Shown here one piece after another: positions 1-64,000 of a DNA stretch of 64,000 nt (position 1 is the stretch's first letter; each line of letters starts with the position of its first letter). This DNA is from Prosopocoilus inquinatus. Its lineage: Eukaryota > Arthropoda > Insecta > Coleoptera > Lucanidae. The notes beneath the pieces are model-generated. The model did no database searches. It saw only the letters and a list, made by a program, of their open reading frames with translations, and was not told the origin of the DNA. Position numbers and translations under genes: made by a program. The stretch spans positions 10,124,001-10,188,000 of the forward strand of contig CM069875.1 of assembly GCA_036172665.1 (NCBI GenBank), in the 5' to 3' direction.

Positions 1-865
1 CTGTTGCGGTCAGGGAAGCGAGATAGAAAGAAAGAACATTATGAATGAGAGACCTAACCAATGGTGAGTGAATGTTTATTGTAACTCCGTCCTCAGATAA
101 TATTGTTTGTGTATAATATTTAAACAAAAAAAAACTAGCCAATACTGTATGTATTTATTTTAATAAATCATAAATCGACAAAACGAGATCCGCTGAATTT
201 CAATTTTACACATTATAGATGAAACCGATCGCACTTAACAAATCAATAACAGCCTGAATCCGCTTATACTTTTGAAATTCTATTCAATTTTATTGATTTA
301 TTATGCAAAAAAGCGATTGGAAATAAAAAATTTCAGTGTCTAGAAAGTTTCACCCACAGCATCTACTTTAAATTTTAAATACATCAATGTTATATGTTAT
401 AAATATAAAAAAAAAACTAGTTTATTACAATAAAATAGTTTAGTAATTAGTTTTGGTATCTACGTTTTGATTACTTTTTAAAATTTGTAACAATTGTGTT
501 TTAAATAAAGTACATTTCAAAATGTTTATCACTAATTTCTACAATATACACTTTAATTACAATCCTCGCCTTGAAATATTAAGACAGAATGGAAACGATG
601 CTTAATTCTTATCGGAGGCAATAATAAAACACTTAAAAAGTACCAATTAATTTTTTAATTGATTACACTGTGACTTCGGTAGGACGCTGGCAGTTACAGT
701 TTCAATTCAGTAACTGAAAATTTAATGACCCTTTTAAGCTAGGATTTCATTCGGAAAAGTTTAAATTCCGCCTTTTATTATATCCACCGGAAAAAGAAAA
801 TTAAATCAGCAAATTTACATAAAATAAGATTCTGAACCTAGCAAATTTCGTGCAGATCATTTCAG
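1..865. other. AT-rich intergenic DNA
   Basis: No supported gene, RNA or repeat boundary was seen. The stretch is AT-rich with poly-A and poly-T runs and stop codons in all frames. Confidence 0.5.
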
Positions 866-924
866 GTTATAAAGTTTGAAACTCGTTTTAATGATGAGTA
901 TATTTATTTCAACAAATGTTACAG

Positions 925-1079
925 AAGCAGAACAACTTTCTCGTCATCTCCGTCCGGACAATTCTGTAGCAGCTCTATTTATAGCTACTGATGATTACAC
1001 TATTAAGATAGCTACCTGTCATCTTAATGACTATCTTCAAGGATTTGGAATACGTTTACGACATAATCCACAACAGTAA
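925..1079 (+). CDS. Possible terminal coding exon, unidentified gene
   Basis: A stretch of about 51 codons (from ...AEQLSRHLRPDNSVAAL to a TAA at 1077-1079) has protein-like composition and balanced codon use, unlike most random open frames here. It is preceded at 905-924 by a pyrimidine-containing tract ending in ACAG, which resembles a 3' splice site, so it could be a last exon. The open frame extends upstream to a TAA at 870-872. An AATAAA overlaps the stop codon at 1078-1083, but in DNA this AT-rich that may be chance. The protein family was not recognised and no upstream exon is visible. It could also be a decayed gene or transposon fragment. Confidence 0.35.
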
Positions 1080-1623
1080 TAAATTTAGGTCCTAATTAAA
1101 CGGAGCTCATCATAAATTTGTTTAAATGAACGCTTTAACATTCTGGTTTGATTCAAGTATAGATTTATCTTGAATGTGACGCGGTGATTCTTCAACTTTT
1201 CACTCTTCTTTACATCCACGTCTACACAAATGCAAGTGCTTGTTTAAAATACACACATAGTTTACTTCCTATAAAATATTCCGATTGAAATGCCTTCGCT
1301 TGACAGCATCGGTATTTGTTACGTTCTGTGTGTACGGGGTTCAACATAAACAATAACAGGTTACAGTCTGAACTCAAAGAGCTCCGAGGAAAGTTGTTTA
1401 TTGCCATTGCAGGCCGAACGCGTGCGGATAAATATGAGATTCACTTTTACAGGATAAATAATTCGATGAGATTATTTTTATTACTTCCTCTTCAGTCGAA
1501 CGTGTGTACGCACGAGATAATCCACTTTTATTGCCAAGGATTTTAAACAATAGAGTTATTTATGTGTAAAAATGGTAGTGTTATCCACTCATGATAAAGT
1601 ACATGAAGACTTACTAACATTTA
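1080..1623. other. AT-rich intergenic DNA
   Basis: Only short open frames with random-looking composition on both strands. Nothing else was seen before the ribozyme array. Confidence 0.45.
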
Positions 1624-1636
1624 CGTTAATAATATA
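1624..1636 (+). repeat. Left flanking direct repeat (candidate TSD) of the HHR array
   Basis: The 13-mer cgttaataatata recurs at 2813-2825. One to three bases at the inner edges also match the monomer, so the true target duplication is 10-13 bp. Confidence 0.65.
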
Positions 1637-1677
1637 GAAAAATTTTGTGCAAATCGTTTTTGATTGCAGTGAGAACC

Positions 1678-1742
1678 TCGAGCAGCCTCTGGACAGCTGT
1701 TTCAGCCCTGCTTGGGGCTTCTTCAGCAGAAACGTAGCTCGA
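1678..1742 (-). ncRNA. Type I hammerhead ribozyme, minus copy 1
   Basis: Reverse complement of the motif described at 2253-2317, with the same stems and core. Predicted self-cleavage on the minus strand lies between 1692 and 1691. It is exactly 312 bp from the next minus copy, so a minus transcript through both sites would release a 312-nt unit. Confidence 0.8.
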
Positions 1743-1989
1743 CATTCCCACTGCAGACCAAAAACGACTTGCCCAATTTATTCGCAATTGCGATGTAAGA
1801 GTGATGAACATATAAAATAGCGACATCTTACTATCGCTTTTTGACCTAACATTGCAGTAGGATAGACAAACTGAAGCGGGATTTGCTCCTAATGAGTCCC
1901 CCATGCAAGGCGGCCATGCTTGCTGTCAAAGCATAATGAAAGATTTTAGAAAAATTTTGTGCAAATCGTTTTTGATTGCAGTGAGAACC

Positions 1990-2054
1990 TCGAGCAGCCT
2001 CTGGACAGCTGTTTCAGCCCTGCTTGGGGCTTCTTCAGCAGAAACGTAGCTCGA
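1990..2054 (-). ncRNA. Type I hammerhead ribozyme, minus copy 2
   Basis: Same motif as 1678-1742 in the partial minus unit next to the head-to-head junction at about 2070. Predicted cleavage lies between 2004 and 2003 on the minus strand. Confidence 0.8.
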
Positions 2055-2252
2055 CATTCCCACTGCAGACAGCAAGCATGGCCGCCTTGCATGGGGGACT
2101 CATTAGGAGCAAATCCCGCTTCAGTTTGTCTATCCTACTGCAATGTTAGGTCAAAAAGCGATAGTAAGATGTCGCTATTTTATATGTTCATCACTCTTAC
2201 ATCGCAATTGCGAATAAATTGGGCAAGTCGTTTTTGGTCTGCAGTGGGAATG

Positions 2253-2317
2253 TCGAGCTACGTTTCTGCTGAAGAAGCCCCAAGCAGGGCTGAAACAGCT
2301 GTCCAGAGGCTGCTCGA
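2253..2317 (+). ncRNA. Type I hammerhead ribozyme, plus copy 1
   Basis: Core box 1 CUGAAGA lies at 2269-2275 and box 2 GAAA at 2292-2295. Stem II pairs AGCCC (2276-2280) with GGGCU (2287-2291) around a 6-nt loop. Stem III is CAG/CUG (2296-2301) closed by the A2295-U2302 pair, with C2303 as the cleavage-site nucleotide. Inner stem I pairs UUCUG (2264-2268) with CAGAG (2304-2308). Outer stem I pairs UCGAGC (2253-2258) with GCUCGA (2312-2317) across an asymmetric internal loop, of the type that supplies tertiary contacts in natural type I hammerheads. Every conserved core position matches the family consensus. Stem III is short and lacks a proper loop, as in other satellite hammerheads that may cleave best as dimers. 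Confidence 0.85.
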
Positions 2318-2564
2318 GGTTCTCACTGCAATCAAAAACGATTTGCACAAAATTTTTCTAAAATCTTTCATTATGCTTTGACAGCAAGCATGGCCGCCTT
2401 GCATGGGGGACTCATTAGGAGCAAATCCCGCTTCAGTTTGTCTATCCTACTGCAATGTTAGGTCAAAAAGCGATAGTAAGATGTCGCTATTTTATATGTT
2501 CATCACTCTTACATCGCAATTGCGAATAAATTGGGCAAGTCGTTTTTGGTCTGCAGTGGGAATG

Positions 2565-2629
2565 TCGAGCTACGTTTCTGCTGAAGAAGCCCCAAGCAGG
2601 GCTGAAACAGCTGTCCAGAGGCTGCTCGA
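2565..2629 (+). ncRNA. Type I hammerhead ribozyme, plus copy 2
   Basis: Identical to 2253-2317, shifted by 312 bp, with predicted cleavage between 2615 and 2616. Together with plus copy 1 it would release nucleotides 2304-2615, exactly one monomer, with 5'-hydroxyl and 2',3'-cyclic phosphate ends as for any hammerhead. Confidence 0.85.
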
Positions 2630-2812
2630 GGTTCTCACTGCAATCAAAAACGATTTGCACAAAATTTTTCTAAAATCTTTCATTATGCTTTGACAGCAAG
2701 CATGGCCGCCTTGCATGGGGGACTCATTAGGAGCAAATCCCGCTTCAGTTTGTCTATCCTACTGCAATGTTAGGTCAAAAAGCGATAGTAAGATGTCGCT
2801 ATTTTATATGTT

Positions 2813-2825
2813 CGTTAATAATATA
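2813..2825 (+). repeat. Right flanking direct repeat (candidate TSD) of the HHR array
   Basis: Exact partner of 1624-1636. It follows directly where the third plus-oriented monomer breaks off, after ...tatatgttc. Confidence 0.65.
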
Positions 2826-3480
2826 ATTACTAACTTTTAATTTATTCCTTCTTCAAAACGTCGCATATAAAATAGCTGCATTTTGGTATTGCTGTTACGG
2901 AAGTTAGGGGACATGAAAAAAAAGAAAATTCAAAAAATTCCTCAATACCTTAATTTACCGCAGTAAATACAACTAACTAAATCATGTACATATATGAAAA
3001 AAATGAAATACACAGGAGTCTATTTAAATAAATAATTAAGTTTTTAAACATAAGAAACTTACAAAATAATTGATTTCAAAATAATCAATTTAAAAAATGG
3101 ATTAAGTTGGTTTTGATTTTTTTTACGAAAAAGATAGGGCGGAAAAGAAATGACTGTCTAAATATGTAAACTGAAATTTGAACGATGACATTTGTCGTAG
3201 GATAGAGTATTTAAATAGACCTTATAATAAAAACATGAAACAGCTATATACATAAAGATAATAAGTTCAAAGTGATTGATCACAAATACAACTTTCACAT
3301 CGAAGTAAAAATGTCCCTGAATTCACTTCGCGATACGTATAATAGACCAAACACTTTTGAATTTAGGTTTCACATTCTGCAGTTCTGATTCCGGTCTGCT
3401 TGGCTGGAAATGCAGGTGCACCAAATTTGATGTTAAAGTTCTTCAAGAATTAACAGAAGAAATAAAACCTCTTTAGGGAG
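2826..3480. other. AT-rich intergenic DNA
   Basis: No gene or clear repeat boundary was seen. Poly-A tracts are frequent. Confidence 0.45.
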
Positions 3481-3484
3481 GAAT

Positions 3485-3610
3485 ACAGTAGGATCTCTTT
3501 AATTCGAACATACCCTAATTCGATCCTCCAGTAATCCGAACAGCGATAATTCGAAGCCATAATCCGAACAACGCTTCCTTAATCCGAACAGCGAAATGAT
3601 TCCTGCTGGA
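3485..3610 (+). mobile_element. Possible pogo/Tigger-like transposon end fragment
   Basis: The sequence starting acagtaggatctctttaat and continuing with repeated 'aatccgaaca' motifs (about 3535-3590) resembles the 5' end of pogo/Tigger-type elements, which begin CAGT and carry 'TTAATCCGAAC'-like subterminal repeats. No transposase frame and no matching right end were found, so it is probably a relic or one end of a non-autonomous copy. Confidence 0.4.
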
Positions 3611-3810
3611 AGTCCCTTGGTTCCTTGTTTTCTAATAAATGCCCTGTTTATTTATACTGCCCATTGTTCATTAGAATTCGGATTCGTAGTACAGCGGTAG
3701 AAGAAACTAGCGGCCGTAAATTGGCGATGCATGACGTCACAAAAAATTAATGTACAAATAAGCAAACTCAAAGAAAAAGAGACATGCGTCCAAGCCTACT
3801 CTTTTTTCGT

Positions 3811-3919
3811 ACGTACAAAGTTTTTTTTTTATCTTGCACCGGACAGAAATAAGATGGGAAAACACTCAACGTTTCGCTATAGATTTATATAAATTAATTT
3901 TCATCACAAGAAATAACTT
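3811..3919 (-). mobile_element. HHR family 2 cassette, truncated
   Basis: Contains the shared order tacaaag, poly-T, ccggacagaaata, aacactcaacgtttcgc, then half of stem II (ctatagattta), ending in the shared tail beginning attttcatc. Read on the minus strand, it holds the GAAA box and the cleavage-site side of the hammerhead, but box 1 (CUGACGA) is missing, so it cannot form a complete ribozyme. Confidence 0.6.
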
Positions 3920-4755
3920 AATTCTTTTTTTGTAGTTTAAACTGCTTCATTAAAAAGAATTTGGAGTACGAAGTAAGCAACTGCACAGGATTTCAAGAAT
4001 GCGCAGCCAAATATCTATTCCTTACACAAAAAAATTTAATGGCATTAAGCACTTACAAAATAATTCGTGGTGAGTTACTTAACTTTCTAAACTATTATGA
4101 GTATCACTAAAAAATGGAATCCATTAATCTTACGGGATTTCAACCTAAGCACACGCCAGTTTTAGGCTGAAGGTGAGTTTCTCGGTAGGAATGTGGATTA
4201 ACAGAACTCTACATACGAACTGAAGAATGAACCATGATTTATCAGAAAAAATGTTTTATTTAATGATGTCCATGCCAATTTTTCTGGAAATACTCCTAAA
4301 CGTTTCACAACTAAAAATTGCTTCTAACATGTACATACAACAATATGGCTACAATAAAACCTTCCTGAATTGCTGTATTTTTAATAAAATATATGTTATT
4401 AAATTTGGCAATTCATGAATAAATGACATTAATTGATTCAGTTAATCACGCACATATTTTCTTTGCACCGCCTACTCTAATCTGATTTTTATTTCATCAC
4501 ACTTTATATGTGGTGAATTCACTAAAGCTAGACACTTCTGCGAAATAACAGTGCAGAAAACTACCGAGAGCGAATTTTTGATATGACAAATAGCTTTAAA
4601 GCCGTGAATTGTAAGATATCTATCAAAGTAACATCTATCTTATTTTTTTTTTATTATCTGAGCAACTTAAAATTTATAATAATATTCCCCTAGCTGCAAA
4701 AGTAAGCTTTTATAAAGAAAAAAATATTTTTTCTCGTTTTGGTAACGATAAAACT
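3920..4755. other. AT-rich intergenic DNA
   Basis: Only an unconvincing 63-codon open frame at 4227-4418. Nothing else was supported. Confidence 0.45.
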
Positions 4756-4877
4756 ATAAGTACAAAGTTTTTTAATCTGGAACAGGACAGAAATATGAAG
4801 GGAAAACACTCAACGTTTCGCTATAGATTTATTAAAAAACTTTGTACTTACAATTTTCATCGGACAAGAACCAACTT
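4756..4877. mobile_element. HHR family 2 foldback, ribozyme core deleted
   Basis: The outer arms taagtacaaagttttttaat (4757-4776) and its reverse complement (4831-4850) enclose the ccggacag-type stem and the aacgtttcgctatagattta half-core. The second ribozyme half is gone. It ends with the tail attttcatcggacaagaacc seen in other copies. Confidence 0.65.
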
Positions 4878-5297
4878 GACTACTACTACTACTAATAAAC
4901 ACGTACTCAAATCGCAGGCACAAAATTCGTGTAGTCCTTAAAAGGGATTAAAACACCAAAAATTCAAATAAAAATAAAGACAAGACATCTAATATGTATA
5001 AGAGCTGCGAGTACCATCCGCTCTATAAAATGCTGAAAGATATTTATTTTTTTTTATACAAGTATACGGCGTGTATCCCCCCACTCTCTACATACCATAA
5101 TTTTCTGGTACACTCCATACAGTTGAAAATTGTTTTAAAATATGTCACTTGAAGTCTAGTATAACTTTCGTAATCTTTTTTTCTCTTCGTGCTACTCCTG
5201 TACGCTTCACAGAAGAAATACTGACCGTTGGGACATCCTGGGTAAGAAATAAAGTAGGGTAGAATGGTTTTTATTTTTCAGTAATTTACTGGGAAAG
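4878..5297. other. AT-rich intergenic DNA
   Basis: A short (act)n run lies near 4881-4892. No gene was seen. Confidence 0.45.
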
Positions 5298-5772
5298 GTG
5301 TCCATCAGAGCTGTTGCAAGTACCGCAACAAAGTACTGGCAGTACTCAGTATCCAGTACCTAGAAGTTATGATTTGAAATTCAGTATCAGTACCAGTACT
5401 TGTAGGAAGTACTTAGAGTTTCAAGTATTTTACTGAAAATAGAGAAATTCCAGTACCAGTATCGAGTATCTAATCTTTACAGTACTCGCAGTACTTTATA
5501 GGTAATATTTGCATCACTTTAATGTACTTACAGTATTTTATGGTACTGAAACTAGCAGGTTTATTAATAGAATTTTGGCTAATAATTGTTGTCATAAAAT
5601 TCAAGTCGCGGCTTGCTTGATTATTTCGTAGATTTGTGAATTGTGTTACGTAATTAGATAGAGTAAGTTAAAACGATATTTGATTGATCTCGAGCCCAAA
5701 AGACATTAAATTGACACAGGTCGGTAGAATTCCTAGTAAATAAATTATTTTGTTTATTAAATTATATTTTTA

Positions 5773-5953
5773 ACTACAAAGTTTTTTTAATCTCGAACCG
5801 GACAGAAATATGATGGGAAAACACTCAACGTTTCATCAGGACGAAGCTATAAATCTATAGCGAAACGTTGAGTGTGTTCCCATCATATTTCTGTCCGGTT
5901 CAAGATAAAAAAAAACTATGTACTTACAATTTTCATCGGACAAGAACCAACTT
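5773..5953. mobile_element. HHR family 2 foldback inside the hAT element
   Basis: Long arms containing ccggacagaaatatgatggg and its complement flank a centre reading catcaggacgaagctataaa then tctatagcgaaacgttgag. Stem II (gctata/tatagc) and GAAA (5862-5865) are intact. Box 1 reads CAGGACGA instead of CUGACGA, so the ribozyme core is broken at the inversion junction. It ends with the shared tail cggacaagaaccaacttcaa. Confidence 0.7.
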
Positions 5954-6382
5954 CAATTATACTTTTAACTATACCTGAAGATGAATAGTTAACAGTTAAA
6001 TAAGAACAGCAGCCTTTAACGTAAATCATAAAAAGATATGAAACAAATAGAAACACTTTATAAAACGAGCTAAAAATGTAATTTATTAACTTACTTGACA
6101 TTTCGTAAATATTATTTGCCTTATCAAAAGTGAGTAACGGAATTGCGAAACGTCAAGTAAGTTAATAAATTATATTTTTCGTTTTCTACAGTGCTTTTAT
6201 TTGTTTCATATCTTTCTGCAATTCTTATGAGCAAGAACTACACGAAAAGTAAATCATAAAGTTAGTGTAATCATAATCAGACCGGATATCCATCGTTTCA
6301 TGCGCAACTTATTTTAAAACAATATTACTTATTATTATGGTACAGTACTGTCCATCTGGATTAATTAATGTTTCTATTTATA

Positions 6383-6535
6383 TGTAAAAAGTTTTTTTTT
6401 AATCTTGATCCGGACAGAAATATGATTGGAAAAACACAACGTTTCGCTTCGTCAGGAGTGAAAAAAATATGCTTTGTAAGGAGTGAAAAAGGTTTTTACT
6501 TTTTTCACTGCTGACGAAGCTATTTTGTCTGTACT
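6383..6535. mobile_element. HHR family 2 cassette with stem II deleted
   Basis: On the minus strand, cactc, CUGACGA, AGC, GAAA and cgtt follow one another, so both core boxes survive but stem II has shrunk to nothing. A plus-strand fragment, cactgctgacgaagctatt, follows near 6505-6525. The cassette is predicted to be inactive. Confidence 0.6.
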
Positions 6536-6547
6536 GTCTGAACTATT

Positions 6548-6757
6548 AGGCCTCGTTCACACGAGCGTTTTTTAAAACGTTCAAGCGCTCGCTTTTTCTA
6601 ACGCCCTGAATAGAACACATAAGATTTAATAGTTATATTCACACTGGAAAAAGCGCTTTAGTAACAACGCTTATATTTAAACCGATAAGTTCTACTTCGA
6701 CGTTAAAAAAAGCGAGCGCTTGAACGTTTTAGAAAACGATCCTGCAAATACCGCCTT
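6548..6757. mobile_element. Foldback MITE, aggcctcgttcacacg ends
   Basis: The left arm includes aaaacgttcaagcgctcgct (about 6574-6593). Its reverse complement, agcgagcgcttgaacgtttt, lies at about 6711-6730. Outer ends are more diverged (aggcctcg against aaggcggt). About 210 bp, no coding capacity, inserted inside the hAT element. Confidence 0.6.
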
Positions 6758-7372
6758 AAGAATTGGTTTTCCTATTACATAATTATCAACGAGCAAGAAT
6801 ATTTTTAATAATGTAATCTAATTAAATAATATAAATTTACTACATTTTCTATTACAATAATTTTATTTTAGAGAGTCTTTCTCTTATCACTGTTCTAATA
6901 ACTCCTTAATTTAATTATTAATTATATAACTATTCATTCAGTTAAAAAAAAAACTTAATCCGCTGAAAAAGTACGCACTACTGTGAACTACGAAGTTTCG
7001 CTGTGCAATAAAGCAACCAAACCACAAGGGATTGCCCGAATTTTAATAAGCTTAAACTATGTCCTTCATTTAATTCGTATTTCCAGTTTCTCTGGGTAAT
7101 TGCAGTTAGTAAAATACTGGATATATTTTATTGTACTGCAAGTATCTGAAAGTACTGGAGGTAGCTTTAAGTACATTTCCAAGTATGCAGTATTACTTAT
7201 TACAGATAATATATCAGCCAGTACCCAGTATCAGTACTTTGTGAATGGTACTTAAAATTCAAGTTTAAATTAATTCAAATGTACTGGGAGTAAAGTACTT
7301 CAATTACTGAAATTAATCAGTACTTTACTTGCAGTAAAACTTGGTAATCAGTACCGCAGCTCTAGTATCCAT

Positions 7373-8044
7373 CCAATATTTGATTGTTACACGGAAACAA
7401 CACTAAGCTCTAAGATGAGGGTGGTATCGATACGGAGCGATTACAGAATTTTTAATTTTTATCTGAAATAAAGTCGTTCTAAAACTTGTCGACCTAGAGA
7501 CAACACTCTACATTGTCTACTATTTTTTCATTTCTAAAAAAATTAAAGAAATAAGTAGTCTTTACAGTTTGTATTTCTTCAGAAATTTTAATTGAATGTG
7601 AAATATTGCAATAAAAATATACTACAAGAAATAATGTACTAGCTCTTTAACGTGACATTTTGTTCATATTGCGTAAATTTGAAAAAAAAAAAAAAACTAA
7701 ATTTTTAAAACCTAAAAATTCTGGGGTAGGTAAAATTATTTTCATTTTTCAGAAAAGTAAGCAATGAGAGCTAATTAATTTCCCAATTAAACGAAATTGT
7801 TTACGGTAACCTCTTAGCGAGAACGTCACGTGATAAAGCCATTAAATTCTTTTTAAAACGACATAACAGTCGGAACTGACCCAGTTGGAAAATCGGAGAA
7901 TACTTCACGAGTATCGACGTTTCCTGTCCTGGACTGGACACCGAGGTAACCACGATGACACAGGTAAAGAGACAATAGACTCCATTTGAGAGACAAAACT
8001 CACTTCCTGTTTCAATTCACTGAAAGAAATGTAAAAATTTTATA
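7373..8044. other. AT-rich intergenic DNA
   Basis: No gene or repeat boundary was seen. A poly-A tract lies at 7681-7696. Confidence 0.45.
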
Positions 8045-8095
8045 AGGCTCAAACCGGTTTGAGATTAAAAAAACTTTGTAATTACGATTTTAGTA
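8045..8095. mobile_element. Collapsed HHR family 2 remnant
   Basis: The perfect palindrome ctcaaaccggtttgag (8048-8063) joins the two outer arms of the cassette directly. It is followed by attaaaaaaactttgtaatt, the usual right arm. The ribozyme interior has been deleted, a typical fate of a long inverted repeat. Confidence 0.55.
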
Positions 8096-8439
8096 CCCAA
8101 AAAATTTAAAGTGTCCTCTAGCTTTTCTAGATGAGCCACGATTTAAATCCAGATGATGCTGAGCACATGTAAAACAGTTAGGACAATTGAAATTTAGTTT
8201 AGGATGAAAAATCCAGCCAAAAAAATGTAAAACAAACAATTAAAAAATGTTCTTTGGTGTGTTTTTTTTCTGTTTTGGGTAGCACAATAATTTTTACTAA
8301 TTGTAAGTAAAAAAGTGGACAGGTAGCTCCATATTTAAATATTTTATTTTTAAATAATCACTTGGCAACTCAGTAATTTTCAATCGTGAATGATTGTAAC
8401 CTAAGGTATTCCGCGTCCCTCTTGTCAACATGTGTACTC

Positions 8440-8585
8440 GATTTCATGATAACTTGGTCAGCTTGACTACAGTTTAGTTCTCGAGCTACCTCCTTGCTGA
8501 GGAGACCTTAAATAGGGCTGGAAAAGGTGTCTAAGAGATGCTTAGGAAAACTACTGCAATCGAAACTGACTTGCAACTTATTTAT
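8440..8585 (+). mobile_element. Diverged relative of the 312-bp HHR unit
   Basis: The order ctcgagctac, CUGAGGA (8497-8503), stem II gacc/gggct, GAAA (8521-8524), tgcaatcgaaactgacttgc mirrors the monomer around its ribozyme. An extra G before GAAA and mismatches in stems I and III suggest an inactive, old copy. Confidence 0.5.
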
Positions 8586-10618
8586 TTCAGTTCTGAGCGT
8601 TATTGTAATAAAATATGATGTTTACTAATAAAGAGAAATTTTCTTTTAAGTGGTCGAAATATTTTCTAAGAAAATCCTTATTAGTAAACGTAAATTTTAT
8701 TCAAGAGATTTTAATAAATGAAATCAGGGACAAAGTTATAAGTTTCTCATAAGTTTGATATTTATTTTTTAATGCATAATAATGACTTAAAACGCAAATC
8801 GAATATCAAGTTATTGCTTACTAAGGATAAACAAAGACATTGGCTTAATATTTATTTTTTGGAGTAATTTTTTGAAAATGTTTACTCCAGCTGAGCTCTA
8901 GCTGTTACATTCCTCCAGATATGTAATGCTTCCGAAAGGGTGGAAAACAATCACCAACTACAATGTTTAGAGAAACATATTTTTTATCTGAAGTGTTTGC
9001 CTTGAAGCCTTTTTGTCACTTGTGGGAACGAAATAGTAATTTGTACAGCAAGTGCATGAAGATGTACTTTTTTGTATAAGTGTGGAGTTTGTGACATGGG
9101 CCGTAGGCGAGCGTCGCAATACCACGAGTGCAAAAAAGGTTTCGCGCAAGTGTTGCAAACTATGATTTAACCCTTGCAGGGCAAATTATTATATTTTTTT
9201 TTCTAATTTTCAGATTTTTTTATACATGGTCAGATAGCTTAAATAAACAAATCATTATAAGGCGTCTTGTATTCTTTTTTAGTATTTGGGTGTCACTTGT
9301 TTGTGCCACCAATTGTCCCGACTAACTTGTTTCAGAAGTAGTTTGAATAGCTAGCGTTAACAACTAAATCCAAAAATTCTTCAGGGGCAAGTATTTCAAT
9401 ATCTTTCAATTTTTATTTTGGAAAATTCCCCGATATAATCTGTTAATAATTTAAAAGTACAATATTTTCCAATTTGTACAATGAAAATGGTATTAATGCA
9501 AAATTACAATAAGAACACTTTCTTTTCGTTTGAAACTGCAGAAAATTTCACCGCTCTCTCTCAAATATCGTTCTATCTTACACAAAATATTTTGATGTTT
9601 TCTGTTTTCCATTTTGATTCATCTCCCACCAAATTTCTAACGGAAACTAGTTCTTTTGGTCTTCTGTCACAGTGTTTCCGGATGGATTATTTTGAATTCA
9701 CTCACTGCAAAAAGCATTCGAAAAGGAAATCAATCAGGATATTGTAAAATATTCAAATGTCAAAGACGCTAGTTCATAACAAACGGTGTTTCGTCCTGTT
9801 TCATTTAAGAATCCTATTTTCAAAATAACTGTTCCAACTTAATGAGTATCTTTTCGCAGATTTTTGAAACTCACCTTAATGCAAAGCAAACCTTGTGAAA
9901 GGTCTGCACGGTTGAATGAACGTCTTTGTCAAATATAAGAGATGAGATTAAGCGCAAATATTTTTCATGTTTTGTTTCGAATGAGTATATCTGTGACTAA
10001 TTCATTTACTCATCAGTTTTCCAGTAAAAATATTTATGTTGTAATGCGGAACTAACTGCTCATGTCAATTCCGCCATATTCTGAGTGAGTAACAGCGATA
10101 CACTCTGCATTTACATTTTCTAATGCCTTGTCTGCACTCGATGATTATTATTGTCATCACATATTATAATAACAAATTGAAAATAAATGTTAAGTATGCG
10201 AATGTAATGTTCTTGTTCGCAACTTATTTGCATCGGCACTTTCATATGTCAAAGTGCTCCAATCTGTGCACGACTTCGCGCTCCCCATAAATAAACGTGG
10301 ACAAGAGTTGCATAACTGCGTTACAACAAATGAATCGATTATTGTCGTATTAAATCATTTCCTTTGATTATTCAATGCAGGGACAATTTAATCCAGGCAG
10401 GGCGTTTAACGTACGAAATGAGCTGTTTTTTTCTAGAAAGTCGTGCTTATCATTTGGAAGACTTTTTCGCACATATTGATATCGATAGATAAAGGCGTAA
10501 AGTCCCAGATTGTATAGGCATGACGATAATTTATAATAATCGCTTCTAGGTATGTTAACAGTAAAAATTCTACACTCTAGAATATTTCAGGAATATGTTA
10601 TTTCAACTCTTAAAATTC
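8586..10618. other. Intergenic DNA without supported features
   Basis: Open frames such as 9128-9325 and 9481-9747 have low-complexity, random-looking translations. No splice-site-supported coding region was seen. Confidence 0.4.
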
Positions 10619-10619
10619 A

Positions 10620-11082
10620 TATACAGGGTGCTGCATTGATAAATGCAACATAGGAAATCCTATGTTAATTTAAAAGTGCCGGAATATTGACTTCCCTAAT
10701 TATTTTACAGTCAAATTCCGTTTAAGTTTCTTAAAGTATTCTGTAAGAAGAATGCGTCTGTGTAGGTTCAGAAGTTTTCATTTGCTCAATTTCAAGATAT
10801 TTTAAAAAGATTGTGAAAACTGGATAGATTAATAAATCTAGTTGTTTTTAAAAAAGATTGAAGCTTTTCCAGTAATAAATAGAATTCCGTTATTGAATCA
10901 TTTTTAAATGTCTTGAAACTAAGCAAATAAAAAATTGTCAAACCGCGCGGACAGATTTACCTTGAATAGTATTTTAAAAAATCTAAATGGAATTTTGGTG
11001 TAAAATAATTAGGGAATATTTAAACACCTTTAAATTAATGTGGGATTTCTTATGTTGTGTTCATTAATGCACGTCCTGCATA
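10620..11082. mobile_element. Foldback MITE with atacagggtgctgca ends
   Basis: The left arm starts tacagggtgctgcattgat and includes taggaaatcctatgttaatt. The right arm is its diverged complement, ending taatgcacgtcctgcata. TA dinucleotides at both edges fit a Tc1/mariner-type MITE. There is no open frame inside. Confidence 0.65.
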
Positions 11083-11093
11083 CCTAACATTGA

Positions 11094-11595
11094 TATACAG
11101 GGCGAGTGTGGAGCAATGGAACAAATTTCATATATACAGAATGTAATCAAATTAGTTTCATATATTAATACCGCAAGTTTCTCAACATGTAAGAGAATTA
11201 ATGCTGCAACTACCAAAAGTCTAGCTCAAAAATAAAAAATATTACCTAGTGACTCTTTTGTTTGAGAACTACTGGTTAATTTCTTTCATTTTTCACCAAA
11301 AAAAATTCATATTTGCAGAAATCACTTTCTTAAGTGATAAAGAACTTACAGTTTTGATATGTGAAACTTATTTGATTACACGCTCTATATTGTGCACGTA
11401 AAAATAAGTAAAAAAAAAAAAAACTCAAATGTTGTAATTCGATTTTTATTTGTTTTCGAGTTGTAACGTTTTTAACAAAATACCTTACATAATATTTTGT
11501 TTTTCAAAACATAGAACGTCTGAGCTTTTTACTTATTTTTACGTGTACAATACATTCCTGAAGTTTGTATCATTCCTCCGCACTCACCATGTATA
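11094..11595. mobile_element. MITE with tatacagggcgagtg ends
   Basis: The left end tatacagggcgagtgtggag pairs with the right end ctccgcactcaccatgtata (imperfect complement). A second inverted pair inside (ttgtgcacgtaaaaataagt near 11392 and its complement near 11531-11551) gives a nested hairpin. It starts 11 bp after the previous MITE. Confidence 0.65.
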
Positions 11596-13059
11596 ATTTT
11601 TCAAACCGATAAATTTGAATCTGAATAAATAATTGTGAAACAAAAAATAATTAGAATAAATAATTCGAACAAAAGATGAATAAAACAAAGTAAATGCTTC
11701 ATTTTTTTTATTTAGCATTAAAAAAATAATAGGAGTATTTGAACTAAAAACATTTTCTTGATTTTATTCAAATTCACTCAAGGTACATTCTCCCTCAACA
11801 AAAATACTTCAGCTAAAAGTACCCCACTTTTTATTAAAAATATTTGAATTATGCAGAAATAATTGCTAATTAAAACGCCACCATATGGTTAGCCAAATCG
11901 TTAATGAGCACATGTGGTTCAGCATAAAAAGAAACTAATTCGATAAACATAATTAAAGCGGCGAGCTCCAGTCGGCTTCAGCCATAAATTTACAATGACA
12001 AATTTTTCAGGAAATTGAATCACCAGTGTGTTCGTAAATATTTACCAAAAACCAGTATGAATTCCAAAACTTTCCGATTTTCCATTACAACACGTCTCAT
12101 ACGAACGTCGTTTATCAGGACTTTACTTCGCCGCAGGGTGAGGTTGATTAAATTGATTGGGACAGAAGTCTTGGCCCTCATGTAATGCGCCAGGAACAGA
12201 CTCACCACCGCGTCCCGAATTCCGACATTCGCAGTTTGATATGCACTACCAATAAGGAACTTCTGCGGCCAATAGCTCCATTAGCTTTGCGATGGAAGTC
12301 GTCGATGGGAAAATTTCAAATAGGATTTTTTTAGAATATTACCTGCAACAAAAAATAAAGGAATATCAGTCACTGACGCTGGATGAAAATTAAATTTCGA
12401 AATTGCATGAAAGTTTTATGTACTAAATTGAAAAAAGGAACTTAAACCGCTCCATTAGGTAGTCGCCAATTAGGGTTAATTTCTTATAACGGACTGTAAT
12501 TACAGTGCCCGTGGTCCTTTAAAAGAGAATAATTTAATTTCGACTAGACATCCTTTCCTTCGTTAATTGAGGGTTTGTTTCAAAACTTGGAAAAGGCAAG
12601 CGAAAATACAAATTAAGTTGTCTTCATTAACGCAAGAGTAAAAAAGTCTGCTTTGAAAATTGCCGCAAAACGGATTAACATTTTAAGTGCGATTTTCTTT
12701 TTTTAATTTAAAAAACAAGTATCTACGAGCTACTTATGCTTTTTTTTTCGAAAAATGTAAACCATTTTATGTCAATAAAACTGTCTAAAGGTCGGTCTTT
12801 TAAATTTCTTTCACACTAAAAAAGAAAAAATGAGAAAAATAATGTGTAGGTTGCTATGCAAAGTAGAAGAATTAGACGTCTTTTAAATATTACGTACCTC
12901 TTTTGAATGCACTCTGCTAATGACATAATGTCTTTAACTTAAAAGGAAGTTAACAGACCGAACCTTAAATATTAAACACAAATGTATCAAAATTGAAATA
13001 TCTACTACATTCACAGGGTGTGGTACTCAAGTTAAGTTTTGTATTGATGACATTTTTAG
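11596..13059. other. Intergenic DNA without supported features
   Basis: AT-rich; no coding region or repeat boundary was seen on either strand. Confidence 0.4.
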
Positions 13060-13340
13060 AAAAAAGTTTTTTTTTATCTTGAACCGGAGAGAATTATGAT
13101 TGGAAATACACTCAACGTTTCGCTGTAGATTAATAGCTTCGTCAGGAATGAAAAAAGGAAATAAACAAGTTGTCAGGAGAAATAAGAAGGTAACAGCTTG
13201 TTTATTTACTTTTTTCGCTCTTGACGAAACTATTAATCTATAACGAAACGTTGAGTTATTTCCAATCATAATTCTGTCCGGTTCAAGATTAAGAAAACTT
13301 TTTACTTACATTTCTCATTGGACAAGATTCAACTTCAATG
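13060..13340. mobile_element. HHR family 2 foldback, head-to-head pair
   Basis: Two outward halves face each other. The left half carries the minus-strand hammerhead at 13109-13150, listed separately. The right half carries a plus-strand copy near 13205-13250 whose box 1 reads UUGACGA. Outer arms with ccggagagaattatgattgg and its complement are near perfect. It ends with the shared tail ggacaagattcaacttcaat. Confidence 0.72.
13109..13150 (-). ncRNA. Hammerhead-like ribozyme, family 2
   Basis: Minus-strand order: CAUUC, CUGACGA (13145-13139), stem II GCUAU/ACAGC with one mismatch, GAAA (13121-13118), CGUU, GAGUG. Stem I CAUUC/GAGUG pairs over 5 bp with one G-U. Stem III is only the palindrome ACGU, giving GUU as cleavage triplet. 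One extra A separates box 1 from stem II compared with the consensus. Such minimal stem III forms are known from Penelope-like elements and need dimers to work well. Activity is uncertain. Confidence 0.6.
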
Positions 13341-13679
13341 ATGACATTTTAGTTCGTTTTCAGGTACAAATCGACAACAAAACACATTCTTAGAATGTAT
13401 CAAACCAATATACTTATAACAAGATTAAATTTAAAATAGAAATAGAAACAAACAATTAATTTCTTAGATTTAACCATAAAAACAATCAATAATAAATTGG
13501 ATGTTTCTTCTACACACCTTACTAATACAAAATAGCAGCATATAATGGATAAAACAAATAGCATACAACAATAACTATAAACCAGTAAACACTAATCATA
13601 TTTTATCTAAAAAGATGTTTCGAAAATCTACCCAATTACCAAATAGTAACACTGATAATCAGACTGCGGAAGTTTAGGC

Positions 13680-13846
13680 ATTTGCCTTTTCTATTTGTTA
13701 AACAGTACTTTGATAGGACCTGGTTATAAATACATTTTATGTAGTTACTGTTTCAATGGTAAAGTTTTATAATGCCTATTTTTGCCTATTGCCTATGGAT
13801 AAATGCCTATTTCAGACAAAAATGCCTATATTGTGCCTTTTTCGAA
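13680..13846. repeat. TGCCTAT-motif repeat region
   Basis: The motif tgcctat or gcctat recurs about six times within roughly 170 bp (for example tgcctatttttgcctattgc near 13772-13791). A related gtgcctat lies near 18023 and gcgcctaa/gtgcctaa lie near 18687-18715. Clustered short motifs like these are typical of transposon subterminal regions, but the element is not identified. Confidence 0.4.
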
Positions 13847-15302
13847 TGTCCGAGCGAAACTGATTTTTTCGCCGAAACCGAAACCGAATTTCGGCCGAAA
13901 CCGAAACTTATTCAAAGTAAGTTAGAGATGGTGATACTAAAGTCTAAATAAATAGTTTTACTTATTAATAACTATATGTTAAAAAGTTATGCAGTGACCG
14001 CCAAAAAGTTCGCACCATATGGGAAAATTTTTTATTATTGATTCTTTTTAAATCTCTTTGCGCCAATAGTTTGTGCATGTTCGATAACAAATGTAAGCAG
14101 GACAATGCAGGTGAGTAACGTTTAGTGCTGCTAAAAATAGCACTTATTTAAGATACGAAAATTAAAAAATTGTTGTAATTTGGAATTGCTGAACGTATTA
14201 GACAAAATTTTAGTAGGATTCAATGGGTATTTATAAAATGTGTAATTTGATTGTCAAACATATTCTCTTCGGTCTAGAATTCGAAAAAAGGAAGATTTTC
14301 GATATTCTCAGTTTTGTTCAAGATGTAAAGCAGTCAATGGCCACTTGGTACTTACCTCTTACGAATGGTTAGCATATTCATTCATATTCAGAAAAAATAT
14401 TTAATAGAATAGATTTTCCTCTTGGATTCCGAATTGTTGCTTGCACAAGAAAATTTTAAACAATTTTCACGTTTCTGGTGCAAGTCCTAAGCAGACCGAA
14501 AATTGCAAAAATTGCATCTGCTTTTCGGTTTGGACCCGTTTAATATCCGTATAAAATCGATATTTTTCATGGTAGCCGTGAAATCGTATTTACTGTTTGT
14601 GCCAATGTCGATTTTACAAGTACGGCTTTAAATGGGTCCAAACCAGAAAGTAGACGCAATTCTTGCAATTTTCGGTCTGCTTAGGCTAAGTTAGGGTTAG
14701 AAGATTTGATAGATAAAAAAGGTCTTGCACCGGAAACATGACATATCGTTTCAAATTTTCTTGTGCAGGTGACAGTTAAAAACCCATACATGAATAAGCT
14801 AACCATTCGTAAGAGGTAAGGACCAAATGCCCATTTACTTCTTCATATCTTGAGCAAAACTGAGAATATCGAAAATCTTCATTTTTTTAGAAATACTAGA
14901 CCGAAGGAAATCTTGTCTGGCAATCAAGACCACCACCAGCATTGTTCTACTTATATTTGGTTATCGAACATGCACAAACTATTGGCGCAAAAAGTTTTAT
15001 AAAAAAATCAATAATAAAAAAATTTCCCATATGGTGCGAACTTTTTGGCGGTCACTGTATTGTAAGACAAAAACAAAACAATTTAAAATTTTAGACTCTG
15101 CCATATTTTACGAAAGTTAAAAGAGGATTTAAATTTTTTTAGCAAGTTATTCGTATGTACCCGTGTAATTTGTTATTTTCCACCCTAAAATGAGTGCTAA
15201 GGCATGCCGAATGCAGTTTCGGTTATAACCGAAGGTTCGGCTGTATTTTTGGCCGAATCACGCAAATGTAGCCGAAACCGAAACCTAATCTTGGGTCGGA
15301 CA
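13847..15302. mobile_element. Element with TGTCCGA ends and CCGAAAC subterminal repeats
   Basis: The left end tgtccga (13847-13853) and right end tcggaca (15296-15302) are inverted. Next to each are repeats of gccgaaaccgaaac (13870-13915 and 15270-15285). This resembles a non-autonomous hAT-type element, but no convincing 8-bp target duplication was seen. Most of its interior is the foldback element 13992-15057, which inserted into it. Confidence 0.45.
13992..15057. mobile_element. Long foldback element, cagtgaccgcc ends (copy 1)
   Basis: The ends cagtgaccgccaaaaagttc and its complement are near perfect over more than 45 bp, and a TA follows the right end. Inversion continues inward, including cgaacatgcacaaactattg near 14968 against its complement near 14062. 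A central palindromic module repeats tttggacccgttta in both orientations. It is homologous over most of its length to 25431-26707. The ends and TA target indicate the Tc1/mariner superfamily. There is no transposase. Confidence 0.75.
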
Positions 15303-16436
15303 CTACCTTTTCCCTAAAAATTCTCAGAATAAATTTTAAATTTGCGTAACTTAGGGTTGATTTCGTAATCGATACAAACGAGAGACTTTTATGTAAGAGT
15401 CACATTCTGATGTGTAAATAACTACGTTTTCGCATTTTCTTGGACATGGATTGTGACTTTACTTTTAAAGTCTGCTTTAGTTAGGTTATGAAAGCGGGCC
15501 TTAGAATGAAAATGATTGAAAACTGAATGCAACCGTTATTATTGTATAAAAAATGAGACAGCTACAATTTTTTTTAGAATCTTGTACAGTGGCGATCAAA
15601 CGAATCGAGACCGATTCATAGTTTTATAACTCTTACTACCAGCGTCAACAAGGATATGATTAGCTTGCAGAAATCTCCATTAGGCTGATCTGGACATACT
15701 CTAAGGAAACCCCTGGATGGCAAGAATTGCGGCTTTTTTATTCAAAATGTTCAAACTATCGGACATGAATATCTTTGTTTTTAAAATGTTTTCATCGATA
15801 TACCTAACTTCATGCGGTCCATTTGATTTTGATTATTAAAATTAATTTAAAAAAATTAAAACCTCTCTTTCACCCCACTTGCAGGAAATTTATGCATATT
15901 ATTTATGTTGAAATTAATTAATATTTACCATCAAGTAGGTCGTGATTTTATTTTGTGTGGAGTTACATAAAGTTTCTCTTTCGTTAAAGTTTATTTTCCT
16001 TTGTTTACACTAAATATTTTGGGTGTTGGGATTATTTAATCAGAAATAACTTCAGTACATCCGTTGTGCAATTAGAGCGACATTGTCCCTGTCTTAAAAT
16101 GATTCACCGCTCAAGAAAATTTAGCCCAAAACTCGTTATAAATTGTCAGTTATGTAAGTGGCAAGATAAAGGAAAATAAAAGTAAGGGATCGTAAGTCAG
16201 TGTAATGTTAGCATCGGTGGTGTGAGCTTGTGAAGTGCACCGGTCGAGAAATTAGAATCCAGGTTAGTGTGGGGTTCATTATTTACATAGAGTCTAACGA
16301 TTTTACACTGCTAATATCGCTGAATGAACAGCTGGTAACAATTTATCAATCAGATGGTTAAAAAGTCGGTGCAGTCGTTGACTGATACCAGTTAATTGTT
16401 TGCTAATCCACGTTATGCGGGCGGGTCGTTGCGTGG
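15303..16436. other. Intergenic DNA with one Tc1-like end
   Basis: The sequence tacagtggcgatcaaacgaa at about 15586-15605 resembles the left end of Tc1-type elements, but no right end or transposase was found. The rest shows no supported feature. Confidence 0.35.
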
Positions 16437-16708
16437 CATTCCTGAAACCTACTGGGTGCGTTTTCCCCCAGTAGACTGTGAGGAGGGAACCTCGTGCGTT
16501 TTCCCTTGGTTCCATTGCACTACCTACAGCAGGCTATGGTTATCCTAGCCGGGGAATGCTAGTCTGTTTTACAAGTTTATGATTAGATTCCTGAAACCTA
16601 CTGGGTGCGTTTTCCCCCAGTAGACTGTGAGGAGGGAACCTCGTGCGTTTTCCCTTGGTTCCATTGCACTACCTACAGCGGGCTATGGTTATCCTAGCCG
16701 GGGAATGC
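16437..16708. repeat. GC-rich structured direct duplication, 149-bp period
   Basis: About 122 bp (16437-16559) recurs at 16586-16708 with one visible difference (cagcaggc against cagcgggc), separated by about 26 bp. Each copy can fold into consecutive hairpins: ctactggg/cccagtag (16449-16474), ggaacc/ggttcc (16486-16513) and ggcta/tagcc (16532-16550). The first two carry the same gtgcgttttcc motif in their loops. It is far more GC-rich than the surroundings. It was not recognised; a structured RNA, a UTR-like relic of a mobile element or a viral insertion are possibilities. Confidence 0.6.
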
Positions 16709-18040
16709 TAATGATAGTTATTTTCTAAGTTGACCCTGCAGAACGTGGAGGTTTGTGCGTTTCTGAACGTAAACTAGTTGATTCACGGTTACCACCATGG
16801 AAGCCTGACTTTAGTTACTGCTGAAAGTTGATTGACTTACATTGATTACCGAAACGGCGTTTCCTGTGTAAAGCGAAGGTTAGCCTAGAGGAGCACATTT
16901 ATACAAAGAACAGTGTTCATTAGCGATATTAGAAGCAGGTGAAGTTGTTGTATAATGGTTGAACCGGCCAGTACATTACATAATGATTAAAGTAATCGGT
17001 CTATGAAATTCTGATTTCGGAAAAATACTTCAGTGGTTCATTTACATAATCCAGCTAGTTAGTCATATAATATTGCTATTCTGTGACAAATAAACAAAAG
17101 AAATAAATATTGATTCAATTTCGCATTTGATTTGAACCGTAGTCTTACATTTGTTAGGTTGGCTATTATAATAAAATTAGATAAAATAATTTCGTGTCAT
17201 TGTAACATATGCCAAAATGTGACACTACAAATCAGATAGATCAACCAGTGTTGTCAACTCTCAATTTTAAGAAATATCCGTCAGAAGGTTACTTCTACAA
17301 GTCAATTTGTTATGTAAATAATTAATTATTTTATGTCAAAATGCGAAATGAAAATTGCTGTGCAAAAAGCATTTATAAGGTACCAAACGGACAGGCCAGA
17401 TTTGGGGAAAATGGAAAATATTGAAAGATTAGAGGAAATGTTTGCAGTGAATACAATATTTCAAATTTGCAAGCGTACTTTTCATTTAGAAATATTTATT
17501 GTAGGTGTCAGAAAATGTATAAGTTATATATTGACCAAAAAACGAGACGATTTGAAAAGTTGTTCTTCTGGAAACGTACTGCCATGGACAAATTTTTAAA
17601 TTACATGATTAGAAAATTTGGAACGACTAATTTAGCAGTATAATTTGAAAAATGAATATTTCACTTTGAACAAATTACTTGCAGACGCACGAGAGACATT
17701 CGAATGTAATGGGAGCAGATCAACTTAATTTAAAATTATTAAAACTAGGAGTTATAAGCACAAAAAGGTTAATGGACTTGGAATTACATTTTTGAGCAAA
17801 TTCTTACAGTTTCAAACATTGCAACATTGCTTCATTCGCAGTAACCTTAAACTCAAAATCAAAATGACTTTCTTTGTCAAAGTTTAGTACCACTTTTCTC
17901 CTAAACTTTCAGGGCATACTTCGATGGTAAATAAATTTTAAAAAAACAGATATTAGTTTACTTGATTTTCTTGCGATATAAAATGTTATATAAATATTTT
18001 GGCGACTATTTATACTTTATTTGTGCCTATTCTGTACATA
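16709..18040. other. Intergenic DNA, one weak coding-like stretch
   Basis: An 88-codon frame at 17333-17599 on the plus strand contains a charged segment (DRPDLGKMENIERLEEM) that looks protein-like, then becomes random. It could be a decayed transposon gene; no family was recognised. Nothing else was seen. Confidence 0.3.
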
Positions 18041-18666
18041 CAGTGCTCTTTTTAACTGTGGCCATAGGGATTTACATGGAAAAAACGTGTTAACTTTTGT
18101 TCTGCCAAAGATTTTAGTCAAATTTTATTTTCTAATAATCTATTACACAATTTATTACAAACTACATATTAGCAGAATAATTTGCGCTTTGTTAGTTTCA
18201 ATATTTTAACATTAAAAGTTCACATTAATAGGAGTTATAAATATTAACCGAGTAGGCCAAAGTCAAAATATAATTAACACGCATTTAAAATTACTAAAAA
18301 CAGGCGTTTATTTAAATAACATAGTTTGAAAATTAACGGAAACGAAACAATTGCGCCTCTCTTCATCGCAACGGTGTAAACAGATATTTTTGTTACATTT
18401 GTGTTCTGATGTGAACAGCACAATGACAAATTAATTTTTAACGTTGACCTACTCGATTGATTTGTTCTTTAATAATTTCAACTTTTAATCGTAAAATAAT
18501 TAAATTAATGACACGCCTGTTATTCTGGTAGTGTGTATTATGTAATAAATTGTATAATCGATTATTAAAAACTAAAACTTGCCCAGTCTTTAGCAGAACA
18601 AAAGTTAACACGAGGCAAAATTTTCTCCATGTAAATCCCTATGGCTACAGTTAAAAAAAAACACTG
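18041..18666. mobile_element. MITE with cagtgctctttttaactg ends, TA target
   Basis: The left arm holds cagtg and catagggatttacatgg; the right arm is its complement, ending cactg at 18666. TA flanks both sides (18039-18040 and 18667-18668). Arms extend about 100 bp with small indels. Non-autonomous Tc1/mariner type. Its flanks contain gcctat/gcctaa motifs, so it probably inserted into the older element also seen at 13680. Confidence 0.72.
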
Positions 18667-19557
18667 TATATGAACTTTTTTTAGGCGCCTAAAATTGAAT
18701 TTTATAGTGCCTAAACTTACGCAGTCTACTGTTAATAAATTTAAAACATCACATATATCGGACAATGTCCACTTAAAATTAGTAAATTTCTAAAGTAACA
18801 AAGCATTCAAGTAACATTTAAACAGGGAGTATACCTACTGGTCCGGCTAGAAACCCTCTATTTAGAGACTGGCAGAATTAGCCATCTTTCAGTAAAAAAG
18901 TTCCGTCAGTGTCAAATTAACATCATTATCTAACCTTGCTTGATCTTCAAATTTCAAATTTCAGCAAAAAAAAGTCCCGTCAGTGCCAAACTGACATTAT
19001 TACCTAACCTTGCTTGCTTATTTTCAATGTCAAATTCAAGTGTTGACGCCAAACTGCAGTTCCATTCTTTCTTATGATTGGCTGAACAACATTTTTGCTG
19101 AAATATGGCGAAACCAATTAAGATGCACACTATTGTACCAGACTGTAACTAGAGGGTCTGTAGGTCCGGCAATAGGATTGAATGGTTTTGTATGAAAATA
19201 CTGTTTATTTACGTGGAAACGTGGAATAGTAATAAAATTGTACCTTATTGTTGAAGGTTTTGTGTTACAATAGCAAATTGGCCGATCAACCAACGGAACA
19301 TTGCTTAAAATCGTTTATCCCGACCCAGTCCATCGTGCACACTCAGAGGCATTTTCGTCATGAATTTAATTTACCAGTGTGCACTGAACAAACAAAAAAC
19401 AAAAACTCCATTTTGAGATGAGTAACAGATTTATTTACAATTTGGTCATCTGCGACGAAACTCAATGCCACTTTAGTGGATAGGTTAATAGGATGGACTT
19501 ACTGCTTTGAAGAAAACTACCACACAGGTAGTCAGTTCAGTTTTGTAATGTTGAGAT
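18667..19557. other. Intergenic DNA without supported features
   Basis: A short imperfect direct repeat (gtcagtgtcaaattaacatc near 18905 and gtcagtgccaaactgacatt near 18979) is the only structure seen. Confidence 0.4.
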
Positions 19558-19760
19558 TTGTGTCTGACTGAATTCCAAAGAATGGATCAGTACGAAGTCT
19601 GGCTTCAACAGGATAACATCTCAGTGCGTACAGCTAGACAAACCATGACTGTTCTACAGCGAATGTTCTCGAATCGCCTAATTTCAAAAGTTTGGCGAAA
19701 TTGCACAGTTTGCAAGATCGCCGAATGGTTTCGGATTATTTTCTGTAGAGATTTTAAAGT
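19558..19760 (+). pseudogene. Tc1/mariner-type transposase fragment
   Basis: The translation contains WLQQDNISVRTARQTMTVL then QRMFSNRLISK, matching the region around the second catalytic aspartate in mariner-like transposases (consensus style: WxQQDGAxxHTAxxTM...FxxRxIS). After LISK the frame no longer matches, and the expected WPxRSPDLxPLDFFLWG block is missing. Upstream domains are also missing. It is a truncated relic, unrelated in detail to the intact copy at 50109. Confidence 0.6.
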
Positions 19761-19910
19761 GCATAGAGATAAATTCGATAAATTAAGATTTATTCAGAAA
19801 CGTTACGCTCAATTTTAGGAATAGATTGCAGGAACGCGTAGCAGAAGAAGGCACCGGCGCAGGCAGTTACCTGAGGGAAGTAATCTTTACAAACTGAAAG
19901 TGTTATAATG

Positions 19911-20094
19911 AGAGAATGGGACTTGGTACATGTAGCAGTGGAAGGGACGAATAGGAGCGGGCGGTCGCGCCTTCGCCTCCTGGGTCGATTTAAATGTAGT
20001 AGGACTGCGATTCAAATCAATGGAGGATGCGAAGGCGCGACCGCCCGCTCCTATTCGTCCCTTCCACTGCTACATGTACCAAGTCCCGTTCTCT
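19911..20094. mobile_element. GC-rich hairpin element
   Basis: The left arm 19911-19980 and right arm 20022-20094 are near-perfect complements over about 70 bp, for example aatgggacttggtacatgta against its complement. Arms are GC-rich (gcgggcggtcgcgcc), in strong contrast to the surroundings. The loop is about 40 bp. It is probably a foldback MITE; tataat occurs just outside each end, a possible target duplication. Confidence 0.65.
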
Positions 20095-20728
20095 TAATAT
20101 AATAAGTTACCAGAATTGTATTTTACATTTTCGTAACAGTTAGCATAAATATATTCTTTGTTTCTTCACAGTAGCTTATTAAAAACTATTCAATCCTCTT
20201 GCCGGGCCCTATATAAACTAACATGTAGGACAAACTGAACAAACATTAAAAAAACGCATATCAGAGCACAGAAACTCATTTATCTAGAAAGACACCGACT
20301 CCTCCTGCGCATTTAATAGACAACAACAACTACAGTCCCAATTTGGAATTCGTAACACTACATATAGAAAGGGAAGGTACAAAATTAAATGAACTTGAAT
20401 CATTACAAATTAAATTTGCTTGAATCACTACAAATAAATAAACTTAAAAACTTGAATTTATTTAGACGACCAAATTGAAATGAATAACTCACCCTTATTA
20501 AATTTATTTTGTTAGTAAACGTCTGTTATATTTCCACTCCCGCATCCGTAATTCATAGAATTATAGTATTCAAAAAGACTGTATTTCAAAAAGCAGGTAG
20601 CTTTCGGTTCTTATAAGAAGTCGTTTTATAATTCACATTAGTTTATTGGTTTTACATCTGAAGAAGATACTGTGTGTCGAAGCAATTGTTGTGTAATTAA
20701 TACTAAACTGTGAAAATTTCAAAACTGC
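20095..20728. other. Intergenic DNA without supported features
   Basis: Contains the hammerhead-like string catctgaagaagatactgtg at about 20656 and little else; see the rejected list. Confidence 0.4.
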
Positions 20729-20995
20729 GTTTAACTTAAGTGGTAAGGGACCGGCCTTGCAATCGTAAGGTCGTGAGTTCGCACCGTGCCCTAGATATTC
20801 CCCAGGGGTGGTCGGTACTCACTTCAGGTACCCTTCAGTTTTGGGGAGAACATTCGACACTGCTTCCACTTCAACGGCGAGGAGGTATGGAAGTAAAAAA
20901 ACACGGAACACTGTACACACAAAATATACTCCCGCTCCTTGAAGTCTTGACAAGTCTATGACTTAGGATCCTCGTTAGGGAACTACCATAGATTA
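20729..20995 (+). mobile_element. tRNA-derived SINE
   Basis: An A-box-like taacttaagtgg lies at about 20732-20743. It is followed about 35 bp on by a B-box-like gagttcgcacc (20775-20785), with an anticodon-arm-like ccttgcaatcgtaagg between them. This is the head arrangement of tRNA-derived SINEs with an internal RNA polymerase III promoter. The body continues to about 20995, ending in an AT-rich tail. No target duplication was identified. The 73-codon open frame inside is not meaningful. Confidence 0.6.
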
Positions 20996-22131
20996 AATAA
21001 AATTAATTACTCCTAATTACTAATTGATTAACTTGTTTAAATGTATAAATAAATCAAAAATATCAACAAAACGTTTCAGGTAAGTGACTTTTAATAGGAT
21101 TTTAAGAGAGATGTATGATGACAAGATTTGTAATTGTTATGACCTTGGGATGAAATAATACATTAGGTAAAATTTAAAGTAGCATCCTATTTGAGAGCTA
21201 TACACTAGCAGCTATTATCTTTTAGAGTTGCCACAAGCAACAAAAGCTCCCCGGAAAGTATAGAAAAAATACAATTTGTTTTTTTTAATGGAACAGTCTC
21301 TGTATATTGTTTCCTAACGTGGAAGATAATTTTTTTTTTTTATTTAAAAAATATATATTTCATAGAACAGAATTTTTTCTGAAAAATCAATAAAATTTAC
21401 GGAACTACCACCTTGTTGAAACCACATACAAATTATTTAATAAAAATAGCTTTTATCAAGTAATAATAGTAGCTTTTGGTAACAAAAGCTATGTATTTTG
21501 TTATACCATTGAAAAGTGGGGTTCAATTATATAAAATATGAAAGAAAGAAAGAAAGTGAAATTTAATATTTTAGTATGAAAATAATAAAAAGGATGTGTA
21601 AATGTATTCGATTTATCAAGAACTAACTTGTATGTAAGTTCTTGACGAATAGACAAAGGAAACCTATAAAAAGTAAGTTAAAAAAAGAAAACATTATAAA
21701 CAAAAAAGGGAATAGGTATAATTAACGTATAAATTTATAAGACAACTCGATCCATTATTATCAATGTTTTTTATTATCAAAGTTTTTATTTATAAATGTT
21801 ATCGAGACAATTACACTTACTGTAATAGTATAATCACCACTTAATAGTAATCGTAATCGATAATGCAGAATCACGTTCCGTTTAGTAATTTAACTTTTCT
21901 AATTAAACCAAACATTTAAGTTACGTAGCTTTATTTTTCTATCATATTAATTAAAATTCGTTGTTATTGTCACCCTTTCATAAAGCAGTTGGCTTGCTAT
22001 TGTCTTTGATGCCTTTCAGTTTATTCAGTTACATCGTACCGCGCAATAATGTATGTTCAAGTATGTGCTTTCAATTATAATTCCCTCTTGATAATACAAT
22101 ACATTGAATGTAGTCCAGATCTGCACAAAGT
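20996..22131. other. AT-rich intergenic DNA
   Basis: A (gaaa)n microsatellite lies near 21542-21556. No gene was seen. Confidence 0.45.
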
Positions 22132-22401
22132 ATGAATCAGTTCACATTGGCAAATGTCGAGGAAATCAGTGCGAATTACGACAAAGCGTCGGTTCAAAAG
22201 CGTGTCGGTTCTTTATCTTCGCCGGGTTCAATGCAACTTAGTCTAAATATACATGATGCGTTTTCCAAGCGGAAAAAAGTATATAAAAAGACAGTAATTA
22301 CATCTGCTCGGGAGCTTTGTATTACACGATTATCTAGGCGTAATGCAACAGCGCGCATATTAAATGACAAACACATGTCTAAATCAGATGAGAGCGCCTA
22401 A
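22132..22401 (+). CDS. Hypothetical small ORF, 89 codons
   Basis: Starts MNQFTLANVEEISANYDK and ends KHMSKSDESA. The sequence is hydrophilic and basic (KRKKVYKK, RLSRRNATAR). It uses CG-containing codons (gcg, tcg, ccg, cgg) more than the surrounding random frames, which suggests past or present coding. The ATG context has A at -3. No family was recognised, no signal peptide or membrane segment is visible, and the product is probably soluble. A MITE begins 190 bp downstream. It may be a first exon, a relic or chance. Confidence 0.3.
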   Translation: MNQFTLANVEEISANYDKASVQKRVGSLSSPGSMQLSLNIHDAFSKRKKVYKKTVITSARELCITRLSRRNATARILNDKHMSKSDESA

Positions 22402-22591
22402 AGTTCACGAGATTGAAGAAGAAACTCATTACTCGTTACATAAAATACATACAAAGAATTTAAAGTTGCAAAAGAATGTAGAGTTTTATGCGACAGACTA
22501 CGCATAAAACTCTGTAAATGGAAACCGATTTTAATCATACGAAAAAATTTATTTAACAGTAATGGAACTGGAAAATACTTCACATTGTCAT

Positions 22592-23362
22592 TATACAGGG
22601 AAGAGCAAAAGTTTAGAACCGGCTTAATACTTCGAAAACTGTTTGACGTATCTATATAAAGCTTAGTATGTGTTTTAGTGTCAATAAGACCTGCATTACC
22701 AATTTGTTTCAATTGTTTATCTGCTCTTGCTTCTGAGATCCAACGCCTACTTGATATTTTTTTAAATGACATCCTGCCGATTTTTTTCCTTTATTTAATA
22801 GTTCGCTTAATTCTCTGAACGGCCACATAAAAATATTTATCTATAAACAAGAATATTTTCGAGAAAGAAACGTTTGATTGAAAAAGTTAGGAAAAATGGT
22901 TTATTGTCTGATATTCGACAAAAATTCTAGTTTTAACAAAAAATCTGGAAGACCACAAGATTATGGGCTGTTTTTAAGACAGCACTAAAGAAAATTTTAA
23001 TAAAAATTGCCTTAAAAACATGAAAACAAATACCAAATATCAGCGTAAACCATTTTTTCTAACTTTTTCATTTAAACATTATTTTCTCGAAAATTTTCTT
23101 ATGCAATAGATAAACATTTTTATGTGGTCGTTTAAAGAATTAAATGCACTATTAAATAGAGGAAAAAAATTAGCAGGTTGTCATTTAACAAAAATCAAGT
23201 AAGCATTGGATCTCAGAAACAAGAGTAGATAAACAATTGAAACAAACTGGTAATATAGGTCCTATTGACTCTGAATCACACACCAAATTTCAAATAGATA
23301 CGTCAAATAGTTTTCGAAATATTAAGCCGGTTCCATACTTTTGGCCTACCCTGAGTGTATAA
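22592..23362. mobile_element. Foldback MITE with tatacaggg ends
   Basis: The left arm starts tatacagggaagagcaaaag and includes gaaccggcttaatacttcga. The right arm is the diverged complement, ending ggcctaccctgagtgtata. Inversion continues to the centre (gtttatctgctcttg near 22715 against its complement near 23222). About 770 bp, no coding capacity, TA at the edges. Confidence 0.7.
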
Positions 23363-24716
23363 AATGGCAATTTTTCATTAAACTGGTCAACTATTCATTT
23401 ACATATAGAACGTTTCCAGAATGGTAAGTGCGAACAAAACATGTTTCTTCGATTTATTTTACAATTCTAGGTCTATCTATAAATTTATTCATTACGTGTG
23501 TTTTTCTCGTTGCTACTGAATTAGAAAATGTTGCTTTTGCCTATTCAACGCCACAGTCGTAACAAGAAAATAGTATTTACATGAATGAAAGATCGTTTTT
23601 CTGTTTATTTAATAATGAAACAAATTACGTTGCTGCGAAATGCAATGCTCATTGATAAATGTGACTGAACAATAATTATGTATATTTTTAAATCAGTAGG
23701 ACCACACAAATACAGGGTGTTACTAAACTTAAGTCATTAATTAAAACCATAAACTGTACTCAATAAAAGAAGCAAAATTGGTTACATAACTATGTGGAGA
23801 AACTCCATAATACTCTCGATGATTCTTTTTAGTTCGAACAAAATTATCTGTCATTTACGAATAAATAAAGTCATAAATCCCGGCTGTAGGGCAGGTCGTG
23901 TTTGTCATTCACAAGAAAAAACGCTATGCGCGCTAACTTTGTGCATCCATTGCATCCAACATTAAACCGATTGCAGTTGCGAAATTAGTAGTATTGAAAA
24001 ATAAACTTAATTAGTAGGTACTTGTTTACGGAACTGAAAAGATATAATCGAATGTTACTGTGTAGTAATAAACACTTAGTGAAAAGAAGACTGGGGAAAT
24101 CTCGCCCGCCTCCGATAGGCTACGATAAACATTTCAAAACGAAAACAAGACGTTGATTACGAAATGTGCGGACACCTTCATTTTAATTATCGTTTATTGA
24201 AATACGATTCAATTTTTCGGAGTCGTTTCTTATTTCAGTAGATTACCGTTTCGAAAAGATTACAAAAACTCCTGTTAATTGTAGCATTTAAAATAAAAAC
24301 TGTGGGATTTATAATTTAAGAACGTACTAAATAACAAACAAATGGATATTGTAGCGAAGCGACACAAAAAGCTGTTGTAGCAGCGCGCTTATTAAATTGA
24401 CAAATTGAACAAATAATTTTATAAAACATTTCTTGCATCTGATCGCAGCGGATTTAACCTTGGCCTGGATATCTGTAACTATAACGATATTAACGTAAAT
24501 AAACCAATCAACACGTATACTATGTTGACGAATAGGACGTGTTGAACTGCCCAAACCACGAACGAGTTACCAGAGATTTTAAAACAAATGGGGCTGCACC
24601 TTTTTTTTTTGTATTTTAACTACAACCCTTTATTATCTTTGAAATTTGGAGAATATACCCTTTGTACAATGAGGAATTCACTGTTTCAGTTAATGACATA
24701 CACAATAATATATAAC
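23363..24716. other. Intergenic DNA with one transposon-end-like motif
   Basis: The motif tacagggtgttactaaactt at about 23713 resembles a Tc1/mariner-type end, but no partner was found. Nothing else was supported. Confidence 0.35.
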
Positions 24717-24902
24717 TGTGTTTCATTTAAAATAAGAAAGTTGATATCACTTTCGGCGAAACCGGAAGTCCTATGACGACTAGCGATATGTCGAAAAATC
24801 CCATTTTTTGCTTAATTTATTGTCTCCAAAATTCAGGTTAATCGATTAATAAATGAAGATTCTAGAAGGGTGAGCACAAGGCGCGGGACACCGGTATAGT
24901 CA
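24717..24902. mobile_element. MITE fragment, relative of 33977-34161
   Basis: Shares, in the same order, tttaaaataagaaagttg, ggcgaaaccggaagtcct, gtcgaaaaat, gaagggtgagcaca and gcgcgggacac with 33977-34161. The terminal bases are degraded compared with that copy. Confidence 0.6.
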
Positions 24903-25430
24903 GTGGTTTACATAAAACTTGATGCGCAATGATGATTTATTACATGTGGGTTTTTACACAGAATATTTTGATTAGCCTACGATGTGTATCAGAATTTCCA
25001 CCGAGATCTCTATATTTGACAGTTTGGATTATTTTCTTTTACCGTACCTAAAAAATAGGATATTTAGAACTCCAGTCGCTACAATCAACAACTTAAGGAA
25101 AAGAATGACTGAAGAACGTAATAATATAGCACCATTTATGTTGTAAAACCCATTTAACAATATGAAACGCGACATGCTCATTTATATTTGCAAGAAAACT
25201 TTCTCCCCCCTTTAAATTATAATTTATGTTTACATTAAAATAGCGTATAGTTCTTAGATGGTTAAGTAAAATCAAAATTTAACTTATCACATTTCAGACC
25301 TTAACATGACACCCTAACCTAGGTTACGACATACGTTTACACTTCCAGAGCCCACCTTTATCAAAAATTTAAATGGACATATGGTATCTATTTAAAGCGT
25401 AAAAACTATGTTCTTGTAAAGTGCATTATA
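24903..25430. other. AT-rich intergenic DNA
   Basis: No supported feature. Confidence 0.4.
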
Positions 25431-26707
25431 CAGTGGCCGCCAACAGTCTGTGTATGTTCGATAACCAAATTTAAGTAGGACAATGCTGGTGAGCAACTTT
25501 TAGTGTTGCTAAAAATAGCACTTATTTAAGATACGTAAATTAAAAAATTGTTGTAATTTGGAATTGTTTGACATGTTAGACAAAATTTTAGTAGGATTCA
25601 ATAGTTATTTACAAAATGTGTATTTTGATTGCCAGATAAAATTTCCTTCGGTCTGGTATCTCGAAAAAAGGAAGATTTTCGATATTCTCAGTTTTGCTCA
25701 AGATGTGAGGCAGTCAATGGGTATTTGGCATTTAACCCTTACGAGTGGTTAGATTATACATTCATATTCATAAAAAATATTTAATAGAATAAATTTTCCT
25801 CTTGGGTTCCGACCTGTTGCATGCACAAGAAAATTTGAAACAATTTTTCACGTTTCTGGTGCTAGGCCTTTTCTACATATGATTTCATGTTAAAGTTTTT
25901 GATTTCTACATAATACGTTTCTCATAATCCCAATTTAGTCTAAGCAGACTGAAAATTTCAAGAATTGCATCTACTTTTCGGTTTGGACCCGTTTAACATA
26001 CGTACTTATAATATCGATATTTTTCAATGTAGTCATGAAATCGTATTTACTGTTTGTGTCAATGTCGATTTTATAAGTATGAATTTAAATGGGTCCAAAC
26101 CAAAAAGTAGATGCAATTCTTGCAATTTTCGGTCTGCTTAGGCTAAGTTAGGATTAGAAGATTTGTGTAATCAATAAATCAAAAGTAATAACACATAATT
26201 TTATGTAGAAAAAGCCTTGCATCAAAAACATAGAAAATCGTTTCAAGTATTTTTGTGCACGCAACAGTTAAAAACCCAAGAGCAAATTTGATTGTTTTAA
26301 ATACTGGTTATGGATATATATGAATAAGCTAACCATTCGCAAGAGGTAAATATCAAATGCCCATTTACTTCTTCACATCTTGAGCAAAACTGAGAATATC
26401 AAAAATCGTCGTTTTTTCGAAATACTAAACCGAAGGAAATTTTGTTTGGCAATCAACACACCCATTTAGTAAGTAACTATTGAATCCTATTAAAATTTTG
26501 TGTAATATGTCAAGCAATTCCAAATTACAACAATTTTTTAATTTACGTATCTTAAATAAGTGCTATTTTTAGCAACACTAAAGGTTGCTCACCAGCATTG
26601 TCCTACTTATATTTGGTGATTGAACATGCACAAACTATTGACTATTATAAAAAAAAATCAATAATAAAAAATTTTCTCATATGGTGCGAACTTTTTGGCA
26701 GTCACTG
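25431..26707. mobile_element. Long foldback element, cagtggccgcc ends (copy 2)
   Basis: The left end cagtggccgccaacagt and the right end ttggcagtcactg lie between TA dinucleotides (25429-25430 and 26708-26709). It is homologous throughout to 13992-15057, including attgttgtaatttggaattg and the gtttggacccgttta palindromic module. It is longer because of a small internal insertion in each half. The left end has lost part of the terminal segment kept at the right end. Non-autonomous Tc1/mariner type; the 64-codon open frame at 25558-25752 is part of the repeat. Confidence 0.75.
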
Positions 26708-28895
26708 TATATCCCTTATAATGACTTATTTCAGAGGTTTGAAATGATTTTTCCACGTATAACAATACGATGTTGACTTTACTAAGCTTTACCTTTGTCT
26801 AAAAAAAAATCATTACAAATTCGTCTGATAAATTTTAACGGACAACTGTTCCAATTAATTCAATTATTTTTCTGATTTCAAAATCAGTATCTATTATCAA
26901 TTATTTCGCCTAACATACGAAAATAATCTTTTGTGTTACCTAAGATAAAATTTTATTTGCTCAACAGTGATCACAATAAAAAAAAGATAAAGACTTCTTT
27001 TTCACATTAGACGATGACTTTGATGTTTACGTTGACATAGCACATGCTTAATAAAAACTCACAAATACTAAAGAATTTTTAACGATACGTCAAATTTATG
27101 TGAATTTGAACTTCAATGCAGTTGTGTAATATTCTTCAGGGCATAATCTGATCTGCGTTCACATTCTCATTGACATCTACCTTTAAGTTTGTGTCAATTT
27201 TATTATACACAAACCTTTAGTGGATTTGATAATTTTTACCCTACCTAACATTCATAAAACATACCTACATGAAATTCCAGAGGTCCCTGTTGCATGACAT
27301 ATGTCCATCGATACACATAAAAAAGATAATTTGATAGATGGCCTCCGTTGGTTTTACTATTAATGTAAATGTGACAATGTTAAAAACCGAAAAATTTAAT
27401 AACTTGCATTTACTGTCTTGTTATTAAACTAAGTATTATAATAATAACTATCAAAGGGAAGCGATCCTAAGTTAATGACTTAAACATATTCTGTTTTCTT
27501 TTTCATTTATTTGCTTCTTCGTATTCCATAAAACATTATTAGATGCATGCATTAAAATTTTGTTCGCGTGTCTATTTAATATTAACAGATAAATATATTA
27601 CCGGGAATATTAATGTTGTTTGCACGCCAAGTTACATAAATACCCCAACAGGTGTGGCAGGAGGTGGCGAAATTATCCATAAATGAGAAAAAAAATTAAC
27701 CTAAACTAAGGCAACATTCAATATAAACAAAGTTACGAGGGTGTGTAAGAGGGTGCTTATGAAGCAAGGGCGGTGAGGGGACAAAGCGATACCCGGCTAA
27801 GGGCGTGGCTCAGGGAGCATCGATCCGCACCCCACCTCTGTAAACCCTGACTGAGGTTCGTACAACGTCCCATTGATGATATCCGTTTTATGAGAGATAT
27901 GTTACAACGACTTTGATATTGGAATTAATTTCGGGAAGACGAGAAATTGTTACTTCGTCGAAAATACAGACGGCGATCCATCATACTCACCGGTGGCGGT
28001 AGAAGGTTTATTTCATTAATAGCCAGGACGTCGGAAAACAAGAAGACACACGATCGTTTGTTTATCTTGAGGAATGAATTTTCCGATAAACTGTTATAAA
28101 TAAATTATTACATCTTCCATTTTTTTTATCCAACGAATCGTTTTCTTTGTTTGTCCTTTTCCGCTTGCTTTCCAACATCCAATATTTTCACTTGTTACCT
28201 TAAAAACGATCATAGGGTGTCGCTGTATTTATTAGCTTAACGTTTAAAATGAAAAAAATAAAGAAATAAATTATCACCAGTTATATTTTATAGTTTCCTC
28301 TTTTTTGAAATGATAATCAACACAGCTCAGCAAATTATATGAAAGAAAATATCAATACCGAAAAAAGAAATGCTTGGCCAATGAAATCAAATGAAATTTA
28401 ACTATTTGCTTTATCCTGTTATATGGAAATTTTCCAAAAAATATGGTATTCGAAATACATTAGAAATTACTTGTGATTTTTTAAATTGTAAAATTGAGAT
28501 ATTATACGCATGAATTGATTATTATACAAGAAGTTCCAATAAGTTGTCAGACAATATAAACCATATTGTTCGAATTTTCGGTTCATCTAATTTTATTTAA
28601 ATTAAAAATAACGATAAATGTTAATATGCTAGTTTATTTATAACTATAACACTTAGGCTCAGCTGCGCCGCCCCCGATTAACATTAACAAGATTAACATA
28701 CATGAATTAGCCTTTCGCGTTGCACGGACCTTAATTTGTCCTAATCTTGATTAACAAAATGGGTTAGTTAATTCGGAAATAGGGTTCGATTAAAGTTTCT
28801 AACACAAGTTAAAAGTCATATACTGGTTGATTCAGGAAGCTAGGTAGGTAGGCTTTGGGAAACCTCGCATGTGTTCATGGGAAGACGCTATAAAA
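26708..28895. other. Intergenic DNA with a GC-rich block
   Basis: A block at about 27735-27870 (gtgaggggacaaagcgatac, then ctaagggcgtggctcaggga) is much richer in GC than its surroundings and has no open frame. It was not identified. The rest is AT-rich with no supported features. Confidence 0.35.
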
Positions 28896-29215
28896 GCTAA
28901 CTTCCGTATTTGTATTTTTACTTTTTACGAAGTAACTTAAATTAGAAAAGTTGTAGGACCTTTCCTCCTGGATTTTATGGTACCTTCGAAAAACCAAATG
29001 ACAATCAGGTTTTTGAGATTTTCGATTGTTTTCAACTTTTTTAAATAGAACAATAGCTAACTTTTTTATTTGACATTTCACGAAGTGACTTAAATTAGAA
29101 AAGTTTCAGGATTTTCCCTGCTCGATTTTATTATATTTTCGGAGAAACAAATGACTCCCACGCTTTTTTGAGATTTTCAATTGTTCGCATTCAGGATGTA
29201 GAATATGTAGAACTA
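28896..29215 (+). repeat. Diverged tandem duplication, 160-bp period
   Basis: gctaacttccgtatt (28896) and gctaacttttttatt (29056) start two parallel units. Both carry cttaaattagaaaagtt, a gattttat segment, aaacaaatgac-like text and tttttgagattttc. Substitutions and indels make the copies clearly older than the other duplications here. Confidence 0.6.
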
Positions 29216-30490
29216 AGTACTTCTTTAAAATATTCCCCTCAGGATGTGAAATTAAGTACTTCTCTAAAATATTCCTCTTTACTTTTAATCATTTTGTGGT
29301 CAGTTTAATAAAATTACAGCAAGAAAACTTACTTCTGAAGAACACACACAAAAAATTTGGGGATTAATTATAATTGTTAATTCTTATCTAATTTGGCATT
29401 ATTTTTGTCTTTTCGCGACTAAATTGTGTCCAAAAGTGAGTGTTTACTCCTATAAGGATAAGCTCTACTCCTACTTTTCCATGGTAAACATAACTGCGTT
29501 TTTCTAACTCCCCAAACGTATGGATGCGAGGGAATAGCGAAAAAATGTTTCCTGGCGTCCAAAAGTGTTGAAGATTTTTATCTGTGAAAGTACAGACATG
29601 AATAAATATAAATGTGCAAAAGCCATTAAATTAGGCAAAAAAGAAATACAATGAGGGTCATTCATACTCCTACTAGACATAGCCTAAGTTTTGTTATAAA
29701 GTGAACTGAACCAGTGGCGCAGCTGAAGTTCATTGGGCCCGTGTGCAAAATATTAATTGGGGCTGCTCACTGCATTTCTAAAACATAGTGATGGTAAGTC
29801 AACAATAGATTACTCCAGTTTATTAGTAAACAATTTACTTAACATTGTGTCCTACACTATCATTAATATTAAAAAAGATTACTATGTATCTGAAAGTGAA
29901 AAAAATTCTCGAATCGAAAGCTTAATAAAATTAATGTATTATGCAGAGTATTATTTTATGAAACATTCATTTTATGGAAATAATGGATAACGGAAATTGC
30001 ACCGAACTGCATTACGATAGCTACGCCACTGAACTGAAAATAGAATTTAATTCAAGATATCTCATAAATCTAATGAAATTATAAATAAATATTCACTGTT
30101 GACTTAGAGAATGTGTACAGGTTTTTTTCTATATTTTGCACCCTATCTGAAGACTTCATTTTGGGGGCCAGAGAAAAATTTAAATGCTAAAGTTGTAGAA
30201 TTTTATGCCTATTATTTTTTTAGAGGTATCACAAGAAACACTTAACACTTGAAACACTTGCACAGTTTTTTTCTAGCTCCTAGAATAAAGCCTCTGGATA
30301 GGGCGCAAAATATAAAAAGTTCAGTGTTTTCAGGTGCACTATTTGGTGCTGAGGCTTATTTTATCTTTTTAAATTTTGTACATATATTCTCTAAAATAGT
30401 TAAAATTTGTTTGTTTACTGCTTTGGCTTTATTTAAAATCAAAAATTTGTCAGATTCTTTAGCAGTTTTATGAATAGTGTTTTTGGTTTT
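29216..30490. other. Intergenic DNA without supported features
   Basis: A smaller direct repeat (cctcaggatgtgaaattaag type) lies near 29190-29275. Open frames at 29757-29990 and 30249-30473 look random. Confidence 0.4.
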
Positions 30491-30666
30491 AAGCACAAAG
30501 TTTTTTTTAATCTCAAACCGGACAGAAAAATGAAGGGAAAACACTCAACGTTTCGCTATAGACTTATAGCTTCGTCAGGAGCTGTTTCCCTTCATTTTTC
30601 TGTCCGGTTTAAGATTAAAAAAGCTTTGTACTTACAATTTTCATCGGACAAGAACCAACTTCAATA
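30491..30666. mobile_element. HHR family 2 foldback, best-preserved copy
   Basis: Outer left arm: cacaaagttttttttaatct. Then a perfect 26-bp inverted repeat (30515-30540 and 30585-30610) encloses the ribozyme core. It is followed by attaaaaaagctttgtactt and the shared tail attttcatcggacaagaacc. About 176 bp, with no coding capacity that matters; the short frames crossing it are by-products. Confidence 0.75.
30515..30610 (-). ncRNA. Hammerhead-like ribozyme with extended stem I, family 2
   Basis: Minus strand: box 1 CUGACGA (30578-30572), stem II GCUAUA/UAUAGC (6 bp, loop AGUC), GAAA (30554-30551), then CGUU. Stem I is GCUC/GAGU, a 2-by-2 internal loop (CA against GU), then 26 perfect base pairs. 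Predicted cleavage lies between 30547 and 30546. Box 1 and box 2 both match consensus. Two reservations are one extra A between box 1 and stem II, and a stem III of just two pairs (ACGU palindrome). The extended stem I should stabilise the fold. Confidence 0.65.
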
Positions 30667-31548
30667 ATGTTTTACTTAAATAGCTTAAAGAGCTGCGATT
30701 TGAATGAGTTGAGACGTAAAATCGTGAAATATGTGTAGTTTAATTAATGCTTGCTTTATGATATTTTTTTATAAGAAAGCAGGAATTGGCGCGTGGTCAA
30801 AGTTGACACTCAGTATATTGAATTATTTTCTGTTCAATAAAATACAATGAAAGAATAATGAGTTTGATTGCTTTTAACATTAACAGTCCTGATTGTAGAG
30901 CTAGTTTTTGAAATATAATATTCACGTTTCATTGAGACAGTTAGACTTTGAAGTTGAAGCATAAATTTTACAAATCCAAGTAAAATTGATACGAGGCACA
31001 GTGCTTGTGGTTCCCATATATTAATTATAGAAAACTTAACAAAAAGGTTTCTTTTATATACCTTTTTATTTATTTTAATATATTGTTTCAATAGCGTAAA
31101 AACACACCATTTCTATTTCGTATTTATATTATTTAACATTACATTTGTTTGATCATTTTTAACAAGGTAATAAAATCTCACTTTAACCTTCTCCAATAAG
31201 CTGTGAACAGATTAAATATTGACTGTCAAACACTTTTTACGATGCGTAAAACCGATTCCAACTCTCGCGCTTTAAAATATTAGCAATTTAAAAATAAACC
31301 CGGCCGCAACGCACACTAACAAGTACAGTTTATTTCGATCAAAACTGCTCTCTACGTCTTCAAAAAAGAAACCAACGTTAAGAAGCGACTTGCAGGTCTA
31401 GACGCTTATTATAATTTGAATACGTTTCAAAGATAAACCCTTTCACTAAAGATCAGTGAGGTTAGTATTAGATAACTTCAATAGAATATACGTATAATTT
31501 AAATAAAAATAATTTAAATAAAAAGTAGGAGTATTTAATACTTAAATA
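30667..31548. other. AT-rich intergenic DNA
   Basis: No supported feature. Confidence 0.4.
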
Positions 31549-33283
31549 TTCCCTCTGTCCCAATTTAGTTGTCACATTTGGTGTTTTTTAAGATTACTAT
31601 GAAATTAAATTTAATCCAGGAACTAATATGCTACAATTAACTACCCATATAATATGTTTAAACCACATCATTGGTGAAATTTGATTGCCGCTTATTAGTA
31701 GCAAGAAGGTTGATGTTAAATTGCGAAAAATGCAGAATTTTTTGAGTGCACCCGCTGGAATTTCTGTTGTACGTTCAAGATGACCGACATAAGTAATTCT
31801 ACAAAAAGAGTCATCGTCCAAAAAGAAAGTGGCTACCGTCCCGAACGCAGGATCGCTTAAAAAAATTAAAATTCCGAACGGGTGTGGTTTATTAAAAAAC
31901 TTTCGGAATTCACAAAAAATTGTAACGATCACGAACGTAAAACTTGCTGAAACTATAACATGTCTTCGTGCATATTGCTTGCCTTCTAAATTGGGAATAT
32001 TACGAGGAAAAGTGGTTGTGTTAGTTACCAGTTTGCTTTTTCGGGAAAGTTTTCTTATACGCATTTGAGGTTTATAAAGACCTACGAAATATACTACTAT
32101 GGACAAATTTGGAAGACAAAACAAACTGTAGTTTTGGAAAAGATATACTAAAACAATAAAGTACATAAAGCATCTTGTCCTCATATGTATCGTATAAGAC
32201 GGTGGTAACGATCTTCTAAGAATAAGCCGATTTCATTATACGGTAGGTATCATGCTTCATAAAAGGGAAAACAATATATGCATCTCCTCTCTCAATTGCC
32301 GTAATTGCAGAGAGGAATCATTTTAATTGAGCATAACCATAGACTCTTAATGTGTTTAGGATATAGAGATGGTACTATAAAATTGCAATAACAGTAAGAT
32401 AATAAAAGCAGCCGTTGTCCGTAAGAAATCGATTTTGTGTGCAATTGGCCAAATTATATACCTTCTTTTGTAAAAAAATTGCAAAAATTTGTTACAATAT
32501 GACAGAGATAGGTTACCATAGTGAATGTTTACTGGTTAATTTGACAGTTCTCTATCAGTTTTTCATAAATTTGATCCAAGAAATATCATCATGTCATACA
32601 GGACTTGGAAATAATTGTATCGACAATGGTTAATGGCTTCTAAGCAAGGTATAAGAAAGTAAGTCAAGCAGATCATATTATCGCGGAAACGTGTCTCCTT
32701 GTAATCATTCATGTAATTGAATATATGAGAATAAAAAGGGCCTAAGTCCAGCTGGAATGATTATGAGAAAATGAGAATAAAGATATATAAAACCTGTTAT
32801 TTTCTTAATATGCAAAATTCTTCTTTCAACTTTGAATATATTAAATTTCTGTATACTTGGATAACATAATGACAGAAAAACGATATTTCAATTTTTGAAA
32901 GATTACTAGAAATATAAACAAACATATATGAACTTGGACCATTTATTTTGAAAATTATTTTGACTGGATATCCAAATAAATTTTATTAATAAATTATGCT
33001 ATTTGTATATAATTAATAAATTAATTATATAAATATTAATTACTGGGGAAAATTAAAACTACATTCGGTAAATAAACAACGGTAATTAATTTTAACTCAC
33101 TTATTTAATTTCATTTTTCATAATCTGAATTATTTGCTTCTCCTTCATTCATCTTATTTTCTGGTGAAATGGATTTTAAGTTATTATAATAATCTCTATT
33201 ATTTTCATCCAAAAAACTGCACAGACTTGGAAAGTTTTTAATTTTTGCTAGTTTTACTGCCAATTTTCCAATATATTTTAAAT

Positions 33284-33985
33284 AGAACACCCTGTATATT
33301 TTTACATATTTGGATTCTACAGATCATTATGAGTCCGAATTCATATCATTTGGGAATTTTGGTTTCCATGACAAGGAAAAAAACTTTTTTGTTTTTCAAT
33401 CTAGAAAACCTTGAATCGTGTCTTTTCGTTCTAATGCATTCAAGTAATTCGAAAAAATCACTTCTTTGATTGTATTTTGATTTTTAACAATTTTATAGCA
33501 TTTGAAATTTTCATTAGGTCGAGAGCACGTTGATACCGAACACTTTATATTTTCTTCAAAAGCCCTGTAAAACAGAGCACATTTTATTCAGGCTTTACTC
33601 ATGCTCAAAGCGGAGTCAATTTATTTCTGACTGTTTCTTGATTCGTTTTACACTAGTTACCTATGAAAAAAAGTTTACCTTCGTGTAAAACAATTTCTAA
33701 TGTCAAGCATCCGCGACGGCTGTTTCCAACAGTTCACTAAATTGGTTATTAAAAAAAATACTCTCGACCTAATGAAAATTTCAAATGCTATAAAATTGTT
33801 AAAAATCAAAATACAATCAAAGGAGTGATTCTTTCGAGTTACCTGAATACATTAGAACGAAAAGACACGATTCAAGGCTTTCTAGATTGAAAAACCAAAA
33901 AAGTTTTTTTTTTCTGTTGTCATTCCGTTGTATTCGGACACACAATGATCTGTAGATTCCAAACATGTAAAAATATACAAGGTGT
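33284..33985. mobile_element. Foldback MITE nested in the composite element
   Basis: Arms of about 250 bp face each other: tctacagatcattatgagtc near 33316 against its complement near 33950, ending at the loop after cattaggtcgagag (33515-33528) and its complement. The ends read gaacaccctgtatattttta and its complement taaaaatatacaaggtgttc. No coding capacity. Confidence 0.7.
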
Positions 33986-34161
33986 TCCATTTAAAATAAG
34001 AAAGTTGTTATCACTTCCGGCGAAACCGGAAGTCCTACAGTACTTAGCGATACGTCGAAAAATTCATTTTTGTATGTAATTTACAGTTGCTAAATTTAAT
34101 AGGAATCCATTAATAAATAAAGATTTTAGAAGGGTGAGCACATGGCGCGGGACACCCGGTA
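33977..34161. mobile_element. Short MITE, tatacaaggtgttcc / gggacacccggtata ends
   Basis: The left end tatacaaggtgttcc and the right end complement tataccgggtgtccc match at 12 of 15 positions. The interior carries ggcgaaaccggaagtcc. Related ends or fragments occur at 24717-24902, near 51600-51635, near 52980-53030 and at 54905-54978. It shares its left end with the neighbouring foldback arm. Confidence 0.6.
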
Positions 34162-34995
34162 TAAGTTGTTCTATGGAGTAGATGAAACTATTCCAAACAA
34201 CACACGGTACAATTTGACCCGACATATTTTGCGACACAAATCTGTTGGAAATTAGATCTTGCCATTCTTGAAATGACTGGATTTTGTCATGTTTCTTTTT
34301 CATTCGCTCTATTACATAAAATAATCGGTCACAGATTAAATAGATAGATTAGGCTGATAGCTGTGCCAGAACAAATAGACTCAAATCCTGGACCATGTTC
34401 GTTTAAAATGTATTTTCTAACCGTTATATATCCGGTTTGAATACCAAAGTTAGGTCTTTTTTGCATTAAATAACAGGACAAGTACGTAAAGTTTAAGTAT
34501 GCGTAATAAGCTGATTTTCAAAAATTTCGGACTTGGGCCCTTTTTAATCTCATACATTCATTCATTTGAGATAAAAGTGCGGTCCATTGGTAGCGATTCG
34601 TACTATTTTATATAAAATCCCGAATAGATCCATTTAAACCATGCCCGTTCGGGATTTAAATTTTTTGGTAACGATCCCGCGTTCGGGACTCTAGCCACGT
34701 CCTATCAAAAAACAAGAAATGATGAAAATTACGCGACATTCAGTATTTCAATTTTTGCTATAACGCAGTGAAAAATTATGGAAACGGAAAGGTAAAACAT
34801 GCTGCCTTAAAGGAATTTGAGTACCATGAACGTAGTTTCTCAATTATGGAAGGCAAAATAAAAATGTGTTAAAATAAATTACAATACATATTGATGTGCG
34901 TTTCTGTGTTTTAAATATTTTTATTCACAATTTTTAGAACTAAATTGGGACAAAATAAAAAGTGAAATGTGAGAACTAATTTGGGATAGAGGGAG

Positions 34996-37943
34996 TATAA
35001 AATTTTTTCAACTTCAGGAAAATAAAAAATATTAAAGTGTAAAATAATGGCATCAAGGACATTATAATACATCTGACAGCTTTATGAAAAAGAAACATAA
35101 CTGAATAAATGTAAATAGTAATACATCAACTGAAAGTATACCTTAATATGTTAAAACTTAAATATACATAATTCAAAGACATTATACACTGTGTCCACGT
35201 TTCGATGCTCACCATTGGCATCTCGGTTATTAGAAGATATAGAGCAATGGTGGCAATGGTTAAATGGGGAATGTTTTGCAGAATTCAATGCTCGCAACAA
35301 ATCTCATTTCAAATTCACCATAACTTTTTAAAATTTTAAAATAATTTAAGAAAACCAAAATTTTACGATTTCAATATTCCTCAATAACTCGATAACACCT
35401 GATGTGACCTCTTCTAAACTTTTACATTGTTCAGACACTTTTTTAAGACAAAGTTTTTGATGCAAACAGAAACCTCCGATTGTCATTTGTTTTCAAGTTA
35501 TTAACGCTAACTTTTGTTTTCCATATGGCACCCATATTAGGTTTTCGGTTAGTTAGATAATCTTAAAAAAGAGCTTTTCAACGATGTATAACATATCCGA
35601 AATTTTTTTATTTTTAGGGGAGATATTAACAAAAACATAAATTAATCTCTTATGAATTAGTAGGCTATGAAATGAAACACTCAATACTCTAAAATATCGA
35701 AACGATATTAACGTAACAGATATTTGGAACTACTAACAAACGAAAAATACCTACTTCGAAACAAATTATTAATCCTGACGACATGCAGAACAGCTGGATC
35801 CAGCAGGATGGTTACCTGGCCCATAACAGTCGTGACGTACATTTTTTGAGAGAAAACTTTAATGAGAGTGCTTTCAAATAATGGACCACTACAATTGTTT
35901 GCGAGATCGCAAATAAGAAAACTAACTACTCGGAAGAGTTATAAATACTAAATACCCATTTACCGCTTCCCATCATGAATAAAATAATAAGAAAACAGTT
36001 TCTTTTCAACATATGCCAAAGAAAATTTTGTTCGAGTCTCAAATGGAACATCTATACAATTTTAACAGGTAATTTTTTTAACTTATATCCACAAGAAAAC
36101 TAATAATGTCATACATCAAGAATTCAAGCAACATACCTATTACTATAGCTTTAAAACTCTATTTATTTTATTTTTGTTGAAACACAATTAAAATATAACT
36201 GCATCAACTATTAGCACCTATCTAGTTTTTGTTTTCTTTTTTCTTCGTTTTATCCTTCGGTCAGCCCATTCTATAGCCAACTCGATTAAAAACTAATTTA
36301 GCCGTTAAATTACATTCGCTGGACCGAGCTCTTCCGCGCTTCTTTTTCTAGTGCAAATTGGTGGCGCAAAAAATGCTTCGATTTTTCCATTGAACGAACG
36401 CGGTAGTAACGAGTTCGTTCGCAAAACCCTTGTGTGTTGGATGCGGTCTCTTTAATTCGTTACACCGGAACATGTACGTTTTTTTTCCATCGATAAAGTA
36501 CAGAACTGTCAAATGCATTTATCGAATTCCTAACGAAACTGACAGGAAACAGATCGAGAAAAAACGAAATAATTTGGGCAAGGTTTAAACTACACTTGTT
36601 TCCAATTTTACGTATTTTTTTTGTTAGTGGTCTAACAAGTCAATTCTAAAAAAGAAATAAACTTACAAAAAACATTTTGCGAAGCGACATGACAGGAAGC
36701 TGCAGTACAGAGTTTTGTAATTTCTATAAATAAATTAAAGTTAAAATCCGTTCATTTTTTCGTAGTAAAAGTTTAGTACAACTCGAAAAGTAAGTTTATA
36801 TACTCGTACAAATTTAATTAGTAACTTTTTCTTCTCTTCTATAATATAATCCTTATCATATTTTCCAGTGCCAAGAAGAACAAAAACCAAATATTAATTC
36901 TAAATTAATACAATAATCTAGTTTAATTTAGTGAATATAAATGTATTGCATTTAAACTAAATGATTGCTATTTTCAAATAAATTAATTGACACGACAATC
37001 TGACCAATTACACTTACCAGTATTTATAGTTGTACTTTACCAAAACCGAGCATTCCTGTTTGCTAACAAAGTTTATGCAATTACTTATCAGTGTTAACAA
37101 ATTAATTTCCACCACCGCACACAGAGTATTAAGATATTAAAACCTACACGGTAAAGCCATTAGCAAATAGATATTTGAACAGGGACTATTGGAAAAGGCT
37201 CTTATTGAATTAATTTGCGTTCTTACATTCACGTCCGAATTTATTACTCCACTCACAAGACTTTCCCGATTACTATCTCACGGAAATTCGTCTTCCGGGT
37301 GAAGAAAGGAAACATCACTTTTTGATCAATCAATTAGCATCAAGTGGATTTTTTGCTTCGAAATAATACAGCACATATTTTTCAAGTAATAAATGAAATA
37401 ATATAAATGAATTTCTTTAATTTAATAACCGAACGACGTTCCTAAAAGATGTTATTGCAAATTCTACAAAAGGATAACTTTCAAACAATTACCAGGACTT
37501 CAAGTTTGAAGATAGTTTTTATTAAATCCAGAAAATTTTAAAACTGAACTAATTTGGTTCTTTGTCTTTCTAAACTAAGTTTAGAAAAGGAATTAAAGTT
37601 AAGTGTTTCAATCACAAATGCATTCTGGAGCAAATCAATAAATTCGGAATTAGAACTACTGTAACAGTACAAACGGAATCAAATTGCTAAACTTCTAAAA
37701 CTTCTAAGGATAACTTTACATATTAATGAAGATGCGTACGAAATATGAATGCTTCTACAGTCTGAGAAAATCAGGGAGAGTACCTAATGTTATAAACTCA
37801 TTCTAAGAAACCTTAAAAAATTATAAAATTAAATTATAAAAAAATATGTCGGGATTATACTATTCAATACCTAATTGTAAATAACGGGAAAATCATAAAT
37901 CTTTTAATTTTTCATTTCTAATTTAAATAAATTTTAATGAAAT
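34996..37943. other. Intergenic DNA, possible transposon end at 35185
   Basis: tatacactgtgtccacgttt at about 35184 resembles a MITE end but has no visible partner. The 36290-36480 part is slightly richer in GC (ggaccgagctcttccgcgct). No open frame of interest was seen. Confidence 0.35.
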
Positions 37944-38165
37944 ATACAGGGTGTTTCCTAAGTACGGTCCGTAACTTGAGGATGTAATTCCTTGTGTTAC
38001 TTTAATAAAAATCCTTTATATAACTTGTGTCCGGAAACGCTTATATTCCAACATACAGGGTGTAAAAGTAAAATTTCAAAGAGTTTTTTTTTTATGTTTT
38101 TATTATTTTTTAATGCTCCTAGCAATATACAACAAAAAAATGTCTCTTGCATTTTCTACCTGGTA
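37944..38165 (+). mobile_element. Tc1/mariner-type terminal fragment
   Basis: The motif atacagggtgt occurs at 37945 and again near 38054, with cctaagtacggtccg and gtgtccggaaacgcttata between. This arrangement resembles the 5' end of an abundant arthropod mariner-like family. No transposase or right end is present. A truncated relic is the likeliest reading. Confidence 0.45.
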
Positions 38166-38351
38166 CTAACCGATTATTACAATTATTATTAAAAAAATTG
38201 CCGAGTAATACAATCATAAAAACATTTAATTTTTACAGTAATCAGAGCAAATGTCTTGTGTATAAAACACCTGTGTCACAAGAAAACGACTTAAGGAATA
38301 AAATAATTCAAGGTTGTAGTGATACGAAAATACGAAATACTCCGGGAATTA

Positions 38352-38430
38352 GAAATTTTTAATTATATTTAGTGGCCTATGGCTTGTATAAAAATTATTG
38401 CATAGGCCACTAAATATAATTAAAAATTTC
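38352..38430. repeat. Perfect 30-bp hairpin
   Basis: The arms 38352-38381 and 38401-38430 are exact complements (gaaatttttaattatattta... against ...taaatataattaaaaatttc) around a 19-nt loop. No decay at all is visible, so it is young or maintained. It may be the end product of a foldback insertion; no target duplication was identified. Confidence 0.8.
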
Positions 38431-39764
38431 AGAGTGATAGCATTAAATACTTATAGTAATTTCTTGAAAGTCTTTATTTACATACATTTTTAACAAGGTA
38501 TACTTACAGTCCTCCGCACCTAAAATGTATTTCTTGCGCGCAAACCTTGCACTTTTGCTATAAATACTCAGAGAAATGTCAAGATGCAACTAGACCATAA
38601 ATGGTGGCAACTTTCAGTTGCGGCAGCTTTTGCGCAGGCAACCAAACTCTATCGTGCAAAGGACAAATTTAGCTCGAATTTGGTATAAAATTTGTTTCCA
38701 TACGCGGTGAACGTTGATGATCGACGAAAGAGGTCTTCTTTACACCTGGCTACAAGTGACTTGCGGCAGGCTGAGAGGCGGCAACCAAGTTTTTTCGAGT
38801 TCTTCAGATCGGTTTTCACTTAATGGCACCTCATTCACTGCCCTAACAAATGAACGAATTTAAATAAAAGGTACTTGCGGCAACATTTTGCAAGGCAACC
38901 CGGTCGCGTTGTTTTCTTTCTACATGTAATCTTTCATTAAATCGCGTTTGTTAAAATAACAGATGAACGTAGAAAAGTTGCAGTGGGATCTTAGACTATA
39001 ACTAGAGACGAAAATAAATCTTATTAGTCTAGTTGCCTTGTGTCGCTGTATCTCGTCATTAGCAAATGTCTGATTCAGAAAGTGCTTTAGATCTTCCTAA
39101 TACTCCATCAGAAATAGTACGTCGCACAGTGGAACGATCTAATGGGAGCTACTGGACATGGCTACTATAGCTACATAGGTGTACAGATTTTTATGAAAAT
39201 TTGTAAAGATAATACCAATATCATTTACAACAGACGGTGAAAATTAAATTACGATTCATTCATCGGTTCATAACCAAAATAACAAAAGACTTCTCGTGTT
39301 ATGTTAAATGAATGAAATGAATGAAAATGAAACTAAAATAATTTTTAAATTTGCATATCAGCGCAAATTTAGATAAAAGTTGTAACATATAAACGTTAAC
39401 GCAGTAATATACAGCATGTTCCACAGTAGGTCTCACACTTTCTTGCTACAAAATGATTAGTTCCAGCGAAATTAAAAGGTTGGTACTTTTTGTCATTACT
39501 AAGACTTTCACAGAATTTATTCCTCAGAATGAGGAATCTGTGAATTTGCAGTGGAGATGGAGATAATGTTTCATTATGAACATGGCCTACTATTTTAAAA
39601 ATATTTTTCTGTTATTATTTAGTTATGTTGTAAGTAATTAAGAATGTTGGCATCATTGTAAAAAGAAAAAGAAATCTCTGCCGAATGAAATACAAAATAC
39701 TATACTGCTAAAAAAATAAAAAATAATATCGTACAAATGTTTTGACTAGCAATGCAATTATTTA
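38431..39764. other. Intergenic DNA without supported features
   Basis: The 38580-38950 part is less AT-rich (gacttgcggcaggctgagag) but has no long open frame. Nothing was identified. Confidence 0.35.
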
Positions 39765-40215
39765 CAAATTCAGAATCAACATTGAAATTAGAGAATCTTT
39801 CCTAATTTAACCTAATTTTTATCATCAAAAATAAAAAACTTTACAATGGTAACCCTTCCAAATTGAACACCCAATATAGCAACAGGGTGATTGTACGAGA
39901 ATTCCTACCCCCTTTAACTCTTTTATTTTTGATTTTAGGAAAAAATACATAACACAAAACTTATAGGGACTAATTCAAAGTTTCTCTGTGTGCTCACAGA
40001 AAAACAATTGACGGTTGGATAAACGAGATATAAACTAAACTTAAGTTTTCTTTTTAATTGAACACCGTATATATTATTACGTTTTTCGATTATAAATTAA
40101 ATTAAATTAAATTCAGCATCAACATAGAAATTAGCTGATTTAACCGAATTTATATCCTCAAAAATAAAAAGAATAAGAATCACAACCCTTTCAAATTGAA
40201 CACCCGATATAACAA
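39765..40215 (+). repeat. Imperfect direct repeat pair, about 110 bp each
   Basis: 39765-39885 and 40108-40215 share, in order, attcag-atcaacat-gaaatta, atttaacc-aattt, catcaaaaataaaaa or a close variant, caaattgaacaccc and atatagcaac/atataacaac. The spacing and divergence suggest two old copies of one short element, possibly two terminal repeats. Confidence 0.5.
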
Positions 40216-40309
40216 CGTATAGATGAACTATTTTGAGAAAGTACGTTCCATATTTTCCCACCCATCATGATTAGATTATTTGGTTATAATTTATTCTAAT
40301 AAAATAAAT

Positions 40310-40405
40310 TAATACGAGGTAGGAAACAGTAAGACAGAAAAATTCTCTCACTTACGGGATATGAACCCGGGCGTCTCTTGGTTTCGCGGCATAAGTTATT
40401 TGTAA
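40310..40405 (-). mobile_element. Possible tRNA-derived SINE fragment
   Basis: On the minus strand, a B-box-like ggttcatatccc (40367-40356) lies downstream of taacttatgccgcg, a weak A-box match. The spacing is tRNA-like, but the head is diverged and the body was not delimited. Confidence 0.35.
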
Positions 40406-42015
40406 ACTCAGAATTTTCGTGTCTTCCTCTTAGTGTTTGCTTCCTTGTATTAATTCATTTAATTTAGCACTAACATATCCCCCTCTTTATATTTGAGATA
40501 TTCTTATAAAATTTAATGCAATCATAATGATACACAAAAAAGTACAAAATGGTATCAAAGAAGCGTAAGCTAACAAGAAAAATAGCAGTACAAAAAGAAA
40601 AAAATCAAAAAATATTAAAGGAATACACAACAAAAGTCTACCTTCCTGTACAAGAAAAGAAGCAACGTAAAAATAATGTAACCACAGTTCGAATACTTAA
40701 AAATAAACAAACGAATTTTAATGGAAATTAAAATTTCCGTTTACAAACACCGCAAGCTTACGAACATAAGCAATGAATCTTATCAGATCAATAAGAACGG
40801 AAAACAATGAAAATGCTGAATAATTACAATGAAAAATTGAAAGAACACAGAGGACAGCGAATCTTGCACTTGAATCTTCAAAAGATTGAAACCGTCGAGA
40901 AACTGAAAGACAAAATATTAATTTTGACGTTTCTCAGAGTCTATTTTTATCATGACCTGCTAAATGAACTGTACTTTTCTGTTAGATAGTTTAATTTGTT
41001 CGTGTTATTGTGACTTTTAATGTCAAAGTGACAGATATTTCTAATGTTTACCTGTTACCTGTTTGAAAAATAATACTTCAAATTTCAAAAATCACAGGTT
41101 TATATCTGTACTTTAGTACAATAAATATACATTTAAAAAATAATAAATGTACTTTCAATTGCATTTAAGACCTTGTTACTTGACATTTTTCTTAATGTAA
41201 AAATTTAAAGTGATATGTTTTAAAAAGTTGAATAACGCGTAAACGGTTTACTCAGGTCCGATGTGTGGTACATAAAGTCACATTAAAATTGAGCCCGAAA
41301 TTCGAAAATGTAAAAACAAATAGGGTCATCCATTTAAAATAACGAAGTGATGTAAGGTCAAAACTAAACGAAACACTCTGTATACAGCAAATAATTTTAA
41401 AATATACCTTATATGAAATAATGAAACATTTGTTTCAAACCATTTTTTGTAAAATGACTAACTAAAGAGATATGAAAAGAACCGTCTGAGATAGAACACT
41501 CTATATTCATAAAAATTTAAATATCTTGTAAGGTCGCAGGAAGTCGCAAAATCTGATGGTATCAGCTTGAAACTTAGTGCCGCAGTGTATTAATGTAGCA
41601 CAATATACAGCGCGATATTGCGAGAGTTATACGAAACTTTCAATAATAGATTAACATTAATAATTTTTATTTTCCTGCTAAACGGCACATTGGAGCATAG
41701 ATTTCACATATCAGAGATAATGTACTTAGACACTCTTTTTTCAGTATAAAGTTTGTTGCAATTTAGAAAAACATTTAAAAAAGACATTATTTTTCAGCTA
41801 TTATGTGGCTCATTTTTTAAAGACATTAAAAAAAAGTTAAAGATGCTTTAACATACCAACATACTTAACAAATATGTATGAAAAGATTTTCTGAATTTGA
41901 TACTTGAGTTTCTGACCGATGTCCAAAGCATTACATAAGATCATTCCACTGTGCGTCGGGTCGTAGAAAAAGTATAGTGTTTAACTCTTCGAAATAATTT
42001 TCTTACGATCGCGAA
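40406..42015. other. AT-rich intergenic DNA
   Basis: Two lysine-rich 60-codon frames (40549-40731 and 40807-40989) reflect A-rich sequence rather than genes. Nothing else was supported. Confidence 0.4.
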
Positions 42016-42019
42016 TACT

Positions 42020-42162
42020 ACCGAACTCGTTCTCTCGCTCAAAAAATGTCACTTTCGTCATTCGTTCAACAATATACTATCTTTATGAATAAGCGTTAAT
42101 TTATTGGTAAACTGTTCTCTCGTTCAATAAACGTCACTTTCGTCACTCGTTCAACAACATAC
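42020..42162 (+). repeat. Local direct duplication next to the solo LTR
   Basis: ttctctcgctcaaaaaatgt...cattcgttcaacaatatact (42030-42078) and ttctctcgttcaataaacgt...cactcgttcaacaacatac (42115-42162) are parallel copies about 85 bp apart. The second copy is interrupted by the LTR. Confidence 0.6.
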
Positions 42163-42494
42163 TGTTACCGCCGTCATGCGCAAACAGATCTATTTTTAGC
42201 ATCAGTACGCCACCTTGCGTCACAAAACATGACCGAAGACTACTCGATCATTCTAGTATGTTCAGCAACAGATGGCTCTGCTATATAAGCCGTACGATCC
42301 CCCGGGAGTAGTTAGTTATGAAGTTAGCGAGCGAAGGATTCGTACCTCGAGTAAATAGAAAGTACATTTTGTAAAAGTGTTATTTGATAGACAAGCTCAT
42401 TACAACTGTGTTGTTAATTGCGTAAAGAGACAGCTTTGAATTAAAGTGTTCTGAAATTTAACGACTATAATTTGTGAACCTCAAATTCGTAACA
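42163..42494 (+). mobile_element. Solo LTR, Gypsy-like
   Basis: Begins TGTTAC and ends GTAACA, giving the TG...CA boundaries and a 6-bp terminal inverted repeat. Flanks are atac on both sides (42159-42162 and 42495-42498), a 4-bp target duplication as in Ty3/Gypsy elements. A TATA box (tatataa, 42282-42288) sits about 28 bp upstream of gttagtt (42311), a plausible transcription start. No gag/pol sequence and no second LTR lie nearby, so internal recombination presumably removed the body. Length is 332 bp. Confidence 0.75.
42282..42288 (+). promoter_or_regulatory. Putative TATA box of the solo LTR
   Basis: tatataa followed by agccgtacg, about 28 bp before the agttagtt motif that may mark the initiator. 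It lies inside the LTR as expected for the U3/R border. Inferred from sequence only. Confidence 0.5.
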
Positions 42495-42498
42495 ATAC

Positions 42499-45235
42499 TA
42501 TTATATCAATTCTCAGTGTCTTAATGCTAAGCTGATGAAAAAAAAATCAATTGCAAATCAATATCTACAGCTTCTTATAAAAATTCTTATTATCCCACGA
42601 GTACAATTATTTAAAAGTTCAATTTTCTCCATGTATTTGCCAATTTTCAAATCTATTTTATTCTTCCATTATGATACGCAAAAAGTTATTCACACAAAAA
42701 AGCAAAAATTAAAGGAATACATTATTTTATTTGGGATTATTTTGCAAAATGTACACAAAATTGTTGCTTCCAACTTGCATACCGTATGACAAAAATGTAT
42801 TAGTGACTGTCTTATGCGTTTAGAGATTTAAAATCTCTTCCATTAGAATACCTTCAAGTGAAGAAGAATCCTGTATAGTGTATATTTTATTCGTTTTATT
42901 ATTTCGTTCAAGCATGTTAATAAATTCTTTGCGCTTCTGATATATTGGGTCTGATGAATATTAAATGCTTTTACTTGCATTTTTTTAAAGGAAACTACCA
43001 AATATGTCTGTGGAGAAAATTGAAATTCTAGATAATAATTGTGCTCGTAAGAGTTTTATAAGATGATTTGGATAGTGATTTAAAATGCAGCCTTTTGTAA
43101 TTTTCAAAAGTAATTCTTAATTTCCGACCCTAGGTTATTTAACAAATTGGAAAACGAATTGTATAAAAAAAGTTGAAATTGTATTTATAGAATTTTAACT
43201 AAACCGAATAAATTATGCTTATCTAGATGTAATTAAATACTATAATTAAAGCTAAATGTCAAAGCAAGAAAATTCAATTTCTCAGAAGCACGAAAATGCT
43301 CGGCATTGATATTAGCTCATTTCGATTTGCAACTATAATCCGTTTCTGCATAGATGTAGCAATCTCACATTGAAAGTGCAGTACAGTTAGTTCAGAATTT
43401 TTAGCTCTGGTAACCTTAATTCGCATTCGTAAGTATAAACGAAGTGAGACGCTAAAGTAAATCGAGATGAAGACAAGATCATGCAGGACGTAAATTATTA
43501 TTTATCTGCGAGAGTGTTTTAAATGTGAATGCTCTTATTATTCGACCCCTGTCTCGAGTCCGCATCTTTTGAAGATCTTTTTCCTTTTGTGTTTCTCTTG
43601 CTGCTGGATAATTTAAAAATACAGTTCCGTCATCTTCCGTTTCTATCTTAAGATGAAATTTAATTTGGAACGACACTCTTTGTTTTTGTTCAATTCCGTT
43701 TCTCCGACAATGCTGCCTTGCAATGCATCCCTGTAATGTAATTAGTTAACTTCATCAGTATCATAGTTTGAAAGCAAACTACAAGTCGCATTAATTTTCT
43801 GTGCTTTAATCAGAATTAGCCGATAGCTGCGGGAAGGAGCGGCGTTTCTTCTTCTCTACGTGCATTTAATGACGCGAAATAATGATTTTGCTTGTTTTCT
43901 GTTCACCGTACCGTTACATCGTTGCCTTGGCGACTGATCAGCATGATTGCTCATTTTCTAATTTAAAATTTAATTACCGCATCGAATCTGGCAACAGATT
44001 GCAGATATCTGCAAATTCAACTTCTTACAAATAGAATGCATACATTCATAAATTGAACAGTAAGAAAGTAAATTAGCTTTGACAAAAAATACCATAAAAT
44101 ATAAAATATGTGGGTTTAAACGACCCATGTCCCATGCCCATTCCCTTGTTTCTTACGTGTTTGATGTTCTAATGTATATTTTTTCAGATTGAAGGCGAAA
44201 TTCCTAAAGGTGGTTTCAAAATTGAAACGTTGAATACAACCCTGTTAAACTCATAGGGTGTATGATAAAATTGTTTCTCGAGTCAGAATTTTACATGTAA
44301 AAAATCAGGAATCTCAATTATTGCGTGTTCTAACAGCTTTATAAAAAAATAGAATTAAAATAAAAAGTCAAGTCTTTTATTTTCTTATAATATCCCCTGG
44401 TATAGACATTGAGTTTTACAATTAGATGAATTTTTTATTCTCTTCAACGCTTAACAAGAATATATGCATTTTTTTATTTTTGTTTCCTTTCGCTGCAAGT
44501 TTTCTGCACTTAGATATATACTCTATTCAGACAGTGCCTTCATTGTCTACGACGGGATTGATTGGTCTAGATAAAACGGCAGAAGATATTCATATGTTTC
44601 TTAAATAAAATCGCCGTAATACCACTTAATGCAATTTATCCTTTCATTCAGGCATGAGTTGATGTTAAAAGGACACTAACCTAAAAAGAAACAATATTTG
44701 AAATATTTTTCAAATAATAAATTGTAAAAGTCAAATTTCATAGCTAGTGCTACATTTCAATATTTTTTTAAATATTTTATTGCCTTTTTTCGGTACCAGA
44801 AGATGTTAGAAGAAAATAAATAAAAGGAGCAACTTTTAGTTATAATTCCTTGTAACTTCTATCTTAACTATTTTGCTGTAAAATTGGTAAAAGAGGAAAT
44901 ATTTGATTTATTTTACTTTTACATAAAAAAATCCTGTCTCGCGAAACAATTTCTACACCCGGTAGAGGAAAAAGTTTCAGAAAAAAGAATATGTATATTA
45001 CAGTTGTTCAGAAAAAATACAAAAATGTAAAATAAATTAATATCAATATGCATTGGATTTATTAATATTCTAAATCAAAATTTGGCAGATCTTAAGTTTT
45101 TAAGTCACAATCATATCACATTCGACATTTCCCCAAAAAAAATCCAAAATATTTAAAAAAGTTACTAGAATTTTCTATAATAGAAACAAATATTACAAAA
45201 AAAATTATAAAACTTCTTTCGACAGCAATTACCTA
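42499..45235. other. Intergenic DNA without supported features
   Basis: Open frames (42535-42789, 43479-43676 minus, 44426-44608) have random composition. No repeat boundary was seen. Confidence 0.4.
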
Positions 45236-45453
45236 ATGCCGCGTTTACACTTTCGCACGAATGACGAGGTGAACCGCGAGACAAGTGGACAAGGCGATCA
45301 CTCGGCATTCGCCTCCTCCATTCGCCTCGTCGCTCGTGGCGCTCGCCCTGGCAGCGGTCTTTTGAGAACGAATGAACGGCCTGATGAGGTGAACTCGGTG
45401 TTCACATATTGAACCACTCGCGAAACTCAAACGCGAATGTGTAAACGCGGCAT
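45236..45453. mobile_element. MITE with atgccgcgtttacac ends
   Basis: The left end atgccgcgtttacactttcg and the right end cgaatgtgtaaacgcggcat are inverted with one mismatch. The interior is GC-rich (ctcgtcgctcgtggcgctcg). About 218 bp. The long minus frame at 45245-45646 runs through it and is not a gene. Confidence 0.7.
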
Positions 45454-46939
45454 AATACATATTTTTATTTTCTTGCAATATTTTGGAGCCAATAACATTC
45501 TCAGACAAGATTCTTACTACAGTTGAACTTAAAATTTGGTAAACCGTACCCAAGACAATAAAACGACATATGAAGACAATATATTTGAGTGTGGTGACTG
45601 ATGACAAACTGCGATATAGTTCTATAAATTCCAATAAAACACACACTTCAGTTTTGCGTCGTTATTGATCGAACACTTGTTCGTCGAACGAAAGTATCCC
45701 GTAAAAACGCAGTGTGTGGGCCCCTTTAAGGATAAATTTAATATTTTCAAGAGGATCATTTTTTTTTTCAAGAAACGCTCGCTGTTTTTATGCCACATGT
45801 CAAAAGTCAACTGTTTTCAAGGATTCGAGGCCAAACGAATAAATGAAGTCAGTCATTAATTTTTTTATGGAAAATTTTGAACATTATCCAAACCCTCTTA
45901 TAAAAAAATACTATGCTAAGAGCACTATTATTTAGCATTTCACGTTTGTCCATATATCTACATGGTAGTTTTCTCTAAAACATTACCAGTAAAGCTTTTA
46001 GTACGTTTTAATCACTTGACACATTGATTCGTAAACGTTGATATTCTGTCAAAGCTATTAACTAATAGTAAGATTTTATGATTGGCAACATTTTTTTAAT
46101 GTTTTTGGTACATTTCAAACTTTGGTGATGCAATTGGGAATTTGGTTTGAAGTTGGCAACACTATTAGTCCGTTCGTTGTTGACAGTTGCATGTAATATT
46201 TACTTATTTGATTGAAATATATTTATATTTTTGAACCAGTACAGTATAAATAGAATCAAGGTCAGTATTTAGATCATTTTATGAGATCTAACAGTAATTA
46301 AGCCCCATTTGTCCCATTTATTCAAACAGAATAGTTTATTATAACTTTTTGAAGTATTTAAAATATTATTAACGAAGTTAATGTTAAACTGTCTCTGCAT
46401 ACGTTTTGATTTTGATTATATTATTATTCTTTTGGTTTTTAAATGGATGATTATTGTACAAGTTTTCCTACTTGAAATTGTGGTTCAATTATTTGTTGTA
46501 CTAGTCAATTTTCATTTACATATTAAAATTGTTTACAAATTAGCAGACTTTTTAAATGATATTCCCTGCTCATAGATGTATAACGACGCTCACCATAAGT
46601 GATACATACCATTCGACAGTTACGAAGTCCTTACCCTGAATGTTCTTAAGGGTGTGGTTCGCATGCAAGAATATCATTTAAGTTGAGCGTCGTAGTACAT
46701 ACAACTTTCGTCCCACCCGTGACAAAGATTTGAAAAAATTTATAGCTAATAACCTTTAATAAATCCTTTTTTTAAAGCACTTTTAAAACTTTGATTCATT
46801 CACTACGCTTACCTATACAAACCAACATGATATCTGTCTGTTGTTTAGAAGAAAATGAGTTAATGCACTGAAAAATGGAGTACAAGTGTCCAACCCGTGA
46901 TGGTGGAATCACCCACGCATAATTATTTTGAAACTTGGA
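45454..46939. other. AT-rich intergenic DNA
   Basis: No supported feature. Confidence 0.4.
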
Positions 46940-46954
46940 AAAATTGAGATTCAT

Positions 46955-46990
46955 GTTGACGTTTCGCTGTATTTGACAGCTTCTTCAGGA
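46955..46990 (-). ncRNA. Degenerate hammerhead motif with GUC site
   Basis: Minus strand: CUGAAGA (46988-46982), stem II GCUGU/ACAGC (5 perfect pairs), GAAA (46965-46962), CGUC. The core and cleavage triplet are consensus, but the flanks (aatttt against aacatgaa) do not form a convincing stem I. Family affiliation lies between the two HHR families. Confidence 0.45.
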
Positions 46991-47079
46991 AAATTATTAG
47001 CTTAGAATAATATTTTATATTTTTTTTTTCGGACAAGATAGTGCTTATATTTATTTTTGTTGGAAATCGTTTTCCTTTT

Positions 47080-47230
47080 CGATTTGCCACAAAATTTTTT
47101 AAAACTATTATTATGCTTTGACAGCGCACATGGTCGCCTTGTATGGGATGACTTATTATGTAGCGACCTGGCTTCAATTTGTGAATCCTAATGCAATGTC
47201 AGGTTAAACAGCGATGGCAGGAAGTTGCTA
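47080..47230 (+). mobile_element. Diverged fragment of the 312-bp HHR unit
   Basis: Matches the monomer from tcgatttgc-acaaaattttt through attatgctttgacagc, catgg-cgccttg, gacttatta and ctaatgcaatgtcaggt to agcgatgg. The ribozyme section itself is not included; a hammerhead-like motif lies about 100 bp upstream on the other strand. Confidence 0.7.
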
Positions 47231-49680
47231 CTTAAATTTGAACAGGTTACAGAGTACAAACCTGTCCAAAATGGAAGCGCCTGTTACGTTCGCTAACGTT
47301 TTGCACAACACAGCCCGGATCGGCGCGCTTGATCTGTACCCGCCTTCAAATAAATATTTCTTTTATTTTTTCAATTTGTTTTCTATAGTAGAATGCCACG
47401 GCTTACAAGAAGAAGAGGTTTTAAAATTGAAAGTCTGTTTTAAAACGATTTATAACTGGCGAACATTTTAAAATCGATTCGTTAATAAATATAAAACAAA
47501 ATAAAAGGATGTGCAGTAAAGAATTAATAATTACAATGTATGGCTATGTTTTAAAATTATTTTAAATAAATGTAAAAAAATACAGACTGATCAAGATTAG
47601 TCCGCATAAATGACCCGGCCTCTGTTCCAAGGTAACAACAACATATAAAAATGGAACATGAAATTTAACAAAGCGTAAACCTTTATTTATATAACAAAAA
47701 ACTCAGAAAATATAACAGAATAATTGTCTGCAAGAACTCCAGTTATTCAAAATTCTTTTATAACAGCAACATAAAATTCAACTTTGTGCGTGGGATACCG
47801 AGGCAATCAAAATATATTCAATCGAATACCTCGAAAACATAATTTACCTTTTTATAAAAACGAGTGAACCTTTGAGAGCTACTACTTTTCTTCACAATGT
47901 CGTCGAGTTTCTGCCTCATTTAATGACTGCAAACGACATACATACCTATAGAACTCCATAAATCTGAATAAACTGGACACGTACCTTTCAAGTGAGTCAC
48001 AAACTCGGGGACTGGTTCTTGCAATTAAGAAAAAAAAACGTACAGAAGAACACGATATAAAAATAGATGTGATTTTACAAACGGCAGCATTCTCGCCATG
48101 CCCAATAATTACAAGCAATTAATTACGATCTAATGTCATAAAGCGGTGGGACTGTCAGCTTAAAAGCACATAAATAAATATGAGCACTTGTTTTGCTACC
48201 TCAATGAGGTGGGAAGAACAAAAGAAAATTTTGGAAATTAATACTTTTCTGAAATGAAAATTCAGCTTATATTTCATTCTTCGGAATTTTCCAAATATGC
48301 TACAGAAGCCCTTTGTTTTAACATTCTCTTCAAATAGTTTGTTCACATGTTAATGACGCATAAATTGTAAATGAATCCTTATTCGTCAGCGTTATTTATT
48401 TACGAATTACGTCAATGTTTATTTAATTACTTTCTACCAAATCGAGAATAAAATATTCAAAACAATTAAGGTGTTGGATTATTATTTCGTTTCTAAATAG
48501 TGGCAGAAATTTTTATGATAGAATAAGAATGGCCGAAGTTTAAAATTGATGTACAAGGTGTGCAAATATAAAGTTCTACTTTCCTTTCGAATATTATCAT
48601 ATCATAAAGCAGCGTTACTCAAAGCGTATCGGAAAGTGTTATCCCCATTCTCGAATGTTTCAGGGAATTAAGATTTCATTCATAGAGAAGTGCCCGTTAA
48701 ATAAATACTTAATAAATACATCCGTCGCAGGTGCAACGTTTAACATGTTGCGGATACATTTCCCCGTTAATTAACATCGCTGTTATAAAGCGTAAAATTG
48801 TACGATAGCTTTTTATTATTCGTTATCTAAGAATACATTTCAAACTCATGGACTTTCAAAATATCTTGAAAAGTTAAATACGCAATATTTTTAAAACATA
48901 CCAGTTTTAATCAAGCACACAGACTTCTTACTCGACAAGAGCTTTATCGATTTTATAGATCTTATAATGAAAAAATAAACATAATTATATTGAGAAATAC
49001 TTACATTATGTAACATTATTTTACTATTCTTCCTATTAATTTGTTCAAACCGTGACAAGAGCCGCTTTCAAATTATGAACTTCAAACACTTGAAATTTTT
49101 TTGCGTCAAAGTAGGTGGAGTTAGGGTGACATTTTTGTTGGTAAGTATAAGTATCTTATTTATGCCAGAGTCGGTCGCAGATGGGTTCTTCTTCGTATTT
49201 GGCAGTATAGTCAGATTACCAGTGTGAAATTGTCACAATATTTTTCCTGTCAGATTTTGGCATCTATCAAAATTCATTTAAGCAGCCCAAGGTAACTAGA
49301 ATACGACCTGCTCTGACGAGAAAAAAGAGTGAATGCTTATAAAGTCATAGGTGTAATGTATGTGTAGTCGTAGGTACTGGTGCGTGAGGGGTCAGAGGAA
49401 AATAAAAAAAAGTTCAATTCAAGTGCGTTTCGCACCCTGTAATTGAAAGGCAACAAGCAATGTTGGAAGTATGTATGAGTGCAATCAATGTAAACATCAG
49501 TAGAGAGAATGTTCACAAAACATATGGCTAAATTTCAACAGCATACAGTATGGCCACTGCAAGTAAAATTGTCCGCGAAGCAGTTTCATCGCTAACAGAG
49601 TAGCAGCAAAGGTTGCCGATGTCTATAACTATTTTCTGTTGGTCAGATATTGTAACTAAATTCTAAATTATATTTCCAAT
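47231..49680. other. Intergenic DNA without supported features
   Basis: Open frames at 47214-47471 and on the minus strand near 47882-48346 look random. No gene was seen. Confidence 0.4.
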
Positions 49681-49683
49681 ATA

Positions 49684-49745
49684 CACGGTGGCCAGAAAAA
49701 TGCGGACAAACGCCAGGTAGAACGATTCTTTGTTCAATTCTGAGG
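49684..49745 (+). repeat. Left TIR of the transposon
   Basis: Starts cacggtggccagaaaaatgc; matched by the inverted right end at 51375-51445. Presumed transposase-binding site. Confidence 0.8.
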
Positions 49746-50108
49746 CGATAATCTTAATCCAAAAAAGTTATGCGGTCCTTCCTTAAGGCGCACGAGACCA
49801 TCAAACCTTAAGATGTACGGCTAAAATTTAGCAAAATTCGTCAAATTTATCTATGTAAAATCATTGTGGTGAAATTTAGAAATGGAATTATCTCAAATGC
49901 ATTGATGTAACTAATCGATTAATACCAATGGTTTACATTTTTAACATTTCTTCATTGGCTTTTTTGAAATTAAAGTACATATGGCAACGTGGTACTGTAA
50001 GGCTGCTTGTTTAAAAGTAGTAAGTAGTTGTCAATTTTTGACGTTTCTCATGTGACATTTGGCTCTTGAAATAAGATAAACATTTTGTGCTGTTCTTAGT
50101 ACCGAACA

Positions 50109-51164
50109 ATGTTTACCTTTGGAGAATACGCCGACATGTATATGGTATTCGGATTTTGCAATGGAAATGCAAACTTGGCAAAAGAAGAATATCAAATACG
50201 GTATCCTCAACGGCGACATCCATCCACCAACACGTTCCGTAGAATGGATCAGCGACTTAGAGAAACTGGCTCCTTTATACCGAATTATCGTAACAGCGGT
50301 AGACCTAGAGGGCGTCGAACAGTTCAATTAGAAGAGCAAATATTGGATGCTGTTTACGAAGATCCGACGTCCAGCACAAGACAAATAGCTCGGGAACTAA
50401 ATATTCCTAGCAAAACAACAGTGCACTCAGTACTATCTCAAAATTTGTTGCATCCGTTTCATGCAAGGAAAGTGCAGCCTTTGTATGTGAACGATAATGT
50501 GCACAGAAGAATGTTTTGTAACAATATTTTACAAAGGATTCAAGAAGAGCCGAACTTTTTATTGCATATTCTCTGGAGCGACGAATGCTTGTTTACGAGA
50601 GATGGCGTCTTTAATAGCCATAATTTTCATTTTTGGGCGGACGAAAATCCCAAGGCAGTAAGGGAAATTGGACATCAGAGAAGATTTTCGGTAAATGTTT
50701 GGCTGGGGATTTTAAATCTCCGAGTTGTTGGACCAATATTTCTTCCAAATCGTCTAAATGGAATTGAGTACGTTAACGTTTTAGAAGAAGTACTGGATAA
50801 TATTCCACTGAATTTGAGACCCAACATGTTGTACATGCATGACGGAGCCCCTGCTCACAATGCCAGAATTTCTAGGGATTGGTTAAACGAACACTTTCCG
50901 AATCGGTGGATAGGGCGTAACGGTCCAATAGCATGGCCGGCAAGATCTCCCGATATTAATCCTCTGGAATTTTTCGTTTGGGGGTTTTTAAAGGAAAAGG
51001 TCTATGCAACGCCTCCAGTGAACGAAGAGGATGTAATTAATAAAATTACGGCGGCAGTTCGATTAATCACCCCGGATATGTTGGAGCGCGTTTTGAATTC
51101 GCTTCCTCGAAGATTGGAATTATGTCTGGAAACTGATGGCTACCAATTTGAACAGTTCTTATAA
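50109..51164 (+). CDS. Tc1/mariner-type DDE transposase, 351 aa
   Basis: Cut-and-paste transposase acting in the nucleus on its own terminal repeats. Residues 1-56 (MFTFGEYADM... RRMDQRLRETGS) match the helix-turn-helix DUF4817-like N-terminus. A second HTH-like part follows at about 70-115 (TSSTRQIARELNIPS). The catalytic domain has D158 (ILWSDECLFTRDG), D245 (YMHDGAPAH) and E287 (WPARSPDINPLEFFVWG). There are 41 residues between D245 and E287, where many relatives have PLD instead of PLE. The GRPRGRR stretch (64-70) is probably an AT-hook-like linker or nuclear signal. The frame is complete, with no stop or frameshift, and the length is normal for the family. The start is chosen because MFTxxEYADM is the usual family beginning. 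Confidence 0.93.
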   Translation: MFTFGEYADMYMVFGFCNGNANLAKEEYQIRYPQRRHPSTNTFRRMDQRLRETGSFIPNYRNSGRPRGRRTVQLEEQILDAVYEDPTSSTRQIARELNIPSKTTVHSVLSQNLLHPFHARKVQPLYVNDNVHRRMFCNNILQRIQEEPNFLLHILWSDECLFTRDGVFNSHNFHFWADENPKAVREIGHQRRFSVNVWLGILNLRVVGPIFLPNRLNGIEYVNVLEEVLDNIPLNLRPNMLYMHDGAPAHNARISRDWLNEHFPNRWIGRNGPIAWPARSPDINPLEFFVWGFLKEKVYATPPVNEEDVINKITAAVRLITPDMLERVLNSLPRRLELCLETDGYQFEQFL

Positions 51165-51374
51165 TTTTTTCATATTATCTTTAAATTTGAATACAATTGG
51201 TATCCATGTTAACATAAAATTCTTGCTAATTTGCGTATTTACCTGATTTATAGTAAATAATAAAATGATTACTACCACAGTACTTGTCTGATTAGGTGTT
51301 GCCAAATTTACAATTCTTTTAAGCTGCTCGTGTGACTTAAGAAAGCACTGTACTACTTTTTTCAATTAAGATTG

Positions 51375-51445
51375 TCAACTCAGAATTAAACAAAGATTTG
51401 GCCTGCGTGGCGTTTGTCCGCATTCGCATTTTTCTGGCCACCGTG
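51375..51445 (-). repeat. Right TIR of the transposon
   Basis: Inverted copy of the left end. It has an extra gaatgc between aaaaatgc and ggacaaacgcca, so the two ends are slightly unequal. Confidence 0.8.
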
Positions 51446-53164
51446 TATATAGGGAGATTCAGGCAACCCTTTCATTAAAAGTTTACGGACTTCTCCTTTG
51501 AATTTCTGCTTCATATTTTGCAGTTATAAGTTAACGATATGGATCTATCAAAATATAATATTTTCAAATTTCGGACACTTCCGCTTATATCGAAAGTTGC
51601 TGTCAACTTTCTTATTTTAAATGGAATACCCCAATTTTTCCGAGATATTTTCGTTTTTTAAAAATAACTCAGACTTGCAGAACCTTGGTTATGGTACTGC
51701 CATCTTTGTGCAACAAAAACCATGATGTCCATTTTTGGCCTGTAGTGGGCTAAAGAAACATTCTTTCAGATCATGTCCAGTTTTGCACTTAATTGCTTAT
51801 AGGCTGGTTGAAAAGTAACTTCTATTCGAACTAATTTCAACTATCGAAAAGTAATGTTTTTTAAATGGAATGCCTAGTATATTTTTATACCACGTGACTC
51901 AGGATTAAATGTGCTTTCGTCCTGTATTAGCATTCCCTGTACGTATCTCTTATAGTTCACCCGTTATCGATAATTTCTTTTTAATACCTAACTTTTTCCA
52001 TTTTTCGGTATTATTTTTAAATAGTGGGCTATGAAAACTAGAGAAATTATAATTTTTGAAATCATGCGTCTAGTAGGAATTAAAGAAAAACAATCTAATC
52101 GCTACGAAGAACCAAAAAATGAATAATCAAACACAGACATATTAAATGTATTTGATGATAAAAAAATCGACAATTCAAAAAGTTAATAAAAAAAGTTGTT
52201 ATACCGAGGAAAATGCGTTATTACTTAGATATAGTAGAAAGTTATTACTTATAAATAATAGCCGAGGACAACTTAGAGCCAATATTATAACAAACAATTT
52301 GTGTATTATTTTTAATATTTCTGATTTATTTATTAGTTTTCATAAAATTTGGTATTGTTAAGTGTAAATTTCTCCTTGTAAATGTATATATAGTTATACC
52401 AAGAATTCTAATACATGCTGCATATGTAAACAAAAAGTTCAGATGATAGATATGTATTTAAATATTATTTGTCGGTTTTTAAAATGAAATTGAAATTACA
52501 GTCAGAAATTAATTTAAAAACCCTTAGTTTGTTAAATTTTCATAGCACACTATTCAGGAATAATAGTGATAAGTGAAAAAATTGATGTGTCAAAGAGAAA
52601 ATCATGAATAGAAAGAGAAAGGTAACAGATGGGTGTAGGGAATGCTAATACAGTTCGAAAGAACATTTAATTCTGATTCTTATGGTATAAAAAAGTACTG
52701 GGTATTCTATTTAAAAAACATAACTTATCGACAGTTGAAATCAGTTCGAACAGAAGTTACTTTTCAACCAGCTTATGAGTATAGCCTACTACAGGCCAAA
52801 AATTGAAATTATGGCTTTTGTTACACAAAGATGGCAGCATCATAAATAAGGTACTACAACTTTGAACTTTTTTTTTTAAAATGGAGATATCTCTAAAACG
52901 GCTAATTTTTCTTGTATCACATGTTACACAAAATATTTTTAGAATTTCATGAATATTTCAGAAATGCAATAAAAAATTGGGTATTCCATTTAAAATAAGA
53001 AAGTTGACAGCAACTTCCGGTACAAGCGGGACTGCCCGATAGTTGCAAATATTATATTTTAATGGATCATTATCGCTAACTTATAACCGCAAAATATGAA
53101 ATAGAAATTCAAAGAGGAAGTCCGTAAAGTTTTAATGAAAGGGTTGCCTGAATCTCCTTGTATA
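51446..53164. mobile_element. 1.7-kb foldback element
   Basis: The left end reads tatatagggagattcaggca and the right end complement tatacaaggagattcaggca. Arms continue inward with small gaps: ttgcagttataagttaacga (51520) against its complement near 53080, ctttgtgcaacaaaaaccat near 51703 against its complement near 52825, and tagcattccctgtacg near 51928 against its complement near 52640. Only about 600-700 bp in the centre is unpaired. No transposase was recognised. The element includes the ttattttaaatggaatacc motif shared with other MITEs here. Confidence 0.75.
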
Positions 53165-54471
53165 GGCACACCCGAGTGCTCACGAAATCTCATTTCTTTG
53201 TAATCTGATAAGTAATTAGTTTGCTTATAAACATATTAAATAATTGTTTACAAGTAATAATTCAGGATATTGATACAAAATGTTTCAATCTGCTATTCGA
53301 TAATTGAAAATAAGAATAATAACAAATTTGTTCTTGCAAAAGTAAAAAAAGTATGAATGAAATAAAAAGAATGCTCAAAACGATAACAATCTTATGATGA
53401 CAAAATATATGGAAATAAAAGACAAACTACCCTAATGAGTACAAGAACAATAACAATATTGCAATAGGATCGCAGCGCATGTAACATCCCACACGTTAGC
53501 ATACAAGTAACTGGCACATATCCACCGCATAACATTGACCGCCCAACTTGACAAGGTTTGCCGATGTGTGCCGATTTAAATTTAATGGTGTTTGTTAACA
53601 CAATAATTGACTTTATACCTACAAATTGTGCTCGAAATGAAGACAGTAATAATAAATTATTATTATATATTTATAGTAAATCGTTACACTTTATTGAGAA
53701 AATCGTTGAACATATACATATTTAAGAATATAGTCCTTAAGTATGTAAATTAAATTTATAAATAAAATGTAAATGCATTGCTGACTTAAATTTTATTTTA
53801 TCTCGTAAAAGTCTGTTCTTTCATTTGGTAACAAAATTAAAAAAATTATAGTAATTATTAATAAGGTGTTTGAAAAATAGGAGTATGTATTATTTTTGTA
53901 GTATCTTCTCATTTACCGTATATAAAACTTAAATATCACATGTTGATTTAACAATGGCTTAAGTTTTGTTACCTGTTGTACGCATTGCATAAACATTTTA
54001 CACCTAATGGTATAATTCTGTACATGTTAGTAAGAATCATACGATTTGTTGTTAATGATCGTTTGTTAAATGATTGATTTTAAGGACTTATAGTTCAATT
54101 CATGAAAGAGTACATGCACGTCATATACAATAATCGTCTGTACCAAATCACTGAACTAGTTAATCAACACTACTCGAATTTTTATATACCGGAAAAACGT
54201 CATTCAATTAAATTCAAATATTAAGTGTTGATCAACGAAGAGCAGGCATTTGATACAGACGAGTATTGTATATGACGCTGATGTATTCTCTCATGAATTG
54301 AACTGTACATATCGTATGATTTTTACGGAAATCCAAAAAACTTGGAGATTCATGTCGACACTTGATCGACAATCTTCTGCAAGGACCTTGTACACGTTAA
54401 GAAAGTAAATAAAAAAGAATGCCTGTATTTAACTGAAATATGTATTTACGAACAGTTTAAACTGTTCATTA
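53165..54471. other. AT-rich intergenic DNA with an inverted segment
   Basis: gtacatgcacgtcatataca...cgtctgtacc (54111-54146) and its near complement (54255-54290) form a weak inverted repeat, followed by gattcatgtcgacacttgat. No gene was seen. Confidence 0.4.
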
Positions 54472-54632
54472 CTATTACATCGCATATGCGATTATCTTTA
54501 GTCGAATTGTTTTGGTTTGCAGTAGAACTCCCGAGCTACGCTTCTACTGAAGAAGCCCCAAATAGGGCTGAAACAGCTGTACAGAGGCTGCTCAAGGGCT
54601 TCACTGCAATCAAAAACGATTTGCAACATTGT
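54472..54632 (+). mobile_element. Single diverged copy of the 312-bp HHR unit
   Basis: Matches the monomer from ttacatcgca through ggtttgcagtag, cgagctacg, the ribozyme, and cactgcaatcaaaaacgatt to gcaaca. It is one isolated half-length copy, older than the array at 1637 and separated from it by more than 50 kb. Confidence 0.75.
54532..54594 (+). ncRNA. Hammerhead ribozyme, diverged single copy
   Basis: CUGAAGA (54547-54553), stem II AGCCC/GGGCU around caaata, GAAA (54570-54573), stem III CAG/CUG, then U54580 and A54581 as cleavage-site nucleotide (GUA, allowed). Outer stem I GAGC/GCUC is kept. Inner stem I UUCUA/CAGAG has a mismatch at the pair nearest the core. It is less certain to be active than the array copies. 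Confidence 0.65.
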
Positions 54633-55448
54633 TTTTTTTTTTTAATATTTAGGTAATAATTACACACAATATACTTTACTGTCAAATAACTTCAACTGAA
54701 CAATCGGAGATGGATGTAAACAGACAAGTTGATTCGAATTCGTTCTTGTTTGTGCCGTTACAATAACACATACGCCCGTATTTTTTGATTTCTACGTGAC
54801 TCAAGTCATGAGTGACTGTAAAGCACATTGAGCTTTTGTGTTATAAACACAATTTGCCTAACAGAAAACTACGCAAATAATTTCACTAATTTCATCCTAT
54901 TCAAACTGCTGGAATAAAGTAATCTAAATCGACTAAAAATTTTAAGAGGGTGGTTATACGGCCTGGAACGCCCGGTATAAAACGTACATTTTTTTATATG
55001 TATACCGGCTTTATAATTGCGTTTATATCGGCATAGATTCGAAGTTTCACAAATGTCATATGACAATTGGCCATTTTTTTGAAAACTTCTTTCACCCACA
55101 GCGGTCTTTCAAATGATTTAGGCTGTAAAGCGTAGTGTATGATCCAAAATGATGGAATTTCCAAACACTTGCTCAAATATTCTAAGTAGTAAAAACCACT
55201 CCATTTTAAGTATTTTATCTTTTTCCCCAAAAATAAATTTAATAATTAATTAATGTATTAATTAATAATTAATAGATTTAACTACCTTTACCGTATGTTA
55301 ATTCGCATTTAAACCTTTTCGCATTTTTGCAGTGACACACAATTACTCATTTGATTGGCTAAACTGTGATACCATATTTCAGTAGAGAGACATTCCTTTT
55401 AATATTTGGGAAACTCGCAATTTACGAATTCTACGAAATGAATTTTTT
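54633..55448. other. Intergenic DNA with MITE remnant
   Basis: 54905-54978 (aattttaagagggtg...aacgcccggtata) is a degraded right end of the 33977-34161 MITE type. An AT-only near-palindrome lies at 55238-55272. Nothing else was seen. Confidence 0.4.
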
Positions 55449-55935
55449 AAGCCATGTACAGACGTACGAGCCCAGCGGCTTACGAGCTGAGACCGGCACG
55501 AAAACATCACACTTGCGCAGTAATCATTGAATTAGTGTTGCTAGCATGTGCCAGCGTCGTCGTTGAATCAGCGTTTTCAAATAGTTTTCGTCATGCATGA
55601 TATTTTACCGTCTTGGTTTTTGCTACGTATAAAATCTAACTGACATGGCTAGTGTACAGTGGCGGAGTGGTTGGTTAACACTCACTTGAATCACTTTTTT
55701 ATGACATACATTTAATTAATTAGTAGTTACGTTTCTCTTCCTGATGCTGGAAATGACGCCTGAGTAACAGCGGACCAATAACGCGCTTTGCGCTTGCCTT
55801 ACGTTGACCTCGATATTTTTCTGCATGTCTTTGCTTATGAGTCGCTCAGCTCGCAAGTCTGGAAGCAAGTTTGTGAGCGGTTATTAAAAAAAATTCTTGT
55901 CCACATCTGCTCGCAGGTCTGTACGCGGCTTTATA
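55449..55935. mobile_element. MITE with aagccatgtacagacgtacg ends
   Basis: The left end aagccatgtacagacgtacg and right end complement aaagccgcgtacagacctgc are imperfect inverted repeats. Further in, ggcttacgagctgaga (55480-55495) echoes, in inverted form, tcagctcgcaagtctgg near 55846. No coding capacity. Confidence 0.6.
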
Positions 55936-55939
55936 CAGT

Positions 55940-57105
55940 GCTAGTCTAAAGTTCGTTCCCCCCGTATTAATTTTGGAACCAAATAAGATAGAAAGTTCAG
56001 ACAAAAACCAAATCAAAGTAGAAAAAAATCCTAATTCCAGAGATAAAATTACTTTAGAATATCCGCTAGGTGGCGATGCGCACTATAAACTTTAAAATTT
56101 TATGGCATGATGGCTTAAGTGACATATATTTTTAAAGGAGCTTTAATACTACATTCAATGACCCTGTCAGTTTGAACAGTCTTCATTTATTTTAGAGTTA
56201 CTGACAAAAATTGTGTTCTGTTAAATATCGGATATTTTTTATAAAATTGATAAAAGGTGGCGCTGCACACACTAAGAACTTCACAATTTTAAATAGCATG
56301 GTTACCTAAATGACAAATCATTTTATAGGAATTTTAATTCTATATTCAATAACGTTATCAGTTTTCATTTTCTAGCATTTGTCTTTAAGTTCGCGAGATT
56401 TTAATGCAACGATCAACGTATTTTTCTTTGTAGATTTTTATTTTAATTCATTTGGACAATTTAGTGTCTTCTTTGGTTTGAAGTGATAGATTTTCATTTG
56501 TTTCAGTATTTATAAGCCTGCTAGACTTTATAAAAATTTACTCAAAATATTTACTCAAAAATAAATGAAGGCTGTTAACAAAGGACAACGCCATTGAATG
56601 CATAATTCCCTTAAAATGATGTCACTTAAGTAACTATGCTATTTAAAATTTTGAAGTTCACAGTGCGCTCAGCGCCACCTTTTATCAATTTAGTGTTTTC
56701 GATTTGAAGTTATAGTTTTTTATTTATCTTAATGTTTATAAGCCTACTAGATATAGTGATTTTATAAAAAAAAAAACATCCGACATTTAATAGAACAAAT
56801 TCTTTGTCAATTACTCAAAAATGAACGAATACTGTTAAAACTGACACAGTCAGTGAATGTAGCATTAAAGCTCCTTTAAAATTATAGAAAGCTCCTTTAA
56901 AATTATAGGTCACTTAAGCTACCATGCCATTTAAATTTTTAAAGTTTATAGTGCCCGTTGCGCCACCTAGCGGATATTCTAAAGTAATTTTATCTCAAGA
57001 ATTAGTATTTTTTATCTACTTTGATTTGGTTTTTGTCTGAACTTTCTTTCTTCTTTGGTTCTAAAGTTAATAAGGAGGAAGGGAACTTTAGACTCGTACT
57101 CTATG
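55940..57105. mobile_element. Multi-module foldback element
   Basis: The ends agtctaaagttcgttccccc (left) and gaagggaactttagactcgt (right) are inverted. A module with 'gccacct' or 'aggtggcg', 'ttaaagttt' and 'taagtgac' occurs four times: twice forward (near 56070 and 56255) and twice inverted (near 56680 and 56965). The element therefore looks like nested duplicated arms. In the right outer arm gaaagctcctttaaaattat is duplicated. No coding capacity. Confidence 0.7.
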
Positions 57106-58130
57106 ATCACTCTTTACAATTTATATCAGACGACGTAGGTGTTAAAAATTAATTTATCTGCAATCCAAATTCTCCAGATATTATCAGCAAATTAGTGTCT
57201 CTTTCAATTCTTATTATGTGTTTCCTTTTTCAGGATTTTTTTAATAAAGTTCAAACTGTCTTTGAGACTGAATCTCAAAATACATCAAGAAAGGAATCAT
57301 ATCAAAGTATTACTTTAGTATCTTTACAAAATTTTCTTATAGAAATTTAGGTCAAAATAAAAATTAAACCACAAAAATTTGACTCTAAATCAAAGGAAAT
57401 TAGTTATAAAACGTAATTTAAATCACAGTATTATGTATGCGTATAATTCGCGAATTTTTATACAAAAACTCTCAGTCTAACATATAAAAATCTTGATAAC
57501 TGGGATCGTAAATAACTCAAACAAAATATGCACAAAAAATACCTTTCGCTTCTTTACTCAGAGGCACAATAATCCCGTTCTTAAATTATCAGTAAGCTAG
57601 TTTTGGCGCAGCACATGATGATAGCAGAGTATTTTAAATAACGATCGCAGATTATTCAGAAACGTGTTCAGTAATGTACAACGTAACAATTAAGCTAATG
57701 AAAGAATTGCATGAGTTTTTCGTTCAATTTGGCTGATCAAAACGTCATTAAAATGAAACGTCATGAATGAGTAAGCAAATATTGACTGATTCTATACACA
57801 AGTAACACCTTTAATAATACATTCGTAATATGGGAGTATTCTCTATAATTGATTAAAAGCCAGTAAGTTAGGATAATTTATTCGTTTATTTTAGAATTAA
57901 ATTTCCAGCACATGCAATATACAGGGGAAATTCACAGTGAATTATAGCAAATTACGCCTTACAAGGTCATTGAATGTTATAATTATTAAGACGAATTAAT
58001 AAAATAAAACATATCAATTTATTATTAGCTGGTGCCATTTGTAAATTAAATTAAGCTCAGTCGTGGCGTATTCCGGTTGGTACTAACTTTTTTATTTTAA
58101 ATGGAACACTCTGTTTATTATTATGCAATG
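57106..58130. other. AT-rich intergenic DNA
   Basis: No supported feature. tttttattttaaatggaaca near 58090 is a MITE-end relic. Confidence 0.4.
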
Positions 58131-58172
58131 TGCGCTCAGTTTTTATGCAATGTGCGCTCAGATTTATACATG
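58131..58172 (+). repeat. Short tandem repeat, two 21-bp units
   Basis: ttatgcaatgtgcgctcag occurs twice in succession, with a short run of T between the copies. Confidence 0.7.
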
Positions 58173-58697
58173 GATTTTTTTTTCTTTTTCCGAAAATTGA
58201 ATTTCTAGTTGCTTGTTGTACGTACATGTAGAATTATAACATTTACTAATCTGATTATCTTAGAATAATTTTTTTGCTAGAAATTACTCACTCATTGTCA
58301 AAATACCCACGTAATGAAAATTAAAAACTGTTGTTTGGTTTGCTTAGCATTTATTCCTCATGTTAATGTTTCCAGTGTGCATAGCAGTTTTGAAGCAAAC
58401 AAAACTTTTCTACGAAATCAATTTTTCGAAAAAAATAGAATACAAAAACTAAATTAAGTAAATCCGGACACACACTGTATTTTTAGATTCCCCATTTAAT
58501 TCTACAGCTTTATTCACAGAGTTAAACGGATTCTTTTGACGTAAATCAATTTTTTGTAAATGTTGTGGCGTTTGCAGTTAATAGCTATAATAAATTAGGA
58601 TATTTCAAAAAATTAAAAAGATAATGGTACTATTCTCTCTTTGATCACAAACATGAAGTAATAGTTTTGTTGCAGCACCACCACCAGCAGCAGTAGC

Positions 58698-58740
58698 CCT
58701 GAGGAAGTCCTTGTGCAATAGAGAACGAAACATCGGTAGT
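58698..58740 (+). ncRNA. Hammerhead-like relic
   Basis: CUGAGGA (58699-58705) and GAAAC (58727-58731) are spaced as in hammerheads, but stem II (aguccu/agaac) pairs poorly and no cleavage triplet follows a proper stem III. It is probably a decayed Penelope-type motif. Confidence 0.3.
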
Positions 58741-60131
58741 AGAAGAAATCCGATACACGCGGTTCCAACCGGAAGCCAAGAATTGAGCGATAAAATTTTT
58801 GATTATTTTAGATGTTATAGAAAAAAATATATATCTTAGTAATATTGAACTATAGCTTAAAATCACGGACTCTAAAGCCTCGTTTTTACGGTGAGAGTTT
58901 CTGTGATAGTTACTGTCGTGAAAATAATTACAACTATCACTACCGCCGACTAGATAGTTGACAGTAGCTATTGCGATAGTGCGATTTTTCTAAAAACACT
59001 TATTTTCACGATGAAGCTTCTACAAATAGTTGCTGTCAGGAAGGCAACCGTCGCACAATGGGGCATTAGAAGTAAATCGTGCTAAAATTACTTTTCATCA
59101 ATTGTATAGTTTGTTAACATAACATTTGTTGTCGCATACTTAATATTACTATTTATGTATTTAAAAAGATATAATTTAAGCCAATACAAATTTGTTTTCT
59201 ATGATTTTTAGCTCCGTAAAAAGCTGTAAAATGTCAAGGTATTAAATGACACTTTTTAATCTGTTTTGTTACCTTTAAAATATCATTTTTTTCTTCATTT
59301 CAGTTGTTTTCTAAATACTTACATCTAGTAGAGTATAGGAATGGTAAGTTGAAATTTATTTCATTTGTGTTTCAAGTATGAGTCTTTATATTGAGGGTTC
59401 TTCTCTGCATGTAGATCAATAAACATATAGACTTTTGGTTATTGTCGGCATTTGCCGGTACCTTGAATTTTATGTTTACATAAGAAGTACTCCTAAATGT
59501 TTAAGAATTGTTTCACTTATTACTTAGCTGCACTTTGTTGCACCTTTTGTTGTTTTCATGTATTTAAATTCTTGTATTTAAATTCTGGTGGTTCAGGTAA
59601 ATCCATAAAACTTTTACATTTAACAATTTATAACACATTTAATAATAAAGTATATACATAGATACTGTTTATAATAAAAACAAAAACCCGGTAGAAATTT
59701 TTGTAATTTTTAAAGCAAATACGAACTACTCACGACAAATTCATTTAATTTGCCGGCTTAGTTCATGAGCATTAACCGCACGTTCCCGTCCCTAATTAGA
59801 TATCAATTTAGCCAAGGTTGTGGTTGTTGAATAACGCAATAAAAAACTGCGCTTTATACCTACCTAGTGCGACTAAATTTAGACCGGCCGGTAGCTTGTA
59901 TTTTTAGTAACCATAATCGATTGCAGAAGCTTCTTTAGTATTAATTTTGTGTCCCGGTAAGCTAAACCACTGATTAAAGTCTGCAAGTTGAAATTTCTGT
60001 ACTACAATCATTAGTCATTACATTACATTACACATTGGGAACACCTATTTTACGGTACGGGTTGAAGAACTATTTAAGGGTACTTTCACGTTGCTGATAC
60101 TAGCTTTGCTGAATTGGTTGTAGTTTATGAG
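58741..60131. other. Intergenic DNA, possible small MITE
   Basis: 58873-59060 contains gtgatagttactgtcgtgaa repeated in varied and inverted forms, probably a small decayed element. The remainder shows nothing. Confidence 0.35.
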
Positions 60132-60850
60132 ATATATCTACCACCTCTGTGAAGTTGGCACCTCATTTTTCTAAAAAGTGATTTTTTATAGGAGTTCTGA
60201 TAGCACCCCAAAGAGTTCTGGAGTTCTATGTCAAAATTAAAAAGAGTTCTAGCGGATTAAACATAAAAAAATGACTTAAAATTTGGGGTGCTAAGTTCAC
60301 AAAATGGGATTTGAAAATTGGCTATAAAATGTTAATTGTTAGAAATAATTAATTTCATCATTAAGACTTTCTTTAGAACTATTGAGGTGCTATCCAGAAC
60401 TCTAAAGAGAATCTCGAAATTTTGAAATTACTATATCCCCCTTATTCTACAAAAGATCAGAACACGAAGAAACATTTTATTTTTGGTGTAGAGACCTATA
60501 AATGCAAAATAATTATTAGTTTAAGTACCATACTATTCTTAAAAGAAAAGAACCTTAAAAATTTCGAGATTCTCTTTAGAATTCTGGATAGCACCTCAAT
60601 AGTTCTAAAGAAAGTCTTAATGATGAAATTAATTATTACCAACAATTAACATTTTATAGCCAATTTTCAAATCCCTTTTTGTGAACTTAGCACCCCAAAT
60701 TTTAAAAGTCATTTTTTTATGTTTAATCCGCTAGAACTCTTTTTAATTTTGACATAGTACTCCAGAACTCTTTGGGGTGCTATCAGAACTCCTATAAAAA
60801 ATCTCTCTTTTTAGAAAAATGAGGTGCCAACTCACAGAGGCATATCTACC
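60132..60850. mobile_element. Foldback MITE with about 280-bp arms
   Basis: The arms 60146-60421 and 60557-60836 are near-perfect complements, including aactttgggg-type blocks: gatagcaccccaaagagttc against its complement near 60765-60785, and tcattaagactttctttaga near 60357 against its complement near 60600-60620. Ends read ctctgtgaagttggcacctc. The 135-bp centre contains a 75-codon open frame of no significance. Confidence 0.75.
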
Positions 60851-60978
60851 TACTGCCACTGATGAAAGGTCATATTAAATAAGCATACATCTTTATTCTT
60901 TCATTATGAATTTCATTTAAAACACTTTACTTTCAAAAGCAATCACCTAAATCTGTATGTTAAATCTACATACATTAA

Positions 60979-61217
60979 CAGCCGTTTGCACCATGTCTAG
61001 TTAAAAATTAAACCAGGTTTAACAGTAATTTCAGTTTGCACCGCGGCTTAAACCGTAGTTAAAAACTCGCCAAACCAACTCAACGTTAAACCATCACGGA
61101 AGAGGGATTAAATTGAGTTGGTTTAGCCAGTTTCTAACTACGGTTTAAGCCGCGGTGCAAACTGAAATTACTGTTAAACCTGGTTTAATTTTTAACTAGA
61201 CATGGTGCCAACGGCTA
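60979..61217. mobile_element. Near-perfect hairpin MITE
   Basis: Arms of about 108 bp (60981-61088 and 61109-61216) face each other: gccgtttgcaccatgtctag against its complement near 61197-61215, and cagtttgcaccgcggcttaa against its complement near 61150. Only a few mismatches are seen. The loop is about 25 bp. No coding capacity. High arm identity means recent insertion or repeated homogenisation. Confidence 0.78.
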
Positions 61218-61840
61218 TAAGAGAGGTTTTTTCGGTATGATTTTCTGTTATATAGTGAGTTGATAAAATAAGGAATAAATTCATTATTTCCTTAATATTC
61301 GATGTACACGAAAAATGTTGGTATAGGTCAATTTTGTTCCAAATCTGATGGTCCAGGTAAAATTTTGATTTTGTTTGTCACTTGTCATTAGCACGCCATT
61401 GATCTTTTTGTTTGTTAATGGAATGACCACATTTTATTCATTTCATTTGAATGCTCATGATTTACTCGTTTAAACAATATACTATTTTTAGCAAAATTGT
61501 TTTTTAACCTTTAAGGAACACTGTGAAAATTGCAGAGAATGCTCAACGTTTAACTACCGGTTGATGGGTTCGTCAGGAATGATGAAAAATGGTCAAAATA
61601 ACAATGATCACTTAGGATACTATGGAATACGTTAAACTAAACATGTAAATGGCATTCGAAAAGCGAAAATGTTGACAAAAATTAAGTCACTTTAAACTGT
61701 AATCAATCAAAATTTGAAGAAAAATAAGGAAACTAGTCAATATGAAGAAAGAATAAAATCGGAGTATCTCTTAAAAATTGAGTAGAGACTTCGTAGACCT
61801 CATCCTTGCTTTAACTACTCTATAACCTAACAACAAAAAT
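61218..61840. other. Intergenic DNA with decayed HHR motif
   Basis: At 61540-61584, the minus-strand order CAUUC, CUGACGA, degenerate stem II, UAAA (for GAAA), CGUUGAG is recognisable as family 2, with the G of box 2 lost. It is predicted to be inactive. The rest shows nothing. Confidence 0.45.
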
Positions 61841-62035
61841 CCACATTTACGTCATAATCAAATTTGGTTTCAAAAAGATGGAATGCCTTCTCATCACTCA
61901 AAAAATTTTACTGAATATTTAGACATAATCTTTCCTGAGAATGTAGGATGTAGATATAGAAATATTGAAAGGCCACCTAAATCACCAGGTATACAGGTGT
62001 CAATAAAAAAAAACCTGTACACCGTTTAGCAGGTG
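61841..62035 (+). pseudogene. Tc1/mariner-type transposase fragment
   Basis: Translated in frame: IWFQKDGMPSHHSKNFTEYL then DIIFPENVGCRYRNIERPPKSPG. This matches the block around the second catalytic aspartate of DUF4817-type mariner transposases (WFQxDGAPAHxxxxVxxYLxxxFP...RSPDL). Then an internal deletion joins it to KKNLYTV, like the family's LKxxVYxT segment, followed by a stop. N-terminal domains are missing. It is a relic of a relative of the intact gene at 50109, not the same family copy. Confidence 0.65.
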
Positions 62036-63571
62036 ATGAAAAAAATTCTAATAAACCCAGGTCCAATACTCAATACAGAATTTTTATTTTTTACTTAAAA
62101 TTCGATAAATTAAATAAAAAGCTGAATTGTTAACTAAGCTTATAAAGCTATATATAGCGTTTGTGGCCTGTGAAAAGTAAAGAATATACCGAATGTAACA
62201 AAAAAATCTGCGTACACTAGTAAAAAAATTGGAAGATATAAGGTTCTTTTTTTCGCTTAAAAGTTTTAATCGTGTTTCGAATAGTTCGGACTTGAATTTC
62301 GAACACCTGACTTGAATTTTTGATTCACAGTTCATTTGTAAATAACCATAATTCAATCAAAACAAGTTTTAAAAATAGAGAAATTCAAAGAAAGTCTGTT
62401 TTTTAATCAAAACACGTTTCGATCACGATTTTGTGAGCGAAAGAAAGCACCTATTCCTTAACCATCGTGATCTACACCTTTGAATTTCCTTTTTTCTTAA
62501 CACAAATGCACGCCACTGTTATAAGATAAATGTTTTTCGAAACCCGAAAACGAAGTTTGTATGCGCTATTAGAAAGTACGGGTTTTACTTAAGATTACTA
62601 AACTGTGCAGTTTTCCCTCTGTGTGAGTGTCCCTCTTTATGTTGACAAAAGTACGTTCCTCATATTTTACATGTATGTAAATTTTTTGTTCTTTGAGGCA
62701 TACAAAAACAGTTGGCAACTGAACCTTTCTGCGAATAAAAATGAAAAAAAGAATCCATTACGTGTCTGCGTTATTAAATTTAAATTCACTCGTACTTCAG
62801 AAACAGACCACAGTTACTTTAGAACAGCAGCTATTCTAATAAACTTTTTTTTTATCGAATTACAGTATTCAAGATTTGTGACGCAACTTCTTAAAAACAG
62901 AACACACAAGCAAGTTTAATGTAAATGTGCGGCTGCTCCAAAGTACTCAGAAACTTTGCGAAGTTTTAAAGTAGATTCCCAACATCACTTTAAAATATAT
63001 CAAACAGAAGGATTTTTCAAAAGCGTTGAAGTTTTCCGTCTATACAAATTTTTCGAGTTCTATATGGTTTTTAAGAGTTCATTTAATTAATTTCAAACTT
63101 GTATCGAAGAACTTATAATGTTGGTATTTTTTGTAAGTAAAAATCATGGCTAATTTCAACAAAGAATAATAAGACAACATACAAACCAGTCGACTCTTGC
63201 TAACCGCTAATAATTCGAAATTGAAATCTTTATCCCCAGGATGGCGAACAAAAGCATGAGAACAAAACAAATTTGATAAACAAACCGTACATAAATCACA
63301 TTTGTCATTTTCTTTAACCGCACCCCTTATGAGAAACCGCCGTTAATTCTAAATTGTTTAATTTGTGTATACTATGGACGCGTTTAGGCAGATTTCCCAC
63401 CGAAGCAATGGACAATAAGCAGTAACCGACAACAGCGAACAAACAACAAGCAACATCAAATCTTTTATACAATCACAACGAAGCAATAAAGCACAACATG
63501 TGGGTTGGTCGCATATCAGCATATCACACGCTATTCGGACGAAAATTAGAGCGATTTGACGCAAGTCAGCA
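62036..63571. other. Intergenic DNA without supported features
   Basis: Open frames at 62084-62356 (minus) and 62605-62919 have random composition. No gene was seen. Confidence 0.4.
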
Positions 63572-63799
63572 AGAGTACGGACACACAGGCTAGCGATTTC
63601 TCTCTCGCAATAAATCGCGAGCAACGCAGAGACAAAAAAGTATTTCAAATACGTTACAACAAATTAAAGCGGCCGCACTCGTACAGAGTAGCGATGTCTC
63701 GCTGATGTTTTGTTGTAACGTGCTTGAAATATTTTTTTACGCTCTGTCGTTCGCGATTTATCGCGACCGAAAAATCGTTTGCCAGTGTAGTCGTACCCT
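63572..63799. mobile_element. Foldback MITE with agagtacggacacacaggc ends
   Basis: The left end agagtacggacacacaggct and the right end complement agggtacgactacactggca are imperfect inverted repeats. Arms continue with gcaataaatcgcgagcaacg against its complement near 63750-63768, and acgttacaacaaa against its complement near 63708-63722. The centre is GC-rich (gcggccgcac). Confidence 0.7.
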
Positions 63800-64000
63800 A
63801 AAGCTAGCTTTCCACGAGGCAATTAATTGCAGCGAGCATTTTCTGTAAGCGATCGCAGCTTTCTATAGCATAATATAATAATTTCAATATTGTCACGATA
63901 AGGATTTAATTTTTAGCCTAAAATTAATAATTATAAAATGTAAAAGAGTCGCGACGAAATATTTCCGCGAGGAATAAAGTAGAACAATTAAGACAGCAAT
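63800..64000. other. Window end, no feature
   Basis: No gene or repeat was seen. Confidence 0.5.

Follow-up and report, generated by a model that had tools for sequence, protein, structure and literature searches.

Animal retrozyme repeats hold no conserved motif that would betray the retrotransposon mobilising them, Penelope-like elements being one candidate (PMC7761336, PMC7229834), and Penelope or LINEs have been proposed as their helpers (PMC7229834, PMC7761336, PMC11722881); structural proof of a helper is not found in the available text of these three papers. Further work on retrozymes and their ribozymes is given in PMC8490949 and PMC7936874. As for Penelope itself, the protein from Anolis cuts and extends both strands, two internal start sites, alike between strands, define the 'tail', unprocessed RNA is the main substrate and the hammerhead is unneeded (PMC11167929). 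Penelope copies of rotifers carry an inverted pLTR with an optional tail on one, together with duplications of 8-10 bp, and some families show direct repeats only or no duplication (PMC3846280). In the present study, we analysed a window, i.e., the whole stretch of 64,000 nucleotides from the beetle Prosopocoilus inquinatus, in which a 312-bp hammerhead-bearing repeat had been predicted to be an insect retrozyme. Its copies point to a paired-start mode of insertion that is shared with the Penelope elements of the same genome.

Anatomy of the insertion

The insertion consists of the following parts, unit numbers being positions within the 312-nt repeat.

1624..1636, no strand: left target-site duplication CGTTAATAATATA, 13/13 identical to 2813-2825
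1637..2070, minus: inverted arm, 434 nt, 1.4 units, 100% to the unit reverse complement; runs from unit 246 at the junction out to site B (unit 55-57)
1686..1732 (by arithmetic), minus: inverted-arm hammerhead, core 1700-1726
1998..2044 (by arithmetic), minus: inverted-arm hammerhead, core 2012-2038
2068..2070, no strand: inversion junction, microhomology GAC, 3 nt
2068..2813, plus: forward arm, 746 nt, 2.4 units of 312 nt; runs from unit 77 at the junction out to site A (unit 198)
2263..2309 (by arithmetic), plus: second plus-strand hammerhead, one unit upstream of the next, core 2269-2295
2575..2621, plus: type I hammerhead, RF00163, 23.8 bits, E 4e-4; predicted cleavage after C2615
2813..2825, no strand: right target-site duplication, exact copy of CGTTAATAATATA

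The exact 312-bp period of the original prediction was borne out by a 100% match over 2.4 copies (2068-2813), the 13-mer on both sides is exact at 1624-1636 and 2813-2825, and the four hammerheads were recovered, two with cores on the plus strand (starting at 2269 and 2581) and two on the minus strand (1726 and 2038). The description as a tandem element held for the units but not for the layout: the 434 nt at 1637-2070 match the unit at 100% identity in reverse complement, and this inverted arm and the forward array are joined head-to-head, with an overlap of 3 nt at 2068-2070 and two fixed outer end points. The insertion had also been called young, which agrees with the zero differences of the window copy and with identical copies elsewhere in the genome. 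About 40 bp to its right, 33 nt (2864-2896) are 79% like the reverse unit, being either a remnant or a chance likeness.

Hammerhead ribozyme and classification of the repeat

The unit contains the parts of a type I hammerhead, namely CUGAAGA, a 5-bp stem II, GAAA, a 2-bp helix III with an AGCU loop, GUC, and a stem I of 7 bp, an internal loop and 6 bp. A descriptor of CTGANGA, stem II and GAAA matched five times in the 64-kb window, i.e., the four hammerheads here and the old copy at 54547, with a mean of 0.1 and a largest count of 2 in shuffles (n = 100); a looser hammerhead pattern matched six times versus 0.2 expected from shuffles. The covariance model agreed in part: a scan of 101 nt placed RF00163 at 2575-2621 (23.8 bits, E 0.0004), but this score is lower than the gathering score of 34, and the support falls under the curated cut-off of Rfam. 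At the gathering score the whole window gave no match, and in a scan of 1.5 kb HH9 was the only hammerhead family to appear (14.5 bits, E 4.2). The minimum free energy is -42.9 kcal/mol versus -36.9 kcal/mol with the hammerhead forced; the free fold thus favours another, simple hairpin by 6 kcal/mol, and the ribozyme activity is therefore a candidate one, drawn from a predicted fold. The ribozyme core is intact in 126 of 129 copies identified by an anchored descriptor in 38 sequences, a count that takes in copies with unchanged anchors and leaves out those with changed ones.

The unit has a GC content of 44%, and one of its frames contains a single stop per 312 nt. This frame had no match in Pfam, a search for homologues found none, and the substitutions that separate the unit from the diverged copy at 54456 are distributed 5/5/5 by codon position (dN 0.13, dS 0.19); the lack of a codon-position bias in this comparison with the old copy, along with the two negative searches, led us to reject a coding unit. 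Searches with a DNA pattern in viral and in prokaryote collections gave 0 matches each. The ORF with reverse transcriptase (RT) and GIY-YIG domains that is required of a Penelope-like element is absent from the unit by Pfam, and the repeat is therefore not itself a Penelope element, yet it appears to insert like one. An LTR-like layout was not seen. What the repeat does show are short tandem type I hammerhead units (the range being ~170-400 nt), a GC content below 50%, and dispersal with duplications of more than 4 bp. With its tandem type I hammerheads, low GC, non-coding sequence, dispersed near-identical copies and target duplications (PMC7229834), the identification as a retrozyme stood up, and these sequence characters support the assignment of the 312-bp repeat to a non-LTR retrozyme family of the known metazoan kind.

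Older copies and other repeats in the window

Diverged relatives of the unit occur elsewhere in the window.

8481..8594, plus: older family fragment, 66%, unit 262 to 63
47055..47251, plus: old diverged copy, 79%, plus arm from unit 36 towards site A
47055-47073, minus: piece of the 47055 copy, unit 49 to 32
54456..54646, plus: old diverged copy, 81%, plus arm from unit 188, end near site B

The copy at 54456 retains a hammerhead (RF00163 at 54541-54587, 23.9 bits). The fragments 47080-47233 and 54456-54636 abut in unit coordinates, and a nested insertion joining them is the less likely reading because the 47055 copy has its own short inverted piece; no convincing inverted piece was found for the 54456 copy, for which nesting may still hold.

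Several other structures were observed in the window. At 46962-46988 on the minus strand, 67 bp from an old retrozyme copy, lies a CTGAAGA/stem/GAAACGTC motif that we take to resemble the minimal hammerhead of Penelope; Rfam gave no support for a Penelope-type minimal hammerhead at this place. A Mariner-like element spans 49687-51447, with terminal inverted repeats that match by eye and an open transposase frame at 50109-51161 (351 aa, DDE_3) that is 98% identical to a public protein. Inverted termini (GGAGATTCAGGCAACCCTTTCATTAAAA and its complement) at 51450-53160 suggest, by eye, a DNA transposon or MITE, and 16438-16710 is a 149-bp tandem repeat (1.8 copies, 99%).

Copies across the genome and the rule of their ends

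The genome that contains the window measures 650 Mb, and a search of it with the 312-bp unit, which the original prediction had put forward as a check, returned at least 205 matches, many of them near-identical and dispersed. The sample analysed comprises 40 scored of 1097 first-look candidates and is biased towards the most similar copies; 38 loci including the window were obtained, of which L045 repeats L044 together with its flanks, leaving 37 distinct loci. Target duplications are present at 32 of the 37.

The arrangement seen in the window proved to be general. At 33 of the 37 distinct loci the minus arm stands to the left of the plus arm, with the arms running outward, and the outer ends form a pair, one in site A (unit 194-200) and one in site B (~54-70). 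Target duplications of 10-16 bp accompany 32 of these 33 A/B loci, L036 being the one without. Thirty of the 33 were assigned by script (17 B-A and 13 A-B) and L032, L033 and L036 by eye: the alignment of L033 starts at unit 49 but its arm continues into the B region, and L032 and L036 carry an A-tract at the B end. The only A-A row of the script is L013, which has A at both ends and an inverted repeat as its flanks, and which is a palindromic (inverted) duplication including those flanks. L015 and L031 consist of a single arm and have no duplication, L035 is incomplete within the extracted stretch, and L019 and L023 contain a jump inside one arm.

If the choice between A and B were random at each end, 33 mixed loci of 33 would have a probability of ~1e-10. 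The pairing of A with B speaks for both ends having used a single RNA, or for two enzyme subunits with set tasks. The older, diverged copies in L034 (1823-2128) and L040 (720-870) follow the same A/B rule, and the window copy at 47055-47251 shows it less clearly. Arms reach ~six unit lengths, and their lengths on the two sides are uncorrelated (32 loci, rho 0.18, p 0.32); a correlation of arm lengths as a sign of simultaneous synthesis was rejected on this result. The variant 133G>A is fixed across all covering units in 10 loci and mixed in L013 and L036 and, as single copies, in L019 and L026 (L035 and L045 left out). Such homogeneity within loci would equally fit transcripts of homogeneous arrays.

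Joints, stagger and target preference

An exact stagger of 12 bp fits 30 of the 32 duplications, allowing for bases common to the element. Among the 14 loci with a duplication of exactly 12 bp, the half-sites read, after the cut, G/C (22/28), T (23/28) and T (24/28), and these STT half-sites are alike on both strands (p 1e-9 to 3e-6); taking all 64 half-sites, whose boundaries are ambiguous, the signal is weaker (G/C 36/64, T 42/64, T 37/64). Symmetric half-sites with a 12-bp stagger could reflect a symmetric, two-subunit endonuclease.

Microhomology was found at the ends as well as at the inner joints. Over 30 loci, its mean at the A end is 1.7 versus 0.34 by chance and at the B end 3.2 versus 0.36, with negatives set to 0 and with a duplication finder that maximises length and so inflates the values to some degree. 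Inner joints average 2.4 over 32 loci (excluding L013, L034 and L045, and with negatives again set to 0) versus a one-direction chance of ~0.35, or roughly double for both directions. Taken joint by joint, with L034 and L045 left out, 1-6 nt are common to the two arms in 28 of 33 cases; in two more nothing is shared, and the remaining three contain 1-7 extra nt. L026 and L029 sit at an identical position within two copies of a different element and have different inner joints, and a target preference is therefore indicated; the target gene reads like what we presume to be a Maverick/Polinton DNA polymerase.

Penelope elements of the same genome

A search for the GIY-YIG family yielded 150 scored matches of 2232 candidates, which form 102 clusters (10-kb linking), 55 of them with one scored copy. 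All 47 clusters with at least two scored copies are head-to-head (46 '-+' and one '--+'), and none is tail-to-tail. A 591-aa frame in L053 combines RVT_1 (2.6e-14) with GIY-YIG (2.9e-7), and frames reach 788 aa. A GIY-YIG regular expression gave 0 matches in 46 sequences. Among 120 listed relatives of the Penelope protein, the closest show 60-61% identity and 10 rows carry organism names, i.e., Tribolium, Aromia (twice), Molorchus, Planococcus, Aedes, Malaya, Toxorhynchites, Wyeomyia and the springtail Allacma. The nine insect rows and one springtail lend indirect support to the insect origin that the original prediction had assigned to the retrozyme.

Ten Penelope loci were picked as short head-to-head pairs, so that their orientation was fixed by choice and their ends were not. 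In 10/10 pairs, the stretch beyond the GIY-YIG match is 259-262 nt long in one arm and 293-300 nt in the other, measured on a 300-nt reference that is the tailed arm of L056 itself and makes 300 a ceiling value; one end is tail-less and the other has a tail and is 31-40 nt longer. Duplications of 11-16 bp flank 10/10 pairs, and 9/10 are compatible, by eye, with 12. These ends match the two-site starts described for Anolis and the inverted-pLTR copies of rotifers. In these 10 loci the STT half-site does not stand out clearly (T at +2 in 11/20 and at +3 in 9/20), and a comparison of the Penelope 3' region with the retrozyme unit gave no significant similarity (best E 0.52). In L056-L065, a minimal hammerhead-like motif, CTGAAGATGGTAACTTCGTTACCGAAA, was also observed ~80 nt before the short end.

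Template and predicted RNA circle

The ribozyme cut site is run through by 69 arm pieces, with 149 crossings in 38 rows (duplicate included and some pieces filtered). For those pieces, the template was therefore something other than a cleaved linear monomer. The inner ends scatter over the unit, and none lies at 157-195. In the predicted 312-nt circle, unpaired runs of at least 8 nt occur only at 48-69 and 186-210, and these open loops hold sites B and A, respectively; they persist when the 133A variant is folded and when the hammerhead is forced. Rotating the pair of A/B sites around the circle, 6 of 312 positions fit the loops equally well, all of them shifts of 0-7 nt, and AU-richness contributes to this coincidence of loops and sites.

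Proposed mechanism and alternative explanations

In our judgement, a Penelope-like RT/endonuclease probably writes the retrozyme into the chromosome by priming both cut target strands on the predicted circle. At the beginning of this process, the type I hammerhead would cut the repeat transcript into 312-nt monomers, which may then be closed to circles. A dimeric Penelope GIY-YIG endonuclease would cut the target strands 12 bp apart and leave 3' overhangs; the stagger is read from the duplications, and we infer the cutting enzyme. One target 3' end would prime at site A (~191-200) and the other at site B (~52-62), each in a predicted open loop and assisted by a few bases of microhomology, if the end points of the arms are indeed the priming points. 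Each polymerase may follow its template, presumably the circle, for up to ~six unit lengths; the two cDNA ends would then be joined head-to-head, mostly at 1-6-nt microhomology, and gap filling would leave the target duplications. The Penelope element of the same genome has a like footprint and is therefore the likely copier of the retrozyme RNA, presumably acting in trans.

A rather similar scenario keeps the Penelope priming at both ends but replaces the circles by linear array transcripts that stay multimeric and uncleaved. The unprocessed RNA used by the Anolis protein, for which the hammerhead is dispensable in vitro (PMC11167929), speaks for it, the arm starts of the window copy lie only ~20 nt of unit apart and are obtainable from one linear RNA, and the arrays are homogeneous anyway. 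However, with 126 of 129 descriptor-matched ribozymes intact, long multimers need a blocked ribozyme, and the open loops at A and B appear in the fold of the monomer circle, so that we regard linear templates as unlikely. Mobilisation by a LINE through twin priming, like the 5' inversions of L1, is much harder to uphold. In L1 twin priming both target strands prime, with inversion and microhomology, as seen or proposed here for the retrozyme, and head-to-head arms with microhomology are known for L1; one L1 arm begins at poly(A) and the start of the other varies, and only some insertions are inverted. Duplication lengths offer LINEs some room as well, those of L1 being 15 bp and those of ZfL2-1 being 5 bp in one system (PMC4245944). 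Nevertheless, a poly(A) 3' start and a minority of inversions, as in L1, are not what was found: the ends are internal and fixed, one of each, with inversion at 33/37 loci, the right end of the window copy is without poly(A), the cut half-sites are symmetric with a near-fixed 12-bp stagger, and a like pattern occurs in the Penelope of the same genome, the retrotransposon family to which the comparison was confined.

Less credible again is a single priming event after which the cDNA snapped back on itself, or a later inverted duplication of a tandem array. L013, with its A-A ends and inverted-repeat flanks, is what such events would produce, and self-priming has been proposed for rotifer Penelope (PMC3846280); but snap-back gives A-A or B-B ends, whereas 33/37 loci have two different sites, and it is disfavoured on that account. 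Finally, hammerhead repeats are found in the satellite or repetitive DNA of newts and cave crickets (PMC6155905), and one might think of an ordinary satellite spread by unequal crossing-over, with the flanking 13-mers arising by chance; against the dispersed insertions, the duplications at 32/37 loci and the fixed end points, this idea is hardly tenable.

Returning to Penelope priming on a circle, the genomic copies would, if the scenario is true, be a record of how the Penelope enzyme uses both target strands, with two start points predicted. Going one step further, we lean slightly towards animal retrozymes in general being parasites of Penelope that present its enzyme with a ribozyme-made RNA circle carrying two single-stranded landing loops; each cut DNA strand would prime in its own loop of one shared circle, and two simultaneous polymerases would produce a head-to-head double rolling-circle copy. 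The link between retrozyme and Penelope is checkable, since paired ends, head-to-head arms and near-12-bp duplications are alike in both families. In titles and abstract openings (supplements and most subscription papers lying outside this search) we found no published description of paired start sites in retrozymes, and the one-of-each end rule is not addressed in the main text of PMC11167929 that was available; the paired-start footprint tying a retrozyme to the Penelope machinery, which we did not find in print, would be the new element of the present finding.

Comparison with known systems

The plant LTR retrozymes (PMC4918200, PMC7229834, PMC7761336) are alike in being non-autonomous, in their hammerhead and in their circular RNA, and differ in having a type III hammerhead, LTRs with PBS and PPT, and 4-bp duplications, and in being likely moved by Gypsy elements. 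Much closer are the metazoan non-LTR retrozymes (Cervera and de la Pena 2020, PMC7229834), which share tandem units of a few hundred bp, duplications of more than 4 bp, a type I hammerhead with a 2-bp helix III and tetraloop, a GC content below 50%, and a non-coding, highly self-paired RNA. Head-to-head arms and two fixed starts are not described in the available text of that paper, where the helper is only suggested; circles and cleavage are shown there, whereas here they are predicted from sequence. With Penelope-like elements (PMC3846280, PMC11167929), the repeat has in common the head-to-head inverted arms, the duplications, the AT-rich targets, the two start sites, the one-sided 'tail' and a type I-like hammerhead. 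Penelope encodes RT and GIY-YIG and has its ends 31-40 nt apart, whereas the retrozyme encodes nothing and has its sites ~137 of 312 nt apart; the insertion pattern of Penelope, with one end of each kind, is nonetheless present at 33/37 retrozyme loci as it is at 10/10 Penelope loci.
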